Of a stretch of DNA of 64,000 bases, positions 1-64,000 are shown piece after piece. This stretch comes from Candidatus Saccharimonadota bacterium (GTDB lineage: Bacteria; Patescibacteriota; Saccharimonadia; Saccharimonadales; UBA4665), in NCBI GenBank assembly GCA_029288365.1, contig JARIHI010000008.1, positions 1-64,000 on the forward strand, in the 5' to 3' direction. How positions within the stretch are numbered: position 1 is the first letter of the stretch; every line of letters begins with the position of its first letter. Made by a program: the position numbers and the translations under genes. The notes below the pieces were generated by a model. It made no database searches and was not told the DNA's origin. It saw only the letters and a program-made list of their open reading frames with translations.

Positions 1-1
1 T

Positions 2-586
2 ACCGAAGCCATCAGTATCTATACCCGAGTCCAGGAAACTCTGAACTTTTCGGTGGAGGGAGACGAGGCAGGCAATGGTGCCACATCAGTTGGCGCAGGC
101 TGTGATCCATTAACAGCAGACGGCGCTCTGACAATGGGTGATAGTAATGATGCTTTGGCTTTTGATCAGGCATACTATGCTAAATCTTATTTCCGACTTG
201 CTACTAACTCCACAAACGGCACTAGTATATTTTATGCTGGCAAGACCCTACAGAGCGGCGCGAATGACATCGATGCTATAGGTACTACCAGAGCTACAAG
301 CAGCCCAGGCAGCGAGCAATTTGGGCTGGCTTTTGATCTGACTGATAATCTTAATGGTAATGTCGGCTTAAGCGGACAGCTAACGCCGGAAACTGCCTAT
401 AGTAACAATACTATAGGCTATGCATTCGACGGGTCTAACCCTACCGAACCTAAACTTCTTGCACAATCCTTAGGTGTGGTCGGCTGTGATACGGGAGCAG
501 TAGAGTACATAGCCAACATTGGCACTGATACTCCGTCTGGTATTTACACGACCAAGTTAAACTACATTGCTTCCCCGACATACTAG
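2..586 (+). CDS. Secreted beta-rich surface protein, WxL-domain-like (5' end outside window)
   Basis: The open frame runs to the left edge of the window, so only the C-terminal half (about 194 residues) is seen; a GTG at 53 is internal, not a start. The visible part begins with a VQETLNF-type segment and ends in TPSGIYTTKLNYIASPTY, matching the C-terminal halves of the proteins at 606-1676 and 5397-6533, so the three are paralogs. The closing pattern Pro-x-Gly-x-Tyr-thr followed by a beta strand resembles the end of Gram-positive WxL domains, but no W-x-L motif is present. Two cysteines (in GAGCDP and VGCDTG) could form a disulfide. Role is inferred: exported surface or filament-like protein. 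It is followed 19 bases later by its paralog. Confidence 0.7.
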   Translation, partial: TEAISIYTRVQETLNFSVEGDEAGNGATSVGAGCDPLTADGALTMGDSNDALAFDQAYYAKSYFRLATNSTNGTSIFYAGKTLQSGANDIDAIGTTRATSSPGSEQFGLAFDLTDNLNGNVGLSGQLTPETAYSNNTIGYAFDGSNPTEPKLLAQSLGVVGCDTGAVEYIANIGTDTPSGIYTTKLNYIASPTY

Positions 587-605
587 GCTCTAGTACAATA
601 GGCTT

Positions 606-1676
606 ATGCTTTCGAAATTGAAACGTTGGCGCTTACTTAAAATTAAGCGTGCAGCGGTGATAGTCATTATGGTGGTGCTTGTAGCTGGAATAGCGGGGAC
701 TATAGTGTGGCCTACTGAGGCAGCGCGGTTTCAGCAACGCGGTATGTATATTAATTCTGCACTTGGCGGTGTAGATACGTTTTATATAATTTCATTGCAA
801 TATACTACGCCAAGTAGCGTAGGGTCGCTACGGATGGAGTTTTGTGATAATCCTATACCATCATTGCCTTGTGGTGTGCCAGCAGGTCTTGATGTGTCAA
901 ACGCAACGTTATCAGCTCAGTCTGGCGAAACAGGATTTAGTGTAGGCCAGCAAAACCAAAACCTAATCGTACTGACCCGTACACCGTCGGTAACTGGCTC
1001 TGCACTTTCGAGTTATCGGTTTGATAATATGCGCAACCCTAATGGTGATCACCAAGATTTTTATGTGCGTATTACCAGCCATGCCAGTACCGATGGAACC
1101 GGACCGCTCATAGATTATGGTTCGGTATCAGCTACAACCACTCCAACCATTGATCTATACACCCAAGTCCCGCCAATCCTGATTTTTTGCGTTGCTCAGC
1201 ATATAAACGATGATGATTGCACTGATACAGAGGGTAATTTCGTGGATTTTGGTGAATTAAACTCCAATCAAACGTACTCTGCTTCGTCTGAAATCCAGGC
1301 GCGTACCAATGCCCAGTATGGCTACTCTATTGCAGTAACTGGTACAACTATGACATCAGGTATTCGGTCTATTCCGGCACTTGCTACTCCTACCGAGAGC
1401 TTTCAGGGTGTCGGGCAGTTTGGTATTAATTTGGCAGACAATAACTCACCAGATGTAGGAGCAGATCCAACAGGCCCGGGTGTGAACGGTGTGGTCAGTA
1501 GCCCGTATGATACACCAAACAAATATTTGTTTAATAACGGTGATGTAATAGCTACCAGCAATGGCGTCACCCGTACTCGTAAATACACAGCTAGCTATGT
1601 GGTAAACGTACCGGCTAATCAGGCTCCCGGTGTCTATAGTACAACGATTACCTATATTTGTCTGGCCGGATTTTGA
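606..1676 (+). CDS. Secreted two-domain beta-rich surface protein, paralog of the flanking genes
   Basis: 356 residues. A basic N-terminus (KLKRWRLLKIKR) and one hydrophobic segment at about 15-35 form a signal peptide or anchor. The N-terminal half carries an EFCDNPIPSLPCG cysteine pair, parallel to DFCSDTPILSASC in the protein at 5397. The C-terminal half begins near a PPILIFCV strand and ends APGVYSTTITYICLAGF, the same close as its paralogs. The fold is probably Ig- or WxL-like. A TACAAT box at 594-599 lies six bases before the ATG with no Shine-Dalgarno, suggesting a leaderless message. The next gene encodes a DUF916-like partner, the pairing seen in WxL systems. No function is assigned beyond surface protein. 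Confidence 0.75.
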   Translation: MLSKLKRWRLLKIKRAAVIVIMVVLVAGIAGTIVWPTEAARFQQRGMYINSALGGVDTFYIISLQYTTPSSVGSLRMEFCDNPIPSLPCGVPAGLDVSNATLSAQSGETGFSVGQQNQNLIVLTRTPSVTGSALSSYRFDNMRNPNGDHQDFYVRITSHASTDGTGPLIDYGSVSATTTPTIDLYTQVPPILIFCVAQHINDDDCTDTEGNFVDFGELNSNQTYSASSEIQARTNAQYGYSIAVTGTTMTSGIRSIPALATPTESFQGVGQFGINLADNNSPDVGADPTGPGVNGVVSSPYDTPNKYLFNNGDVIATSNGVTRTRKYTASYVVNVPANQAPGVYSTTITYICLAGF

Positions 1677-1719
1677 TGTACAATACTGCTAGTGTTAAAA
1701 AATAATTAAACGGGGTGAT

Positions 1720-2757
1720 ATGAAAAAAATATTCCAGTGGGTGGCAGTTTTGTCGCTATTTGTGGCGACTGTATTTGTAGCAAACCATGTTAATGCACAG
1801 TCTACAGGGCTCGGGGTCAATCCTCGTAAGGATCTTACTGTCTATGCGGGCAAAAGTGTTAGCGATCAGCTATATGTAAGTAACTTAAATAAAAAAGTGT
1901 CAGTTACTGTTAATTTAAACTTAATAGATTTTAAATCATCAGGAGAAACTGGCACACCCTCCCTGGAGCTCCAAGAAAATGCGCCCAAAACCCCATGGTC
2001 ACTTAAGCCATTTATCACCTTGCCAAAATCTGTGGAGTTAGGGCCGGGTGAAGCAAAATACGTACCGTTTAGTATTCGTATTCCAGATGGTCAAGGTGCC
2101 GGTAGTTATTATAGTGCTATAAAATACGACGGAAAACCAAAAGATGGTGGGGGTAACGTGATAATTACCGGAGCACCCACACAGTTGATGTTTGTTACAG
2201 TTCCGGGTAAGGCAACTGAGCTCATGAATTTGCAAAAGTTTGGTGGTTACCAAATCAAAGATAACGAAGAGAAAGGTAATTTCAAATCATTATTTGTGAG
2301 TAGCCAACCCCAAAAGCTGGCTTACTTGCTGCAAAATGCTGGTAATGTGGCAGAAAGTCCTGCTGGTAGCATTCAAATTAAGAATGTTTTTGGTAAGCAA
2401 GTGAGACTTATAAAAAACGCTAACCCCAAAGAGAATTTGGCACTTATAGACCAAACTCGTCGCTTCGAAGTCTGTATTGATGCAACGACAAAAACAGTAA
2501 AGCAAGGTGGTCGTAGCACTAAAATTGACGTGTGCAAAAACCCTAAGCTCTGGCCTGGTATATACAAGGCGCACATGAGCTTGTTTTACGGTATCAATGG
2601 CTCTAACACCCGCGAGATTGATGCTGTAGCAACTATTTGGTATATGCCATGGTGGTTTATAGGTGTTATACTGCTTGTCTTGGCTGCGGTTGCCTTCGTG
2701 ATCTACAAGGTTCGCAAATCACTTGTAGGCTCAAAATCACACAAACGCAAAAAATAG
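1720..2757 (+). CDS. DUF916/WxIP-like cell-surface protein with C-terminal membrane anchor
   Basis: 345 residues: signal peptide (1-26, cleavage near VNAQS), an N-terminal Ig-like region with the DUF916-type pattern (VSNLNKKVSVTVNL, then LPKSVELGPGEAKYVPFSIRIP and AGSYYSAIKY), a second beta domain at about 180-300, one transmembrane helix (about 310-332) and a lysine-rich tail ending KSHKRKK. This is the topology of WxL-interacting proteins of Gram-positives, which hold WxL proteins at the wall; that link here is by architecture only. A GGGGTGAT ribosome site precedes the ATG. It closes the first surface cassette and is followed by a terminator. A paralog lies at 6667-7692. Confidence 0.8.
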   Translation: MKKIFQWVAVLSLFVATVFVANHVNAQSTGLGVNPRKDLTVYAGKSVSDQLYVSNLNKKVSVTVNLNLIDFKSSGETGTPSLELQENAPKTPWSLKPFITLPKSVELGPGEAKYVPFSIRIPDGQGAGSYYSAIKYDGKPKDGGGNVIITGAPTQLMFVTVPGKATELMNLQKFGGYQIKDNEEKGNFKSLFVSSQPQKLAYLLQNAGNVAESPAGSIQIKNVFGKQVRLIKNANPKENLALIDQTRRFEVCIDATTKTVKQGGRSTKIDVCKNPKLWPGIYKAHMSLFYGINGSNTREIDAVATIWYMPWWFIGVILLVLAAVAFVIYKVRKSLVGSKSHKRKK

Positions 2758-2778
2758 TTACCTTAGACTAAAATCTAC

Positions 2779-2808
2779 AAAAGAGCTGTTTCCATAAGCA
2801 GCTCTTTT
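2779..2808 (+). terminator. Rho-independent terminator
   Basis: Perfect 10-bp stem (AAAAGAGCTG at 2779-2788 with CAGCTCTTTT at 2799-2808) and a 10-base loop, with T-rich 3' arm. It lies 21 bases past the DUF916-like gene and ends the first surface cassette. Confidence 0.85.
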
Positions 2809-2889
2809 TAATGGCAACAATACAAGCCTGTCTTTATCAAACTAAATCAGTAGCTTTACTCTGGCGTTAAGCGTAAGTACAATAAGCAT

Positions 2890-3837
2890 ATGCACAAAAT
2901 AGGCGCACAGTGGCGCAGGTATGTATTGGTGGGAATTGGCACAGTGCTTGCGATAACGCTGCTTGTGCCGCTTCAGACGAGAGCGCAAAATTATCCGCCC
3001 GGCTTTACGCCACTGACTACCGAAAACCCCAAAGCCAACTCGTTTGGCATGGAAGGTAAAATAACCGCGCCTGCCCCAACGCAAGGAGCACATATAAGTG
3101 CCCCAAGTGGTGGCCAAACATATACCTCGCCGCTTATCACAGTCAGTGGTACCTGCCCAAAGGGGCTGTTGGTTGAAGTGCTGGATAACGGCGTTATGGT
3201 GGGTTCTACCTTTTGTGAAAACGGCAGTTTCTCGGTGCTTATTAGCTTGTTCGCCGGGCAAAACGACATTTCGGCCCGGGTTATCGATGATTTAGGGCAA
3301 GTTGGTCCGCCATCAAATGTCGTGACTGTAAATTTTAACAACGGGCAGTTTACAGCCTTTGGCGCAATTATTACCCTAACCAGTGCCTATAGCCGCCGGG
3401 CGGCTGATCCAGGCAGCACCCTTACCTGGCCGCTGCAGCTTAGTGGCGGTACCGGGCCGTATGCGTTCAGTATAGATTGGGGTGATGGCAGCGAACTAGA
3501 ACTGATAAGCCAGTCTACGGCTGGTATAGTAAATATTCACCACGTATATAAAAATGCCGGGATCTACAGAGTAACTGTCAAGGTAGTTGACGCAAATGGT
3601 GCCACAGGCTTTTTGCAGCTTATTGCTGTAGCAAACGGCGATGCCCAAGCCAAAATAGTAAACACCGATGAAAAGCCTGCTAAAATCCAGTACAGGAATA
3701 AAGTTCTCTGGATTCCATCTGCCATAGTGTTCTTCTTATTATTACCAGCGTTCTGGTTGGGTAGACGCTATGAAATGCGTGCCTTCAGAAAACGATTGGA
3801 GCGTGATGCCGAGATGGTTCGCAAACTCGACCAATAA
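2890..3837 (+). CDS. Membrane-anchored PKD-domain surface protein
   Basis: 315 residues. Signal peptide at 1-33 (cut near TRAQN), an Ig/Big-like domain with two cysteines (about 85-150), a PKD domain (about 175-255) with the typical WGDGS turn and HHVYKNAGIYRVTVKVVDANG strand pattern split over its end, a transmembrane helix at about 275-295 (AIVFFLLLPAFWLG) and a basic cytoplasmic tail (RKRLERDAEMVRKLDQ). PKD domains usually mediate protein or glycan contacts outside the cell; specific binding partner unknown. A TACAAT box at 2878-2883 sits six bases before the ATG and there is no Shine-Dalgarno, so the transcript may be leaderless. Confidence 0.8.
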   Translation: MHKIGAQWRRYVLVGIGTVLAITLLVPLQTRAQNYPPGFTPLTTENPKANSFGMEGKITAPAPTQGAHISAPSGGQTYTSPLITVSGTCPKGLLVEVLDNGVMVGSTFCENGSFSVLISLFAGQNDISARVIDDLGQVGPPSNVVTVNFNNGQFTAFGAIITLTSAYSRRAADPGSTLTWPLQLSGGTGPYAFSIDWGDGSELELISQSTAGIVNIHHVYKNAGIYRVTVKVVDANGATGFLQLIAVANGDAQAKIVNTDEKPAKIQYRNKVLWIPSAIVFFLLLPAFWLGRRYEMRAFRKRLERDAEMVRKLDQ

Positions 3838-3955
3838 CAATCTTTGCACAGCTTCCTAAAACACAGGTTGGCTTTACAAATTTAAGAAATATTTAATGGT
3901 ATTTATAAAGTGCTTATGGTTAGCTAGAAATAGCATATAAAAAGAGGACTATTTT

Positions 3956-5266
3956 ATGAAAAACCGTATCAAGGCAGGAACGTTACTAATAGCTGCTGTA
4001 GCATTAACGTTCAGCATAATATTAGGCAATACTTCAGAAGCGGTTGTTCCAAATGAGAGCACAGTAATAAGTTTAAATAACAGTGGTGATGGACAAGGAG
4101 GAAATGGCAATAGTAGCAGTCCTATTGTAAGCGCAGATGGTAGATATACTGCATTTAGTTCCGTAGCCAGTAATTTGGTGAGCGGTGACACTAATGGTAA
4201 AAAAGATGTTTTCGTTAGAGATATGGTGAATAACTCCACAGCTCGTATAAGTGTATCTAGCTCAAGTGTAGAAGGAAACGATGACAGCGAAATACGAGCC
4301 ATAAGTAAGACGGGAAGGTATGTGGCTTTTTCTTCTGCGGCCTCTAATCTCATTGACGGAGAAACAAATAGTGTAGGAAGTGGTAACTTCGATGTGTATA
4401 TAAGAGATACTCAAACCAATACTACTACAATGATTAATAAAAATTCCTCAGGAAGCCGAGTTTATAAAGTATATCCTACGGGGATCAGTGATGACGGACG
4501 TTTTATTAGTGTTGAGACAACCTCATCAAACTTGTTGGCAGGGTATACTACTAGTAACCAAAGAAAAGCCGCGTTACTTGACAGGTCAACAAATAGCTGG
4601 ACATTTCTTTCGTTAATAAATCAAGGCCTAGGCTTCGAGTATTGGAATAACGTTCAGGCAAATTGTGATGAAGCAATCGTTGCTGTAAGTACCCCGAGCG
4701 GCATAGAGGTATTTGATCGAAGAGATAGCTCAGAGGCCGTTAATATAACAGCAAGTGGTAACAACGATAGCATGAACCCTAGAGTTTCGTGCGACGGACG
4801 GTATATAGGGTTTGATACCTGGGCGACTAATTTAGTAGCAGGTATTACCCCAAGTGACGGTTACAAACATTTAGTCAGATATGATCGTGTAACAGGCGAG
4901 TATGTTTATCTAGATGTTGATAGTTCCGGTAATTTCTTGCCGAGGTATACGAGTGATCCTAATAGTGTTTCTTATGCCCTTTCCCTTGCCGATAATGGAG
5001 GCGTTGCTTTTGCTCTTCTAGGTAGCAACTACCCTTACTATACACAGGCATATATTAGAAACGTTGCCGCAAACTCAACTGAAATCATTACCCGCCGCGC
5101 TACCACGGGTAGTACTTCTACGAGTTACCAACAGACTACCGGATATAGGTTAGGCTTAGATATGGATGGTAAATACGTCGTATATCAAGCTGAAGATAGT
5201 TCTCAGATTATAGATAATGAAACAAACGGTTATGTAGACGTTATACGGTCAAAGACTGGCTGGTAA
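3956..5266 (+). CDS. Secreted PD40/TolB-type beta-propeller protein
   Basis: 436 residues with an N-terminal signal peptide (about 1-29, LLIAAVALTFSIILGNTSEA). The mature part has repeated units of the form S.DGRYxAFSS.ASNLV.GDTN followed by DVFVRD or DVYIRD; clear copies start near residues 62, 118, 178, 265 and 400. These are PD40 (WD40-like, TolB-type) propeller blades. No catalytic domain is visible. An AGAGGA ribosome site lies about ten bases before the ATG. It sits between the two surface cassettes, which suggests an extracellular binding role. Codon use looks native. Confidence 0.8.
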   Translation: MKNRIKAGTLLIAAVALTFSIILGNTSEAVVPNESTVISLNNSGDGQGGNGNSSSPIVSADGRYTAFSSVASNLVSGDTNGKKDVFVRDMVNNSTARISVSSSSVEGNDDSEIRAISKTGRYVAFSSAASNLIDGETNSVGSGNFDVYIRDTQTNTTTMINKNSSGSRVYKVYPTGISDDGRFISVETTSSNLLAGYTTSNQRKAALLDRSTNSWTFLSLINQGLGFEYWNNVQANCDEAIVAVSTPSGIEVFDRRDSSEAVNITASGNNDSMNPRVSCDGRYIGFDTWATNLVAGITPSDGYKHLVRYDRVTGEYVYLDVDSSGNFLPRYTSDPNSVSYALSLADNGGVAFALLGSNYPYYTQAYIRNVAANSTEIITRRATTGSTSTSYQQTTGYRLGLDMDGKYVVYQAEDSSQIIDNETNGYVDVIRSKTGW

Positions 5267-5396
5267 AGGTAGGAAAATTTAAGGAAGCTGTGGATAAGTT
5301 GGTGGGAAAAGTGTGAAAAAGTGCTTGTGCTAATACTAATAAGTATGGTAAAAAGAAGAAGTAAATCTTAAAAACAAAAAAATCCAGAGGGAAAAA

Positions 5397-6533
5397 ATGA
5401 GTACAGTACCCCAAATAATAAAAAGGAATGCTTATGCATTTGCAGCCGGTTTGTTTTTGCTAGCGGCTACAGTGCCGAGCATAGTAGTGCCGCGATTGGC
5501 TTCGGCGGCTCAAATAACCGAGCGTAGTATCAAGATGAGTTCTTCTGCGGCAAGCGCAAGTTCGCAAACGTACCAAATCCAGTTTGATACTGCTACGACT
5601 TCAGCAATTGAGGGTGTTGTTGTAGACTTTTGTTCAGATACCCCAATATTGAGCGCAAGCTGTAGCTTTCCGTCTGGCATGACAGTAGGTAGTACTTACG
5701 GAAGTCAAACAGGCCTTGACGGCACTCATGGTACCTGGTCAGCCTCTTTAATTAACTCGAATCACTCTGTATTGGTAGAAAATACAGCTGCTTCTGACAG
5801 TATTACTAGTGGTACTACGGTCACGGTCACTGTTAGTGGATTCACCAACCCAAGTAGTGTAGGCACTTTTTACGCCCGAATAGTAACGTATGTAGATGCT
5901 GATGTAGCGGATGACTATGTGTCTGCAACCCCTGGCACACACATCGATGATGGTGGTGTGGCACTTTCAACGACTGCCACTGTTAATGTGTCTGCTACCG
6001 TGCAAGAAACTCTTACGTTCTGTGTCTCAGGTACTGTGCCAGGTGCTGGTTGCTCCGCTCCAAGTGCTCCAAGCATTACGCTTGGGGATACAGGCCCACC
6101 TGTGGTTCTTGACACGAACGACGTATACTCTGACGATATAAACTTCCAGCTTTCTACTAACGCAGCAAATGGAGCAATTGTCAGGATGAAGGGCGCAAGT
6201 GCTAACTTGACAAGCGGTAGCAATACAATACCTGCTGTTGGAAGTGGTGTAAGTGCTACGCCAGTTACAATTAGCGCTGGTACCGCAGCATTTGGAATGC
6301 GGCTTGCAGATGCGGATGGCGTATTAGCAGATGCCGCTTATGATGCAACGGGTAATGACTTCAATATGGTTGCAGCCGATATAACGAGCACATACGGTGA
6401 TGAAATTGCTTCAGTAAGTGCTCCTGTTTCAAATGCCGATGTGCCTGTATACTTCGGTGCCACTGCTAGCGCTACAACACCAGCCGGTGTGTATACTGCA
6501 GCATTCTCCTTGATTGCTACAAGTACTTACTAA
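5397..6533 (+). CDS. Secreted two-domain beta-rich surface protein, third paralog
   Basis: 378 residues. Signal peptide at about 1-37 (AAGLFLLAATVPSIVV... ASAAQ). First domain (about 38-190) with cysteine pattern DFCSDTPILSASC; second domain begins SATVQETLTFCVSG and ends TPAGVYTAAFSLIATSTY, as in the proteins at 2-586 and 606-1676. The composition is rich in Ala, Ser, Thr and Gly, as in filament or S-layer-like proteins. An AGAGGG ribosome site precedes the ATG. A strong terminator follows and then a second DUF916-like gene, so the cassette order of the first cluster is repeated. Exact role unknown. Confidence 0.78.
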   Translation: MSTVPQIIKRNAYAFAAGLFLLAATVPSIVVPRLASAAQITERSIKMSSSAASASSQTYQIQFDTATTSAIEGVVVDFCSDTPILSASCSFPSGMTVGSTYGSQTGLDGTHGTWSASLINSNHSVLVENTAASDSITSGTTVTVTVSGFTNPSSVGTFYARIVTYVDADVADDYVSATPGTHIDDGGVALSTTATVNVSATVQETLTFCVSGTVPGAGCSAPSAPSITLGDTGPPVVLDTNDVYSDDINFQLSTNAANGAIVRMKGASANLTSGSNTIPAVGSGVSATPVTISAGTAAFGMRLADADGVLADAAYDATGNDFNMVAADITSTYGDEIASVSAPVSNADVPVYFGATASATTPAGVYTAAFSLIATSTY

Positions 6534-6558
6534 AGTTAGAGGCTCTAGCTAATTACAT

Positions 6559-6594
6559 AAAACGGCCTAGATATACACTAGGCCGTTTTGTTTT
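6559..6594 (+). terminator. Rho-independent terminator
   Basis: Perfect 12-bp stem, AAAACGGCCTAG (6559-6570) with CTAGGCCGTTTT (6578-6589), followed by more T residues. It separates the beta-rich surface protein gene from the DUF916-like gene, so the two are probably transcribed separately. Confidence 0.9.
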
Positions 6595-6666
6595 GGCCGT
6601 AGCAAAAAACCAAAAATTTGATATGATAAAAGTAATAATTAAATGATTATTAAAAAAGTGAGGGGT

Positions 6667-7692
6667 ATGAAAACAAAGTTAATAAGCGCTGGATGCCTGG
6701 TGGCAAGCCTGGTAGTGCTATTGGCAGCGGTAGTTATTGCACCATTAGCTGCAGCTCAATCCGGCGGTAATGTAACCGGCGGTGGCGCTACAACTAATAA
6801 AGGTTACGGTGATAGCTTCCGTATATCTCCACTCCGTACTGATGTAACCATTAATCCTGGTGAAACACGCAAAGTTACCATTTATATACAAAATCTCAAC
6901 CCCGTGCCTGCTACACTTAAGCCAATTAATAACGACTTTATAGCCGGCAACAAGGAAGACGGTACGCCCGACATCATCTTAAATGAAAACGAATATGCCC
7001 CTACACATAGCCTCAAGCGCTTTATGGCACCTATACCTAATGTAGCTGTTGGGCCTGGGGAGCGAAAGCCAGTTGAGGTTACCATTAGTGTGCCCAGTAC
7101 CGCACAGGCGGGCGGTTATTACGGTGCACTGCGTTTTGCGCCAGCCCTGGCAGATGGCAGCGGCTCGGTTAGCGTGACTGGTAGCGTGGCTTCACTGATA
7201 CTTATGACTGTACCTGGCGATTTGGTAGAGAACCTGACCCTGAAAGACTTTACCTTGCAGCAAAAAGGCAAAGAAAGTAAGCGCTTTTCTTCGCCCAAAG
7301 GTATCAAAGCAGTAGTGCGCTTGCAGAACAAAGGCAATGTCCATATCGCCCCTCAGGGTGGCATATTCGTTCAAAAGGGTGACAAGGTTATTTACCAAGC
7401 CAAGATAAATGATATTAAACCAGCAGGCGTAGTATTGCCTGACTCTACTCGCAAATGGGAAATACCGGTAAAGAAACTAGGTAACTTTGGCAAGTATAAA
7501 ATCACAGCTGTTATTGGCTATGGTGCAACCAATAAAACCATCAATATCGAGAGAACAATCTGGATCATCCCTACCCTATACATCGTTGGAGCTATTCTGG
7601 CGTTGATAGCGATTATAGGTGTTATATTTGCTATCACCATGTCACTCCGTGCGTACAAGCGCCGCATCCTTCGAGGTGCTCGCCGCCGCTAA
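6667..7692 (+). CDS. DUF916/WxIP-like cell-surface protein with C-terminal membrane anchor (second copy)
   Basis: 341 residues from the ATG at 6667, preferred because it follows GTGAGGGG and gives a clean signal peptide MKTKLISAGCLVASL; an upstream ATG at 6643 would add eight residues. Mature region: Ig-like DUF916-type domain (VTINPGETRKVTIYIQNLNPVP; VAVGPGERKPVEVTISVP; AGGYYGALRF), a second beta domain (about 190-285), a transmembrane helix (about 297-320) and a basic tail ending RRILRGARRR. Same layout as the protein at 1720-2757. Expected to sit in the membrane facing the wall and to hold partner surface proteins; this is inference from architecture. Confidence 0.8.
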   Translation: MKTKLISAGCLVASLVVLLAAVVIAPLAAAQSGGNVTGGGATTNKGYGDSFRISPLRTDVTINPGETRKVTIYIQNLNPVPATLKPINNDFIAGNKEDGTPDIILNENEYAPTHSLKRFMAPIPNVAVGPGERKPVEVTISVPSTAQAGGYYGALRFAPALADGSGSVSVTGSVASLILMTVPGDLVENLTLKDFTLQQKGKESKRFSSPKGIKAVVRLQNKGNVHIAPQGGIFVQKGDKVIYQAKINDIKPAGVVLPDSTRKWEIPVKKLGNFGKYKITAVIGYGATNKTINIERTIWIIPTLYIVGAILALIAIIGVIFAITMSLRAYKRRILRGARRR

Positions 7693-7737
7693 CGCCACCT
7701 AGTCTAAGATAGTAAATTTTGCTAAAATAGATTAGTT

Positions 7738-8787
7738 ATGGCAAAAAAAGTTTATGTTGGTCTTAGTGGAGGTGTGGATAGCTCAGTTACTGCCGCTCTT
7801 TTGAAAGAGCAGGGCTATGATGTCACTGGTGTTTACATGAAAAACTGGAGCCAAGACCTGCCGGGCTTTGTCTGCCCCTGGAAAGAAGACTATCAAGATG
7901 CCAAGCGTGTAGCCGTACAGCTAGGCATACCATTTAAACTATACGACTTCGAGACCGAATACCGCCAAAAAGTAGTCGATTATATGGTAGAAGGCTATAA
8001 AGCCGGTATTACACCTAACCCGGATATTATGTGTAACCAAGAGGTGAAGTTTAAACTATTTCTGGATACTGCGCTTGCAGATGGGGCGGATTTGATAGCT
8101 ACTGGGCACTACGCTCGTATACATGATGGCAAGTTGCTTGTAGGTGTAGATGGCAACAAAGACCAGTCGTATTTTTTGTATCGGGTTACAGAAGATGCAC
8201 TGCGCTGTTCGCTCATGCCAATAGGCGAATATGAAAAGCCTGAAGTCCGCAAGCTAGCTAAAAAGTTTGGCTTGGCAACAGCCGAGAAAAAAGATAGCCA
8301 GGGTATATGTTTTGTCGGCAAGATAGGCATTAAAGAATTTTTGTTAGCCGAGCTCGGTGAACAACCGCATGGCGAAATTATTGATCAAACCGGTGCAGCT
8401 CTCGGCGAACATGATGGTGCATTATTTTATACCATCGGCCAACGCCATGGCCTGAATGTGGGCGGCGGGTTGCCGTATTACGTGGTTGGCAAAGACATGA
8501 CTAAAAACGAAGTTTACGTTACCACCGATTTGCAAGACAAACGCTTATGGAGCAAAATACTGACCCTTGCCAGCTCGCATTGGATTAACGGTGAAGATGT
8601 TCTTGCGGGCGATTTACAGGTCCGTATCCGCTATCGTGCACCGCTTGTTGCTGTAAAGCATTTAGAAAAAACTGGTGATCAAGCGTGGCAATTAGAGCTA
8701 CAAAACGAAGTCCGCGCCATCACGCCCGGCCAATCGGCAGTAGTCTACGCCGGTGACCACTGTCTCGGCGGTGCTATTGTCATCTAA
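7738..8787 (+). CDS. mnmA: tRNA-specific 2-thiouridylase MnmA
   Basis: 349 residues, near full length for the family. It makes 2-thiouridine at position 34 of Lys, Glu and Gln tRNAs. Visible: N-type ATP pyrophosphatase loop SGGVDSS (10-16), nucleophilic Cys99 in DIMCNQEVKF, second catalytic Cys191 in SQGICFVGK, GHYAR tRNA-binding region at about 123-127, and the C-terminal beta-barrel ending in GQSAVVYAGDHCLGGA. A TAAAAT box (7723-7728) lies nine bases before the ATG with no Shine-Dalgarno, so the message is probably leaderless. No sulfur-relay genes are seen nearby. Confidence 0.97.
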   Translation: MAKKVYVGLSGGVDSSVTAALLKEQGYDVTGVYMKNWSQDLPGFVCPWKEDYQDAKRVAVQLGIPFKLYDFETEYRQKVVDYMVEGYKAGITPNPDIMCNQEVKFKLFLDTALADGADLIATGHYARIHDGKLLVGVDGNKDQSYFLYRVTEDALRCSLMPIGEYEKPEVRKLAKKFGLATAEKKDSQGICFVGKIGIKEFLLAELGEQPHGEIIDQTGAALGEHDGALFYTIGQRHGLNVGGGLPYYVVGKDMTKNEVYVTTDLQDKRLWSKILTLASSHWINGEDVLAGDLQVRIRYRAPLVAVKHLEKTGDQAWQLELQNEVRAITPGQSAVVYAGDHCLGGAIVI

Positions 8788-8802
8788 AGTTATTGTAGTG
8801 TA

Positions 8803-10605
8803 TTAGGGCGTATTGATGCTTGCGCTTTGCTGAACAGACCTATGTTGCTTTGTTAAGTAATTGATCATCTTTCGCGGGTATGTAGCCTGATCAGATATGC
8901 GTGAAGCTTTTATAAACGTTATTTTTACCGAACTATCAGGTCGAAATGTGTATGTAATAAATCCGCGGAATGTGTGTGTTGTGATGTCATAGAGCTGTTC
9001 CATAATAAATCCATTTCCAGCATAATTACTATAAATAGGAATATTACCGCGCACACCGGTAGCACTACCCGCGTTATGAGATAGTACGGATGTAATACCA
9101 TCGGCGGCAGTATACCTTTGTACTTTGCTTTCTCTGTGCAAATGTCCACTGTTAGCGATGACTATACATCCACGCATTATTGGTTCGGCGAGCATTTGCC
9201 AGCGATGGGCAAGTGCGATTGGCTTTATACCGGTTTCTTCCATAATTTTACAGGCAATATCCGCAATGCGCTTTCCGCGTTTAACGCTTTCTTTATCTAG
9301 GCCGTCTTTACCACTTTCTCTAGTGGCAGACCATTCGGTATCTTCGGGGTCGTTGTCACCTACAAAGTCTATGCCTTGGACAGTAGCATGATAGTCATTG
9401 CCCTTGCTGAGAGTGATTGTGCCCTTGACTGGCGTTTTTTCGTCGTGATTACCATTTACGTTTACCATAGGTATGTTATCGAGTTGATCTAAGAATGCCG
9501 GGAAACAATTTTTTTCATACGGTATGGTGTTTGAGTTTGTTTGCGTATCGCCCGTATTCATCACAAGGTCTGGTTGTATGTCTTGGATAATGCTGCCAAA
9601 GACCTTGTCGGCATACGCAAAGTTGCAATGGAGGTCACTGATATGCAGGAGGCTGCGGATATTTGGATTTGCTCGAAGATTGCGGTATTGCCTGCTACTG
9701 CGCAAAAATGCGGTGTATTTTTGTTTAAAATTTTGGGCAGATAATGCAAGTGCTTCATCGGTATCTTTTTTGATTTCCGATATACCATCCACCACGGTAT
9801 GTGGCAGACCTCTCAGGGGTCCTTTAATCCTCCCACCTTTTAGAAATTTATTAAGTGTAGTGATTTTTGAGGGCAGTGCTACAGAGCCTTTTAGAGTAGA
9901 ACCGTTTGTGGCTTCTGCTTTTTTATACAAAAGAACGCCAGTTGTAGCTAAAGTAGCAGTTAGTGCAAGGGCAGCTAAGGGTCTTCGAAGTCTTCGCCAG
10001 CGTTTTTGAGGCCTTTCTGGAGCGACTGGATTTTCAGTCGGTGATTCTTCGTGCAGCCGCTTTAAAGATGCGTTTTCTGTCGCAAGTTTAGCGTTCTTTC
10101 TACGCATGCGTACTAGCGCGCATGCAGCTCCGCCAATTGCTGCAACTGTAAGTGCTCCTATGCCCGCACCTATCGCCAGCCTCTCGATTAATGCATCTCG
10201 TATCGGTTCAGTAATGTTTGATTTTGGTTGGCTAAATATGCCTACAACATAGTTATTAAACCAATCCGGATTGTGTTTAGGTATGCGTATATTATGGATG
10301 TTATTAACGTCAAGCTTTACGGCATGCCAAGGGCCGAGTGTGTTTGTGGGTACGGTAGGAAAGTAGAGCTCTGCTGCTGGTCCCGTGGGTACAATCAAAC
10401 CTTCTCCACTGGCTATTGATGCTTGTGCTGCCAAGCCAGGCGCCAGTTCAATGGTTGGCGGGAATAGCTCATTGGCGACATACGCTCCAACGGCTGCACC
10501 GCCTGCGATACTAGATACTCCTGCGGCAATATCTAGCCCGGTAGTTATTGCGCCCCGCTTTTGCTCTGCTGAGCCTTCGATCTGTGGTTGACTTCTTTCA
10601 CCCAT
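8803..10605 (-). CDS. Membrane-anchored calcineurin-like metallophosphoesterase
   Basis: 600 residues. Three hydrophobic stretches come first: about 22-42 (Gly/Ala-rich), 146-168 (IGAGIGALTVAAIGGAACAL) and 210-228 (PLAALALTATLATTGVLLY). The C-terminal half (about 310-580) is a metallophosphoesterase domain with all metal-ligand motifs: DLH (HISDLHCNF), GD (MNTGDTQT), GNHDE, a histidine in ALAHRW and GHLH. The substrate cannot be told from sequence. Upstream bases on this strand carry AAAGGTAGG directly before the ATG. It converges with mnmA with only 15 bases between and diverges from alaS. The long N-terminal membrane part is unusual for a plain phosphoesterase. Confidence 0.85.
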   Translation of the reverse strand: MGERSQPQIEGSAEQKRGAITTGLDIAAGVSSIAGGAAVGAYVANELFPPTIELAPGLAAQASIASGEGLIVPTGPAAELYFPTVPTNTLGPWHAVKLDVNNIHNIRIPKHNPDWFNNYVVGIFSQPKSNITEPIRDALIERLAIGAGIGALTVAAIGGAACALVRMRRKNAKLATENASLKRLHEESPTENPVAPERPQKRWRRLRRPLAALALTATLATTGVLLYKKAEATNGSTLKGSVALPSKITTLNKFLKGGRIKGPLRGLPHTVVDGISEIKKDTDEALALSAQNFKQKYTAFLRSSRQYRNLRANPNIRSLLHISDLHCNFAYADKVFGSIIQDIQPDLVMNTGDTQTNSNTIPYEKNCFPAFLDQLDNIPMVNVNGNHDEKTPVKGTITLSKGNDYHATVQGIDFVGDNDPEDTEWSATRESGKDGLDKESVKRGKRIADIACKIMEETGIKPIALAHRWQMLAEPIMRGCIVIANSGHLHRESKVQRYTAADGITSVLSHNAGSATGVRGNIPIYSNYAGNGFIMEQLYDITTHTFRGFITYTFRPDSSVKITFIKASRISDQATYPRKMINYLTKQHRSVQQSASINTP

Positions 10606-10663
10606 CCTACCTTTTACTGTACACTTTTTGTTTTAACTAAGCACAAGTGGATAACACAACGAC

Positions 10664-10692
10664 TTGGAGGGTGTTATTACCTCTGTTATAAT
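10664..10692 (+). promoter_or_regulatory. alaS promoter, likely leaderless
   Basis: TATAAT at 10687-10692 with TTGGAG 17 bases upstream (10664-10669). The alaS ATG begins eight bases after the -10 box, so transcription should start at or just before the start codon; no Shine-Dalgarno sequence is present. Confidence 0.65.
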
Positions 10693-10700
10693 GCACAATA

Positions 10701-12650
10701 ATGACTGCACAAGAAATTAGGAACGCGTATTTGGAATTTTTTAAGAAACGCGGACACGTGGTAGTGCCACGCGCACCTTTGGTGCTTCAAGACGACCCAA
10801 CCACATTGTTTACTGGCTCTGGTATGCAGCCGATGATTCCGTATTTGCTTGGTCAGTCGCACCCGGAGGGTCAGCGTATCGCCGACAGTCAAACGTGCCT
10901 CCGAGCTCAAGATATTGATGACATTGGTGACAATCGTCACACGACCTTTTTCGAAATGCTTGGCAACTGGAGCTTGGGCGATTATTTTAAAGAACAACAA
11001 ATCAAATGGATGTTTGAGTTTTTGAGCGACGTCGTAGGGCTTGATATGGGTCGTGTGTACATTACATGTTACATCGGTGAAGAGCGCTATGACATTCCAA
11101 AAGATACCGAAGCTGCTGCAGTCTGGAGAAAGTTGTACGAAGGTAAAGGTTTAAGTAGCGGCGAAGCAGAAATCGGCTCAGAAGAAGCGGGATACCAGCG
11201 CGGCATCAAGGACGGCGAACGAATTTTTTACTATGATGGCAGCAAAAACTGGTGGAGCCGGGGCGGTGACCCTGATGGTACGCCGGTTGGCGATCCGTGC
11301 GGGCCGGACAGCGAAATGTTTTACGATTTCGGTACGTCGCACAACCCTGAATTTGGCGAGCACTGCCACCCGAACTGTGACTGCGGCAGATTTATGGAAA
11401 TCGGTAACAATGTGTTTATGGCATATCGCAAAGTTGCTGACGGCAAGTTTGAACCGCTAGAGAAGCCGAATATTGATCACGGTTCAGGCCTGGAGCGTAT
11501 TGCTGCCGCAAAAATAGGTAATCCTGATGTGTTCAAGATCAGCCTCATGTGGCCGATTATTGAAAAGCTAGAAGCCCTAAGCGGCAAAAAATACGATAGT
11601 CATACCGAAAGCATGCGGGTGATAGCAGACCATTTGCGCGCCGCTACGTTCTTAGCAGTTGATGGCTGCGTACCGAGCAACAAACAGCAAGGGTATGTCA
11701 TGCGACGCTTGGTGCGCCGGGCAATCCGGTTTGCCTTTGAGCTGGGTGTGGAACAAAACTTTATGTCAGAAGTCGTGCCAATAATTGCCGATATGTACCA
11801 CGATGATTTCCCAGAGGTTGTCGAAAAACGTGAAGAAGTAATAGCTGTGCTTGTAAAGGAAGAAAAAGCCTTCCGCCAAACGCTCAGGAAAGGTTTAAAG
11901 GAGTTCTTGCAAGAAGCAAATTTGATTACACAAAAAGGTGAGGACCTGACAACTCAGTCAGGTGAATCTATCTTTGCCAGTGTGCCCAAAAAAACCATAA
12001 ATGGTGATTTGCTTTTTAAGCTTTACGATACCTATGGTTTTCCGGTTGAACTTAGCGTTGAAGAAGCGTACAAACGAGATATTGACTTGAGTGATACGTG
12101 GCGAGAAGAATTTGAAGCCAAAATGAGGGAACAGCGCCAACGGAGCCAAACCGCAGCTAAAGGCACTTTTAAGGGCGGTCTTGGCGGGCAAACATTGCAG
12201 CATAAGAAATACCACACCGCTACTCACTTACTGCAATCAGCGCTTCGGGAAATCTTTGGCCCAGAACTGCGTCAACACGGCAGTAACATTACCGAAGAAC
12301 GTTTGCGTTTCGACTTTAATTTGGACCGTAAAATGACTCCTGAAGAAATTGCCCGAGCCGAAGAGTTAGTAAACGGCTGGATTACTGATGATCTGCCAGT
12401 AAGCTACAAGCTATACCCTACGCAAGAAGCATTAGATATGGGTGCTATCGGGCCATTCGGTGAGCGCTACGGCGAAGAAGTAAAAGTCTACCAGATGGGC
12501 GAAGGCGATGCTATCGCCAGTTTAGAAATCTGCGGCGGTCCGCACGTTGATCACACCGGCCAGTTGGCCGAAGACGGCAAAAAATTCAAAATCACTAAAG
12601 AAGAAGCCTCCTCTGCAGGCATCCGTCGCATCAAAGCTATTCTGGTCTAG
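10701..12650 (+). CDS. alaS: Alanyl-tRNA synthetase, short form without C-Ala domain
   Basis: 649 residues against about 875 in E. coli. The class II aminoacylation core is intact (FKKRGHVVVPRAPLV, FTGSGMQPMIPYL, NRHTTFFEMLGNWSLGDYF, GDPCGPDSEMFYDFG). The editing domain is present with HTATH (about 505-509) and CGGPH (about 611-615). The chain stops about 30 residues later, in RRIKAI, so the DHHA1/C-Ala part is missing; the native stop and following gene order give no sign of a frameshift. A His/Cys-rich stretch GEHCHPNCDCGRF sits in the core. Short AlaRS forms occur in reduced genomes. A separate AlaX editing protein is encoded at 54781-55491. Confidence 0.95.
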   Translation: MTAQEIRNAYLEFFKKRGHVVVPRAPLVLQDDPTTLFTGSGMQPMIPYLLGQSHPEGQRIADSQTCLRAQDIDDIGDNRHTTFFEMLGNWSLGDYFKEQQIKWMFEFLSDVVGLDMGRVYITCYIGEERYDIPKDTEAAAVWRKLYEGKGLSSGEAEIGSEEAGYQRGIKDGERIFYYDGSKNWWSRGGDPDGTPVGDPCGPDSEMFYDFGTSHNPEFGEHCHPNCDCGRFMEIGNNVFMAYRKVADGKFEPLEKPNIDHGSGLERIAAAKIGNPDVFKISLMWPIIEKLEALSGKKYDSHTESMRVIADHLRAATFLAVDGCVPSNKQQGYVMRRLVRRAIRFAFELGVEQNFMSEVVPIIADMYHDDFPEVVEKREEVIAVLVKEEKAFRQTLRKGLKEFLQEANLITQKGEDLTTQSGESIFASVPKKTINGDLLFKLYDTYGFPVELSVEEAYKRDIDLSDTWREEFEAKMREQRQRSQTAAKGTFKGGLGGQTLQHKKYHTATHLLQSALREIFGPELRQHGSNITEERLRFDFNLDRKMTPEEIARAEELVNGWITDDLPVSYKLYPTQEALDMGAIGPFGERYGEEVKVYQMGEGDAIASLEICGGPHVDHTGQLAEDGKKFKITKEEASSAGIRRIKAILV

Positions 12651-13014
12651 GTGCGACTCCTTGGGCGGCTTTGAAAAACAGTCCAATACCCGGATCGGGT
12701 GACAAAATATGATGTTGTGGATCCACAACAGCCGTATGCCCTAGTGCTGTTAACTTGGCATTAATGGCAGCTGTGACATCATCTGCCCTACCTTCAAATC
12801 CGTGTAGCGTTATGAGCGTATGTGGCTCAGATGATTCAGGTATATTCGGATCTAGTACGCAGCGTGCAGCAAGACTCACGCGAGATACGTGTCTACGGAC
12901 ATACTCAAATACTTTTCGTGCATCGTCAGACTCTAGAGGGGGCGCAACACCGAAACTTACCGATCTTCCAGAACAATGTGTGCCATACTGGATGGTATGA
13001 TGAAATTCTCCCAT
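12637..13014 (-). CDS. Small protein of unknown function
   Basis: 125 residues, not recognised. The start is well supported by an AGGAGG ribosome site at 13019-13025. It overlaps the 3' end of alaS by 14 bases in convergent orientation. The sequence is mixed and soluble-looking, with ITLHGFEGRADDVTAAINAKL and several histidines (TLITLHGF, QHHILSP). No signal peptide, membrane segment or catalytic motif is visible. A small alpha/beta domain (strand, then ADDVTAAINAKL helix) is plausible. Confidence 0.6.
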   Translation of the reverse strand: MGEFHHTIQYGTHCSGRSVSFGVAPPLESDDARKVFEYVRRHVSRVSLAARCVLDPNIPESSEPHTLITLHGFEGRADDVTAAINAKLTALGHTAVVDPQHHILSPDPGIGLFFKAAQGVAPRPE

Positions 13015-13018
13015 ATAA

Positions 13019-13025
13019 TCCTCCT
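13019..13025 (-). promoter_or_regulatory. Strong ribosome binding site (AGGAGGA)
   Basis: On the minus strand AGGAGGA is followed by TTATA-type spacing of about four to seven bases and the ATG at 13014. It is what distinguishes this small gene from a chance open frame. Confidence 0.75.
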
Positions 13026-13123
13026 GGGTGGCCGCACTATTATAAAAGATTAAAAGTTAATTAATCTTTAACTCTTGTGTGATTGTATTCTCCAGAGAAT
13101 GTTCGTGCTAAAATAAACCGTAT

Positions 13124-14416
13124 ATGCTTGGTAAGCTCAAAGATTTGCAGTCTGCTGTCAAAACGAAAACTGCACGCAACGATGAACCGGAAGGCCAATA
13201 TCTGGTAGCCTTAGATATTGGCACCGAGTTTGTAAAGGCTTTGATTGGCCAAGTGACGGATGATGGAGTAGAAATCATAGGAATGGGCCGAACCCATCAA
13301 GGGCTCAGCGATATGCAGGCTGGCGCAATTTCGGATATTACGGCTGTTACTCAAAACTGTGACCAGGCGCTGGCTCAGGCCGAAGACCAGGCGGGGGTCA
13401 GTGTCCGCACAGCGGTGTTAGGACTTGCAGGTGAGTTGGTCAAAGGTACTACGACACGTATTCGAGTACGACGCAAAGTCTCTGAACGTCCGCTTGATAT
13501 GCCAGAGCTTGAAAAAATTATCCGCTTAGTACAAGAACGCGCCGAGAAGAAGGCGCGCGAGCAAGTTGCCTGGGAGCTTGGTGGCAAGGACGTTGATGTC
13601 CGCTTGGTTAATAGTGCTCTCGTTGGCATAGAAATTGACGGCTATGAAGTAACCAATCCCATTGGATTCCAGGGACGTGATGTAGTGGTGCAGTTGTATA
13701 CTGCCTTTGCACCGTTAGTACATATTGGCGCGTTAGAGCGAACAGCCCAGCAATTAGACCTGGATTTATTAGCGGTGGCTGCTGAGCCGTTTGCGGTAGC
13801 TCGTTCGGTGCTCGGTGATAACGCCAATGAAAACATGAGCGCTATCTTGATGGATGTTGGAGGTGGTACTACCGATATTGCCGTTATTAATGAAGGGGGC
13901 GTACAGGGTACCAAGATGTTTGGTATCGGTGGTCGTGCCTATACTCGCTCGATTGAACGGGATTTAAGTATAGATTTTGAAGAGGCCGAAGAATTAAAAC
14001 TAGGGAGCAACGAAGGCAAATTGCCAAAAAATAGTGCTAAGCAAGTTGAAGCGGCTCTGCGTAAAACCGTCAAAGTTTGGTCCGCAGGCGTAGAGGTGGC
14101 ATTGGGTGAATTCGATAAGCTTGACCACTTGCCTAATCGCATTTTACTATGCGGTGGTGGCTCGAGCCTTGACTTGCTCATGGAGAGCTTGAGTGGAACA
14201 GATTGGTACAAGGGGCTACCGTTTACCCGAAAGCCGATAGTGCAGCATATTCACCCCGAAGAAGTGGTGGGTATCGTCGATATTACTGGCCGTGTCAATG
14301 ATCATACATTTATTACCGCAATGGGTTTATTACGTGTTGGACTTGATACCATGCAGTATAGTGGCAATAGTTCAGAAGGCATTAAAGATAAAATTGATAG
14401 GATTTTGCGCGTATGA
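13124..14416 (+). CDS. ftsA: Cell division protein FtsA-like actin-fold ATPase
   Basis: 430 residues. Actin-type motifs: phosphate-1 loop LVALDIGTEFVKALIG (about 27-42), an SHS2/1C-type insert with EKARE helix and VNSALVGIEIDGYEVTNPIGFQG, phosphate-2 MDVGGGTTDIAVI (about 245-257) and adenosine motif ILLCGGGSSLDLL (about 344-356). The last residues (GIKDKIDRILRV) form a short amphipathic helix like the FtsA membrane tether. FtsA links FtsZ to the membrane; ftsZ is not in this window. A PilM-type role is the main alternative. A TAAAAT box (13109-13114) is nine bases before the ATG. The last four bases overlap the next gene, so the two are translationally coupled. Confidence 0.85.
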   Translation: MLGKLKDLQSAVKTKTARNDEPEGQYLVALDIGTEFVKALIGQVTDDGVEIIGMGRTHQGLSDMQAGAISDITAVTQNCDQALAQAEDQAGVSVRTAVLGLAGELVKGTTTRIRVRRKVSERPLDMPELEKIIRLVQERAEKKAREQVAWELGGKDVDVRLVNSALVGIEIDGYEVTNPIGFQGRDVVVQLYTAFAPLVHIGALERTAQQLDLDLLAVAAEPFAVARSVLGDNANENMSAILMDVGGGTTDIAVINEGGVQGTKMFGIGGRAYTRSIERDLSIDFEEAEELKLGSNEGKLPKNSAKQVEAALRKTVKVWSAGVEVALGEFDKLDHLPNRILLCGGGSSLDLLMESLSGTDWYKGLPFTRKPIVQHIHPEEVVGIVDITGRVNDHTFITAMGLLRVGLDTMQYSGNSSEGIKDKIDRILRV

Positions 14417-16095
14417 GTACGGTGACGAAAGACGTACTGTATATAGACGTTGATGATGAAATCACCTCGCTGATTGATCGGTTAACTGCGTCTGACCATA
14501 AGGTGGTAGCTTTGGTATTGCCAAAACGCGCAACAGTGCTGCAAAGCATCGTTAATATGAAGCTTTTAAAGCGAGCTGCCGATGAACACAACAAACACGT
14601 AGTCTTAGTAACCACCGAAGCTGGGCTGTTGCCTTTGGCTGGTGCGGTGGGACTTCATGTGGCCCACACGCCTAATTCCAAGCCAGTCATTCCTAAAAAA
14701 CCAGACGGGATGGCGGATGAGCCAGTAAATGTCGACGAGCCTGAACTAACGGAAGAAGACTTTGACTCACAAGCCAACGCAGCGGCATCTATTGGTGCGC
14801 TGGCTGCTGCATCAGACAACGAGGAGACTATCCAGTTGGATAATGAACCGGAGGTGCCTACCGGGGCTGAAAGCAAGCCCCATAAACCCAAGACTCCAAA
14901 AGCCAAAAAGGGCAAAGATAAAAAACTCAAAGTACCAAATTTCAATGCGTTTCGTAAAAAATCGCTGTTAATTGGCGGAGGACTAGTACTTTTGCTGCTA
15001 ATTTTCATATTTGGCTTTATAATTTTGCCAAAGGCAACTATAGCCATAAAAACCGATAGCCAAGACGTAAACAAACGACTTGACGTAACTTTCGATACCA
15101 GTGCCGACTCAGTAGACGCAGATAGTGGTACTGTCCCTGCTGAAGTGGAGCAAACCCAAAAAGTCGCCACCCAAAGCGTCCAGGCCAGTGGTCAAGAAAA
15201 TAAGGGAAACACAGCAACAGGCAGTGTAAGAATGAGTACTCAAGTATGTGCCCCTAATTTAGGAAATGATCCTTCAGACGTCCCTCAGGGCACTGGCATA
15301 AGTACTGGCGGCAAAACATATATTACTCAGGAGAGTGCTTCTTTTACTTATAGCGGAGGGCATGGTAGCTGTATAGTATATAGTTCACAAAAAGTTAATA
15401 TAACGGCACAGGCTCCAGGGGCTCAGTATAATACTCAGAAATCAGCAGATTTTTCAGTAAATGGTAGAAGCGAAGTTTCTGCTGCCGGTTCGGCGGATGG
15501 AGGCACAGATAATATTATTCGGACAGTCACAGCTGGCGATATTGAGAGTGTTAAGCAAAAACTGAGTTCGCAGGTAGATAATTCGGTCAAGGACGAACTA
15601 GCAGGCAAACTTGAAGATCGCGGACTGTATGTCATAAAAGATAGCTTCAATACGGGTACGCCAGAGGTTACGGTTAGCGCTAAAGCCGGTGACCAAGTAG
15701 AGAGTGTGAATGCGACCCAGAAAACAACTTATAGTTTGGTGGGTGTAAAAAAGCAAGACATTGAAGATCTCATTACTAAAAAAGTAGATGAAGACATAGA
15801 TACTAAAAAACAGAGAGTCTTAAATACTGGCCTAGATCAAGCGGTGTTCAAGCTACAAAATCAGCAGAATAACTCAGCTATAGTACAGATGTCGATGGAC
15901 GTTACGGCACTGGCCGGACCAAAGTTGGACGACGATCAAATCAAAGAGCAAATCGCTGGTAAAAAATCTGGTGAAGTACGTGATACGCTAAAAAACTACC
16001 CTGGTGTTACAGATGTGAACGTAAAGCTAAGCCCGTTTTGGGTTACCTCCGTACCAAAGAGTGCTAGCAAGATAACAATTACTTACGAAAAGTAA
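14413..16095 (+). CDS. Membrane protein with baseplate-J-like extracellular domain
   Basis: 560 residues. Cytoplasmic N-terminal domain (1-85: LYIDVDDEITSLIDRL, ALVLPKRATVLQ), an acidic then basic linker rich in Pro and Lys (about 95-175), one transmembrane helix (about 188-209, LLIGGGLVLLLLIFIFGFII) and a long extracellular region with beta strands, a cysteine pair (TQVCAPNL, GSCIVYS) and repeated Ser/Thr-rich strands, like the baseplate-J-like proteins common in CPR genomes. Overlaps ftsA by four bases and precedes ruvX by 12 bases, so it probably belongs to a division or envelope operon. The molecular role is unknown. Confidence 0.75.
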   Translation: MSTVTKDVLYIDVDDEITSLIDRLTASDHKVVALVLPKRATVLQSIVNMKLLKRAADEHNKHVVLVTTEAGLLPLAGAVGLHVAHTPNSKPVIPKKPDGMADEPVNVDEPELTEEDFDSQANAAASIGALAAASDNEETIQLDNEPEVPTGAESKPHKPKTPKAKKGKDKKLKVPNFNAFRKKSLLIGGGLVLLLLIFIFGFIILPKATIAIKTDSQDVNKRLDVTFDTSADSVDADSGTVPAEVEQTQKVATQSVQASGQENKGNTATGSVRMSTQVCAPNLGNDPSDVPQGTGISTGGKTYITQESASFTYSGGHGSCIVYSSQKVNITAQAPGAQYNTQKSADFSVNGRSEVSAAGSADGGTDNIIRTVTAGDIESVKQKLSSQVDNSVKDELAGKLEDRGLYVIKDSFNTGTPEVTVSAKAGDQVESVNATQKTTYSLVGVKKQDIEDLITKKVDEDIDTKKQRVLNTGLDQAVFKLQNQQNNSAIVQMSMDVTALAGPKLDDDQIKEQIAGKKSGEVRDTLKNYPGVTDVNVKLSPFWVTSVPKSASKITITYEK

Positions 16096-16107
16096 TAGGA
16101 GTAGCTA

Positions 16108-16536
16108 GTGGCAGTCCAGCAAGTACACGCAATTATGGGATTGGACATAGGTGAGCAGCGTACCGGAGTTGCACTTGCCAATAGCGTCGCAAATATTGCC
16201 ACTCCCTTAACAACCATAAGCCAACCAGATCTTATCCAAAGGGTCAAGCAGTTAATAGACGAACATGAGGTCAGTACGCTTGTTGTTGGATTGCCACGGA
16301 ATTTAAGTGGTCATGAAACCAGTCAAACGCAATACGTACAACAAATAGCCCACGAGCTTGAAAAACAAGTGAAAATACCGATACACTTTATAGACGAAGC
16401 TGCTACATCCATCCGAGCTGAAGATGAACTAAAATTACGCAAAAAACCGTACCGCAAAGAAGACATAGACATGTTGGCAGCGACGTATATTTTAGAAGAC
16501 TTTTTGAGAGATTTACCGAAGGAGTACCATGTTTAA
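16108..16536 (+). CDS. ruvX: RuvX/YqgF-family RNase H-fold nuclease (16S rRNA maturation)
   Basis: 142 residues, full length. GTG start at 16108 backed by AGGAG seven bases upstream. RNase H-like motifs: IMGLDIGEQRTGVALA at the N-terminus, VVGLPRNLSG in the middle and FIDEAATSIRAE then DMLAATYILEDFL at the end. The family cleaves pre-16S rRNA ends. Its stop codon region overlaps mltG by eight bases, and ruvX-mltG neighbours are common in bacteria. Confidence 0.93.
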   Translation: MAVQQVHAIMGLDIGEQRTGVALANSVANIATPLTTISQPDLIQRVKQLIDEHEVSTLVVGLPRNLSGHETSQTQYVQQIAHELEKQVKIPIHFIDEAATSIRAEDELKLRKKPYRKEDIDMLAATYILEDFLRDLPKEYHV

Positions 16537-17593
16537 AAAGAAATACTCACTTGATAGCGGTGCTACTTCCATGCGTCAGTGGCCGAAACGTCTGCTTGTA
16601 ATTGTGGTAATTGTGGTGCTCGGGCTTGCGCTGAGTATGGTTGGGGTGCGATATTACTACAACACTAATCTCAGAGCAGTGAGTACGCAGGGTGATACCC
16701 AGGTGCTTGTCGTGGAAAAAGGTGCAACTGTAGATGAAGTGGCAGTGACATTGAAAAAGAAAAATTTAATTAGAAGCAGTCTGGTATTCCAGCTCTATAT
16801 CCGCAGTAAGGGGACGACTAATCCACTTATTGCCGGCACATATAACTTGCAGCCGAGCTTAAGTACGCCACAAATCGTCTCGATTTTAAGCCGCGGCAAG
16901 GTAGCAACCGATTTGGTGACAATTTTGCCAGGACAGCGCATTGACCAAATACGCGAAAGCTTGATAAACAACGGATTCAGCAAAGCATCGGTAGACAGAG
17001 CGCTTGATCCTGCAATGTACAAAGACAACCCAGCTTTAGTTGACAAGCCAGCTAACGCAAGCTTAGAAGGGTATTTATATCCTGAATCATTCCAGCGCAA
17101 CTCTGATACCAAGCCAGAAGAGATTATCGGTGCGTCTTTGGAGCTTATGAATAAGAATTTAACACCAGAGATACGTTCGGCTTTTGCAGCTAAGGGCTTA
17201 AGCGTGTATCAGGGGGTTACGTTGGCTTCTATTGTAGAGCAAGAGGCGTTTAGCCAGTCTGATCGTAATCAGATAGCCCAAGTTTTCCTAAAGCGTCTGG
17301 CGTTGGATATGCCTCTGCAGTCTGATCCTACAGCTAAGTACGGTGCGCTTGCTGCTGGTCATGGTGCTTCGTTAACATATAATTCTCCTTATAACACCTA
17401 TAATGTCAAAGGCTTGCCCCCTACGCCCATTAGCAATGTCAGTAACACTTCGCTAAAAGCGGTGGCAACTCCAGCCAAGACTGATTGGCTTTACTTTGTA
17501 GCTGGTGATGACGGAACAGTACACTATTCACATACCCTAGAGGAGCACGAAGCGTTGACCAAACAGTATTGCACAAAACTCTGCGGTAACTAG
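16529..17593 (+). CDS. mltG: Endolytic murein transglycosylase MltG
   Basis: 354 residues. Short basic N-terminus, one transmembrane helix (about 20-42, LLVIVVIVVLGLALSMVGV), a LysM-like subdomain (about 58-105) and the YceG catalytic domain with Glu in ASIVEQEAFSQSDRNQIAQVF, then LQSDPTAKYG and YNTYNVKGLPPTPISN, all hallmark motifs. It cuts nascent glycan strands and sets their length at the membrane. The ATG is preceded by AAGGAG inside the 3' end of ruvX. A terminator is not obvious; a new promoter starts at 17610. Confidence 0.95.
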   Translation: MFKKKYSLDSGATSMRQWPKRLLVIVVIVVLGLALSMVGVRYYYNTNLRAVSTQGDTQVLVVEKGATVDEVAVTLKKKNLIRSSLVFQLYIRSKGTTNPLIAGTYNLQPSLSTPQIVSILSRGKVATDLVTILPGQRIDQIRESLINNGFSKASVDRALDPAMYKDNPALVDKPANASLEGYLYPESFQRNSDTKPEEIIGASLELMNKNLTPEIRSAFAAKGLSVYQGVTLASIVEQEAFSQSDRNQIAQVFLKRLALDMPLQSDPTAKYGALAAGHGASLTYNSPYNTYNVKGLPPTPISNVSNTSLKAVATPAKTDWLYFVAGDDGTVHYSHTLEEHEALTKQYCTKLCGN

Positions 17594-17609
17594 CACAAGC
17601 TTTTAGGGC

Positions 17610-17637
17610 TTGATCCTGCGCGTGAATTTGCTATACT
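17610..17637 (+). promoter_or_regulatory. Promoter of the LysM-CHAP gene
   Basis: TTGATC (17610-17615), 16-base spacer, TATACT (17632-17637). Predicted start near 17644, leaving a leader of about 170 bases before the coding region, long for this window. Confidence 0.65.
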
Positions 17638-17642
17638 ATACA

Positions 17643-17803
17643 GCATAACTCGATGGGTTCCCTATCTGTTATTGTTGAAATTCCAAAGAGTTATGCCTCT
17701 GCTGAAACATAGCCTATAAATAACCAAGAAAAGGTCGAATTTTCTTGAAATGTAAACTAAGATCCAGCATGAGGTTACATGATAAAGCAATAGTCGCTTT
17801 ATC
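17643..17803 (+). promoter_or_regulatory. Structured 5' leader of the LysM-CHAP gene
   Basis: Two perfect inverted repeats: GCATAACTC (17643-17651) with GAGTTATGC (17688-17696), and GATAAAGC (17781-17788) with GCTTTATC (17796-17803). The second hairpin ends directly at the AGGAG ribosome site (17804-17808). I could not match it to a known riboswitch, including the c-di-AMP class often found before wall hydrolase genes. Confidence 0.5.
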
Positions 17804-17814
17804 AGGAGATTTGT

Positions 17815-18921
17815 ATTAGTAATACAGCCTCACAACTTGCTCGCACACATCGTTCGACTGGACGCCCAGCACGACTATCTAAAAGACTAACTCGTCAATT
17901 CACCCGCACAAAACGGGCGAGACGACGTACGGTTCGCTATACTCTAATCGCAGGCAATCTGGCGATCCTAATTGCTGTTGCTATATTTATTACAAGTGGC
18001 GCAGGCAAGAGTCCTGCCTACGAGAGCGCATCTGCAGCTCCAGGCGTAACAGCTGATGATATAGCCGGCCCCCTAGATCAAATATCTTCAGTTGATGTAG
18101 CCGTAAACGTGGCACGTAGCACAGGCCTCACTGAATCGGTAGCGGTGACCAATCAAGCAGACAGTACTAAGATTATGAACGCTGTTGCTCCGGCTGATAC
18201 TGCCGTAATAGCAAAGCCCCAAGTAGTTAGCACCGATGTAAAAACCGGTGGTGATATTCAAACATATGTAGTGCAGCCGGGTGATACACTGCCGAGCGTT
18301 GCAGCGAAGTTTAATGTAACGTCGGATAGCATTCGCTGGTCAAATGAACTTAGAAGCGATACTCTGCGGCCTGGTACTGAGCTCGTAATTCCTCCAATTA
18401 CCGGTATCGTATATACGGTACTTATTGGCGATACGCCTGATAGTATCGCACAAAAGTTTCGCGCTAACAAAGACCAGCTTGTCGCTTTTAACGACGGTGA
18501 AGTCAGCGGCTTTACTCCTGGACAACGTATTGTTGTGCCAAATGGCCAAAAAATAACGGCTGTTGCGGATATTGGTGCGTTTTCGCCGCAGTATGGTTAC
18601 AACGGCTATGATCCGGGTTGGTGTACCTGGTATGCCGCATCACGCGTAAACGTTCCTACCAACTGGGGCAATGCAAGTACATGGGATGATCGTGCGCGTG
18701 CCAGTGGCTGGACTGTAAGCCAAGTTCCTCGAGCGGGAGCAATCGCTCAGCGTAATGGAGGATGGGGTCACGTTGGTATCGTTGAGGATGTTCGCCAGGC
18801 GGCTGACGGTAGCTGGGAGATTAAATATTCGGACATGAACGGATTAGCTGGCTTTGATCATGTAGGCTACAGTGGCTGGGTGCCAGCAATTGGTAAATAC
18901 CAAAACTTCATTTACCGCTAG
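17815..18921 (+). CDS. LysM-CHAP peptidoglycan hydrolase with N-terminal membrane anchor, ATT start
   Basis: 368 residues when started at ATT 17815, six bases after AGGAG (17804-17808). The in-frame stop upstream is at 17791, and no ATG, GTG or TTG lies between; the GTG at 18109 is internal and would remove the anchor. Order: basic N-terminus (HRSTGRPARLSKRLTRQ), transmembrane helix at about 47-65 (LIAGNLAILIAVAIFITSG), a linker, two LysM domains (TYVVQPGDTLPSVAAKF; YTVLIGDTPDSIAQKF) and a CHAP domain with catalytic Cys in DPGWCTWYA and His in WGHVGIVE. CHAP enzymes are amidases or endopeptidases of peptidoglycan. The preceding gene is mltG. The ATT start is inferred and unusual. Confidence 0.82.
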   Translation: MSNTASQLARTHRSTGRPARLSKRLTRQFTRTKRARRRTVRYTLIAGNLAILIAVAIFITSGAGKSPAYESASAAPGVTADDIAGPLDQISSVDVAVNVARSTGLTESVAVTNQADSTKIMNAVAPADTAVIAKPQVVSTDVKTGGDIQTYVVQPGDTLPSVAAKFNVTSDSIRWSNELRSDTLRPGTELVIPPITGIVYTVLIGDTPDSIAQKFRANKDQLVAFNDGEVSGFTPGQRIVVPNGQKITAVADIGAFSPQYGYNGYDPGWCTWYAASRVNVPTNWGNASTWDDRARASGWTVSQVPRAGAIAQRNGGWGHVGIVEDVRQAADGSWEIKYSDMNGLAGFDHVGYSGWVPAIGKYQNFIYR

Positions 18922-18965
18922 AAATAGCTTCTCCTATGTCGCCACTTCTCTTATACTAGTAGGTG

Positions 18966-20252
18966 ATGCATTTTATAGATAGAGTTGACGTACTTATACA
19001 AGCTGGTTCTGGCGGTAATGGGTTGGTCAGCTTTCGCCGGGAAAAATTTGTAGATAAAGGTGGCCCTGACGGTGGTGACGGAGGAAAGGGCGGTGATATT
19101 ATCTTCCGTGCAACACGCAACGAAAACACTTTGGCTGCTTTCCGTTTCAAAAAAGAACTAGTGGCAAAAAATGGCGAAGGCGGAGGTAAGCGTAAAAAAC
19201 ATGGCAAAAGTGCCGAGGATTTGCTCGTACTCGTACCGGTTGGTACGGTGATTACCGATGATAAAGGTGCTACACTTGCTGATTTGGCGGTAGATGGCCA
19301 GCAAGAAATCGTAGCTAAGGGCGGTATAGGTGGCTACGGCAATGCCCACTTTACCAGCTCGGTACGCCAATCTCCCAAAGTAGCGGAAAAAGGCGAACCA
19401 GGCGAACGACTACATATTAGCATGGAGTTAAAACTTATTGCAGACGTAGGGCTAGTGGGTCTGCCTAACGCCGGTAAGTCGACGCTTCTTAGTGTTATTA
19501 GCAATGCTCGTCCGGAAATCGCAGACTATCCTTTTACAACGCTTACTCCGAATCTTGGTGTTGTGGATATCGACCAAGAAACAAGTACATTATTTGCTGA
19601 CATCCCGGGCCTTATAGAGGGTGCAGCTGAAGGCAAAGGATTGGGTGATGAATTTTTGCGTCACGTTGAGCGAACGCTGGTACTGGTCCATGTTATAGAT
19701 GCATATCAGGACGACGTAGCAAAAGCTTACCAGACAATCCAGGAAGAGTTAGCGGCTTACAAAGTAGATTTATCAGGCAAGCCACAAATAATAGCCCTTA
19801 ACAAAACCGAAGGCTTAGATGACGAAATTATAACCGATCTTAGCCGACAGCTCCAGAAGGTAACACCGAAAAACAGTGTAATATATCCTATCTCTGCACA
19901 AGCTCACATCGGAACAAAAGAACTGCTATTTGCGGTAAAGGATGTACTGTTGGCCGAAAGGCGCAAGGAGCTTGAACAAGCTGTAAAAGAGGAGCCCGAG
20001 GAAGCTGTACCAATTTTAACCATGACAAACGATCATGATACTTGGAAAGTAACAAAACAAGAAGGTGTTTTTTTGGTTACTGGCCCACGCATAGAACGGT
20101 TTGCGGTACGGACCGATTTCGATAACCCATACGGCGTAGCCCGGCTAAAGGATATTATGAAAAAGACAGGTATCTTACACGAACTGCTGAGACTAGGTGT
20201 AGAGGCGGGTGATCGGATAGTAATTGCCGACAAAGGCGAATTTACTTTCTAA
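18966..20252 (+). CDS. obgE: GTPase ObgE/CgtA
   Basis: 428 residues from the ATG at 18966 (a GTG at 18963 would add one residue). Glycine-rich Obg fold at 1-157 (SGGNGLVSFRREKF, GGDGGKGGDI), G domain with GLPNAGKST, switch region PFTTLTPNLG, ADIPGLIEGA and NKTEGL, and a C-terminal OCT domain after about residue 345. Obg acts in late 50S subunit assembly and stress control. A TATACT box (18952-18957) lies eight bases before the ATG and no ribosome site is seen, so the mRNA is probably leaderless. Confidence 0.97.
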   Translation: MHFIDRVDVLIQAGSGGNGLVSFRREKFVDKGGPDGGDGGKGGDIIFRATRNENTLAAFRFKKELVAKNGEGGGKRKKHGKSAEDLLVLVPVGTVITDDKGATLADLAVDGQQEIVAKGGIGGYGNAHFTSSVRQSPKVAEKGEPGERLHISMELKLIADVGLVGLPNAGKSTLLSVISNARPEIADYPFTTLTPNLGVVDIDQETSTLFADIPGLIEGAAEGKGLGDEFLRHVERTLVLVHVIDAYQDDVAKAYQTIQEELAAYKVDLSGKPQIIALNKTEGLDDEIITDLSRQLQKVTPKNSVIYPISAQAHIGTKELLFAVKDVLLAERRKELEQAVKEEPEEAVPILTMTNDHDTWKVTKQEGVFLVTGPRIERFAVRTDFDNPYGVARLKDIMKKTGILHELLRLGVEAGDRIVIADKGEFTF

Positions 20253-20320
20253 ACGAATATATAAACATAAGCATTATAACAATATTGCTATTTATTAAAA
20301 AAGGTAGCAAAATATGTTAT

Positions 20321-21196
20321 ATGAGCTTTGAAGACTTCACAATAGATGATGCTGACGATGAGGAATTTAGACGTGCTCAAGCTGAGTGGCAAGCTTATGG
20401 GTATGGCCCCGAGGAAGCTGCCCAATATGTCATAGAACTAAGAATTTACCGTCAACTAGAAGAGGCGGTCATTGCCATGATAAGGGATCATGGGGCTCCT
20501 GTTAGTGATTTCATGGAAGTGGCACAAGCTATGCCGCTGGAAGAGGAGTTTACAACGCATTATCTTAACAATTTACAGGTTGCACTAACGCAGGTTGGAG
20601 TAATCGAAGCAGAGCAGGGAGAATCCGAAGCTCTGGATAACCAGAAAGTTGCATTATTGTCCCAAATGAACAGAGTCGCGTGGGTGGGTCAAATAGTCAG
20701 TATTTTAAAGGCTGATGATTCTCGTGCTATGGCCGAATCACTTTTTGGCTCAAAACCAGAAATGCAAGCAATCATAGCGGCTGAAGAAGGCCTTGGCGAT
20801 CAATGGAAAACGGCTCTGATTCAGATTGTGGATAAGCTATTAGAAGGAGTTTCTTTAAGAGATATTGATACGAACGCACAACATATACTTATTCTTGATG
20901 CATACATGAACAATGCTGTAGCGGCCAAACTGGCGGAAGGTGTTTTTATTGCAAAAGACAGTATTCGCGCAACCTTGGCAGGGTATAGCGAGCGTCAAGG
21001 TTTTGGGTTTGTAGTATCCTTTTTAGCTCAAACGATTGCGCGCAAAGTTCTACAAGAAAAGGTCCCAGTGGCGCGTGAAGTTGTACACAGATTAAACGAT
21101 ACGTTAAAAGCCATGGGGTTGGGCTTACGCCATCCGCTTATTCGCCAGGCTATGGATGATGCGACACGTCTGGTCGAAGAAAAGAGCAGACCGTAA
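20321..21196 (+). CDS. Helix-rich protein of unknown function
   Basis: 291 residues from the ATG at 20321 (MSFEDFTIDDAD); an upstream start at 20285 adds a lysine-rich stretch that looks like untranslated sequence. Not recognised. The N-terminus is acidic (DDADDEEFRRAQAEW), the body is almost all amphipathic helix, without signal peptide, membrane helix or metal motif. It lies between obgE and sbcB in the same direction, with sbcB 25 bases downstream behind its own -10 box. Probably a cytoplasmic protein; composition is native. Confidence 0.65.
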   Translation: MSFEDFTIDDADDEEFRRAQAEWQAYGYGPEEAAQYVIELRIYRQLEEAVIAMIRDHGAPVSDFMEVAQAMPLEEEFTTHYLNNLQVALTQVGVIEAEQGESEALDNQKVALLSQMNRVAWVGQIVSILKADDSRAMAESLFGSKPEMQAIIAAEEGLGDQWKTALIQIVDKLLEGVSLRDIDTNAQHILILDAYMNNAVAAKLAEGVFIAKDSIRATLAGYSERQGFGFVVSFLAQTIARKVLQEKVPVAREVVHRLNDTLKAMGLGLRHPLIRQAMDDATRLVEEKSRP

Positions 21197-21220
21197 TTTT
21201 GTGCTACACTGCTTGCAGCT

Positions 21221-22675
21221 ATGGCGCAGACTTTCTTTTTTTATGATCTGGAAACTTCGGGAGTCAACCCGCGTTCGGCGCGCATTATGCAGTTTGCCGG
21301 TCAACGGACTTCTTTGGATTTGCAGCCGATAGGCGAACCAGTAAATACGCTTATTAAGCTTTCACCAGATGTTCTGCCAGAACCTGATGCAATCATGGTG
21401 ACTGGCATTACGCCTCAGCAGACGTTGCAGGACGGTATAACTGAAGCAGAGTTTCTGCAATTATTTTTTGCCGAAGTTGTGCAACCGGATACTATTTTTG
21501 TAGGATTCAACACCGTACGCTTTGACGATGAATTTATGAGATTTGCGTTATATCGCAACTTTTACGATCCATACGAATGGCAGTGGAAAGAAGGGCGTTC
21601 CAGATGGGACTTACTTGACGTAGTGCGTATGACGCGAGCTTTACGCCCTGAAGGAATAAAATGGCCAATTGATAGTAAGAGTAAGCCAACAAATAAGCTG
21701 GAATTACTGGCAGCAATCAATGGCCTGGATCATAGTGATGCTCACGACGCTTTATCGGACGTGAAGGCTACTATAGCCTTAGCACAGCTACTGCACCAAA
21801 AACAACCAAAACTATTCCACTATCTTCTTGCTATGCGTGACAAGAAAAAGGTTCAAGAATTGGTAGGTATGGGTAAGCCCTTTGTATATAGCAGTGGTAA
21901 ATACTCTGGTGAACATGAAAAAACGACAGTGGCCCAGCTGATAACGTCTCACCCGACAAAACAGTGCGCCTATGTTTATGATTTGCGATACGATCCAGCT
22001 AAGTACAAAGACTATACCCCCGAACAGCTTGCGGAAGCCTGGCGCTGGAAAAAGGACGCTACCGAACCACGTTTACCGGTCAAGGCTCTTCGCTTTAATT
22101 GCTGTCCGGCTGTTGCTCCCTTATCTGTGCTTGATGGAAAAAGCCAAAAACGCCTAAAGATTACTATGGGTGAAATAAGCAAACATGCTAAAACGCTTGC
22201 AGGCATGAAAGAATGGTCAGAAAAGTTGCTGAAGGCAGTGGAGATTTTAGATAAAGCACAGCAGGCAAGCTTTTTGAGTGACCAAACAACAGTTGACGGC
22301 CAATTATATGACGGATTTTTTGATGATCATGACCGTAGCCTGGAAAACGTGTTTCGGACTGCTACACCCGATGAGCTTTCCCGGTTTATAGCTGATTTTC
22401 ATGATCATAGATTACAAGCGCTTGTGCCGCTCTACAAAGCGCGAAATTATCCCAAACATATGACCGACGAAGAACGAATCAATTGGGAGAAATATCTTCA
22501 GCAAAACCTTATGAAGGGAGGCGCATCATCACGAATGGCACGGTACTTTGCGCGCCTTGAGCAATTAGCTGACACAGCCGGGATTACACAACATCAACGG
22601 TATCTTCTCGAAGAGCTACAGCTCTATGGTCAGAGTATTATGCCTGCGGCTGATGAACTCGAACCTGTTGGATGA
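21221..22675 (+). CDS. sbcB: Exodeoxyribonuclease I
   Basis: 484 residues, full length for the SbcB family. DnaQ-type exonuclease domain with acidic motifs FFFYDLETSG (Exo I), FVGFNTVRFDDEFM (Exo II) and HDALSDVKATI (Exo III), followed by the ExoI SH3-like and C-terminal helical regions (HRLQALVPLYKARNYP; YFARLEQLADTAG). It degrades single-stranded DNA 3' to 5' and assists mismatch repair. TACACT (21205-21210) lies ten bases before the ATG with no ribosome site. The 3' end overlaps the small convergent gene by 38 bases. Confidence 0.95.
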   Translation: MAQTFFFYDLETSGVNPRSARIMQFAGQRTSLDLQPIGEPVNTLIKLSPDVLPEPDAIMVTGITPQQTLQDGITEAEFLQLFFAEVVQPDTIFVGFNTVRFDDEFMRFALYRNFYDPYEWQWKEGRSRWDLLDVVRMTRALRPEGIKWPIDSKSKPTNKLELLAAINGLDHSDAHDALSDVKATIALAQLLHQKQPKLFHYLLAMRDKKKVQELVGMGKPFVYSSGKYSGEHEKTTVAQLITSHPTKQCAYVYDLRYDPAKYKDYTPEQLAEAWRWKKDATEPRLPVKALRFNCCPAVAPLSVLDGKSQKRLKITMGEISKHAKTLAGMKEWSEKLLKAVEILDKAQQASFLSDQTTVDGQLYDGFFDDHDRSLENVFRTATPDELSRFIADFHDHRLQALVPLYKARNYPKHMTDEERINWEKYLQQNLMKGGASSRMARYFARLEQLADTAGITQHQRYLLEELQLYGQSIMPAADELEPVG

Positions 22676-22832
22676 GCATAGCCGTGATGAGGAAATTGCT
22701 TAGTAAGTGGCGCCGATGAGCAATAGTTGCCAGTATCCACGCAGTGAGTCCACACACCAAAAGTAGCCAAGCAATGAAAGTAATTTGAATATTTGTCCCG
22801 GGAATTAACCCCAGTACTAGCAGTTCTTGCAT
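22638..22832 (-). CDS. Small membrane protein of unknown function
   Basis: 64 residues. AGGAG at 22839-22843 is well placed before the ATG at 22832, which supports translation. One or two membrane segments: about 17-38 (QITFIAWLLLVCGLTAWILAT) followed by HRRHLL and a second hydrophobic stretch (LSNFLITAMLI). The tail overlaps the end of sbcB. A longer frame on the same strand (22630-22905) lacks such a ribosome site and is less hydrophobic. No family recognised. Confidence 0.55.
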   Translation of the reverse strand: MQELLVLGLIPGTNIQITFIAWLLLVCGLTAWILATIAHRRHLLSNFLITAMLIQQVRVHQPQA

Positions 22833-22948
22833 ATGCAGCTCCTGTGGGTGTGTTAAAGAAGGTTGGTTTGAGCAGCATTATAATCCTAAATATATTAAAT
22901 TGCAATTAAATCAATAATATTATTTAATTGCTTATGCTTACATTTTAT

Positions 22949-23218
22949 TCAATAGGGTAAACGCCAAGGTTTTCTGAACTCTTGCAAGGCGAATCTGATG
23001 AGATCTTTCAGAAATGCAATTAACCAATCACGTACTTTTTCGGCAAACGCAAATTCAGTAGCCAAGATGGCAAAACCTAAAAATATCGCAGCCCAGCCTG
23101 GTCCTGGGAAAATTAGCATAACTATGCCAACTACTATTACGGCAAATCCAACGATAAATATTAGGGGTTTACGAACCGTTTTCGGAATCCGATACCATCC
23201 TTCTTTTAATGAGTCCAT
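22949..23218 (-). CDS. PGPGW-family transmembrane protein
   Basis: 89 residues with the family signature FPGPGWAAIFLGFAILATEF in the middle. Two membrane helices (about 18-37 and 43-62) and an amphipathic C-terminus (WLIAFLKDLIRFALQEF). The PGPGW family is a small membrane family of unknown role in many bacteria. On this strand a TATACT box (23226-23231) is seven bases before the ATG, again suggesting a leaderless message. It diverges from uvrA. Confidence 0.8.
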   Translation of the reverse strand: MDSLKEGWYRIPKTVRKPLIFIVGFAVIVVGIVMLIFPGPGWAAIFLGFAILATEFAFAEKVRDWLIAFLKDLIRFALQEFRKPWRLPY

Positions 23219-23291
23219 GACACGTAGTATAGCGTAGTAACTTTATGCCAGTGGAAAAAAACCGTTTTTTCAGGTATAATGAAGTCCGTTT

Positions 23292-26102
23292 ATGAGTGAG
23301 AAAATCGTTGTTAAGGGGGCGAGAGAGCATAACCTCAAAAATATTAGCGTGGAGCTGCCGCGTAATAAATTGGTGGTTATAACTGGCTTATCGGGTTCAG
23401 GTAAGTCTAGTCTTGCCTTTGATACGATCTATGCCGAAGGCCAACGCCGCTATGTCGAAAGCCTGAGTAGCTATGCTCGACAGTTTTTAGGTCTCATGGA
23501 AAAGCCGGACGTTGACCAAATAGACGGTCTTTCGCCAGCAATCAGTATTGACCAAAAGTCCACGAGCCGAAACCCGCGTAGCACCGTGGCCACCGTGACA
23601 GAAATTTACGATTACTTACGATTGCTGTTTGCGCGTATTGGTATACCGCATTGTCCAGTCTGTGGTCGCTCAGTGACCCGTCAAACTTCCCAGGCAATTA
23701 TAGATCAGATTACAGCGATGCCTGAGGGGGCACGTCTGATGATACTCGCGCCAGTTGTAACCGATAAAAAAGGAGCTTTTGAGCACATACCAGAGCAATA
23801 CAGTCGTGCCGGTTTTGCTCGTGCTCAGGTAGATGGTGTAATTTATGCTCTGGATGAATTTCCGAGCCTTGATAAAAAATATAAGCATACGATCAATGTT
23901 GTGGTTGATCGTTTGACGAATGACGAAGCCAACCGTAGTCGACTTGCTCAAAGCGTTGAGCAAGCTTTGGAGGTTGGTGATGAGCGCATGCGACTGGTTA
24001 ATGCCGATACCAAAGAAGAGTTTGAATATTCTTTGGCTTATGCTTGTCCAGAGCACCCGGAAGTGGCGATCCCTGAATTAGAACCGCGAACATTTAGCTT
24101 TAATAGTCCGCACGGCGCTTGCCCGGTGTGTACTGGACTCGGGTCACGTCTAGAAGTTGATCCTGAATTGGTAATACCAAACGGTAGGCTAACGATTGCC
24201 GAGGGTGCTATACGACCATTTAATCGTATCAATACAGATGCGTGGTACATGAAAAAGATCCAAGCAGTTGCTGATCGCTATGGGTTTAGTATCCATGAGC
24301 CAACTGCTAACCTAAATCAAGAAAACGTACAACGGATTTTGTACGGGACAGGAAGTGAAAAATATACGGTGAGCCTTGGTGTCGGGCGAAAATTTGAAAC
24401 TACGTATGAAGGTGTGATACCAAATCTGGAACGGCGTCACAAAGAAACCGAGAGTGAATTTATGCGCAAAGACATTGAGCGGTTCATGCAGGAGCGCGAT
24501 TGTTACGCGTGCAAAGGCTTACGTTTGAAGCCAGAAGTTTTAGCAATCACAGTTCACGGTAAGTCGATTATGGAAATCAGTGCTATGTCGATAGATGATG
24601 CGCTAGGCTGGTTTGATGAAGTTCGGCTCAGTGATCAAGAAAAACATATAGCTCACCAGATCTTGAAAGAAATTTGTGCTCGCCTGAGCTTTTTACAAGA
24701 CGTTGGCTTAAACTATCTCACGTTGCTCCGAAGTGCCAATACATTGTCGGGAGGTGAGGCGCAACGCATTCGATTAGCTACACAGATCGGCTCTGGCTTA
24801 CAAGGGGTTTTATATGTACTAGACGAGCCAAGTATTGGCTTGCACCAACGTGATAATGCACGACTTATCAAGACGCTTAAACACTTGCGTGATTTAGGCA
24901 ATACAGTGATTGTCGTAGAGCATGATGAAGAAACAATCCGCACCGCAGACTATTTAGTAGATATTGGACCGGGTGCAGGAATACACGGCGGGCATATTGT
25001 GGCACATGGTGCTCCAGCAGACGTTGCTAAAAACCCCAAGAGTGTAACAGGTCACTATTTAAACGGTAGCGAAACAATTGATACGCCCAAAAAACGAAGG
25101 CCGGGCAACGGTAATAACATAGTCATTAAAGGTGCTCGTGAACACAACTTACAAAGCGTTGATGTAGAAATTCCGCTTGGCAAGTTGGTAGTGGTCAGTG
25201 GTGTAAGTGGTTCGGGAAAATCAAGTTTGATCAACGATATTTTGGCTAAAGAGTTACAAGCTCGCTTGCATCGGGCTAACACAGTACCAGGCAAACACGA
25301 TGACATTGAGGGTATTAAGGAGCTGGATAAAGCTATTGTTATTGATCAGTCACCGATTGGCCGGACACCACGGTCAAACCCAGCAACCTATACTGGTCTA
25401 TTCACGCCAATTCGCGAATTATTCGCAAATACCCCTGAATCTAAACTGCGTGGTTATGGTCCGGGACGTTTTAGCTTTAATGTTAAGGGTGGTCGATGTG
25501 AGAACTGTGCCGGTGACGGCATTATAAAAATTGAAATGCATTTTTTGCCAGACGTGTATGTGCCGTGCGAAGTCTGTCACGGTAAGCGATACAATCGTGA
25601 AGCGTTGGAAATCCACTACAAAGGCAAAACTATCAGTGATGTCTTGGAAATGACCTGCGAACAGGGTTTAGACTTTTTCGCAAATATTCCAGCTATTGCT
25701 CGCAAGCTACAAACCATGGTCGATGTGGGTCTTGGATATATTACACTTGGGCAACCGGCCACACAATTGTCTGGTGGCGAAGCGCAGCGAGTAAAGTTGG
25801 CAACTGAGCTGTCTCGTCGTGCTACTGGACGAACGCTGTACATTCTGGATGAGCCTACCACTGGTTTACATATGGCTGATGTTCGTAAACTGTTACAAGT
25901 TCTACATGCTTTGGTTGATGCCGGCAATAGCATGGTAATAATTGAGCATAATTTGGACGTTATCAAATCAGCTGACTATCTAATTGATATGGGTCCAGAA
26001 GGTGGTAGCGGCGGCGGTAGAGTGCTTGCCACCGGTACACCCGAACAAGTAGTTAAAGTATCCGGTAGCTACACCGGCCAATTTCTTAAAAAAATACTTT
26101 AA
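23292..26102 (+). CDS. uvrA: Excinuclease ABC subunit A
   Basis: 936 residues, full length. Two ABC ATPase halves: Walker [13 protein letters not shown] (about 31-42) and [11 protein letters not shown] (about 637-647), signature [12 protein letters not shown] and [12 protein letters not shown], Walker [11 protein letters not shown] and [10 protein letters not shown]. Zinc modules HCPVCGR, ACPVCTG, and [10 protein letters not shown] with CEVCHGKRY. UvrA finds bulky DNA lesions and loads UvrB; uvrC is at 31348. TATAAT (23275-23280) lies 11 bases before the ATG with no Shine-Dalgarno. Confidence 0.98.
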
Positions 26103-26119
26103 ACTGATCACTTTAAAGT

Positions 26120-26779
26120 TTAATCACGACTGACTTTAACGGATCGTTTTAGCTTTGTGCTAACGATTCGACGAGATTTAGGATCGCTTATGATATGCCA
26201 GATCGCTGGTGCAATGGCTAGTACCATGACACCGATAACTATAATCTCGAGGTAGTGACCAATATTCGGAATTTTACTGCCCACCCAATACCCTAACAGA
26301 GTGACACTGGCAGCCCAAAAGGAAGCGCCCGGGATATCATAGAGCAAAAATTTGGAACGAGGCATTTTACCAATACCGGCTACCACTGGTGCGAAAGTTC
26401 GTACAATAGGCACAAATCGGGCAAACATGATAGTTTTACCACCATGTTTTTCATAAAATGTTTGAGAACGTTCAACATATTCATGCCGAAATAGTATTCC
26501 ATCTTTTTTATGAAAGAGACGTTTGCCAGAATATTGGCCAATAGTATAGCCTACGTTGTCTCCAACGATAGCCGCGAGAGCAATTGAAATAATAGTAAGC
26601 TGAATAGGCAGGTGACCCTGGGCAGCTAGGACTCCAGCAGTAATTAGTAGCGTATCACCAGGTAAGAAAAAGCCGATCAATAATCCTGATTCAGCAAATA
26701 CGATGAGGGCAATTATAATCAAACCTCCCTGGGCAATCGCCTCAGGACTCACACCGAACATTGCAAACGTTTCAAACAT
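26120..26779 (-). CDS. DedA-family (VTT domain) membrane protein
   Basis: 219 residues, multi-pass. Family motifs: ALIVFAESGLLIGFFLPGDTLL near 23-45 (Glu and Pro-Gly-Asp conserved), GDNVGYTIGQYSGKRL, and FARFVPIVRTFAPVVAGIG, then a long C-terminal helix pair and a basic tail. DedA proteins act in membrane homeostasis, probably as lipid scramblase or transporter-type proteins. Convergent with uvrA (17 bases apart). An AAGG is the only ribosome-site-like sequence before the ATG. Confidence 0.92.
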   Translation of the reverse strand: MFETFAMFGVSPEAIAQGGLIIIALIVFAESGLLIGFFLPGDTLLITAGVLAAQGHLPIQLTIISIALAAIVGDNVGYTIGQYSGKRLFHKKDGILFRHEYVERSQTFYEKHGGKTIMFARFVPIVRTFAPVVAGIGKMPRSKFLLYDIPGASFWAASVTLLGYWVGSKIPNIGHYLEIIVIGVMVLAIAPAIWHIISDPKSRRIVSTKLKRSVKVSRD

Positions 26780-26855
26780 CCTTATAAGCTTACTTGGTTT
26801 ATGCGTAAGCGTCTAGGTGTTTGTTACAATAGGAACGTGGGATGTTATTAATAGC

Positions 26856-26881
26856 GACTCTCATGAGTCTATAAAGGAGGG
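26856..26881 (+). promoter_or_regulatory. Hairpin and ribosome site of rplY
   Basis: GACTC (26856-26860) and GAGTC (26865-26869) form a small hairpin immediately before AAAGGAGG (26873-26880). A TACAAT box at about 26825-26830 could be the promoter. Confidence 0.45.
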
Positions 26882-26886
26882 AACGC

Positions 26887-27633
26887 ATGTCACAAAATAC
26901 TATTAGTATTAATTTACAACCACGCGAAGTTGTGGGCAAGGGGCTGAACAAGCTGCGCCGTGAGGGCAATGTGCCAGCCGTCATTCATGATCATGGCAAG
27001 CCGTCTATCGTAGTGGTGGGGCCACACTTGGCTATACTGAAAACTTATCAAAAAGCCGGTAAAAACCATCCGGTACAGTTGAAAGTTGGCGACAAGACTT
27101 ATACAACACTTATTAAAGCCGTCAGTTTGCATCCGCGTACTCAATTGATCACTCATGTAGTCTTCAACGCAGTACGGGCTAATGAAAAAGTAAACGCTCA
27201 AGTACCAGTGCACATTAAGTTTGCCGAAGGCAATGAGGCCACACCTGCCGAACGTGCCGGACTTATCGTACTGCATAATACCGAAACAGTAGAAGTTGAA
27301 GCTTTGCCAAAAGATTTGCCAGATGCTTTAGAATTTGATGGCGAAAAACTAGTAGAAGTGGGCGACCATGCTACGGTAGCTGATCTGAGCGTACCCAATG
27401 GTGTGACGATAAAAGCTGAATCTACAATTACCCTTGCCACCGTATTCGAGCCAAGTGCTTTAGCTGCTGCCAACGATGCTGCAGGTGGTGACGCTGAACC
27501 AGGTGATGAAGCTGAGGTTGAAGCTGAACACGAAAGTAGTGCCGAAGAAGGTACAGGGGAAGACGAGCAACGCCCCGGTGGCAAAAAAGAATTCGAGGAC
27601 AAAGAGCAAGGCCACAACCCCACCAAACAATAG
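26887..27633 (+). CDS. rplY: 50S ribosomal protein L25/Ctc
   Basis: 248 residues. Two-domain Ctc-type L25: N-terminal 5S rRNA-binding domain (LNKLRREGNVPAVIHDHG; KPSIVVV; LIKAVSLHPRTQLITHVVF) and C-terminal TL5 beta domain (about 95-190, VPVHIKFAEGNEATPAERAG; TVEVEALPKDLPDALEFD). A low-complexity acidic tail (about 200-248, many Glu, Asp, Gly) extends it, as often seen in CPR. Strong AAAGGAGG ribosome site. A methyltransferase gene starts 11 bases downstream. Confidence 0.95.
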   Translation: MSQNTISINLQPREVVGKGLNKLRREGNVPAVIHDHGKPSIVVVGPHLAILKTYQKAGKNHPVQLKVGDKTYTTLIKAVSLHPRTQLITHVVFNAVRANEKVNAQVPVHIKFAEGNEATPAERAGLIVLHNTETVEVEALPKDLPDALEFDGEKLVEVGDHATVADLSVPNGVTIKAESTITLATVFEPSALAAANDAAGGDAEPGDEAEVEAEHESSAEEGTGEDEQRPGGKKEFEDKEQGHNPTKQ

Positions 27634-27644
27634 CTAACAGAAGT

Positions 27645-28430
27645 ATGTCAATATCAGAAACAAGCTTTGACGGAGTGTCGGTACAATTTGCCGAGTATGC
27701 TGACACAGTAAGAGGTTACGTAAGGTATGAAGTAACCCAGCGAGGGCTTAGTAATATCACTTCTGCTAAGTCACTTCGCGTAGCCGATATTGGTGGTGGA
27801 GCGGCGATTGACGCTGTATGGCTTGCTAAGTTGGGGCACGAAGTTGTTTTGGTGGAGCCATCAAAAGAGCAACTTGACGAAGCGGAAACAAAGCGACTCT
27901 CTAAGTTGCCTACTGAAGTACGGGCTCGAATTAGTGTGCTAGAGGGAACCGCAGAAGATCTACTCGAAACAGGCCAAGAAAAAGCTTTTGACTTAGTACT
28001 ATCACATGGCGTAGCAATGTACGTGTCTGACCCCCAGCTATTCATTAGTAACTTGGCAAAGCTTACAAAGCCAAAAGGCTACCTATCACTTTTGGAGAAA
28101 GGATACTTGGGAGCAGAAGCCAGGCTGGCTCAGAGAGGTCAACTAAAGGAACTTGCATCTTTACGAAACAACAACAATCAGGCCAATAATGTAGGTCGAA
28201 TACGCCGGGCTTTTCATCCGGAAGAATTGGGAGTAATGCTCACGAATACTGGCTTCAAAGTAATACAGTGGACAGGTGTACGCATTGAAAGTGAACTAGA
28301 TTATCGTCCTATATCTACGGTTCCTAAAAATGAGCTTGAAGCTATAGTCAAAAAAGAATATGAAAAAGGAAAAAGCGAGCAGCTGAAAGCAAAAGGTCAA
28401 ATGCTTCACTTCATCGCACAAAAAAAATAG
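27645..28430 (+). CDS. Class I SAM-dependent methyltransferase, CmoM-like
   Basis: 261 residues. SAM-binding motif I VADIGGGAAIDAVWLAKLGH (about 44-63), acidic motif II VLVEPSKEQLDEA, motif III GTAEDLLE and post-motif DLVLSHGVAMYVSDPQLFI followed by LTKPKGYLSLL. The C-terminal layout (TGFKVIQWTGVRIESELDY) resembles CmoM, which methylates cmo5U34 in tRNA. I assign only the methyltransferase fold with confidence. It sits directly after rplY (11 bases), probably in the same transcript, and ends flush against the convergent ABC transporter gene. Confidence 0.8.
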   Translation: MSISETSFDGVSVQFAEYADTVRGYVRYEVTQRGLSNITSAKSLRVADIGGGAAIDAVWLAKLGHEVVLVEPSKEQLDEAETKRLSKLPTEVRARISVLEGTAEDLLETGQEKAFDLVLSHGVAMYVSDPQLFISNLAKLTKPKGYLSLLEKGYLGAEARLAQRGQLKELASLRNNNNQANNVGRIRRAFHPEELGVMLTNTGFKVIQWTGVRIESELDYRPISTVPKNELEAIVKKEYEKGKSEQLKAKGQMLHFIAQKK

Positions 28431-30206
28431 TTACTCCTCGATAAATCCACCAGACTGGTGTGACCACAGTTTGGCGTATGTACCATTTCGTTTCAGAAGC
28501 TCTTTGTGCGAACCTTCTTCTACGATTTTGCCGTCGTCAAGCACTATAATGCGGTCCATTTTTTGGATGGTACTAAGCCGATGCGCAATAACAATAGCAG
28601 TTTTACCTTCCATAAGTTTCCAAAGGGCATCCTGAATCAGCACTTCACTTTCGCTATCTAGCGCCGAAGTAGCTTCATCAAGTATTAAAATCGGCGCGTT
28701 TTTAAGCATTGCCCGGGCGATTGCTACGCGTTGTCTCTGCCCGCCTGAAAGCTTAACGCCGCGTTCGCCGACAAGCGTATCGTAGGCTTTGGGTAAGTCC
28801 TTGATAAACTCATGGGCATGTGCCATTTTGGATACTTTTATCATTTCTTTCTCGGTAGCATTTTGTTTACCGTATCTTATATTTTCTGAAAGTGATCGGT
28901 GGAATAGTAAGGGCTCCTGAGGTACGTAGGTAATGGTCTGACGTAAGTCAGCTTGTGTTACTTTGGCGATATCTTGACCGTCTATGAGAATATGGCCTGA
29001 ATCAATGTCCATAAAACGCAGGAGGAGTTTTGTTATGGTAGTCTTCCCTCCACCTGAACGTCCGACTAAACCTATCTTCTCGCCGTCTTTAATATCTAAA
29101 TTCAAACCCGCGAACAACGGATTTTCAGTATCATCGCTGTGGTCAAAAATGACATTGTCAAAAGTAATAGTGCCCGATTTGACTAGGAGTGATTGAGGGT
29201 TTTGAGGGTCTTTAACTGACAACGGTGTATCAAGGGTGACAACTGCCTCGTGCGCATCACCCATTGAACGGTTATAGTTTCGTAAGGTCGATGACCCAAA
29301 CTCCCATAACTGGTCGCCTATAAAGGCCGCGTACGTAAACATTAGGAAAATAGTTGCCGCATCAGCACCATATACCGTAACCGCAAAGACAGCTATTACA
29401 ACAGCGATTACGAGCAAAGAACTGGTAACTGTTGAAGCAAAAAGCTGGAACTTAAGTGACCCCCACATGAGGTCAATAGTTTTTTGACGGGATTTTTCCG
29501 TTGCTGCTTCAAATCTTTTCGTTTCATAGTTTTTTGACGCAAAACTCTTGATGGCCATAATATTGGTGATGCCATCCGCCAAATAACCTGTTACAGTATT
29601 TTGAGCGTTTGCTTCTATAGCACCCAACTCCCGTATGCGTTTACTTAATTTAATAGTAATAGTTATAAATAGCGCCGTACACGTCAACAGACCCATTACA
29701 AAAAGTGGTGATTTTGGAAACAATGCTATAGACACAAAAATAACACTGATCACCAGGCCATAAAATTGAAATATGAAGGCATCGGCAAGCCGGACGTACG
29801 CGGTAGTAAATTTATTCGTTCGAGACACCAGAGATCCGCCAAAATTATCTGCATGAAAAGATGCGCTCAAGTTCATGTACTTATCAAACATAGTCCTGTA
29901 TAAGTCACGCAGGACATAGCCTTCGTGTTTCCAGATAATATAAATTACAGTCCGCCACATAAGAATTCCTCCTATCAGGACGGATGTAGCGTAGAGTAGT
30001 ATATCTTGCCCAAAACTTTCCCAAACATTGCCTTTTATAAAATCACCATTGCTTAGCCGCTCTAAAATGCCAGCGGCAATAAGCGGCGGTAGGAGTCGAA
30101 AACTGATTGTTGCTACAGGCACTGCTACAAGCATGCCTATAAAATAAACTTTGTAACGCCACGCATGCTGAAGATATATTTGAATTGTTCTTTTGGTCGT
30201 ATTCAT
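28431..30206 (-). CDS. ABC exporter half-transporter (permease fused to ATPase)
   Basis: 591 residues. Six membrane helices at about 15-320 with the ABC type 1 exporter layout, then an ATPase domain: Walker A GLVGRSGGGKTTI, Q-loop VPQEPLLFHRSL, signature LSGGQRQRVAIARAM, Walker B ILILDEATSALD and switch His in VIAHRLST. Probably works as a homodimer moving lipids, peptides or drugs outward; the substrate is not evident. A strong AGGAGG ribosome site lies in the loop of a small hairpin at 30210-30224. It converges with the methyltransferase gene with no gap. Confidence 0.93.
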   Translation of the reverse strand: MNTTKRTIQIYLQHAWRYKVYFIGMLVAVPVATISFRLLPPLIAAGILERLSNGDFIKGNVWESFGQDILLYATSVLIGGILMWRTVIYIIWKHEGYVLRDLYRTMFDKYMNLSASFHADNFGGSLVSRTNKFTTAYVRLADAFIFQFYGLVISVIFVSIALFPKSPLFVMGLLTCTALFITITIKLSKRIRELGAIEANAQNTVTGYLADGITNIMAIKSFASKNYETKRFEAATEKSRQKTIDLMWGSLKFQLFASTVTSSLLVIAVVIAVFAVTVYGADAATIFLMFTYAAFIGDQLWEFGSSTLRNYNRSMGDAHEAVVTLDTPLSVKDPQNPQSLLVKSGTITFDNVIFDHSDDTENPLFAGLNLDIKDGEKIGLVGRSGGGKTTITKLLLRFMDIDSGHILIDGQDIAKVTQADLRQTITYVPQEPLLFHRSLSENIRYGKQNATEKEMIKVSKMAHAHEFIKDLPKAYDTLVGERGVKLSGGQRQRVAIARAMLKNAPILILDEATSALDSESEVLIQDALWKLMEGKTAIVIAHRLSTIQKMDRIIVLDDGKIVEEGSHKELLKRNGTYAKLWSHQSGGFIEE

Positions 30207-30209
30207 ACA

Positions 30210-30224
30210 TGGGCCTCCTGCCCA
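30210..30224 (-). promoter_or_regulatory. Hairpin holding the ABC exporter ribosome site
   Basis: On the minus strand TGGGC-AGGAG-GCCCA: five GC-rich pairs with the Shine-Dalgarno core in the loop, ending three bases before the ATG region (start codon at 30206). It could reduce ribosome access. Confidence 0.5.
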
Positions 30225-30449
30225 TTTGGGTAGTAAAGTATTTTAGGTTAGTTTAATTTTTGCTGGCTACTCACGCTGTAGCCTTGGTACAAGATCGAAA
30301 AGAAAGGTTAACGGTCTATCCGGGCGATTATCATTTTCTGTAATTTCTTAGTAACTATCATCTAGCTCGCCCTTTCCGTTATTTTGTAATAATGACATCA
30401 ATTATACCACTGGTGTCAAATATTTCCTAATCTGATACAATATAACCCG

Positions 30450-31340
30450 ATGAACAAGGTGATTTTGTACTACAAGTTTGTATCAGTTGATGATCCGGGA
30501 ATGACTATGCGCTGGCAGAAAGAACTGTGTAATCGATTGGGATTGAAAGGCCGTATTATTATCAGTAAACACGGTATAAATGGTACGCTTGGCGGCCATA
30601 TTGAAAACTTGCGTGAGTATAAGCGAGAAATGAATCGCTCAGTTATCTTTAAAGACATTATGTACAAGTGGAGTGATGGTACGGGTACTGACTTTCCGCG
30701 CTTGAGCGTAAAGGTAAAGCCGGAACTGGTAGCATTTAATACGCCGGATGAAATTACAGTAGATGAAAAAGGTGTCGTTGGGAGCGGCAAACACCTGAAA
30801 CCAGAAGCGCTTCATAAGCTCGTGGAAGAACGTGGCGACGAAGTAGTATTTTTTGATGGCCGCAATGCCTACGAAGCGGCGGTGGGCAAATTCAAGGACG
30901 CTGTCGTACCCGATACGAAAACGACGCGCGATTTTGTCGCAGAACTTGAAAGCGGCAAATATGACAATATTAAAGACAAGCCGATAGTGACCTACTGTAC
31001 AGGTGGGGTTCGCTGTGAACCACTTAGTGCGCTTATGAAAAACCGGGGCTTTAAGGAGGTTTATCAAATCGATGGCGGTATTGTGAAGTACGGTGAAAAA
31101 TATGGTGATGAGGGACTCTGGGAAGGTTCTTTGTATATATTCGACAATCGTATGAACCATCGTTTTTCTGATAAATCTAAAGATATCGGTGCATGTGTCC
31201 ACTGTCGATCTAAGACTAGCAACTATGAAAATTGTGCCAACAAAGCCTGCAATCGCTTGGTGCTCATTTGTGAAGACTGTAAACAAGATACTGCCAAACT
31301 CTACCATGAGCAGTCCTGTCGTGATCCCGCCGCGGTATAA
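30450..31340 (+). CDS. trhO: tRNA uridine 34 hydroxylase TrhO (rhodanese family)
   Basis: 296 residues. N-terminal alpha/beta domain (ILYYKFVSVDDP, GRIIISKHGINGTLGG), rhodanese domain (VFFDGRNAYEAAVGKFKDAV) with active-site Cys at about 182 in VTYCTGGVRCEPL, and a C-terminal cysteine-rich segment (IGACVHCRSK, YENCANKACNR, ICEDCKQ). TrhO makes 5-hydroxyuridine at U34. A TACAAT box (30436-30441) lies eight bases before the ATG. Its stop codon is part of the -10 box of uvrC. Confidence 0.93.
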   Translation: MNKVILYYKFVSVDDPGMTMRWQKELCNRLGLKGRIIISKHGINGTLGGHIENLREYKREMNRSVIFKDIMYKWSDGTGTDFPRLSVKVKPELVAFNTPDEITVDEKGVVGSGKHLKPEALHKLVEERGDEVVFFDGRNAYEAAVGKFKDAVVPDTKTTRDFVAELESGKYDNIKDKPIVTYCTGGVRCEPLSALMKNRGFKEVYQIDGGIVKYGEKYGDEGLWEGSLYIFDNRMNHRFSDKSKDIGACVHCRSKTSNYENCANKACNRLVLICEDCKQDTAKLYHEQSCRDPAAV

Positions 31341-31341
31341 T
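31336..31341 (+). promoter_or_regulatory. uvrC -10 box overlapping the trhO stop codon
   Basis: TATAAT at 31336-31341 includes the TAA stop of trhO (31338-31340). AGAGGA and the GTG start of uvrC follow within six bases. Either transcription starts near the GTG, or the AGAGGA serves read-through messages from trhO. Confidence 0.5.
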
Positions 31342-31347
31342 AGAGGA

Positions 31348-32877
31348 GTGAATAAGAGACTCACAGAAAAACTAACAGAATTACCAGCGGCGCCTGGTGT
31401 GTATTTTCATAAGGACGCTGGCGGTAATATTATCTACGTAGGCAAAGCGGCTATACTCAAAAACCGTGTACGCCAATATTTTCAAAAATCGCGTGGACGT
31501 GACCCAAAAACCGAGGCATTAGTTGCAGAAATTGCTGACACTGACTGGATGGTAGTTGATAGTGAAGTAGAAGCGCTATTTTTGGAAGCTGAAATGATCC
31601 GTCGTTATATGCCCCAATATAATATTTTATTGCGGGACGACAAGGCAATGAGTTACATCCGCATTGATTATGACAGTGACTACCCAACAGTTAGTACTAC
31701 GCGACGGCCTTTAGATGATGGAGCAAAATATTTTGGACCATATTTAAGCGTCTCAAGTGTGCGTCAGGCACTCAAATTGTTGCGACGCATTTTTCCGTAT
31801 GCTACTAAGCGTACACCAAATCAGAAGAGAGCCACTCTGTATTACCACCTTAAGCTTGATCCCGGTCTGGAAGAAGGAAAGACCAGCCTTGAAGATTACC
31901 GGGCAAATTTACGCAAACTCATAGCAGTAATTGAAGGTAAACGAACAAGTGTTCTCAGAGAAATTGAACAAGATATGCAAAAAGCCGCAAAAAATGCAGA
32001 GTTTGAGCGCGCGGCAAAACTCCGTAATCAGCTGTTCGCTTTACAGAATCTCAATAAACAAGTAGTTTTCAGCGATAAAGAGTTTTTAGATATTAGTAAA
32101 GATCATGCGCTTAATGAGTTGGTCGATATACTAAGCTTGCCTGATTTTCCTAAGCGTATTGAGGGTTATGATATTTCGCATATGCAGGGCAGTGACGTGG
32201 TAGCCAGCATGGTGGTATTCACTAACGGAGTAAGTAATAAAGGTGAGTATCGAAAATTTAAAACTAAAAAGAATCAGAATAATGACTTTTATAACATGCA
32301 TGAAACTCTAAAAAGACGGTTAAGTGAGAAAAATCTCAAAGTCTGGGGCAAGCCAAGCCTAGTGCTTATTGATGGTGGCAAAGGACAACTTGATGCTGCA
32401 ATTAAGGCTCGCGATGAGTCAAATTGCGAAAAAATCTCATTCATTGGCTTAGCTAAACGCGAAGAGCAAATAGTAATTGCTAAAGATCGGTCAAATGTGT
32501 TGCTTAACACCGATTACTTACATAAACTAGGCGGCTTTACTAGTGAAAGCAAAGATTTTATTTTGGTCAACGTACCGCACAACACAAATGTGATTAAATT
32601 ATTGCAACGAATTCGCGATGAGTCACATCGATTTGCTGTATCGTATCATTCGGTGTTAAAGGGAAATCGTCAAACCAGTAGTGTACTTGATGAAGTACCG
32701 ACTATTGGCCCGGCTACACGCAAGAAACTTATTAAAACTTTTGGCAGCGTGCATGGTGTTATGCAGGCGCGTGATTGGGAGCTTGAAAAAGTTGTGGGTG
32801 AAAAGAAAGCCGCTATTCTGAAGCAATACCTCCGTCCCCTCAAAAAAGAACAGCGACGAAGTGGCGCCAAAGTGTAA
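31348..32877 (+). CDS. uvrC: Excinuclease ABC subunit C
   Basis: 509 residues from GTG 31348, chosen because MNKRLTEKLTELPAAPGVYF is the normal UvrC N-terminus; a frame upstream to 31189 overlaps trhO. Domains: GIY-YIG nuclease (APGVYFHKD, IIYVGKAAILKNRVRQYF, Glu in EVEALFLEAEMIRRY), UVR motif (QDMQKAAKNAEFERAAKLRNQ), RNase H-like nuclease (RIEGYDISHMQGSDVVASMVV; LVLIDGGKGQLDAA) and a C-terminal helix-hairpin-helix (VPTIGPATRKKLIKTFGS). Shorter than the E. coli protein (about 610) but with every domain. It makes both incisions in nucleotide excision repair. Confidence 0.96.
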   Translation: MNKRLTEKLTELPAAPGVYFHKDAGGNIIYVGKAAILKNRVRQYFQKSRGRDPKTEALVAEIADTDWMVVDSEVEALFLEAEMIRRYMPQYNILLRDDKAMSYIRIDYDSDYPTVSTTRRPLDDGAKYFGPYLSVSSVRQALKLLRRIFPYATKRTPNQKRATLYYHLKLDPGLEEGKTSLEDYRANLRKLIAVIEGKRTSVLREIEQDMQKAAKNAEFERAAKLRNQLFALQNLNKQVVFSDKEFLDISKDHALNELVDILSLPDFPKRIEGYDISHMQGSDVVASMVVFTNGVSNKGEYRKFKTKKNQNNDFYNMHETLKRRLSEKNLKVWGKPSLVLIDGGKGQLDAAIKARDESNCEKISFIGLAKREEQIVIAKDRSNVLLNTDYLHKLGGFTSESKDFILVNVPHNTNVIKLLQRIRDESHRFAVSYHSVLKGNRQTSSVLDEVPTIGPATRKKLIKTFGSVHGVMQARDWELEKVVGEKKAAILKQYLRPLKKEQRRSGAKV

Positions 32878-32900
32878 TTTGCTATACTAAACACTTGATT

Positions 32901-34130
32901 ATGAGAGAACTTTTTACTGCTGATTTTTTTAGAGGCAATCGAAAGCAACTTAGGGCATTGCTTACTAAAAGCGTTCCTGTGATCCTTACTGCTAACGGAC
33001 AGTTGCAGCGAAGTGTCGATACAGCATACCCGTTTCAGCAGGATACGTATTTTTGGTATCTTACCGGTATAGCGGAACCAGATGTTATCTTAGTACTAGA
33101 TAAAGACGAAGAATATCTTATTTTGCCTCAACGCAGTGCTTATCAAGATGCGTTTGATGGGCGGGTCGATAAAAAGGCTCTCGCGACACAATCAGGGGTC
33201 CATGAGATTTATAACTACAAAGAAGGCTGGACTAAGCTTACAGGTCGTTTGCGGCATGCTAAACAAGTAGCCACGATTACTCCTCCACCACAATATCTAG
33301 AGACCTATGGTATGTATTCTAATCCGGCTCGGTGGGTGCTCAGGAGATCTATTTTACAGGAAAATGAAGCCATAGAGCTGTTAGACCTACGTAAGCCTTT
33401 GGCTACTTTGAGAATGATTAAGCAAACTCCTGAGCTTACAGCTATCAAACGAGCTATTTCCATAACTACACAAGGATTTAGCGAAGTAACGAGGGCTGCA
33501 AATTTAAAAAAGTACTCCTATGAATACGAAGTTGAAGCAGATTTGGCCCGTGCGTTCCAGCGAGCAAAGTCCGGTCATGCGTTCCAGCCTATCATAGCAG
33601 GCGGTAAGCGTGCTTGCACCTTGCATAATACTGATCTACAGGGAAAGATCACCTCTAATGAACTACTACTTTTTGATATCGGTGCGGCATACCACGGCTA
33701 CGCCGCAGACATTTCTCGTACTATTGCCATCGACTCTCCCTCGAAACGTCAACGGGAAGTGTATGATGCGGTACGCGAAGTGCAAATCTCTGCTTTTTCT
33801 TTGTTGAAGCCAGGCGTGATACTCGCAGAATATGAAAAACAAATAGAACAAATCATGGGTGAAAAATTAAAAGAGTTAGGACTTATAAAGGTTATTAATA
33901 CCGAATCAGTCAGAAAATTTTACCCCCATGCTACATCACACCACTTAGGCCTTGACGTGCACGATGCTGATGATCGTGCTAGCCCTCTTGAACCGGACAT
34001 GGTGATCACGGTAGAGCCGGGAATTTACATTCCAAGCGAAAGCATCGGCGTACGTATTGAGGACGACATTCGTATCACTAACGAAGGCGTAGAGATTTTA
34101 AGTGGTTCCTTGTCCTCAGAGCTTGACTAG
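32901..34130 (+). CDS. pepP: Xaa-Pro aminopeptidase (M24 family)
   Basis: 409 residues from ATG 32901; TTG 32895 would add two. N-terminal aminopeptidase-P domain (FTADFFRGNRKQLRALL, PFQQDTYFWYLTG) then a pita-bread catalytic domain with metal ligands in LLFDIGAAYHGYAADISRT, HATSHHLGLDVHD, VITVEPGIYI and VRIEDDIRIT. Removes N-terminal residues before proline, probably for peptide recycling. TATACT (32883-32888) is 12 bases upstream. It follows uvrC by 23 bases. Confidence 0.93.
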   Translation: MRELFTADFFRGNRKQLRALLTKSVPVILTANGQLQRSVDTAYPFQQDTYFWYLTGIAEPDVILVLDKDEEYLILPQRSAYQDAFDGRVDKKALATQSGVHEIYNYKEGWTKLTGRLRHAKQVATITPPPQYLETYGMYSNPARWVLRRSILQENEAIELLDLRKPLATLRMIKQTPELTAIKRAISITTQGFSEVTRAANLKKYSYEYEVEADLARAFQRAKSGHAFQPIIAGGKRACTLHNTDLQGKITSNELLLFDIGAAYHGYAADISRTIAIDSPSKRQREVYDAVREVQISAFSLLKPGVILAEYEKQIEQIMGEKLKELGLIKVINTESVRKFYPHATSHHLGLDVHDADDRASPLEPDMVITVEPGIYIPSESIGVRIEDDIRITNEGVEILSGSLSSELD

Positions 34131-34149
34131 CTTACAATGTATGACGATT

Positions 34150-34530
34150 ATGGCAAACAAATACTCGCCGAATATTATTTATAGGTTTCTAGTGCGCTGG
34201 CTTGTCTGCAGCCTCGGTCTATGGATAGCGGCAGGTATATTGGGTGATGGTCGTATTACTTACGATGATCGTATAGGGGTTGTTATCGTTGGAGGCTTGA
34301 TACTTGCTGGCATTAATGCCATTATCAAGCCGATTGTCGTAATACTTTCACTGCCGGCTATATTATTTACCTTAGGCTTATTCATGATTGTCATCAACGG
34401 TCTTATGATTATGTTGGCAAGTGCTATTTACAGTCCGCTTGAGGTATCAAGTCTCTGGTCTGCTATGCTTGCGGGAGTGGTCATAGGGCTGGTAAACTAT
34501 TTAGTAACAGCTATTTTGGAAGATCGCTAA
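34150..34530 (+). CDS. Phage-holin-family (superfamily IV) four-helix membrane protein
   Basis: 126 residues from ATG 34150 (MANKYSPN); ATG 34141 would add three. Four hydrophobic helices, with the family pattern GGLILAGINAIIKPIVVILSLPAILFTLGLF split over helices two and three and VVIGLVNYLV near the end. This family is widespread in bacteria as a membrane protein of unknown role; phage origin is not implied. A TACAAT box (34133-34138) lies 11 bases before the chosen ATG. Confidence 0.8.
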   Translation: MANKYSPNIIYRFLVRWLVCSLGLWIAAGILGDGRITYDDRIGVVIVGGLILAGINAIIKPIVVILSLPAILFTLGLFMIVINGLMIMLASAIYSPLEVSSLWSAMLAGVVIGLVNYLVTAILEDR

Positions 34531-34553
34531 GGCTGACAGAGAGGAAACAAATA

Positions 34554-34766
34554 ATGAGCATTTGGAATTACATAACTATCGGTACGGCTGTATTTTTGGT
34601 ATTTTTAATTTTAATCCAAACACGTGGCGCGTCATTAGGCGCTGGGCTTGGCGGCGGAGCAGAAGTTAATACAACTCGTCGAGGCACCGATAAAACGATT
34701 TTCCAACTTACGATTTTCCTCGTTATGATATTTGCCGGGTCGGTGATATTAGGTATAGTCGTATAA
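34554..34766 (+). CDS. secG: Preprotein translocase subunit SecG
   Basis: 70 residues, typical length. Two membrane helices (about 5-20 and 50-69) around the conserved loop LIQTRGASLGAGLGGG and NTTRRGTDK. SecG helps the SecYEG channel. A GAGAGGAAA ribosome site precedes the ATG. It follows the holin-family gene by 23 bases and precedes the peptide-binding protein gene by 10, so the three may be co-transcribed. The other Sec subunits are not in this window. Confidence 0.92.
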   Translation: MSIWNYITIGTAVFLVFLILIQTRGASLGAGLGGGAEVNTTRRGTDKTIFQLTIFLVMIFAGSVILGIVV

Positions 34767-34776
34767 ATTAATCCTT

Positions 34777-36543
34777 ATGGTTGGTCGCGCTCATAGACTT
34801 CGCTTTCGACGCAAGGTACGTATGCACAAGCGTCAGGTAGAAACTGCCGGCAACCAAACTGACAGGTATGTTTTTAGGCGACTTGAGCGTCTACAGAAAG
34901 TTCGAAGGTTTGTTGTTGCCTGGATAGGTCTAGTGGTTGTAATGATTGGCTGCTCAGTTATACAAATTTCTTCACTGAGCAGTTACTATCAGGAATTGCG
35001 TCCGGCACCAGGAGGCGCATATGCCGAGGGCGTAATTGGCTCGTTCACAAATGCTAACCCCATTTACGCTACAGCTACAGCTGATCGTACGGTTTCCAAA
35101 CTTTTATTTAGCGGGTTGTTAAAGTACGATCAAAATAATCGACTGGTGGGGGATTTAGCGGAAACATGGCAAACTGATAGTCGAGGAAAAGTTTACACTG
35201 TAAAACTACGTCCAGACTTGCGATGGAGTGATGGTCGGACCTTAACCACAGATGATATTATCTTTACTTACAGTACCATCCAAAATCCTGATGCTGGCTC
35301 AGTTTTATATACAAGCTGGCAAGGAGTGAAAGTTGAAGCCAAAGACTCACGTACTATAGTATTTACACTTTCTAATCCATTAGCATCGTTTCCCCATTCT
35401 TTGACAAATGGTATTATCCCGAAACATATACTTGAAACAGTACCTATGGGTGATATGCGTTCAGTATCTTTTAATACTAATCACCCTGTCGGAACGGGTC
35501 CTTTTCAATGGCAAAACCTTAGCGTGAGTGGAACTAACACTACTCGCGAAGAACGTATAACCCTAGAGGCCAATGATAACTACTATCGTGGTGCTCCAAA
35601 GCTAGATACTTTTATTGTGCATACATTTCGTGATAGCAGCCAAATGATTAGTGCGTATAACAAACATGAGCTGAACGCCATGGTGGGCTTAGAAAGCGAA
35701 ACTCAAAATATGGGCGACAATAGTCAAATATATAACTTTCCACAGACTGCGGCTATGATGACATTTTTCAAAACAACAGAGGGTATCTTAGCTGACAAAA
35801 CCGTTCGCCAAGCATTGGTTCGAGCGACGGATACCCGGGCTCTTCGGAACAAACTATTTTACCCGGCGAGACCCGTCGATGCTCCATTTTTGAAAAACCA
35901 ATTAGGTTACGACAAGTCTCTCATCCAATTTGGGTATGACCCTATTGTCGCTGCCAAGCAGCTAAATGATGCAGGATGGGTCGTTGCGCGTCCAGGAGCT
36001 GTCCGAGAAAAGTCTGGCCAAAAATTAGAATTTACACTCTACGCTGAACATACTCCCGAAACAGCACGAATAACGCGGGAGTTACAAAAACAATGGCGAG
36101 CTATCGGCGCTAACGTTAAAATTGCTTTACAGACTGACAGTGAATTTCAGGTAACCCTTTCTGATCATAGTTATGATGTACTTCTAAGAGGTATATCTAT
36201 AGGTAACGATCCAGACGTGTTTGTATATTGGCATAGCAGCCAAGCCGATGTTCTTTCGAATAATCGTTTAAACTTTTCGGAATACAAGTCTCAGGTGGTT
36301 GATGAAGCCTTAGAATCGGCCCGTACTCGTACTGATAGTAAATTGCGCATTGCAAAATATAAGCCATTTTTAAGCGCATGGCGAGATGATGCGCCTGCAC
36401 TGGCCTTGTATCAGCCCGGGGTACTATATATTACGCGTGATGCAGTCTATGGGTTACATGAACATACTGTGGTATCTGCCAGTGATCGGTTTGCCAACGT
36501 TGATGAATGGCAGGTTCGTCTTGTAAAAACCACCGTTGATTAA
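34777..36543 (+). CDS. Membrane-anchored family 5 extracellular solute-binding protein
   Basis: 588 residues. Basic cytoplasmic N-terminus (1-43), a transmembrane helix (about 45-68, FVVAWIGLVVVMIGCSVIQI), then an SBP_bac_5 (oligopeptide or nickel binding type) domain: NPIYATATADRTVSKLLFSGL, WSDGRTLTTDDIIFTYS, HPVGTGPF, and LRIAKYKPFLSAWRDDAPALALYQP at the end. Normally such proteins feed an ABC importer, but no permease or ATPase partner is adjacent. A TATAAA box (34762-34767) overlaps the end of secG, nine bases before the ATG. Confidence 0.88.
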   Translation: MVGRAHRLRFRRKVRMHKRQVETAGNQTDRYVFRRLERLQKVRRFVVAWIGLVVVMIGCSVIQISSLSSYYQELRPAPGGAYAEGVIGSFTNANPIYATATADRTVSKLLFSGLLKYDQNNRLVGDLAETWQTDSRGKVYTVKLRPDLRWSDGRTLTTDDIIFTYSTIQNPDAGSVLYTSWQGVKVEAKDSRTIVFTLSNPLASFPHSLTNGIIPKHILETVPMGDMRSVSFNTNHPVGTGPFQWQNLSVSGTNTTREERITLEANDNYYRGAPKLDTFIVHTFRDSSQMISAYNKHELNAMVGLESETQNMGDNSQIYNFPQTAAMMTFFKTTEGILADKTVRQALVRATDTRALRNKLFYPARPVDAPFLKNQLGYDKSLIQFGYDPIVAAKQLNDAGWVVARPGAVREKSGQKLEFTLYAEHTPETARITRELQKQWRAIGANVKIALQTDSEFQVTLSDHSYDVLLRGISIGNDPDVFVYWHSSQADVLSNNRLNFSEYKSQVVDEALESARTRTDSKLRIAKYKPFLSAWRDDAPALALYQPGVLYITRDAVYGLHEHTVVSASDRFANVDEWQVRLVKTTVD

Positions 36544-36586
36544 CGCAGATTCATAGACTACAATGGCATCTGTTAATCTGCGTTAA
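36540..36586 (+). repeat. Perfect 12-bp inverted repeat around the stop codon of the solute-binding protein gene
   Basis: TTAACGCAGATT (36540-36551) and AATCTGCGTTAA (36575-36586) with a 23-base loop. The left arm contains the TAA stop. No T tract follows, so it may be a 3' mRNA stabiliser or an incomplete terminator. Confidence 0.7.
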
Positions 36587-36627
36587 TAGCAGGTTTGCTT
36601 CCAGAGCGGTGAGTATAATGAGTAGAC

Positions 36628-36714
36628 GCGCGAGTGGCGGAATTGGTAGACGCGCTAGTTTCAGGTACTAGTGATAGCAATATCGTGGAGGTTCAAGTCC
36701 TCTCTCGCGCACCA
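36628..36714 (+). tRNA. tRNA-Leu (anticodon CAG)
   Basis: 87 bases with encoded CCA. Acceptor GCGCGAG pairs with CTCGCGC; anticodon stem CTAGT/ACTAG encloses TTCAGGT, giving CAG; a long variable arm (GTGATAGCAATATCGT) and T-arm GAGGTTCAAGTCCTC are class II features. TATAAT at 36614-36619 lies just upstream, so there is almost no leader. Confidence 0.95.
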
Positions 36715-36857
36715 AAGCAATATAGAAATTCAAGGTACTTTGTGGACTTATAGAGATATAGAGCAAAATTTATTTTGTGGATATAAACCACAAGCACAAC
36801 TGCTACACATGTGCTATCATGACAATAAGCAAAATGTGAACAAGGGTATAGGGAGTA

Positions 36858-38492
36858 ATGAGTAAAGTTGCGCATTATTTGCAGGAGCATGTACAAGGTG
36901 AAGTCATGACTGCTGCGGATGCACGGAGATATTTTTCAACAGACGGTAGTATTTTCACAGTAACACCAAGCGTCATTGTATACCCACGCGTAGAAAGTGA
37001 TATCCGTAAAGTTGCTCGTTTCACATGGCAATTGGCTGAACGTGGACGAGCTATACCTATTACTGCTCGAGGCGCGGGTACTGATCAGTCCGGTGGAGCA
37101 CTTGGCAGTGGCATAATGTTAGTGTTTCCAGCACACCTGCATAGGATTATTGAATTTGACGGCAAGTCGGGTACGGTAGTGGTAGAGCCGGGTATAAATT
37201 ACGGAAAACTGCAACAGACTCTGCTAACCCATGATCGTTTTTTACCACCATTTCCTGCATCGATAGAGTATTCGACTATTGGTGGCGCAATTGGCAATAA
37301 CGCGGGTGGTGAGAAAAGCGTTAAATACGGTACAACAGTCGATTATGTTAATAGCTTACGAGTAGTACTTGCTAACGGTGAAGTTATAGAAACGAAACGT
37401 TTGAGTAAACGAGAACTTAATAAAAAACTTGGTCTTTCTACGCTTGAAGGTGAGATTTACCGTTCGCTTGATAAGCTAATTGAAGATAATCATGCACTGC
37501 TAGATCGGCTCAAGCTACAAACAACTAAGAATGCTGCTGGTTATGCCCTTGCGGACGTTAAATTGAAAGACGGCTCATTTGATCTGACCCCATTGTTTGT
37601 GGGCTCTCAGGGAACGCTCGGTATCGTGACGCAGGCTACTTTGCAAACCGAAGAGCATAATCCTTCATCCACTTTGGTCGTTGCTTATTTCGACGATTTA
37701 CAACAGGCATCAGTAGCCGTTGAAGAATTGCGTAAGTTGCCAGAGCTACCGAGTGCTATCGAAATGGTAGACGATAACCTATTGAAGATGGTGGATACAA
37801 TTAATCCTAATTTACTAAAAGGTGTCGTTAAAAAGCCATTTCCGAAAGTTACGTTACTCATAGAATTTGATGAGAGCGAACGCCAACAGAAGAAATTGAC
37901 GAAGAAGACATTAAAGATTTTGGACAAACATGCAAGCGATATGGAAGTAGAGCTTGAGCCGCTCAAGCAGGAACAGCTATGGCGTATACGTCATGCATCT
38001 GCCGCGGTAGTTGCTCATAGTCAAGGAGGCAAAAAAGCCCTGCCAATCATCGAAGACGGCTTAGTGCCGCCTGAAAAATTTCACGAGTATGTCAAAGCAG
38101 TATATGCGTTATTTGATAAATATCACTTACCGGTGGCGATGTGGGGTCATGCAGGAGATGCTCACTTACATATGCAGCCATTCTTAGACCTTGGACAAGT
38201 AGGCGACAGGCAAGTAGCGCAAAAGCTTATAGATGAGTACTATAATTTGGTCATATCACTCGGTGGCAGTATAAGTGGTGAACACAATGATGGCCGATTA
38301 CGTGGGCCATATTTGGAAAAGTTATATGGTGCTGAAATTTATCAGTTGTTCCAAAAAGTGAAGCAAATATTCGATCCCCACAATACTCTTAACCCAGGTG
38401 TTAAGGTAAATGTTACCTTAAGTGATACTAAGCCATTGCTTCGTACCACCTATTCGATGGACCATTTATACGATCATCTGCCACGATCCTAA
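36858..38492 (+). CDS. FAD-binding oxidase, D-lactate/glycolate dehydrogenase type
   Basis: 544 residues. PCMH-type FAD-binding domain (about 25-250) with ARGAGTDQSGGALG, FPASIEYSTIGGAIGNNAGGEK split by its loop, and GSQGTLGIVTQATL; C-terminal FAD-oxidase domain with RHASAAVV, MWGHAGDAHLHMQPFLDLG and SISGEHNDGRLRGPYL, ending in FDPHNTLNPGVK. Oxidises a 2-hydroxy acid such as D-lactate; no Fe-S partner (GlcF-like) domain or gene is seen. GGGAG precedes the ATG. It sits alone between two tRNA-Leu genes. Confidence 0.9.
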   Translation: MSKVAHYLQEHVQGEVMTAADARRYFSTDGSIFTVTPSVIVYPRVESDIRKVARFTWQLAERGRAIPITARGAGTDQSGGALGSGIMLVFPAHLHRIIEFDGKSGTVVVEPGINYGKLQQTLLTHDRFLPPFPASIEYSTIGGAIGNNAGGEKSVKYGTTVDYVNSLRVVLANGEVIETKRLSKRELNKKLGLSTLEGEIYRSLDKLIEDNHALLDRLKLQTTKNAAGYALADVKLKDGSFDLTPLFVGSQGTLGIVTQATLQTEEHNPSSTLVVAYFDDLQQASVAVEELRKLPELPSAIEMVDDNLLKMVDTINPNLLKGVVKKPFPKVTLLIEFDESERQQKKLTKKTLKILDKHASDMEVELEPLKQEQLWRIRHASAAVVAHSQGGKKALPIIEDGLVPPEKFHEYVKAVYALFDKYHLPVAMWGHAGDAHLHMQPFLDLGQVGDRQVAQKLIDEYYNLVISLGGSISGEHNDGRLRGPYLEKLYGAEIYQLFQKVKQIFDPHNTLNPGVKVNVTLSDTKPLLRTTYSMDHLYDHLPRS

Positions 38493-38503
38493 CTGGTAAA
38501 TAC

Positions 38504-38532
38504 TTGAGTTTCACAGAGAAAATAGCTAAAAT
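38504..38532 (+). promoter_or_regulatory. Promoter of the tRNA-Leu(GAG) transcript
   Basis: TTGAGT (38504-38509), 17-base spacer, TAAAAT (38527-38532). Predicted start near 38539, about 118 bases before the mature tRNA, so the tRNA-like fragment at 38552 would be inside the leader. Confidence 0.6.
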
Positions 38533-38551
38533 ACGCTAGTTAAGTTTACTT

Positions 38552-38640
38552 GCGGACGTGGCGGGTTTGCTCGTAGAGCAACTATAGGCAATTGTAGACG
38601 CGCTAAGCGATTGCTAGATGCTAAACCTTAATAATGAGAA
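38552..38640 (+). other. tRNA-Leu 5'-end-like fragment in the tRNA-Leu(GAG) leader
   Basis: 38552-38564 is identical to the first 13 bases of the intact tRNA at 38657 (GCGGACGTGGCGG). A hairpin-forming insert follows (GTTTGCTC / GAGCAAC, 38565-38582), then GTAGACGCGCTA (38594-38605), again identical to the tRNA D-arm region. After that similarity ends. It lacks an anticodon arm, T-arm and 3' end, so it is not a tRNA by itself. Could be a decayed duplicate or a functional leader structure. Confidence 0.6.
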
Positions 38641-38656
38641 AGTTCTGGAAATATAT

Positions 38657-38743
38657 GCGGACGTGGCGGAATCGGTAGACGCGCTAGCTTGAGGGGCTAG
38701 TGGGAGCAATCCCGTGGAAGTTCAAGTCTTCTCGTCCGCACCA
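38657..38743 (+). tRNA. tRNA-Leu (anticodon GAG)
   Basis: 87 bases with encoded CCA. Acceptor GCGGACG with CGTCCGC, anticodon stem CTAGC/GCTAG around TTGAGGG (GAG), a long variable arm (TGGGAGCAATCCCGT) and T-arm GAAGTTCAAGTCTTC. The terminator-like hairpin begins at its CCA. Confidence 0.96.
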
Positions 38744-38781
38744 ATACAAAGGGTCAGGTTTTGCCTGACCCTTTGTATTGG
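38741..38781 (+). terminator. 18-bp hairpin starting at the tRNA-Leu CCA
   Basis: Perfect 18-bp stem: 38741-38758 with 38764-38781, loop of five bases. The left arm begins with the CCA of the tRNA. The right arm has CTTTGTATTGG instead of a clear T tract. Likely stops tRNA transcription and, being symmetric, could act in both directions. Confidence 0.75.
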
Positions 38782-38793
38782 TATGATAAAACG

Positions 38794-38954
38794 CCTTGAA
38801 CTTCTATGCCTGAAAGGCGGAAGTTCGTGTAGTGAAAGCTCTCGCAGAAATGTATTTCGAGAAAGCTTGAACCGGAAGAGGCCTTAGCCCCGATAGTCTT
38901 CTCGTCCGTACCATGAACGCTTTAAAACATTTCACACTAAAGTGAAATGTTTTT
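38794..38954 (+). ncRNA. Candidate structured ncRNA with tRNA-Leu-like 3' end
   Basis: Extended -10 promoter TG-G-TATGAT at 38779-38787 predicts a start near 38794. Hairpins: GAACTTC (38798-38804)/GAAGTTC (38820-38826) with inner GCC/GGC; AAGCTCTCG (38836-38844)/CGAG-AA-AGCTT (38858-38868); GAAGA (38875-38879)/TCTTC (38897-38901). Bases 38895-38913 match the tRNA-Leu(GAG) 3' end with one change and end in CCA; GGAAGTTC at 38819-38826 matches its T-arm. A terminator follows. No coding frame fits. It may be a decayed tRNA with an insert in the T-loop. Confidence 0.4.
38924..38954 (+). terminator. Rho-independent terminator
   Basis: AAAACATTTCAC (38924-38935) pairs with GTGAAATGTTTT (38942-38953), followed by T-rich sequence. 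It ends whatever is transcribed from 38794. Confidence 0.85.
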
Positions 38955-39144
38955 ATTTAATAAAAATTTAGTGATTTTTGTCGCATAATAATTTTTATAT
39001 CTTATTTATTGTTGTAAAAAAAGCTAAACTTAGTTGAAATAATTAACCATGAGGGCTATAGTCAATAGTAGGTGTTAGATATTTTACAGACGTTTCGTAC
39101 GAGCACTGATGTAAAAATAAATTTGAAAGACGAAAACAAACGAA

Positions 39145-39894
39145 ATGACAAGCGCAGCAGAAAGCAGCACAATAGTAGGCAGCACACATCTGCAACTTGT
39201 TGAGACTCCTGAAAACACGAGGCAGGTCGATATACTGGAAGGCGTACCTGTTGCCGAACGATTCGAAACCTGTTATCAAGAAGCTGATAGGTTATGGCGT
39301 GCCGCTATTGAGGCAGAAGAAAGCGGACGAACTGAGGAGTGTGGGGTTCTGTATGATGAAGCTCACCAATGGTATATAAGTGCAGTTTGGCATGACTCTA
39401 GCCAAAATTCTAAAGTAGACTACATGTTTTACTTAAAGCTTGCTAATACAGAGGTTGGAGTTGCTCGGTATGGTAACCATGAGGATCACCCCGAATACGA
39501 ACAGGGCCGTCAAGCATATTTCTTCGAACTTGCTGAAAGATCCTACAATAAAGCAGAGCGTCTTATTCTTTCGACTTTAGATCCTGCAGAAGCAGGTATA
39601 TTACAGAGTATAATTTTCTCCCAAAGAGCAGACTTGCATATTACAAGAGGTATTGTAGACACTTACAGGCAAAGTGCGATGCTCAGTAAAGCAAAACATG
39701 ACCTAGAAGAGGCAGAAGGGTGCATCAGGCGTGGGCATACCGCAATAGAGGACACGGGTGTATCGGAGCGTATCCAGATGCAACGGGAAACTATAGCAGT
39801 AATTGAGGCAGGTGAGGTTCGAGTCAGAAGAATTCATCCGCGTTTAAGTGCTCTATTGGTTGGAGCTGAGACTTCTCAGGCTGTTGCCGCGTAA
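39145..39894 (+). CDS. TPR-like helical protein of unknown function
   Basis: 249 residues, not recognised. Helix pairs of TPR type are suggested by CYQEADRLWRAAIEAEESGR, CGVLYDEAHQWYISAVWHD, FFELAERSYNKAERLILS and AKHDLEEAEGCIRRGHTAIE. No signal peptide or membrane helix. No clear ribosome site precedes the ATG, and the 190 bases upstream are AT-rich with no convincing promoter. It stands alone between the ncRNA region and the tRNA-Val leader. A protein-protein interaction role is possible but unproven. Confidence 0.6.
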   Translation: MTSAAESSTIVGSTHLQLVETPENTRQVDILEGVPVAERFETCYQEADRLWRAAIEAEESGRTEECGVLYDEAHQWYISAVWHDSSQNSKVDYMFYLKLANTEVGVARYGNHEDHPEYEQGRQAYFFELAERSYNKAERLILSTLDPAEAGILQSIIFSQRADLHITRGIVDTYRQSAMLSKAKHDLEEAEGCIRRGHTAIEDTGVSERIQMQRETIAVIEAGEVRVRRIHPRLSALLVGAETSQAVAA

Positions 39895-39900
39895 GAGAAG

Positions 39901-39929
39901 TTGAATTCATAATAAGTATCTGGTATACT
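39901..39929 (+). promoter_or_regulatory. Promoter of the tRNA-Val transcript
   Basis: TTGAAT (39901-39906), 17-base spacer, TATACT (39924-39929). Predicted start near 39936, about 120 bases before the mature tRNA, so the fragment at 39944 is inside the leader. Confidence 0.7.
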
Positions 39930-39943
39930 TTTCCAAGTTTTAT

Positions 39944-40020
39944 GGGTGATTAGCTCAGTTGGTCGGAACGGAGCTCCGCGATGATATTGCATCTCAGATG
40001 CTCTAGCCACTGGGAAATAT
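39944..40020 (+). other. tRNA-Val 5'-end-like fragment in the tRNA-Val leader
   Basis: 39944-39962 is identical to the first 19 bases of the tRNA-Val at 40057 (GGGTGATTAGCTCAGTTGG). GAGC at about 39970-39973 could close an enlarged D-loop. Further on, the reverse complement of 39988-40013 again resembles the tRNA D-arm and anticodon 5' side (CAGTGGCTAGAGCATCT), so the two parts can pair with each other. No T-arm or CCA end is present. Confidence 0.6.
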
Positions 40021-40056
40021 TGTTCAAAACGCATAAAATAATAATTAAAAATTCGT

Positions 40057-40133
40057 GGGTGATTAGCTCAGTTGGCTAGAGCATCTCGTTTACACCGAGG
40101 GGGTCGGGGGTTCGAGTCCCTCATCACCCACCA
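40057..40133 (+). tRNA. tRNA-Val (anticodon TAC)
   Basis: 77 bases with encoded CCA. Acceptor GGGTGAT with ATCACCC, D-arm GCTC/GAGC, anticodon loop TTTACAC (anticodon TAC) in a CTCG/CGAG stem, T-arm GGGGGTTCGAGTCCCTC. A terminator starts at the CCA. Confidence 0.96.
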
Positions 40134-40170
40134 TACAAAGACCGTCCGCTTTCGGGCGGTTTTTGTATGG
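40131..40170 (+). terminator. Rho-independent terminator starting at the tRNA-Val CCA
   Basis: Inner stem CCGTCCG (40142-40148)/CGGGCGG (40153-40159) with TTTTT after it, and an outer stem CCATACAAA (40131-40139)/TTTGTATGG (40162-40170) that includes the tRNA CCA. Same outer-stem idea as at 38741-38781. Confidence 0.88.
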
Positions 40171-40194
40171 TTAGCATCTAAAACGCTCAGACTC

Positions 40195-40242
40195 TTGACG
40201 TTGATGAGTTGAAAATATATAATTTAGTTAAGTAACTAAATT
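40195..40242 (+). promoter_or_regulatory. marR-MFS promoter with palindromic operator
   Basis: TTGACG (40195-40200), 17-base spacer, TATAAT (40218-40223). A perfect palindrome, AATTTAGTTA (40221-40230), AG, TAACTAAATT (40233-40242), overlaps the -10 box and the predicted start point. This is the expected place and form of a MarR autorepression site. Confidence 0.85.
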
Positions 40243-40259
40243 AATTATTATTAAACCTT

Positions 40260-40697
40260 ATGACAAGAGACAATAAAATCAACGAACTATTCTCAGTGTT
40301 TTTACAGTTTAAACGCTGTATGCATCGTCAAGTTGTCATGCAAACTCACAGTAATATATCGGTTACGCAAGCTGAAATACTATTTACCATCGGTAAGGGC
40401 GCAAATCGTCTGCGCGACATAGCACAAGCCCAAACCATTACACCGAGTGCAGTGACGCAACAGCTAAAATTACTCGAGGCAGCTGGATTAATAGAAAGTG
40501 TTCCGTCCTCAGAAGATAGACGAGAGCATTTGCTGAGTATAACCAAAAAGGGCCAAGAATTATTACGCCAACATCGCCATGCTATGAAAACACATGTCCG
40601 ACGGTACATTGATCGGCTTACAGATCAAGAAATCGATGACTTTATATATATTATGAAAAAAATGATACAAACAGAATCGACAAAGGAGACAAACTAG
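40260..40697 (+). CDS. MarR-family transcriptional regulator
   Basis: 145 residues. Winged helix-turn-helix: ITVTQAEILFTIG-like region (SVTQAEILFTIGKGANRLRD), recognition helix TPSAVTQQLKLLEAAGLIE, and wing SSEDRREHLLSITKKGQELL, the typical MarR DxRxxxxxLT pattern. C-terminal dimer helix. Very likely represses itself and the downstream MFS exporter through the palindrome at 40221-40242, released by a small ligand. The stop codon overlaps the exporter start by one base. Confidence 0.92.
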   Translation: MTRDNKINELFSVFLQFKRCMHRQVVMQTHSNISVTQAEILFTIGKGANRLRDIAQAQTITPSAVTQQLKLLEAAGLIESVPSSEDRREHLLSITKKGQELLRQHRHAMKTHVRRYIDRLTDQEIDDFIYIMKKMIQTESTKETN

Positions 40698-42298
40698 TGC
40701 TACATCACATGTCTGTGAGAGAAAAAATAATAGTAATGATTGCAGTTATGTCAGGATTATTTTTGGCTGCACTTGATCAGTCAATCGTTAGCACGGCGCT
40801 GCCAACGATTGTACGTGATTTCCATGGCCTCAATGAATTAAGCTGGGTGGTTACTGCGTACTTATTGACTTCCACAATAACTATCCCTATAGCTGGCAAA
40901 TTATCTGATATATTTGGCCGACGCAAAGTGTTGCTCGTTGGCATCACAATTTTTGTACTTGGCTCAATGTTGACTGGGGTTTCGTGGAATATGGCTTCGT
41001 TGATAGCATTTCGTGCTATTCAGGGTATCGGTGGCGGTGTACTTATGTCGAGTGCCTTTGCTGTTATCGGGGACTTATTCGTACCGGCTGAACGAAGTCG
41101 CTGGCAAGGAATATTTGGTGCTGTATTTGGTTTGTCTTCAGTCATTGGCCCGTTACTCGGAGGCTTTTTCACTGATAATGTTTCGTGGCGATGGTGTTTT
41201 TATGTCAATGTACCAATTGGCATACTGGCCTTTGTGCTAATATTTAGGTTTTTACCAACGATACTAGCAAAACATGCTCAGAAAGGTATTGACTATCTGG
41301 GGGCTGTGCTGCTGAGTACTGGATTAGCAAGTTTGCTATTGGGTCTAACCTGGGGTGGTACAGAATATTCCTGGGGGTCGTGGCAAATTATAAGTTTGTT
41401 GGTAGCAGCAATTACACTGATCAGCTCATTTATTTGGCATGAATCACGCACACATGATCCTCTCATGCCGCTCAGTATTTTCAAAAACAGCGTATTCAGA
41501 GTATCGGCCATCATGCTCTTTTTGGTTGGTGTCGCTATGTTTGGCGCTATTGTGTATGTGCCGCTTTTTGCACAAACGGTACAAGGAGCATCAGCGACCA
41601 ATTCAGGGATTATTTTACTGCCACTTGTAATAGCTTTGACTATTACAAGCGTAATATCCGGACAAATTATTGCGCGTACAGGCAAGTATAAAAAGATGGC
41701 AATATTCGGCACATTTATCACCACGGGCGCATTATTTTGGCTGGCGACATTGCAGCCTTCAAGTAGTCACGCTGATTTGATAATGCGTATGATTCCGTTG
41801 GGTATGGGCTTGGGTATTATGATGCCTTTATTTAATCTCATTGTACAAAATGCTTTTCCGCAAAAAATGTTAGGGGTAGTGAGTTCTTCTGTGCAGTTAT
41901 TCCGGGGGATTGGTTCGACTATTGGCGTTGCGTTTATGGGGACGTTGTTGAATCATACACTTAACAATAGAATTGCTGCGTTGTCTAACAATAGCTTCGT
42001 TGACCAACTTCACAAGCAAGGAATGGACTTAAATGCCAATACTTTGCAACAAGTATTATCTTCAGAGGGTCAAGCAAAAGTTATATCACAAATTGCTACA
42101 CTGCCTCATGCTGCCCAGTCTATGGCAAGCACAGTGTTCCATAGTTTTGTGTCTGCAAGCCAACAGGCCCTCTCTACTGCAATTACGCATGTGTTTTTGG
42201 CTGGGGGCACTGTGCTTATTGCTGCATGTGTGCTTGTATTTTTCTTAAAAGAAATACCGTTGCGTAAATCTATGGAATCGGATCACGGCCCGGTATAG
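40697..42298 (+). CDS. MFS drug exporter, DHA2 (14-helix, EmrB/QacA) family
   Basis: 533 residues from GTG 40697, supported by AAAGGAGA about seven bases upstream; ATG 40709 is an alternative. Motif A-like GKLSDIFGRRKVLL, motif D1 at LDQSIVSTALPTIVRDF, and motif C-like FGLSSVIGPLLGGFFTDN are visible, with about 14 membrane helices. Proton-driven export of drugs or toxic metabolites. Translationally coupled to the MarR gene, the usual arrangement of an inducible efflux operon. Confidence 0.93.
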   Translation: MLHHMSVREKIIVMIAVMSGLFLAALDQSIVSTALPTIVRDFHGLNELSWVVTAYLLTSTITIPIAGKLSDIFGRRKVLLVGITIFVLGSMLTGVSWNMASLIAFRAIQGIGGGVLMSSAFAVIGDLFVPAERSRWQGIFGAVFGLSSVIGPLLGGFFTDNVSWRWCFYVNVPIGILAFVLIFRFLPTILAKHAQKGIDYLGAVLLSTGLASLLLGLTWGGTEYSWGSWQIISLLVAAITLISSFIWHESRTHDPLMPLSIFKNSVFRVSAIMLFLVGVAMFGAIVYVPLFAQTVQGASATNSGIILLPLVIALTITSVISGQIIARTGKYKKMAIFGTFITTGALFWLATLQPSSSHADLIMRMIPLGMGLGIMMPLFNLIVQNAFPQKMLGVVSSSVQLFRGIGSTIGVAFMGTLLNHTLNNRIAALSNNSFVDQLHKQGMDLNANTLQQVLSSEGQAKVISQIATLPHAAQSMASTVFHSFVSASQQALSTAITHVFLAGGTVLIAACVLVFFLKEIPLRKSMESDHGPV

Positions 42299-42303
42299 AT
42301 AAC

Positions 42304-43521
42304 TTATTGCTCAAACACTTCTCTAGGATGAGATAATCGCCAAACTATACCAGGCTTTTCCAGCGGTTTATCCAGCACAAGCGTTGACTTGTAAGTTTGA
42401 TTGCCAAGATTGAAGGTAACTGTACCAACGTCTGTGGGGTTGTCGCCGGGTGACAGGTAGACTGTGTTAACCGTTTGCTGGATGTCGCTAGGCCATGTAA
42501 CTACCTTGCTATTTTTATTGGCTACAGCCTTGGCTTCGGCACCCCACGGTGTTTTATAGACAGCAAATTGTTGGTTTAAGGAAGCTAAGGGAATTTCTTG
42601 AAAGCTAGCCTTAGTGCTTGCAAGTAGTTTTACTACATCGCGAGCGAGTGTCGGGTGATTGGGTGCTCCTAAGGTTGCGCCGACAACAGTTACCAGCGTA
42701 CTTCCAATCGTGTATTTTGCTGCAAAGAGCAAGCAACTACCGGCTTGGTCGGTGGTACCGGTTTTGATACCGACAACATCGTTGGTGCCAAGCAGTAGGT
42801 TGGTGTTATACATAGGGCCGACGTTTGGCAGCGTGGCAGCTTGTTGCGAAACAATATCCGCGATAGCTGGTTGACCAAGCGCGAGAGTGCCAATTTTGAC
42901 TAAGTCGCTGGCGCTGCTTTTGCTACCCGGCGAGAAGCCACTGGCATCAGCCAACACGGTATGGGTAAGCTGCTGCGAAGCCAAATAAGACTTCGCTGCT
43001 GTCAAGTAATTATCCATTGATCCGTATGCCCAGACAGCCAAAGCGTCAGCGTAATTATTGGCAGAGCGGATAAGCATGCCTTGTAAGATTTGGTATTCCG
43101 ACAGTTGCATGCCAGCATCAGCTTTCGCAATTGAGCCTCCTGCTATGTAGTATTGGTTGTATCTGCCAGCATCCTCCGCTGTGAAAGTTATGGTAGGTCC
43201 TGCTTGTCCGGCTGCGAGTGGCTTGTTTTGTAATACGGTAAGAGCGGTAACTATTTTTGTAATGCTTGCCATTGGTACTGAAGCTTGGTTACCGTGAGTG
43301 TCGACGACTCCTGTGACAGTAGTACCAATCGCACTTTGACCGTAGTTTGGCCAATTCAATTCAGGAGTAGAACCTGTTTGAATTCGAGGTGCTGCCGTTA
43401 TCTGAGCTTGTATAGCTTGGATTGGCCACAGTGATACAGCGAGTACATACGTTGCTGCCATTATAAAAGTTATTACCCCAAAAGGGTATCTTCGAGCGTG
43501 CCGTTCACGCGTTTTTCTCAT
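42304..43521 (-). CDS. D-alanyl-D-alanine carboxypeptidase (peptidase S11)
   Basis: 405 residues. Signal anchor at about 14-38 (FGVITFIMAATYVLAVSLWP). Penicillin-binding motifs: SITK with nucleophile Ser86 and Lys89, SAN at 153-155, and KTG at 253-255. The C-terminal domain (about 290-400) is a beta sandwich like that of DacA-type PBP5 proteins. Trims pentapeptide stems in peptidoglycan. On this strand a TATGAT box (43528-43533) lies six bases before the ATG with no ribosome site. Convergent with the exporter gene and divergent from lemA. Confidence 0.92.
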   Translation of the reverse strand: MRKTRERHARRYPFGVITFIMAATYVLAVSLWPIQAIQAQITAAPRIQTGSTPELNWPNYGQSAIGTTVTGVVDTHGNQASVPMASITKIVTALTVLQNKPLAAGQAGPTITFTAEDAGRYNQYYIAGGSIAKADAGMQLSEYQILQGMLIRSANNYADALAVWAYGSMDNYLTAAKSYLASQQLTHTVLADASGFSPGSKSSASDLVKIGTLALGQPAIADIVSQQAATLPNVGPMYNTNLLLGTNDVVGIKTGTTDQAGSCLLFAAKYTIGSTLVTVVGATLGAPNHPTLARDVVKLLASTKASFQEIPLASLNQQFAVYKTPWGAEAKAVANKNSKVVTWPSDIQQTVNTVYLSPGDNPTDVGTVTFNLGNQTYKSTLVLDKPLEKPGIVWRLSHPREVFEQ

Positions 43522-43592
43522 GCTTATATCATAACGTGTTCAGCGGCTCTTGTGCTATACTAATACGTGTAAATAAAGGGAGTAATTAAGAG

Positions 43593-44159
43593 ATGGTTCC
43601 GCTCATAATCGTTGGTGTTCTAGTAGTCATTCTAGTAATTTTTCTAATCAGTATTTATAACTCGCTTGTGCGGCTTAATATTCGTGCCGAAGAAGCGTGG
43701 AGCGATATCACTGTGCAGCTGAAGCGACGCCTTGATCTCATTCCGAATCTTATAGAAACAGTCAAGGGTTATGCAGCGCATGAAAAAGGTGTTTTCGAGG
43801 AAGTTACAAAAGCTCGGGCAAATGCGCTCAATGCTCAAGGAGTTGAAGAGACCGCTAAGGCAGAGAATCAATTTGAGGGTGCACTGAAGAGTTTATTCGC
43901 AGTAGCTGAGAATTATCCTGATCTAAAGGCAAGTCAAAATTTTATGCAGCTTCAAGAGGAGCTTGTAGATACAGAGGACAAGATCCAAGCATCGCGCCGT
44001 TTTTATAACGGTGTTGTGCGTGACTTTAATACCAAGCGAACCGTGTTTCCAAGTAATATGGTAGCCAGTATGCTGGGATTTCATACAGATAAAGAGTTCT
44101 TTGAGTTGGATGAGGCTGAGATGGCAAGCGCCACCAAGCCGGTAGATGTAAAATTCTAA
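43593..44159 (+). CDS. lemA: LemA family protein
   Basis: 188 residues. N-terminal membrane helix (about 3-22, [18 protein letters not shown]), then the LemA helical core [56 protein letters not shown] and [20 protein letters not shown]. Function unclear; lemA-htpX pairs are common and suggest a role with the protease. TATACT at 43556-43561 and GGGAG upstream. The partner htpX starts 42 bases on. Confidence 0.95.
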
Positions 44160-44201
44160 GTTTTGGCTTAGTGGTAGAACAAGTAAAACGCAGAGTATAT
44201 T

Positions 44202-45074
44202 ATGTATAGTCAGATCGCAGCCAACAAACGAAAAACGGTAATTATTATGGTGGGTTTCATATTATTTGTCGGCTTGCTAGCATGGTTGTTTTCTGTTTTG
44301 GTAGGAAGTACGCCGTATATAACTATAGGAGTAATTATTGGCTCGATAGTATATGCGATTTTTAGCTATTTTACAGGCAGTAAAATTGCTCTAGCTGTAA
44401 ATGGCGCAAAGGAAATTCAGAAGCAAGACAATCCTAGATTGTGGCGAATGGTAGAAAATTTGGCAATCACCGAAGGTTTGCCAATGCCTAAGGTTTATAT
44501 TATGGATGACCCGGCACTTAACGCCTTTGCTACTGGTCGTGACCCTAGTCATTCAGCAGTTTGTGCCACCTCAGGTATTTTAGAGGCACTCGAAGATAAT
44601 GAGCTAGAGGGCGTGCTAGCTCATGAACTAGGTCATATTAAAAATTATGATATTCGCGTATCAATGATTGCGTTTGCACTCACCACAGTAGTTTCATTAA
44701 TTGCTGACTTTATTTTACATATGGTATGGTTTCGAGATAACGATGAAACACCGCCAATTTTTTATGTCTTTGGTATTGTGGCCGCACTTATTGCGCCGTT
44801 AGTTGCCACTATGATTCAGTTAGCTATTTCGAGGAAGCGCGAATATTTGGCAGATGCTACAGGAGCATTAACTACTCGGTATCCGGAAGGCCTGGCAAGA
44901 GCACTTGAGAAAATCTCTCAACAGGGAAGTGCAACCCGACGATCAAATACTTCTACAGCTCATCTATTCTTTGCGAATCCGCTGAAGTCTGGTAATTTGG
45001 CCGGGCTGTTTAGTACTCATCCGCCTATTGAAGATCGAGTCAATCGACTGCGCAACATGGAAACACATGCCTAG
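44202..45074 (+). CDS. htpX: Membrane zinc metalloprotease HtpX (M48)
   Basis: 290 residues. Two N-terminal membrane helices (about 13-33 and 40-60), catalytic HELGH at 141-145 in VLAHELGHIKNYD, two more membrane helices, third zinc ligand Glu in SRKREYLADATGAL, and the closing FSTHPPIEDRVNRLRNM of the family. Degrades damaged membrane proteins. In operon with lemA and, 9 bases downstream, a multi-pass membrane protein. Confidence 0.96.
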   Translation: MYSQIAANKRKTVIIMVGFILFVGLLAWLFSVLVGSTPYITIGVIIGSIVYAIFSYFTGSKIALAVNGAKEIQKQDNPRLWRMVENLAITEGLPMPKVYIMDDPALNAFATGRDPSHSAVCATSGILEALEDNELEGVLAHELGHIKNYDIRVSMIAFALTTVVSLIADFILHMVWFRDNDETPPIFYVFGIVAALIAPLVATMIQLAISRKREYLADATGALTTRYPEGLARALEKISQQGSATRRSNTSTAHLFFANPLKSGNLAGLFSTHPPIEDRVNRLRNMETHA

Positions 45075-45083
45075 AGATACACA

Positions 45084-48039
<2,956 letters not shown>

Positions 48040-48106
48040 ACCGATGCAAGAGTTAGTTTAGACGGAAGCTGAAAGTAAGTGCGTGACAAAACAGACTCTC
48101 TGTGAC

Positions 48107-48135
48107 TTGACAGTTTCTTTTTTATTGTTTATGCT
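48107..48135 (+). promoter_or_regulatory. Strong promoter of a candidate ncRNA or corA leader
   Basis: TTGACA (48107-48112), 17-base spacer, TATGCT (48130-48135). It has the only full-consensus -35 box I noticed in the window. Predicted start near 48142. Confidence 0.7.
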
Positions 48136-48141
48136 TAAGTT

Positions 48142-48256
48142 AATTCGTGCGCTACAAGGCGGCCAAACGAAACAAACATTTTATACAAAAACAAAATGAC
48201 GTACAGCCGCCGCGGGTGGGCGCGCACGATAGGCCAGCTAGCCAGGCTGGTCTTTT
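48142..48256 (+). ncRNA. Candidate structured RNA upstream of corA
   Basis: About 115 bases from the predicted start to a hairpin with T tract. Outer stem CGTGCGC (48146-48152)/GCGCACG (48222-48228), inner stem GGCGGC (48158-48163)/GCCGCC (48206-48211), enclosing an A-rich single-stranded loop of about 42 bases. A terminator-like hairpin GGCCAGC (48232-48238)/GCTGGTC (48246-48252) with TTTT follows. No coding frame fits. It may be a free small RNA or an attenuating leader of corA, whose ATG is 59 bases further; no match to M-box or NiCo riboswitch patterns. Confidence 0.5.
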
Positions 48257-48314
48257 ATGTAATATCGCATTACGAAAAACTACGCTACAATAAACCTAAG
48301 TAAGATATATCGCC

Positions 48315-49244
48315 ATGATAAAGTACTATTATAAAAGTCTGCGTAGCCAGGAATTGAAAGAGCTTGACGCTGCAAAGCGCGGAGCTTGGGTGTACGTCGA
48401 GGATCCGAGCAGAAAAGAGATAGAGTACCTTATCAAACATTTTAAGCTTGATGAAGGTTATCTATTTGATGCATTGGACGAAGATGAGATGCCTCGCCTG
48501 GAACGTGAAGATGAACAAACCTATATATTTGTGCGGGCTGCGTACTCAACTTCCAATGGTGAATTCGATACAGTGCCATTGCTGTTTGTATTTGTGAGCG
48601 ATGTGGTGATTACTATCTCACTAAAATCATTGGCCAGCATTGATATATTCAGGCAAAACCGAATAGATTTTGCAACAACGCAGCGGACTAAACTCACGTT
48701 GCAGCTTATGCACCAGATTGTAGAACAGTATGACAGCTATATCACGCTTGCTAGCAAGCAAATTAAAGCCATCCGGTCTCGCTTACGAGGGCACGAGATT
48801 TCTAATCAAGACTTTATTGATTTTGTAACAATTGAAGACGAGCTAAATGAATTCTTGTCAGCATTGTTACCAACTAACGCTACGTTACGGCGATTGTCGC
48901 TTGGTCGTTCCATTCCGCTCTTTGAAGAGGACCAGGATATTGTAGAAGATTTACTGCTTAGCAATGAACAGTCTATTGAGGCTTGTCGCTCAAATATCAA
49001 ATCAATTATTAATATTCGCCAAGCCTATAGCTCCATTAGCTCAAATAACTTAAACCGTACTATGAAAATCTTGACGCTTGTTACGGTTGTTATTACGTTA
49101 CCAAATGCCATTTTCGGTATGTATGGCATGAATATACCTTTACCGTTTCAGCACTGGTCTCACGCTTATGAGTTGCTTGTTGGTCTCACGCTTGTATTGA
49201 TAGCAGGAGTGTTTGCGTTTCTTCGTAACAAGAAAATTATTTGA
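48315..49244 (+). CDS. corA: CorA-family magnesium/divalent cation channel
   Basis: 309 residues. Large cytoplasmic N-terminal domain (1-245) with AWVYVEDPSRKEIEYLIKHF and LLFVFVSDVVITI, a long stalk helix, then two C-terminal membrane helices with the selectivity motif GMN in FGMYGMNIPLP and a basic end (RNKKII). Imports Mg2+ or Co2+. A TACAAT box lies at 48286-48291 and there is no strong ribosome site. The structured element just upstream could control it. Confidence 0.95.
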   Translation: MIKYYYKSLRSQELKELDAAKRGAWVYVEDPSRKEIEYLIKHFKLDEGYLFDALDEDEMPRLEREDEQTYIFVRAAYSTSNGEFDTVPLLFVFVSDVVITISLKSLASIDIFRQNRIDFATTQRTKLTLQLMHQIVEQYDSYITLASKQIKAIRSRLRGHEISNQDFIDFVTIEDELNEFLSALLPTNATLRRLSLGRSIPLFEEDQDIVEDLLLSNEQSIEACRSNIKSIINIRQAYSSISSNNLNRTMKILTLVTVVITLPNAIFGMYGMNIPLPFQHWSHAYELLVGLTLVLIAGVFAFLRNKKII

Positions 49245-49318
49245 ACTATAACTTTAGACAAATATTTACCCAATCACTCAAAGAAATACACGTCATATCT
49301 TAATTTCAAGAGCTAAAA

Positions 49319-49681
49319 TCACATGTAGTGTCGTGAACGTCGCAGACCGTCAAGCGTTAAAGCTAGGTCATTGGCTACCCTTATATGTACTTCAGGGTCT
49401 TGAAGTGCAAGTTCGGCCATTGCTGCAGCTGCATTGCTGTGTGCGTCATAAAATATATCACCAGGACGAGTATCAAAAGTTATGCCATCAGGATTTCTCT
49501 CACTAACTGTCGACGCTTGTAGTACTTGTCGCCCACTGAACTGATTAAGGCCAGGAGCTGTTTCTACGGGAGGCGTACCTGAACCAGCTCGACATATTGT
49601 AAACACAGGCTTATCTGTAGAAGTGTCAATACCGACGTAGTATGTGTTAATATTTTCTCGTTTAATTCCGGGGTCGCTCAT
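49319..49681 (-). CDS. Small protein of unknown function
   Basis: 120 residues. Begins MSDPGIKRENINTYYVGIDTSTDKPVF; soluble-looking, with a beta-rich first half and an alpha-helical end (AAAAMAELALQDPEVHIRVANDLALTLDGLRR). GGATGAT is the only ribosome-site-like sequence before the ATG. No family recognised. Stands alone between corA and tRNA-Ala. Similar short orphan genes on the minus strand occur at 12637, 57996 and 61738. Confidence 0.5.
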   Translation of the reverse strand: MSDPGIKRENINTYYVGIDTSTDKPVFTICRAGSGTPPVETAPGLNQFSGRQVLQASTVSERNPDGITFDTRPGDIFYDAHSNAAAAMAELALQDPEVHIRVANDLALTLDGLRRSRHYM

Positions 49682-49796
49682 ATATCATCCGATTGGTTTA
49701 TAAAATTATAACATAAAAGCTAGCATCAAGCTATTTTTTACTTTGTATGAGAAAGCTGAGGTGGGGTATTGAGTTTAGGCCTAATTTTATTCTAAA

Positions 49797-49873
49797 TGGT
49801 GGAGATACGGGGACTCAAACCCCGGACCTCATCGCTGCCAGCGATGCGCTCTAATCAACTGAGCTATATCCCC
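49797..49873 (-). tRNA. tRNA-Ala (anticodon GGC)
   Basis: 77 bases with encoded CCA on the minus strand. Acceptor GGGGATA with TATCTCC (one G-T pair), D-arm GCTC/GAGC, anticodon stem CATCG/CGATG around CTGGCAG (GGC), T-arm CCGGGGTTTGAGTCCCCG. Confidence 0.95.
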
Positions 49874-49907
49874 GTATTTTGCCGGAAATGTGTTCGAAAC
49901 ACCTGTG

Positions 49908-49936
49908 AGTATAACAGGGGTGTACAGAAAATTCAA
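49908..49936 (-). promoter_or_regulatory. Promoter of tRNA-Ala
   Basis: Minus-strand TTGAAT (49931-49936), 17-base spacer, TATACT (49908-49913). Same -35 and -10 hexamers as the tRNA-Val promoter. Leader of about 28 bases with a GTGTT/AACAC hairpin and no tRNA-like fragment. Confidence 0.7.
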
Positions 49937-49997
49937 TTGCCTATCTTTGATAAAAAGGTGAGCTTTTTAGACGAGTGCTTGGTACAATACAGGTAAT

Positions 49998-50888
49998 ATG
50001 ACTTTTACAGAAATTCGTTTTCGTATGGCCGGCGTGTCTGTTCTTAACTGGCTCCTCCTCCTAAGTATTGTTGCAATAGCAGCTTCTTTTACTGTGTGGT
50101 GGCAAGTAGTATACAAAAGTCCGCAAAACGTTTTCAGCGGAATGATCAAAAATAATTTCGCGACCAGCGGTTACGCTAGACACGTGGTGAGTAGTGATAA
50201 AGGCATTAATGCCGACGAATTAGCTCAGCTGCAGACTGGTGGTAACAATAGCGTACTAACTAAAACCACATTAAAGCAAAGTGATGATGTTGTCACTACA
50301 GAAGCTATAAGTACCAGCACAGCTGAATATGTCCGGTATACCAATATAGAAACCAAGCGCAAAGATCCTAACGGTAAACAGCTTGATTTTTCAAAAGCTG
50401 TCAACGTGTGGGCAAAAGGCGCAAGCAACGGTCTTGGTCAAACTTTTAACCAAATGCTATTAGGTGTGGTACCGATGGGCAATGTTTCGCCAGCTACGCG
50501 CAAAGAATTACTTGACTTCATGAGTAAGCATACGGTTTTTTCTGTAAAGTACAATAATGTGAAAAAAGGAAAAGTGAATGGTCGCGCAGCTTACACTTAC
50601 GAGGTACAGCTATTGCCGCAGGCATATGTAGAGATGCTTAAAATTTATGGTAAGGGAGTGGGTCTTGGTGATCAAGTATCGCAACTCAACTCAGCCGATT
50701 ATGTCAATGCAGAGCCCAAAGACCTTGTACTTACGGTAGACGTTGTGTCGCGTCATTTATTGACACTTGCGTATCCTGATACCACACGTAAGGAAACTTA
50801 CAGCGGGCAAGGAATTGTAAAAAATATTGTACTGCCAAAGAAAACAATTTCTACTGCCGAGTTACAACGACGACTTTCTCCCCAGTAA
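49998..50888 (+). CDS. Membrane-anchored extracytoplasmic protein of unknown function
   Basis: 296 residues. N-terminal membrane helix (about 16-38, LNWLLLLSIVAIAASFTVWW), then an exported beta-rich domain with PQNVFSGMIKNNFATSGYARHVV, a middle VNVWAKG segment and LVLTVDVVSRHLLTLAYPD near the end. The next gene has a similar layout (KPENVLKQAMFNSLEQNSAT; VWVDKGQKLITKTAY-like), so the two are probably distant paralogs. Resembles lipid-binding LppX/LprG-type folds only loosely. TACAAT (49983-49988) is nine bases before the ATG. Confidence 0.65.
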   Translation: MTFTEIRFRMAGVSVLNWLLLLSIVAIAASFTVWWQVVYKSPQNVFSGMIKNNFATSGYARHVVSSDKGINADELAQLQTGGNNSVLTKTTLKQSDDVVTTEAISTSTAEYVRYTNIETKRKDPNGKQLDFSKAVNVWAKGASNGLGQTFNQMLLGVVPMGNVSPATRKELLDFMSKHTVFSVKYNNVKKGKVNGRAAYTYEVQLLPQAYVEMLKIYGKGVGLGDQVSQLNSADYVNAEPKDLVLTVDVVSRHLLTLAYPDTTRKETYSGQGIVKNIVLPKKTISTAELQRRLSPQ

Positions 50889-50961
50889 TCCCTTGCCGTA
50901 GGCTTTAGGTGTCTAGTAAGGTATAATAAAACCAAAATTATAACCATAAGAGGAATTTCTA

Positions 50962-52395
50962 ATGGAGCCAACCCTGCCCCCAACTCCCCAACCCCAACAG
51001 CCAAACCAACCCGAGTCGCCACAGCAAACACAAAATAACGTAATTAGCCCAGCTAGCGGCTCACTTTTGCCTCAGACTCCGCAAGTTGATTCCCGGCCTC
51101 TACAACCAGATCAATCACAATTGCAGCCCCAATCTCCACCGCAAACTATAGCACCAGCTCCTTCAGTAATTCAGCCGACCTCCACAACGCCTACATTACC
51201 CCCTGACTCAGCGCCTGTCGTAGGTCTCGGGCAGGCTATGCCTGAGCAATCACAGCCAGTATTTTTTGCTAGTGACCCCGCTCCAGTATCGGCAGCATTT
51301 GCACCGTCACCTAGAAGTAGCCGCAAGAAGCTAGCACTCGTTTTTACTGGCATATTAGCAGGATTATTGCTACTGGCTGGCGCTGGCGCTGCTGCTTACT
51401 TGGGTATCATGGTGCCAAACAAACCAGAAAACGTTCTGAAGCAGGCAATGTTTAATAGCCTAGAGCAAAACTCGGCGACTACAAAAGGAACTTCTGAATT
51501 TTCTGTAGCTAATTTTTTATCCGGGAAAGCCGATTACGAAACACAATACAATATTCAGGATAAGGCTATAGCCGGAAAATTCAACTTTACTGTTAGCGGG
51601 ATTAACTTCCCGGTGGAAGCTCGCTACGTCAATAAAAATGTATATTTCAAAGTAGGTGATGTTTCGGCTTTACGTGCATTTATAGCAGGTTTTGGAGGTT
51701 CGTTTGGGGCTGATCAAGCTCAACTAAATCAGGCTTTAGATATTGTTTCCAAAAAAGTTGCTAATCAGTGGGTGGTAGTCGACAGTACGCTATTAGACCA
51801 AGCTGGTGCAAGTTGTATAGATGATCTCAGCTTTAAACTTACCGATGCCGACAAAAAGCTTATACAAACACAGTATGAAAAACACCAATTCACCACCATC
51901 AAGAGCCATAGTAGCGACAAAGTAAACGGCAAAGATGCTATAAAGTACGAATTGGTTATTGACGGAAAAAAGCTTGATAAGTTTACCAATAGTCTCAACG
52001 ATCTTAGCGTGGTAAAATCACTTGAAAAGTGTGCCAAGGATACTACAGACGAAGAGCTTGATACGCGAGTAAATGCTGCCGAAGATTCACTTCCAAATAG
52101 CATCCCAGTTACAATATGGGTCGACAAAGGGCAAAAACTCATTACAAAAACTGCCTATAAACTGAAAGAGTCTGGCTCAGACACAAGCACCTATGAAACG
52201 TCCGCACAAGATACGATTGATTATGGACAGGTTAAAATAACCGCTCCGCAAAACGCTAAACCAGTTATACAGTTATGGGGGGAATTGCAGCAGGAATGGC
52301 TAAGAGTTTTCCCTGAGGACTATGGTTCTACGCCTTCTTTTTCTGAAGATAGTATAAGCTCAGGTGCTACACTTAACGATTATATTACCCAATAG
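50962..52395 (+). CDS. Membrane-anchored extracytoplasmic protein with Pro/Gln-rich N-terminus
   Basis: 477 residues. Cytoplasmic tail of about 120 residues almost entirely Pro, Gln, Ser and Thr (low complexity), a membrane helix at about 129-150 (LALVFTGILAGLLLLAGAGAAAYLG) and an exported domain (155-477) related to the gene upstream: KPENVLKQAM, AIAGKFNFTVSGINFPVEARYV, WVVVDSTLLDQ and IPVTIWVDKGQKLITK. AGAGGAA precedes the ATG. It is followed 12 bases later by the MurF-like ligase gene. Function unknown; an envelope role is plausible. Confidence 0.68.
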   Translation: MEPTLPPTPQPQQPNQPESPQQTQNNVISPASGSLLPQTPQVDSRPLQPDQSQLQPQSPPQTIAPAPSVIQPTSTTPTLPPDSAPVVGLGQAMPEQSQPVFFASDPAPVSAAFAPSPRSSRKKLALVFTGILAGLLLLAGAGAAAYLGIMVPNKPENVLKQAMFNSLEQNSATTKGTSEFSVANFLSGKADYETQYNIQDKAIAGKFNFTVSGINFPVEARYVNKNVYFKVGDVSALRAFIAGFGGSFGADQAQLNQALDIVSKKVANQWVVVDSTLLDQAGASCIDDLSFKLTDADKKLIQTQYEKHQFTTIKSHSSDKVNGKDAIKYELVIDGKKLDKFTNSLNDLSVVKSLEKCAKDTTDEELDTRVNAAEDSLPNSIPVTIWVDKGQKLITKTAYKLKESGSDTSTYETSAQDTIDYGQVKITAPQNAKPVIQLWGELQQEWLRVFPEDYGSTPSFSEDSISSGATLNDYITQ

Positions 52396-52407
52396 CGAGG
52401 GACATCG

Positions 52408-53700
52408 GTGTTTTCTGTCTTGCGTCCCAAAACTATAGGTAAACGGCTATTGTCCAGCCTTTTAGAAGCACAAGTAAAACGCTTGCGAAAGACCCGTAAC
52501 TTCCAGGTAGTAGTAGTAGCTGGCAGTGTGGGTAAAACGTCAACGAAACTTGCCATTGCACAAACGTTAACTCTGACCGGTATGCGTGTGAGGTATCAAG
52601 AAGGCAATTACAATGATCGCTTAACTGTCCCGCTGGTGTTGTTTAATCAGCCGCTGCCAGGCTTATTTAATCTTTTAGCATGGATAAAAATTTTGTTTGC
52701 AAACGAAAAAATAATTCGTAATGCTTACCCATATGATGTAGCTGTATTGGAACTGGGCACAGATGCTCCCGGCCAAATCGCTAAGTTTGCTTATCTTAAA
52801 CCGGAGCTTGCTGTACTTACAGCCGTAGCAGCCGAACACATGGAATACTTCGGTACCCTTGATGCGGTAGCTAAAGAAGAGTTGCAAGTAGCAGCTACTG
52901 CTAAAAAAATCCTTATTAATACTGACGACGTAGCACAAGAATATTTGACTAACCAAGTCTTTACCAGCTATGGCTTGCAAACAAAAGAATCTGGATACTA
53001 CGCTGAAGCGACAGCTGAAACGATGGCTGGGCAAACTTTACATTGTTTTAAAGACAACCAGAAATTCATAGAACAAACTATTGTGTATTTAGGGCCGCAA
53101 GGAAGAAAGATAGTGTTAGCAGCCGTGGCAGTGGCAGATATGCTAGACATAGAATCTGAGCAGACTAGAAAGGCTATTGCGCAGCTTGAGCCATTCGCTG
53201 GTCGGATGCAACTGCTTAAAGGAGTGAAAGATAGTACGCTAATTGACGATACGTATAATGCTACGCCAGCTGCTGTTTTGGCAGCTTTAACAGTATTGCA
53301 ACGAGCCGAAGCTCCACAGCGTATTGCCATACTAGGGAGCATGAATGAGCTTGGGGATCATAGTGCAGCGGCTCACGAGGCTATCGGTAAGGCTATAGAC
53401 CCGAACACTATTGCGCTAGTAGTCACTATTGGTACCGAGGCACGGGATTACTTAGCGCCGGCGGCTCAAGCTCAAGGCTGTCGCGTGCAATCTTTTTTGA
53501 ATCCTTATGAGGCGGGTGAATATGTCAAAACTCATATGGCAGAGGGTTGTGTTATTTTGTGCAAAGGTTCACAAAATGGTGTATTTAGCGAAGAGGCGAT
53601 TAAGCCGCTTTTGCAAAACAATGCCGATGCCACAAAGCTAGTACGGCAGTCCGAATCATGGATGAAGAAGAAACGTCAGCAATTCAACTTGCCTGATTGA
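52408..53700 (+). CDS. MurF-like Mur ligase lacking the N-terminal substrate domain
   Basis: 430 residues, GTG start with GAGGG six bases upstream. Mur ligase ATP-binding domain: P-loop AGSVGKTST (about 38-46), central DVAVLELGTDAPGQI (Glu conserved), LTAVAAEHMEYFGTLD, and the C-terminal domain with IDDTYNATPAAVLAAL, ILGSMNELGDHS and LCKGSQNGVF, all MurF-type. In ordinary MurF about 100 residues that bind UDP-MurNAc-tripeptide precede the P-loop; here only about 38. It may add D-Ala-D-Ala to the stem peptide, and the convergent ddl gene supplies that dipeptide. Overlaps ddl by 17 bases. Confidence 0.85.
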   Translation: MFSVLRPKTIGKRLLSSLLEAQVKRLRKTRNFQVVVVAGSVGKTSTKLAIAQTLTLTGMRVRYQEGNYNDRLTVPLVLFNQPLPGLFNLLAWIKILFANEKIIRNAYPYDVAVLELGTDAPGQIAKFAYLKPELAVLTAVAAEHMEYFGTLDAVAKEELQVAATAKKILINTDDVAQEYLTNQVFTSYGLQTKESGYYAEATAETMAGQTLHCFKDNQKFIEQTIVYLGPQGRKIVLAAVAVADMLDIESEQTRKAIAQLEPFAGRMQLLKGVKDSTLIDDTYNATPAAVLAALTVLQRAEAPQRIAILGSMNELGDHSAAAHEAIGKAIDPNTIALVVTIGTEARDYLAPAAQAQGCRVQSFLNPYEAGEYVKTHMAEGCVILCKGSQNGVFSEEAIKPLLQNNADATKLVRQSESWMKKKRQQFNLPD

Positions 53701-54595
53701 GCGCATCTTCAATTAGTATCTTAACGAGCTCAGGCATATTAATACCGGCAGCCTGAGCGGCCTTAGGTAATAAGCTTTGATCAGTTAGGCCTGGTATAGT
53801 GTTGGTTTCTAGCACGTACAGCTGACCCTCAGGAGTAATTATAATATCAGTACGAGACATACCCTTGCAGCCAGTTGAGCGGTGGATCTCTAGGGCTATA
53901 TTTTGTGCGGTGTGTTGTAAGTTCTGGCCGATATTTTGGGGCGGGCATAACTCTTGAGTTTTGCCATTATATTTATTTTCGTAGTCAAACTCTTGATCTG
54001 CAGGTGGTACGATTTCCACCATTGGCAGCGCTTGATTTCCAAGTATTGCCACAGTAGTTTCTATACCTAGGATAAGCTCTTCTAAAAGCATTTCATCATA
54101 ATTATTGAGTGCTTTTTCGATAGCTAAGTTATCAGTGGCAGAAGGCTCCCGCACGATAAACGTGTCAATACTTGATCCACCACTTACTGGTTTTAGGACA
54201 AAAGGCCCTTTAGAGAGTTCATTTTTCCATATATTATCTTTATGCACCAACGCCCCTTTAGGACAAAGAAACTGACGGTTTATTACGTGTTGTTTGTAGC
54301 GCCACTTATCGAAACAAAGCTCCGAAGCTTGTGAATCTGGCCCAACAAAAGGTTTCCCTTTTGCTTCTAAATAGGCTTGAATAGTACCGTCTTCGCCACC
54401 TTGACCATGTAGGGCTGGAAATACTACGTCTACACTTCCCAGCAGTCCATCTAGGGTCTCTTTTCCGTCTTTTGGGTCGTATACACTTACTTCATATCCG
54501 TTTGCCTGCAGTGCTTGTCGTACCGCCTCGCCGGATCGCAAAGAAACTTCTCGTTCGTTCGAACTTCCGCCCGCTAAAACCAATACTGTATACAT
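53684..54595 (-). CDS. ddl: D-alanine-D-alanine ligase
   Basis: 303 residues from the ATG at 54595 (MYTVLVLAGG), chosen because a TACAAT box (54603-54608) lies seven bases upstream, the spacing seen at other leaderless genes here; ATG 54604 would add three residues. ATP-grasp motifs: GGSSNEREVSLRSG, FPALHGQGGEDG, FVLKPVSGGSSID, GMSRTDIIITPEGQLYVLETNTIPG split over its length, and LLPKAAQAAG. Makes the D-Ala-D-Ala dipeptide for cell-wall stem peptides, the substrate of the neighbouring Mur ligase. Confidence 0.96.
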   Translation of the reverse strand: MYTVLVLAGGSSNEREVSLRSGEAVRQALQANGYEVSVYDPKDGKETLDGLLGSVDVVFPALHGQGGEDGTIQAYLEAKGKPFVGPDSQASELCFDKWRYKQHVINRQFLCPKGALVHKDNIWKNELSKGPFVLKPVSGGSSIDTFIVREPSATDNLAIEKALNNYDEMLLEELILGIETTVAILGNQALPMVEIVPPADQEFDYENKYNGKTQELCPPQNIGQNLQHTAQNIALEIHRSTGCKGMSRTDIIITPEGQLYVLETNTIPGLTDQSLLPKAAQAAGINMPELVKILIEDALNQAS

Positions 54596-54780
54596 AGCTA
54601 CCATTGTAGCAATATATAAAAGTAGCTTTTAAAAAAACGACTGAGGGTGCATCGGTAAGCTCTATCTGTTATACTAACGTGTAATGAAGCGTGTATTCCT
54701 GACAACAAAACTTCGCCTGCTCCCTTAGGGGATGATTTTAATTTCTCCTCAGCCTTTAACGAGTAAACAGGAAATATCTT

Positions 54781-55491
54781 ATGACAACAGAATTAATGTA
54801 CATGCAGGATTTTGACGTGGTAGAGTGCACCGCGAAAATAGTATCAGTCACCTCTACGGACGACGGACAAATAGATGTGATTCTTGATAGAACATGTTTC
54901 TATCCTCGGGGTGGTGGCCAAGATTGGGACACGGGACTCATAGGAGAATTTACAGTAAAAGAAACTCGTCTTGATGAGCAAGGGACAGTGCATCATATCG
55001 GAGAAGGGCAAGTACAAAGTGGCGCAGAAGTCCATGCAAAAGTTGACGTCAGCCGGCGAAATAATAATACTCGCCTCCATTCAGCCGGACACGTCGTGGA
55101 TATGGCAGTAGACAGTCTTAATCTTTCTCTGACACCACAAAAAGGCGCTCACTATCCACACATGAGTTTTGTAGAATATAGCGGAACAATTGAAGACGTT
55201 GACAGCTTAAAAAATCAGATCCAAGACAAGATCGATTCTATACTACAGTCGGACACCCAAAACACTATCCTGTTTGTTACACCAGAAGAGTTAGCTAAAA
55301 TTTGCCGTCATGTGCCTGCTAATTTACCAACGAATAAACCAACTCGAGTAGTACTCTACGGTAATTTTGGCGTACCTTGCGGCGGTACCCATGTAAAGAA
55401 ACTACAAGATATTGGTAAGATAGAGATAACAAAGATAAAATCTAAAAAGGGCGTAACGAAGGTTAGCTACCGAGTGGAAGGCATCAATTAA
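54781..55491 (+). CDS. AlaX-type alanyl-tRNA editing protein
   Basis: 236 residues. Domain order: beta-barrel N-terminal part with FYPRGGGQDWDTG (like the AlaRS linker), then editing domain with zinc motifs HSAGH (100-104) and CGGTH (about 200-204). It hydrolyses mischarged Ser- or Gly-tRNA-Ala in trans. Useful beside the short alaS of this genome. A TATACT box (54670-54675) gives a leader of about 100 bases with a CCCTTAGGG hairpin; no T-box signature. Ribosome site AGGAA. leuS starts three bases after its stop. Confidence 0.92.
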   Translation: MTTELMYMQDFDVVECTAKIVSVTSTDDGQIDVILDRTCFYPRGGGQDWDTGLIGEFTVKETRLDEQGTVHHIGEGQVQSGAEVHAKVDVSRRNNNTRLHSAGHVVDMAVDSLNLSLTPQKGAHYPHMSFVEYSGTIEDVDSLKNQIQDKIDSILQSDTQNTILFVTPEELAKICRHVPANLPTNKPTRVVLYGNFGVPCGGTHVKKLQDIGKIEITKIKSKKGVTKVSYRVEGIN

Positions 55492-55494
55492 ACA

Positions 55495-57993
55495 ATGACA
55501 CGATATAATCCAAAAGAAATCGAGCCAAAATGGCAACGGATTTGGGATGAAACAAATGTTTATACTGCAAACTTGCAAAGTGACAAACCCAAATACATCG
55601 CTATGAGCATGTTTAACTACCCCAGCGGAGCAGGTATTCATATTGGCCATGCTATGAATTACACTATTAGCGATGTAAAGGCGCGCTTCAAGCGGCAACA
55701 GGGGTACGAAAGTTACCACCCGGTGGGGTGGGATGCTTTTGGATTACCGGCTGAAAATTATGCTATCAAGGCAGGAGTGTCTCCCCAAGAAAGCATGGCT
55801 ACGATTATCCCAGGCTACCATAGACAATACAAAGCTATGGGTTGGAGTAATGATTGGGAAAAAGAAATCGCGACGCATGTACCCGAGTACTATAAATGGA
55901 CTCAGTGGATTTTTAGTCAGATGTACCGTAATGGTTTGGCCTACCAAGACGCACGTATGCAGTGGTGGTGCGACAAGTGTCAAACAGTGCTTGCGAACGA
56001 GCAAGTTATAGATGGCAAATGCTGGCGTCATGACGGGCCGGATGACCCTATGGTTGAGAAGAAGGAGGTCAAGCAATGGTTCTTTAAAATTACTGAATAC
56101 GCTGATGAACTTTTAGAAGCAGTTGAAGGACTTGATTGGACCGAAAGCGTCAAGCTGGCCCAGAAAAACTGGATTGGTAAAAAAAGTGGTATAGAAATCA
56201 GTTATGAAATTGATAATGCCAATCAAAAGTGTAATGTAATATGTTTTACGACTAGACCCGATACTAATTTTGGCGCGACTTTTATCGTATTGTCACCAGA
56301 ACATAGCTTGGCAGAGCACTTAGCAAATGGAGAGCTGGCAGCCAATGAAGGTTCGGATACAGATGCTATCAAAGAATATATAAGACAAGCTACCGCTAAA
56401 AGCGAGGTTGAACGTCAACAAGAGGGGCGTAAAAAAACAGGTGTCTTTACCGGCTTGTATGCGGTTAACCAACTTAACCAAAAAAGATTGCCGATCTATA
56501 TAGCAGACTTTGTACTAGCTGGATTTGGCACTGGAGCAGTAGTAGGGGTGCCAGGCCACGATTTACGAGATTTTGAATTCGCCCAAGTCTTTGACCTGCC
56601 AATTGAACGAGTAGTGATAGGTAAGGATGGCGACACTTCGGCTATTACCAAAGCTGAACAAGTTCAGGAAGAATCAGGCAAAATGATTAACTCTGAATTT
56701 TTGAATGACTTGGATATCCATGATGCAACCAAAGAAATAATGAACCACCTTGAAGCTGAAGGATGGGGTAAAAAAGTAGTAACCTATCGTATGCGCGACT
56801 GGAGCGTGAGTCGTCAACGGTATTGGGGCGCGCCTATCCCGATAGTTAATTGTGAAAAATGCGGACAAGTGTTGGTGCCAGATGAAGGGCTGCCAGTTTT
56901 GTTACCAGAGCTAGAGGATTTTAAGCCCAGTGGTGACGGGCGAAGCGCTTTAGCAAGGGCGAAAGATTGGTTAGCGGTTGATTGCCCGGAGTGTGGCGGA
57001 AAGGCCGAGCGCGAAACCGACACCCTCGATACATACATATGTAGCAGTTGGTACATGTATCGCTATTTTGATCCGCACAACCAAGAAAAAATCTTTGATA
57101 GCGAAATCGTTAAAAAATGGGAACCAATTGATTTTTACAATGGTGCTGACCATGCCACGGCTCATTTGCTATACGCTCGGTTTATAGCACGTTTTTTCAA
57201 TAAAATCGGGCTGATAAGCGAGCCGGAACCATTCAAGCAATTTCTCTTTAACGGCAAAGTTACTGCTAAAGACGGTACCATGTTCAGTAAAAGCAAAGGC
57301 AACGGGGTAGACCCGCTGGAAGTCATAGAGAGCGGCTATGGTGCCGATGCTCTGCGTACATATTTGATGTTTGCAGCTCCTTTGGAAATGTGGGCGCGCT
57401 GGGACCCCCAGGGTGTGCCTGGTACCTATCGCTTTTTGAATCGGTTGTGGAATATCATTTACGCATATACAGAAACTGAAAAAGGGGCTTCCACTCAAGA
57501 AGTTGAAGCGAGTTTATTGGCTGCCACACATAAGATGGTCAAGAAAGTCACTCGGGATATTGAAGAAAACCGTTACAACACCGCCATCGCAGCCATAATG
57601 GAGTGCTTGAACGAGTTGTATAAATTGAAAGCGAAAAGTTTTAACAAAAGTGAAACTTGGCAGCAAGCACTGGAGCGTATTGTCGCGTCTGTAGCTCCGT
57701 TTGCACCGCATATTGCTGATGAATTGTGGCTACGGCTTGGCCATAGCTCTAGCGTTCATCGTGACACCTGGCCGAAGTGGGATGAAAAATACCTAGTTTC
57801 AGATACAGTAAATATTGTAGTGCAAGTAAATGGTAAGGTACGAGCCAATATCTCGGTACCAACGGATGCAGATCAGTCAGCTGTTGAGGCTGCTGCCGAG
57901 GCTGACCCAAAAGTTCAAGAATATACGCAACAAAAAGAAGTACACAAGACCATTTATATACCCCAGAAGCTTATTAACTTCGTAGTTGGCTAA
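55495..57993 (+). CDS. leuS: Leucyl-tRNA synthetase
   Basis: 832 residues, full length. Class I signature NYPSGAGIHIGHAMNY (HIGH motif) near 40, CP1 editing domain with FTTRPDTNFGATF and GVPGHDLRDFEFA (editing Asp kept), zinc-like cysteines in CDKC and NCEKCGQVL/CPECGG, and the KMSKS loop as TMFSKSKGNG near 600. C-terminal anticodon and LeuRS-specific domains. Starts three bases after the AlaX gene, so probably the same operon. The tRNA-Leu genes lie 17-19 kb upstream. Confidence 0.98.
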   Translation: MTRYNPKEIEPKWQRIWDETNVYTANLQSDKPKYIAMSMFNYPSGAGIHIGHAMNYTISDVKARFKRQQGYESYHPVGWDAFGLPAENYAIKAGVSPQESMATIIPGYHRQYKAMGWSNDWEKEIATHVPEYYKWTQWIFSQMYRNGLAYQDARMQWWCDKCQTVLANEQVIDGKCWRHDGPDDPMVEKKEVKQWFFKITEYADELLEAVEGLDWTESVKLAQKNWIGKKSGIEISYEIDNANQKCNVICFTTRPDTNFGATFIVLSPEHSLAEHLANGELAANEGSDTDAIKEYIRQATAKSEVERQQEGRKKTGVFTGLYAVNQLNQKRLPIYIADFVLAGFGTGAVVGVPGHDLRDFEFAQVFDLPIERVVIGKDGDTSAITKAEQVQEESGKMINSEFLNDLDIHDATKEIMNHLEAEGWGKKVVTYRMRDWSVSRQRYWGAPIPIVNCEKCGQVLVPDEGLPVLLPELEDFKPSGDGRSALARAKDWLAVDCPECGGKAERETDTLDTYICSSWYMYRYFDPHNQEKIFDSEIVKKWEPIDFYNGADHATAHLLYARFIARFFNKIGLISEPEPFKQFLFNGKVTAKDGTMFSKSKGNGVDPLEVIESGYGADALRTYLMFAAPLEMWARWDPQGVPGTYRFLNRLWNIIYAYTETEKGASTQEVEASLLAATHKMVKKVTRDIEENRYNTAIAAIMECLNELYKLKAKSFNKSETWQQALERIVASVAPFAPHIADELWLRLGHSSSVHRDTWPKWDEKYLVSDTVNIVVQVNGKVRANISVPTDADQSAVEAAAEADPKVQEYTQQKEVHKTIYIPQKLINFVVG

Positions 57994-57995
57994 AA

Positions 57996-58457
57996 TTATT
58001 CGGTTTCTGTAGCGGGTTTCGCCAGTATAATCCTGCCTACATTATAGCGGTTTGCTAGGTCTCCATCGTTCCAGATTACTATTTCGGTTTCAGGACGATA
58101 GGGAGCATCTGTTTCATTGCTAACTTCATCGGCTATGCGCTGCAGCCGTGATGCTGGGTGGGATCCATCAACTCCTTTCATAGCGTCAGCAATAGTAGGA
58201 TGATCACCTACAGCAACTCTACCCAGTAGCTTATCGTTAGGACCTGGTCCTTTGTCATGTTCGGCAGTTGCATAATCTTTTGCATCCAATGGAGCACTTG
58301 GTTCGTCGGAAGAAAGTACGTTACCTATAGCTGATACGACTTTATTGCCTCCTCCAAAAAATACCACGAGACCCACTGCTGCAAGGGCTAATCCACGTCG
58401 ACGGTAAATTGTAAGTCTTCCTGGATGACGCGAGGTATCTCCACTTGCTTCACTCAT
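57996..58457 (-). CDS. Single-pass membrane protein of unknown function
   Basis: 153 residues. Short cytoplasmic N-terminus with RHPGRLTIYRRRG, one membrane helix (about 25-47, LALAAVGLVVFFGGGNKVV), then an exported acidic domain; the end LLGRVAVGDHPTIADAM ... NRYNVGRIILAKP is a plausible LysM-like or small alpha/beta domain. AAGGA lies upstream but distant. Convergent with leuS, two bases apart. No family recognised. Confidence 0.6.
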   Translation of the reverse strand: MSEASGDTSRHPGRLTIYRRRGLALAAVGLVVFFGGGNKVVSAIGNVLSSDEPSAPLDAKDYATAEHDKGPGPNDKLLGRVAVGDHPTIADAMKGVDGSHPASRLQRIADEVSNETDAPYRPETEIVIWNDGDLANRYNVGRIILAKPATETE

Positions 58458-58621
58458 GCTATCTACCGTTGTCCTTATTAACTTTTCCTTAAATTTCCGT
58501 TATGCCGACGATATCATAAGCATGAATAAAAGTCAATTTATACTTGTGGTTTTAACAAATTTTCGCTATACTAATCACTAACTTACAAACACCCATAATC
58601 AACACAATAAGGAGAATTATT

Positions 58622-58780
58622 TTGGGTAAGCCAAAAAAACGAACCAGTCCTAGACGTACCGGTACGCGCCGAAGCCACTTAGTAGTAAAGTTGGCACGTG
58701 CAGTCAATGCAAAATCACCCGTAAAAGCCTACACTACCCATAAAGAAAGCTCAAAAAAGCCGGCTGACGCTACAAAATAA
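58622..58780 (+). CDS. rpmF: 50S ribosomal protein L32, TTG start
   Basis: 52 residues with TTG start 58622, supported by AAGGAG about eight bases upstream. The start MGKPKKRTSPRRTGTRRSH matches L32 (normally MAVPKRKTSKSRR...), with basic residues throughout and a Lys/Ala/Thr tail. Cysteines of the zinc-type L32 are absent. A TATACT box lies at 58566-58571. nusB follows 43 bases downstream with its own TATACT at 58783-58788. Confidence 0.85.
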   Translation: MGKPKKRTSPRRTGTRRSHLVVKLARAVNAKSPVKAYTTHKESSKKPADATK

Positions 58781-58823
58781 GCTATACTACGTAGAGTTAC
58801 CACTAAACGGAATTTTTAACAAT

Positions 58824-59309
58824 ATGGCATCGAATCGTCACCTTGGCCGCATTATCGCTTTGCAGACATTGTACGAGCATGATTTTCGTTTGGCTGCCGA
58901 AGACAAAAGCTTCAAGCTTGCTGAAGTTTTAGAGCGGAACATCAAACGGTATAAAGACATGGTTGAGGACACACCGTTTGTCAAGCGTCTAGTCAACGGA
59001 GTTATCAAACATCAAAAAGAACTAGATGAAACACTCCAGCCTATTGCGCCGGAGTGGCCTATTGATCAAATTTCTCGTATGGATCGCGTAGTACTGCGTA
59101 TAGGCTTGTATGAGCTGAAATATGAACCGGAGACACCTCCAAAGGTAACAATTAACGAAGCAGTTGAGCTGGCAAAAGCATTTGGCGGTGATAATTCATC
59201 AAAGTTTATCAACGGCGTGCTTGGCACTGCCTATCGACAACTCAACGGTATTACAGAAGAAAAAGCTTTGGACGAAACGTCTGAGCCTGTGAAAGCAAAG
59301 GAGGCGTAG
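58824..59309 (+). CDS. nusB: Transcription antitermination factor NusB
   Basis: 161 residues. NusB helical fold: RHLGRIIALQTLYEHDFR at the N-terminus, LVNGVIKHQKELDETL, IDQISRMDRVVLRIGLYEL and PKVTINEAVELAKAFGGDNSSKFINGVLG at the end, all conserved. Acts with NusE in rRNA antitermination. A C-terminal extension of about 20 residues is variable. Followed in 8 bases by the nudix gene. Confidence 0.96.
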   Translation: MASNRHLGRIIALQTLYEHDFRLAAEDKSFKLAEVLERNIKRYKDMVEDTPFVKRLVNGVIKHQKELDETLQPIAPEWPIDQISRMDRVVLRIGLYELKYEPETPPKVTINEAVELAKAFGGDNSSKFINGVLGTAYRQLNGITEEKALDETSEPVKAKEA

Positions 59310-59317
59310 TATCGCCC

Positions 59318-59818
59318 ATGAAACGGCCCAAACCTATTCAGGGATTTAAGAAATTTTTGCCTAAGCGCCGTCCGCCGATAGAGGAAGTGGTGAAAGAAAC
59401 TACTTCCGGGGGCATTGTATTTCGTCGTAATCCAAAGACTAAAAAATTAGAAATATTGCTTATTCAAGATGCCAAAAATCGATGGACAGTGCCCAAGGGT
59501 CACGTGGAGGAGGGCGAAGAACCCCGTCAAACAGCTGAGCGGGAAATTCGTGAAGAAACAGGCTTGCAAGAAATGAAAGTCATGAATTGGCTTGGGAAGG
59601 TTAATTTCCGATATCGTCGTACACACACTTTAGTGTTGATGACCATGCATATTTACCTTGTTCAAGGCTTGGGAGACACTGATAAGCTTACACCTGAAGA
59701 TTGGCTGACGGATATAAAGTGGCTTGAAGCGACTGATGCTGTCGATAAAATCGCTTACGAAGATATTGGAAAGTTAATCCTCTTGGGTATGAAAAAGATT
59801 AGGAAAACAGGACTGTAA
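59318..59818 (+). CDS. NUDIX hydrolase
   Basis: 166 residues. Nudix box from Gly61 to Leu83 with the full GX5EX7REUXEEXGU pattern (GHVEEGEEPRQTAER, EIREETGL). Before it, TTSGGIVFRRNPKTKKLEIL and DAKNRWTVPKG; after it WLGKVNFRYRRTHTLVLMTM. The layout resembles diadenosine tetraphosphate or RppH-like hydrolases, but the substrate is unproven. Lies between nusB and rnc in a run of RNA-metabolism genes, which fits a role in mRNA 5'-end removal or nucleotide clean-up. Confidence 0.9.
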   Translation: MKRPKPIQGFKKFLPKRRPPIEEVVKETTSGGIVFRRNPKTKKLEILLIQDAKNRWTVPKGHVEEGEEPRQTAEREIREETGLQEMKVMNWLGKVNFRYRRTHTLVLMTMHIYLVQGLGDTDKLTPEDWLTDIKWLEATDAVDKIAYEDIGKLILLGMKKIRKTGL

Positions 59819-59842
59819 ATATATAAATAACAGATACAGACT

Positions 59843-60550
59843 ATGCAGGACTTCAGTACATACAATCAATTTGCAGAAGAAAAACTCGGAGTAACCTTTA
59901 AAGACATTACTTTACTCGTTACAGCGTTTACCCACCGATCTTACTTAAATGAGCACAAGAAAAGTGTCAAAGAACATAATGAACGTTTAGAATTTTTGGG
60001 TGATGCTGTCTTGGAGCTAGTAGTTACTGAGTACCTCTACCTTAATCACAGTGAACCTGAAGGTATCTTAACTAACTGGCGCAGCGCGTTGGTGCGAACT
60101 GAAAGCATTAGCGCCGCGGCAGCTAAGTTTGAGTTTGAGCCACTGCTTCGCCTGAGTCGCGGCGAAAAGCAAGGTACGCCGCGTGCACGTGCACAAATAC
60201 TAGCAAATAGTTACGAAGCTGTAGTAGGTGCTTTATATCTAGATCAAGGCTATGAAGCCGCAAAACAGTTTATAGAAAAAAGCGTACTAAGTACCTTTGC
60301 AACTATTTTGGAAACTGGCTCTTGGATGGATCCTAAGTCACATCTGCAAGAAGCTGTACAGAGTAAAGAAGGTTTTACGCCGGTATATAGGGTACTTGAT
60401 GAACAAGGCCCTGACCATGAAAAAATCTTTCGGGTAGGAGTATTCGTAGACAACAAGCTTATTGGCGAAGGGGTGGGACCGAGCAAACAAGCCGGCCAAC
60501 AGCAAGCAGCCGAAGTCGCTCTCAAAAAATACAAATTAACCAAACGGTGA
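59843..60550 (+). CDS. rnc: Ribonuclease III
   Basis: 235 residues. Catalytic domain with signature ERLEFLGDAVLE (47-58), and second acidic site in ANSYEAVVGALYLDQGYEAA; C-terminal double-stranded RNA-binding domain (about 160-235, DPKSHLQEAVQSKEG; VGVFVDNKLIGEGVGPSKQAGQQQAAEVALK). Processes rRNA precursors and structured RNAs. Sits between nudix and rpsP. Confidence 0.97.
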   Translation: MQDFSTYNQFAEEKLGVTFKDITLLVTAFTHRSYLNEHKKSVKEHNERLEFLGDAVLELVVTEYLYLNHSEPEGILTNWRSALVRTESISAAAAKFEFEPLLRLSRGEKQGTPRARAQILANSYEAVVGALYLDQGYEAAKQFIEKSVLSTFATILETGSWMDPKSHLQEAVQSKEGFTPVYRVLDEQGPDHEKIFRVGVFVDNKLIGEGVGPSKQAGQQQAAEVALKKYKLTKR

Positions 60551-60637
60551 GTTACTTGACAACAGAGGCGATTATCTGTAGAATTATGAGTAACTTGTAT
60601 TTAGTAACATCTAACTGAAAGTGAGTTTTAAGAAAAC

Positions 60638-61054
60638 ATGTTAGCTATTCGTATGCAACGGACTGGTCGCAAGGGCCACGCAATGTTTCGCGTGGTAGTA
60701 CAGGAATCGCGGCTAACACCTACAAGCGGTAAGGTAGTCGCTTTGTTGGGCAGCTATGATCCACACACCAAAAAAGCTGTCATTACCAAAGACAAAGCTG
60801 AATTTTATTTAAAAAACGGTGCCCAGCCATCTGATAGGGCTGCACGCATTTTGCAAGCCGAAGGTGTGACAATGCCAGTATGGTTTACGAAGGCCGACGA
60901 GAAGAAACGAACGACCCGCTATCCTGAAAAACTCCGAAGAAACCAGCCAGAACAACCCAAGACAGAAGACGCCCCGGTTGCAGGAATAGAAGAAGCGCCA
61001 GTACAGGAAGCAGTAGACACACCTGAAGCAGAAGAAGTAAAGGCTGACGCTTAA
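60638..61054 (+). CDS. rpsP: 30S ribosomal protein S16
   Basis: 138 residues. Core MLAIRMQRTGRKGHAMFRVVVQES, KVVALLGSYDPHTKK and AEFYLKNGAQPSDRAARIL is the S16 fold; a long acidic tail (about 100-138, many Glu, Pro, Ala) extends beyond the usual 80-90 residues, as in many CPR S16 proteins. Heads the rpsP-khpA block, which usually leads on to rimM-trmD. Here rimM is absent and trmD is displaced. Confidence 0.97.
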   Translation: MLAIRMQRTGRKGHAMFRVVVQESRLTPTSGKVVALLGSYDPHTKKAVITKDKAEFYLKNGAQPSDRAARILQAEGVTMPVWFTKADEKKRTTRYPEKLRRNQPEQPKTEDAPVAGIEEAPVQEAVDTPEAEEVKADA

Positions 61055-61135
61055 ATCCATCTGTTGCAGTAGCATATCCTACACGGGCCATTGCTTGCTT
61101 TGCTATAATAAAAAGGTTATGTAAGGAGGAACGAC

Positions 61136-61540
61136 ATGAGCAGTAGTATTGACCAGCAGTTTGTTGAATATATTGTTAAGTCGCTTGTTGGTAACCCCGA
61201 CGCAGTGCAGATTGAACGACGTATTGATGAAAAAGGTGTTTTGCTAGAACTGACAGTTGACCCTGAAGACCTAGGAAGGGTTATCGGTAAACGTGGTGCG
61301 ACTGCACAGAGTCTGCGCACATTGCTTAGGGCTTTGGGTACTAAGAACGACGCTCGTTATAACCTAAAGATCGTGGACGTAAGTGGCGGTCAATACACAC
61401 CAAGTAGCACAAACGATAAAAGCCAAGCCGCGGACGATGATGATTCAGCTAACGACAGTGAAGAAAATCAAGAAAGTGAATCAAGTATGGCGTCGAAAAC
61501 ACGTCAAGAGCTTGCAGAACTCGATGACCTTGATGTATAG
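61136..61540 (+). CDS. khpA: KH-domain RNA-binding protein KhpA (YlqC)
   Basis: 134 residues. KH domain (about 5-80) with VEYIVKSLVGNPDAVQIERR, VDPEDLGRVIGKRGATAQSL (GXXG loop GKRG) and LRTLLRALG, then an acidic low-complexity tail (DDDDSANDSEENQESES). Strong AAGGAGG ribosome site. Partner of S16 in this conserved operon; binds RNA, probably with KhpB/Jag. Followed by a set of hairpins. Confidence 0.94.
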   Translation: MSSSIDQQFVEYIVKSLVGNPDAVQIERRIDEKGVLLELTVDPEDLGRVIGKRGATAQSLRTLLRALGTKNDARYNLKIVDVSGGQYTPSSTNDKSQAADDDDSANDSEENQESESSMASKTRQELAELDDLDV

Positions 61541-61589
61541 TAGTTGCTAGTCGACTGATTTGCGACGGAAATTAAAACAAACACCTATA

Positions 61590-61633
61590 AAAGCTCATTG
61601 CGAGCCAATTTGATTTATCAGATTGGGAGCTTT
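61590..61633 (+). other. Strong intergenic hairpin
   Basis: Outer stem AAAGCTC (61590-61596)/GAGCTTT (61627-61633) and inner stem CCAATTTGA (61605-61613)/TCAGATTGG (61618-61626) with a TTTA loop. The first of three hairpins in a row after khpA. Lacks a T tract, so it could be an RNA structure rather than a terminator. Confidence 0.55.
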
Positions 61634-61639
61634 ATGTGA

Positions 61640-61670
61640 AAAGGCCTTATGCGTTACGCATAAGGCCTTT
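61640..61670 (+). terminator. Rho-independent terminator after khpA
   Basis: Perfect 14-bp stem: AAAGGCCTTATGCG (61640-61653) and CGCATAAGGCCTTT (61657-61670), with GTGGTTTTTT after it. Confidence 0.85.
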
Positions 61671-61702
61671 GTGGTTTTTTGTATATCCGCTGTCGGTAAC
61701 TT

Positions 61703-61736
61703 AAAAAACCTTGCGTATTTTTGCGCAAGGTTTTTT
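61703..61736. terminator. Bidirectional terminator
   Basis: 13-bp stem AAAAAACCTTGCG (61703-61715) with CGCAAGGTTTTTT (61724-61736). A-rich on one side and T-rich on the other, so it can end transcription both from khpA and from the minus-strand gene at 61738-61959. Confidence 0.88.
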
Positions 61737-61737
61737 G

Positions 61738-61959
61738 CTAGCTCCTCGTTCTACTTATTCGGTGAGGCGCACGCATGGCTTGCATGGTTTGCCTAACTAT
61801 ACCGAGATCAATTTCTCCTGGCTTTCGCTGAGATTCTTGTGATCCACGCCTATCTATTACGGTAAACGTTTGTGGTGGCAAGAAATGCTCTTCTGGCGGT
61901 TGTGGTGGCTGGTCAGCCTCAAGGTGATCCGGAGAGCTAGGAGGGCCTAATTCTCCCAT
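61738..61959 (-). CDS. Small proline-rich protein of unknown function
   Basis: 73 residues. Supported by GGGAGGA about nine bases before the ATG on the minus strand and by a terminator right after its stop. Rich in Pro, Glu and Gln in the first half (GPPSSPDHLEADQPPQPPEEHFLPP), then basic (RISRTRS end). No domain recognised. Confidence 0.5.
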   Translation of the reverse strand: MGELGPPSSPDHLEADQPPQPPEEHFLPPQTFTVIDRRGSQESQRKPGEIDLGIVRQTMQAMRAPHRISRTRS

Positions 61960-62296
61960 ATATTAATTTCCTCCCAAAGATTAATTATAACATAAAATTA
62001 CCCCTCCTGTGTAATATTCTTTACAGACAAGCCAGACGCTCAAGTAAATTTAGATTAAAGAGCAGCGATGAGTAAAAACAGATATTGATTTATAATAATA
62101 ATTATGTTAAAATAGGATAGTTTTGTTGAGGTTAAATAAATCTCCAAAGCAATTTAACAAGCAGACACATTGCATACGAAATGAGGAATAAGCACGGGAC
62201 TAGGTTCTATGTTTTTCCCTCATTTTGTGTGATATACGAAAACACACGCTAGCTAATGCTAGGGCATAAGTGGCCACTGAGGAGAGAGGAATTACC
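61960..62296. other. AT-rich intergenic spacer before the GC-rich gene
   Basis: 337 bases without a gene. Contains possible -10 boxes (TATAAT at 62091-62096, TAAAAT at 62108-62113), an imperfect AAATGAGG/CCTCATTT repeat and a GTGTG/CACAC hairpin near 62227-62247. Its 3' end carries the strong ribosome site of the next gene. I see no coding frame or known RNA. Confidence 0.5.
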
Positions 62297-62776
62297 ATGA
62301 CGCAGGACACGCTCATCGTCGCGGAGACGGAGATCGTCAACCCGCACGGCAAGGTCGTGCTGAAGCTGGACTACGACGGCGACGCGCTCGATCAGGAAGC
62401 CCTCCAGGCCATCCTCGACGACGTCTCGCCGGCGAGCCTCAAGCACTTCCTCTGCGCCGTCGCGCACGAGTGCGACGAGTGCGACGAGTTCACCACCGAG
62501 CCCCTGTCGCTGACGTTCTCACTCGGCGAGAACAAGGTGACCCTCGAGGTCACGCTCACCATGAACCGCAAGGTCCCGCAGGAGCTCCTGCACCTCATCG
62601 TCGCGGAGCTCGTCTTCCCCGACATCGTCAGGACCGCGATCGCGAAGAAGCGCGTCGACGTCGAGAACGAGACCGGCATCTCGGCCTCCAAGGCCAACTC
62701 GCCGCGCAGCGTGAGCGTCATCGAGGTGATCGCGATGGGCGGCCCCATCGGTGGCATGATGGGTTTCCGCCTCTAG
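62297..62776 (+). CDS. GC-rich foreign-looking gene, protein of unknown function
   Basis: 159 residues from ATG 62297, backed by GAGGAGAGAGGA upstream; GTG 62270 gives a longer, less likely form. About two thirds G+C (40 of 60 bases in 62341-62400), almost every codon ends in G or C, unlike the rest of the window. Acidic N-terminal domain (ETEIVNPHGKVVLKLDYDGD), HECDECDEFTTEPLSL with two cysteines, and C-terminal VSVIEVIAMGGPIGGMMGFRL. No catalytic motif recognised. Lies inside the normally compact rpsP-khpA-trmD block. Horizontal gain or an assembly join are both possible. Confidence 0.7.
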   Translation: MTQDTLIVAETEIVNPHGKVVLKLDYDGDALDQEALQAILDDVSPASLKHFLCAVAHECDECDEFTTEPLSLTFSLGENKVTLEVTLTMNRKVPQELLHLIVAELVFPDIVRTAIAKKRVDVENETGISASKANSPRSVSVIEVIAMGGPIGGMMGFRL

Positions 62777-62809
62777 GAAACGCAGTCAGTACTGACGGCG
62801 ATTTCCTAG
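62773..62809 (+). terminator. Long hairpin at the end of the GC-rich gene
   Basis: CTAGGAAA (62773-62780) with TTTCCTAG (62802-62809), CGC with GCG inside, and a central palindrome GTCAGTACTGAC (62785-62796). The stop codon TAG is within the left arm. No T tract follows. It could be a terminator or a cassette boundary. Confidence 0.6.
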
Positions 62810-62981
62810 TCTCACACGGGAACGGCAGGCAGACATGAATACATGTTTGAGATCCCACCGTTTCTGGTGTGTTTTCCTTTCGTGTATTGATGTCTGCTTG
62901 TTGTTTCCGCTCCAGAATTGTGTAATTCTGCTGACGAGCCCTAAAAGGGCGAAAGCGAAACTGATAAACTTATATGTAGCT

Positions 62982-63632
62982 ATGAAAATCCAGATTATTA
63001 CATTATTTCCTGAAATGTTTGACGGTGTGCTTGGTAGTTCTATGCTTTGGAAAGCCCAAAAAGAAGGGTTTGTAGAATACAAGTATATAAACTTGCGTGA
63101 TTTTGGGCTAGGGCCACGTAAACAGGTAGATGACACACCGTATGGCGGAGGTGACGGTATGCTGCTGCGTATTGAGCCACTAGTTGCGGCAATAGAAAAG
63201 GCTAAAGAAAACGATCCGTCGGCTACAGTATTTTTACCAACTCCTCGCGGTAAACTGTATAAGCAATCTGACGCTAAACGACTAGCAGAAATTAAGAGAG
63301 GGATGATTATTATTTGTCCCCGGTATGAAGGTTATGACGAACGTATAACTCGGTGGGTGGACGAACAGTTCTGTATCGGAAACTACGTGCTTACAGGGGG
63401 CGAAATTCCGACCATGGTCCTTATCGACAGTGTAGTCCGTCTACTGCCAGGAGTATTAGGTGGTGAAACTAGTACAGAAATAGAATCATTTCAAAAAGAT
63501 GACACAACCATTGAATTTCCTCAGTACACGCGCCCTGAGAAATTTAGAGACCTAGAAGTGCCAAAAGTACTACTCAGTGGCCACCATGCTGAAATAGCTA
63601 AATGGCGCCATCGGATGTCAAATAATTCATAG
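62982..63632 (+). CDS. trmD: tRNA (guanine-37-N1) methyltransferase TrmD
   Basis: 216 residues from ATG 62982 (MKIQIITLFPEMFDGVLGSS, the standard TrmD start); the longer frame from 62835 adds a hydrophobic stretch with no counterpart in the family. SPOUT knot motifs: DDTPYGGGDGMLLRIEP, FLPTPRGKLYKQ, IIICPRYEGYDERI, EQFCIGNYVLTGGEIP. Makes m1G37 and prevents frameshifting. Shorter than E. coli (about 255) at the C-terminus, ending PKVLLSGHHAEIAKWRHRMS. Usually co-transcribed with rpsP; here separated from it by about 1.9 kb. Confidence 0.97.
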   Translation: MKIQIITLFPEMFDGVLGSSMLWKAQKEGFVEYKYINLRDFGLGPRKQVDDTPYGGGDGMLLRIEPLVAAIEKAKENDPSATVFLPTPRGKLYKQSDAKRLAEIKRGMIIICPRYEGYDERITRWVDEQFCIGNYVLTGGEIPTMVLIDSVVRLLPGVLGGETSTEIESFQKDDTTIEFPQYTRPEKFRDLEVPKVLLSGHHAEIAKWRHRMSNNS

Positions 63633-63663
63633 CGATCTGTAGCTGGAGACTTACAGTAGAATC

Positions 63664-64000
63664 ATGAATACGTTACCACACTTCATTGACGAATATTACG
63701 GCCCGCAAGGAAGAACGGAAATTGATGCAGTAGTCGCTGCGCCAAATGGATTGGTCCACGATGTCCCGCGCGGAATTGTTATGCCAGCCGGTTATCCAGG
63801 TATAAGCATAGAGGCTATCCAAGCCACAACTATACAATTTGGCCGTAATCTTGAAATTACACCTTGGGGTGATCATACTTTTGAAAATACCTTTGCCCTA
63901 GACCAGGAAGATACTGAACATGGTATAGCTCATGTTGCGACCCTCCATTCGGCATTAACTATTAATCCAGGACAGGCCTGGGAGCAATCTTTGCGACATC
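63664..64000 (+). CDS. Unknown protein, 3' end outside window
   Basis: 112 residues seen from ATG 63664 (MNTLPHFIDEYYGPQGRTEI), open to the window edge. No signal peptide. Contains GIVMPAGYPGISIEAIQA and HGIAHVATLHSALTINPGQAW. Not recognised. A TACAGT box at 63652-63657 is six bases before the ATG, so the message may be leaderless. It is separated from trmD by 31 bases. Confidence 0.55.
   Translation, partial: MNTLPHFIDEYYGPQGRTEIDAVVAAPNGLVHDVPRGIVMPAGYPGISIEAIQATTIQFGRNLEITPWGDHTFENTFALDQEDTEHGIAHVATLHSALTINPGQAWEQSLRH

Follow-up and report, generated by a model that had tools for sequence, protein, structure and literature searches.

Hammerhead-ended gene cassettes in Patescibacteria and their proposed self-trimmed, end-closed mRNAs

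The role of bacterial hammerhead ribozymes has been described as an open question (PMC6155905). The closest precedent for the arrangement that we describe here comes from prophages, in which single genes of inconstant identity are flanked by hammerheads and the RNA is trimmed to gene-length pieces (Perreault et al. 2011, PMC3088659). Our starting point is the window, a stretch of 64,000 nt from a Candidatus Saccharimonadota bacterium (contig JARIHI010000008.1, positions 1 to 64,000), in which a hammerhead likewise adjoins a single gene. By contrast with the prophage examples, the units described here are chromosomal in the loci that we read, carry one hammerhead each, always on the 3' side, and have their own promoter, a conserved leader hairpin, a leader-trailer closing helix and a folded cargo. 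A prophage location was not found: the window unit is flanked by rpsP-khpA and trmD, and other copies lie between host genes.

Three other known systems invite comparison. Integron gene cassettes are also compact single-gene units with diverse orphan cargo, arranged in arrays or alone, and with a 3' hairpin. They are usually promoterless, however, whereas the copies read here have a promoter and leader before the cargo, together with a hammerhead and leader-trailer pairing; integron attC sites have R and L boxes (RYYYAAC, GTTRRRY), and inspection by eye showed no attC-like conserved ends in our units, where the conserved end resembles UGACAAGC and is entirely different in other classes. Plant retrozymes are DNA-encoded RNAs with a type III hammerhead (PMC6155905), but have a hammerhead in both flanking repeats and a non-coding body, whereas the present units are bacterial and coding, with one ribozyme per isolated unit. 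Obelisks are folded, coding RNAs of about 1 kb (PMC11922315), but are RNA-only replicons encoding Oblin, whereas our units are chromosomal DNA with a promoter and encode unrelated proteins, which for the most part also lack relationship among themselves. Our literature search, which covered open-access published papers, returned no paper joining hammerheads with Saccharibacteria, Patescibacteria or TM7. The hammerhead-ended gene cassette is thus apparently undescribed, its novelty being provisional because of the scope of that search.

A GC-rich gene followed by a hammerhead between khpA and trmD

A preliminary description of the window had pointed to a GC-rich gene in the rpsP-khpA-trmD block and read it as a recent transfer from a high-GC donor. 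The gene is real: a frame on the + strand (62297-62776) that encodes 159 aa, preceded by the Shine-Dalgarno sequence that had been claimed for it (AGGAGAGAGG, 62280-62289), lies between khpA on its 5' side and trmD (62982-63632, +; identified by PF01746) on its 3' side. Its GC content is 0.65, against about 0.44 in neighbouring genes, and 0.64/0.36/0.97 by codon position; third-position GC (GC3) is 0.35-0.43 in rpsP, khpA, trmD, rnc and nusB, and the 0.97 of the window gene is extreme even compared with the other cargoes described below. The promoter and leader in front of it are AT-rich (GC 0.35). The encoded protein has no recognised homologue in the collections searched: there was no match in Pfam, PHROGs, NCBIfam, PADLOC or PDB, and no relative among related genomes, genome and viral contigs, or phages, while a search of plasmids gave a single, insignificant hit. 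The homology search for donor taxa that had been recommended thus found none. An AlphaFold2 model built from the single sequence (pLDDT 53) was not good enough to allow a fold search. BLAST gave no support to a likeness, noticed by eye, between this protein and the cargo of another locus (L042).

The proposed comparison with relatives bore out the placement of the cassette in a conserved block. The trmD protein was located in 24 of 25 other genomes, and neither the gene nor the ribozyme is present at any of these 24 loci. At every relative's locus that was readable far enough, khpA stands ahead of trmD, in most cases with rpsP on its other side; the khpA-trmD gap is 34-857 nt in relatives and 1444 nt here. 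For the cassettes in general, no empty site was seen at base resolution; G001, from the same family as the window genome, and G171/G173, which share the genus of G001, were too diverged at the locus compared. Between khpA and the cassette there are two further features: a pair of perfect tandem hairpins after khpA (61640-61736), each with a T-rich stretch behind it, which have only weak, sub-threshold Rfam scores and are probably tandem terminators, and a 73-aa antisense frame (61738-61959, -), uncertain as a real gene, that matched nothing at the relatives' 24 trmD loci.

The preliminary description missed a type III hammerhead ribozyme (62905-62960, +) directly 3' of the cargo gene region and on the same strand. 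It was found by an Rfam scan at a permissive threshold (RF00008, E 1e-5 in 1.6 kb and 4e-4 in 64 kb), and its 36.2 bits fall below the gathering score of 48.5, which no genome among the first 60 scanned reached; RF00008 was nonetheless matched repeatedly, below that curated score, in the window genome and its relatives. We therefore examined the matches further by alignment. Like RF00008, the window ribozyme has the catalytic core (CUGANGA ... GAAA) and three helices with stem III open to the flanks; it differs, besides the lower score, in being coupled to an upstream hairpin and a leader. Over 23 aligned copies the core columns are invariant, compensatory double changes occur at 15 of 17 pairs, and 93.3% of cells are paired, against only 30-48% for slid structures. 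The NUH cleavage triplet is CUC at 62910-62912, its U invariant in the alignment, and on sequence grounds the ribozyme should cut the mRNA after C62912. trmD, a host gene that lies outside the cassette, starts 22 nt past the ribozyme end, with no terminator predicted between the two in our scan.

Upstream of the gene, a pattern scan identified a sigma-70-type promoter (62085-62113, +) with a -35 element TTGATT at 62085-62090, a 17-nt spacer and a -10 element TAAAAT at 62108-62113, which predicts transcription from about 62120; promoters occupy the matching relative position in other copies. Folding of the predicted mature RNA (62120-62912, alone and without constraints) gives a structure in which both RNA ends are paired and which includes a 5' leader hairpin (62120-62150, +) that begins at the predicted first nucleotide, 62120 itself lying at its base. 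This hairpin has an outer stem GUUUUG/CAAAGC, a UU bulge and an inner stem GAG/CUC, and about 26 other copies form it as well, with some of the pairs changed; outer-stem pairing is 0.96 within and 0.78 between copies, figures that are supportive only, the leaders having been hand-picked. A second leader hairpin follows (62173-62231, +; arms 62173-62194 and 62210-62231), with an equivalent at the matching place in many copies. At the other end, the palindromic hairpin claimed by the preliminary description is present directly after the stop codon (62776-62806, +), and is followed by a long 3' hairpin (62817-62909, +; 27-nt arms), the right arm of which can pair either locally or with the 5' leader. 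Indeed, in the predicted ensemble UAACAAGCAGACA at 62155-62167 (+) pairs with UGUCUGCUUGUUG at 62891-62903 (+) with a probability of about 0.90, forming an end-closing helix. The inverted repeat that had been noted around the gene (62232-62247 against 62867-62887) is real, but is only part of this longer relation. The clean core of the latter pairs AACAAGCAGACA (62156-62167) with TGTCTGCTTGTT (62891-62902), at 12 of 12 positions. The most convincing reading of the repeat is that it marks both ends of a single RNA and not those of a transposon. The whole region is more stable than its shuffles (z -7.4, 20 shuffles).

A recurring unit with unrelated cargoes

The unit recurs: among 125 distinct copies read from the order, we find a promoter, a 5' hairpin, a strongly folded GC-rich gene, a long 3' hairpin and a hammerhead. 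An ORF on the same strand as the ribozyme stops a median of 107 nt upstream of it, and strong folding of the 125 nt that precede the ribozyme (z below -2 against shuffles) is seen in 107 of the 125 copies. Many leaders carry UGACAAGCAGACA or a variant, whose complement forms the last nucleotides before the ribozyme. An exact complement of at least 12 nt between leader and pre-ribozyme sequence occurs in 23 of 114 copies, where cross-copy pairing gives an expectation of 1.3, a conservative control because copies share the motif; by a gapped score the complementarity has a p of about 1e-9. Variants change on both sides with complementarity kept, and other classes of the phylum have GCACCAACACATCC, TAGCGTGTGGTGA or ATAGTGTGTGATGT instead (13-14 nt), unrelated sequences that are exactly complementary at the same place. 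Many copies have no exact complement at the threshold that we set, so that end closure is perhaps not a feature of every copy. Two copies from one genus have almost the same leader, trailer and ribozyme, although their cargoes share only about 53% amino acid identity; judged from this pair, the cassette is most constrained at its RNA ends.

A covariance model built from the 23 hammerheads detects 8 copies in the window genome. Of 198 genomes from the order, 56 have at least one hit and the richest has 27; of 380 genomes drawn from the phylum, 42 are positive, the two draws overlapping; and of 150 genomes from a control phylum (that of a Paracoccus MAG), none is. The 23 sequences used to build the model necessarily match it, but most of the hits are to other sequences. 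Matches of a looser DNA pattern outside the Saccharibacteria had no hammerhead by the model and were set aside as chance. Several single copies are unusual. The viral contig IMGVR_UViG_3300027816_000524 (L132 6566-6620, -) has a hammerhead scoring 62.7 bits by the same model and encodes, by eye, a GroEL-like protein, HNH-like genes and structural proteins. One copy in the window genome (L031 2618-2672, -; G000:C4:32617-32671) has no ORF between leader region and ribozyme; its body resembles a structured RNA, and a tRNA gene is nearby. At L043, two units converge, and the hammerheads at their ends (2742-2796, +, and 2826-2882, -) face each other tail to tail across about 30 nt.

The cargoes are mostly unrelated orphans, with only about 10 related pairs among 115 proteins. 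Pfam matches a minority of them, as Band 7/flotillin, glycosyltransferase, DUF2807, TelA, GH113, HIT, NUDIX, ThiF, DUF350 and DUF4419 proteins, and one cargo matches the Thoeris inhibitor Tad4; no recombinase was found among the annotated cargo. Units occur singly or in tandem, the next promoter in an array following soon after the ribozyme, and copies within one genome can have near-identical 3' ends. A distant patescibacterium (G330:C16, L200 4610-7842) has five hammerhead-ended units spaced 570-1000 nt apart. This array has a somewhat different hammerhead and lies some kilobases before hrcA-grpE-dnaK-dnaJ-like genes, with no recombinase noticed by eye in its neighbourhood. The gap between dprA and topA holds units with different cargo in the window genome, G062 (two units), G038 and G055, with similarity to the dprA side of the locus in G013 as well; across several families (L030, L106, L022, L114, L067) this gap resembles a cassette hotspot. 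Two genomes of one genus, G130 and G186, likewise have different cargo at a common locus. At a further locus (L041, G041:C10), a TelA-type gene and, by eye, a TerD-type gene flank one hammerhead, as if a tellurite-resistance operon had been split into units.

GC-richness recurs among the cargoes. ORF GC exceeds that of the downstream flank in 105 of 119 copies, and cargo GC3 exceeds that of the neighbouring gene in 94 of 104 copies, with which it correlates (r 0.47), although the ORFs were picked mechanically and a few, such as that of C3 in the window genome, are in the wrong frame, which blurs these figures. Compared with synonymous shuffles of themselves, cargo coding sequences show excess folding (mean z -1.31 for the first 300 nt and -1.33 for the last; n=84, p about 1e-11), against z -0.38 for the first 330 nt of downstream host ORFs. 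Dinucleotide shuffles give -1.64 for cargo and -0.67 for host ORFs (p 9e-5), with GC-rich host ORFs coming near the cargo at -1.20. The excess in the window gene itself is weak (-1.4 and -0.3). Folding of the cargo is probably selected, with a moderate effect. Because cargo is more folded than synonymous shuffles, at least part of its GC-richness looks like a property at the RNA level.

Origin and proposed function of the cassettes

We propose that these units are exchangeable cassettes of a phylum-wide family that make self-trimmed, end-closed mRNAs, a reading that we hold to be the probable one, if with some reserve. Transcription would begin at the cassette's own promoter near 62120; the first 31 nt would form a hairpin, followed by the gene and the long 3' hairpin. 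The type III hammerhead would then form and cleave after C62912, so that the mRNA would end in a 2',3'-cyclic phosphate and the trmD message downstream would be released. Pairing of 62155-62167 with 62891-62903, beside the cut, would zip the ends of the mRNA together, with a strongly folded body between them. Most likely, the arrangement would serve to give accessory genes a sealed, nuclease-resistant, insulated mRNA, and the cassettes would be exchanged between genomes.

Recent acquisition of the gene from a high-GC source, for example an actinobacterial host, with the ribozyme and hairpins incidental, would account for the step in GC3 from 0.35-0.43 to 0.97, for the C-ending codons of the window gene and for its lack of a homologue in relatives. 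As a general explanation it is not supported, since eight units with different GC-rich cargoes occur in this one genome and random high-GC donors would not give cargo GC3 that tracks the local genome; the AT-rich promoter and leader, the folding of cargo at the synonymous level and the failure to find a donor also argue against it, and we consider it quite unlikely. A foreign origin of the window cargo alone, given how extreme its GC3 is, may still apply. The same GC step could come from a chimeric or misjoined contig, but a unit with a matching leader and trailer of its own is present eight times here and in dozens of independent genomes, and some units share one contig, so that an assembly error is scarcely credible. 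The units could alternatively be mobile DNA elements in which the 3' hairpin serves as a recombination site, as in integron cassettes, and the hammerhead is a passenger. The arrays, the mostly unrelated orphan cargo, the hotspots with different cargo and the near-identical 3' ends within one genome are what such elements would give. Each unit looked at, however, has its own promoter and leader; the right arm of the hairpin has its conserved partner in the 5' leader, which makes sense for an RNA; the end sequences differ between taxa with complementarity kept; and the annotated cargo includes no recombinase. This explanation is unlikely, though not negligible.

An alternative possibility is that the RNA itself is the travelling form, circular, exported or reverse-transcribed in the manner of retrozymes or Obelisks. 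Its translation might even take place in the host cell, and the GC-ending, host-like codons would then be accounted for. A type III hammerhead, a closed, folded RNA of about 0.8 kb and a GC-rich structured coding region are all consistent with this, and cultivated Saccharibacteria are epibionts of Actinobacteria (PMC10633639). On the other hand, isolated units have one ribozyme each, and the promoter lies outside the RNA and would be lost on retrotransposition. The RtcB ligase is encoded in only 8 of 198 genomes and is absent from the window genome and most carriers, so we rejected circularisation by the cell's own RtcB and do not favour an RNA circle made in this cell. Overall, we regard a travelling RNA as distinctly improbable. 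To return to cassettes with self-trimmed, end-closed mRNAs, a broader version of this proposal, which we consider speculative and rather doubtful, is that Patescibacteria have a general RNA-level cassette system, in which promoter, leader, trailer and hammerhead would make, from whatever gene is inserted, a message that is self-processed, end-closed and densely folded, and that might survive the cell or be exported from it and then be read by the host bacterium.

A GC-rich island can thus reflect the design of an RNA, rather than only foreign DNA. The family provides many natural, covarying hammerheads in a fixed place, at the 3' end of a single-gene transcript and with leader pairing beside the cut, so that self-made, sealed mRNA ends become a concrete and directly testable function for bacterial hammerheads. 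The cassette system is apparently unreported and belongs to a phylum of tiny epibiotic bacteria; if our proposal is true, it would be a ready-made bacterial route to sealed, long-lived messages.
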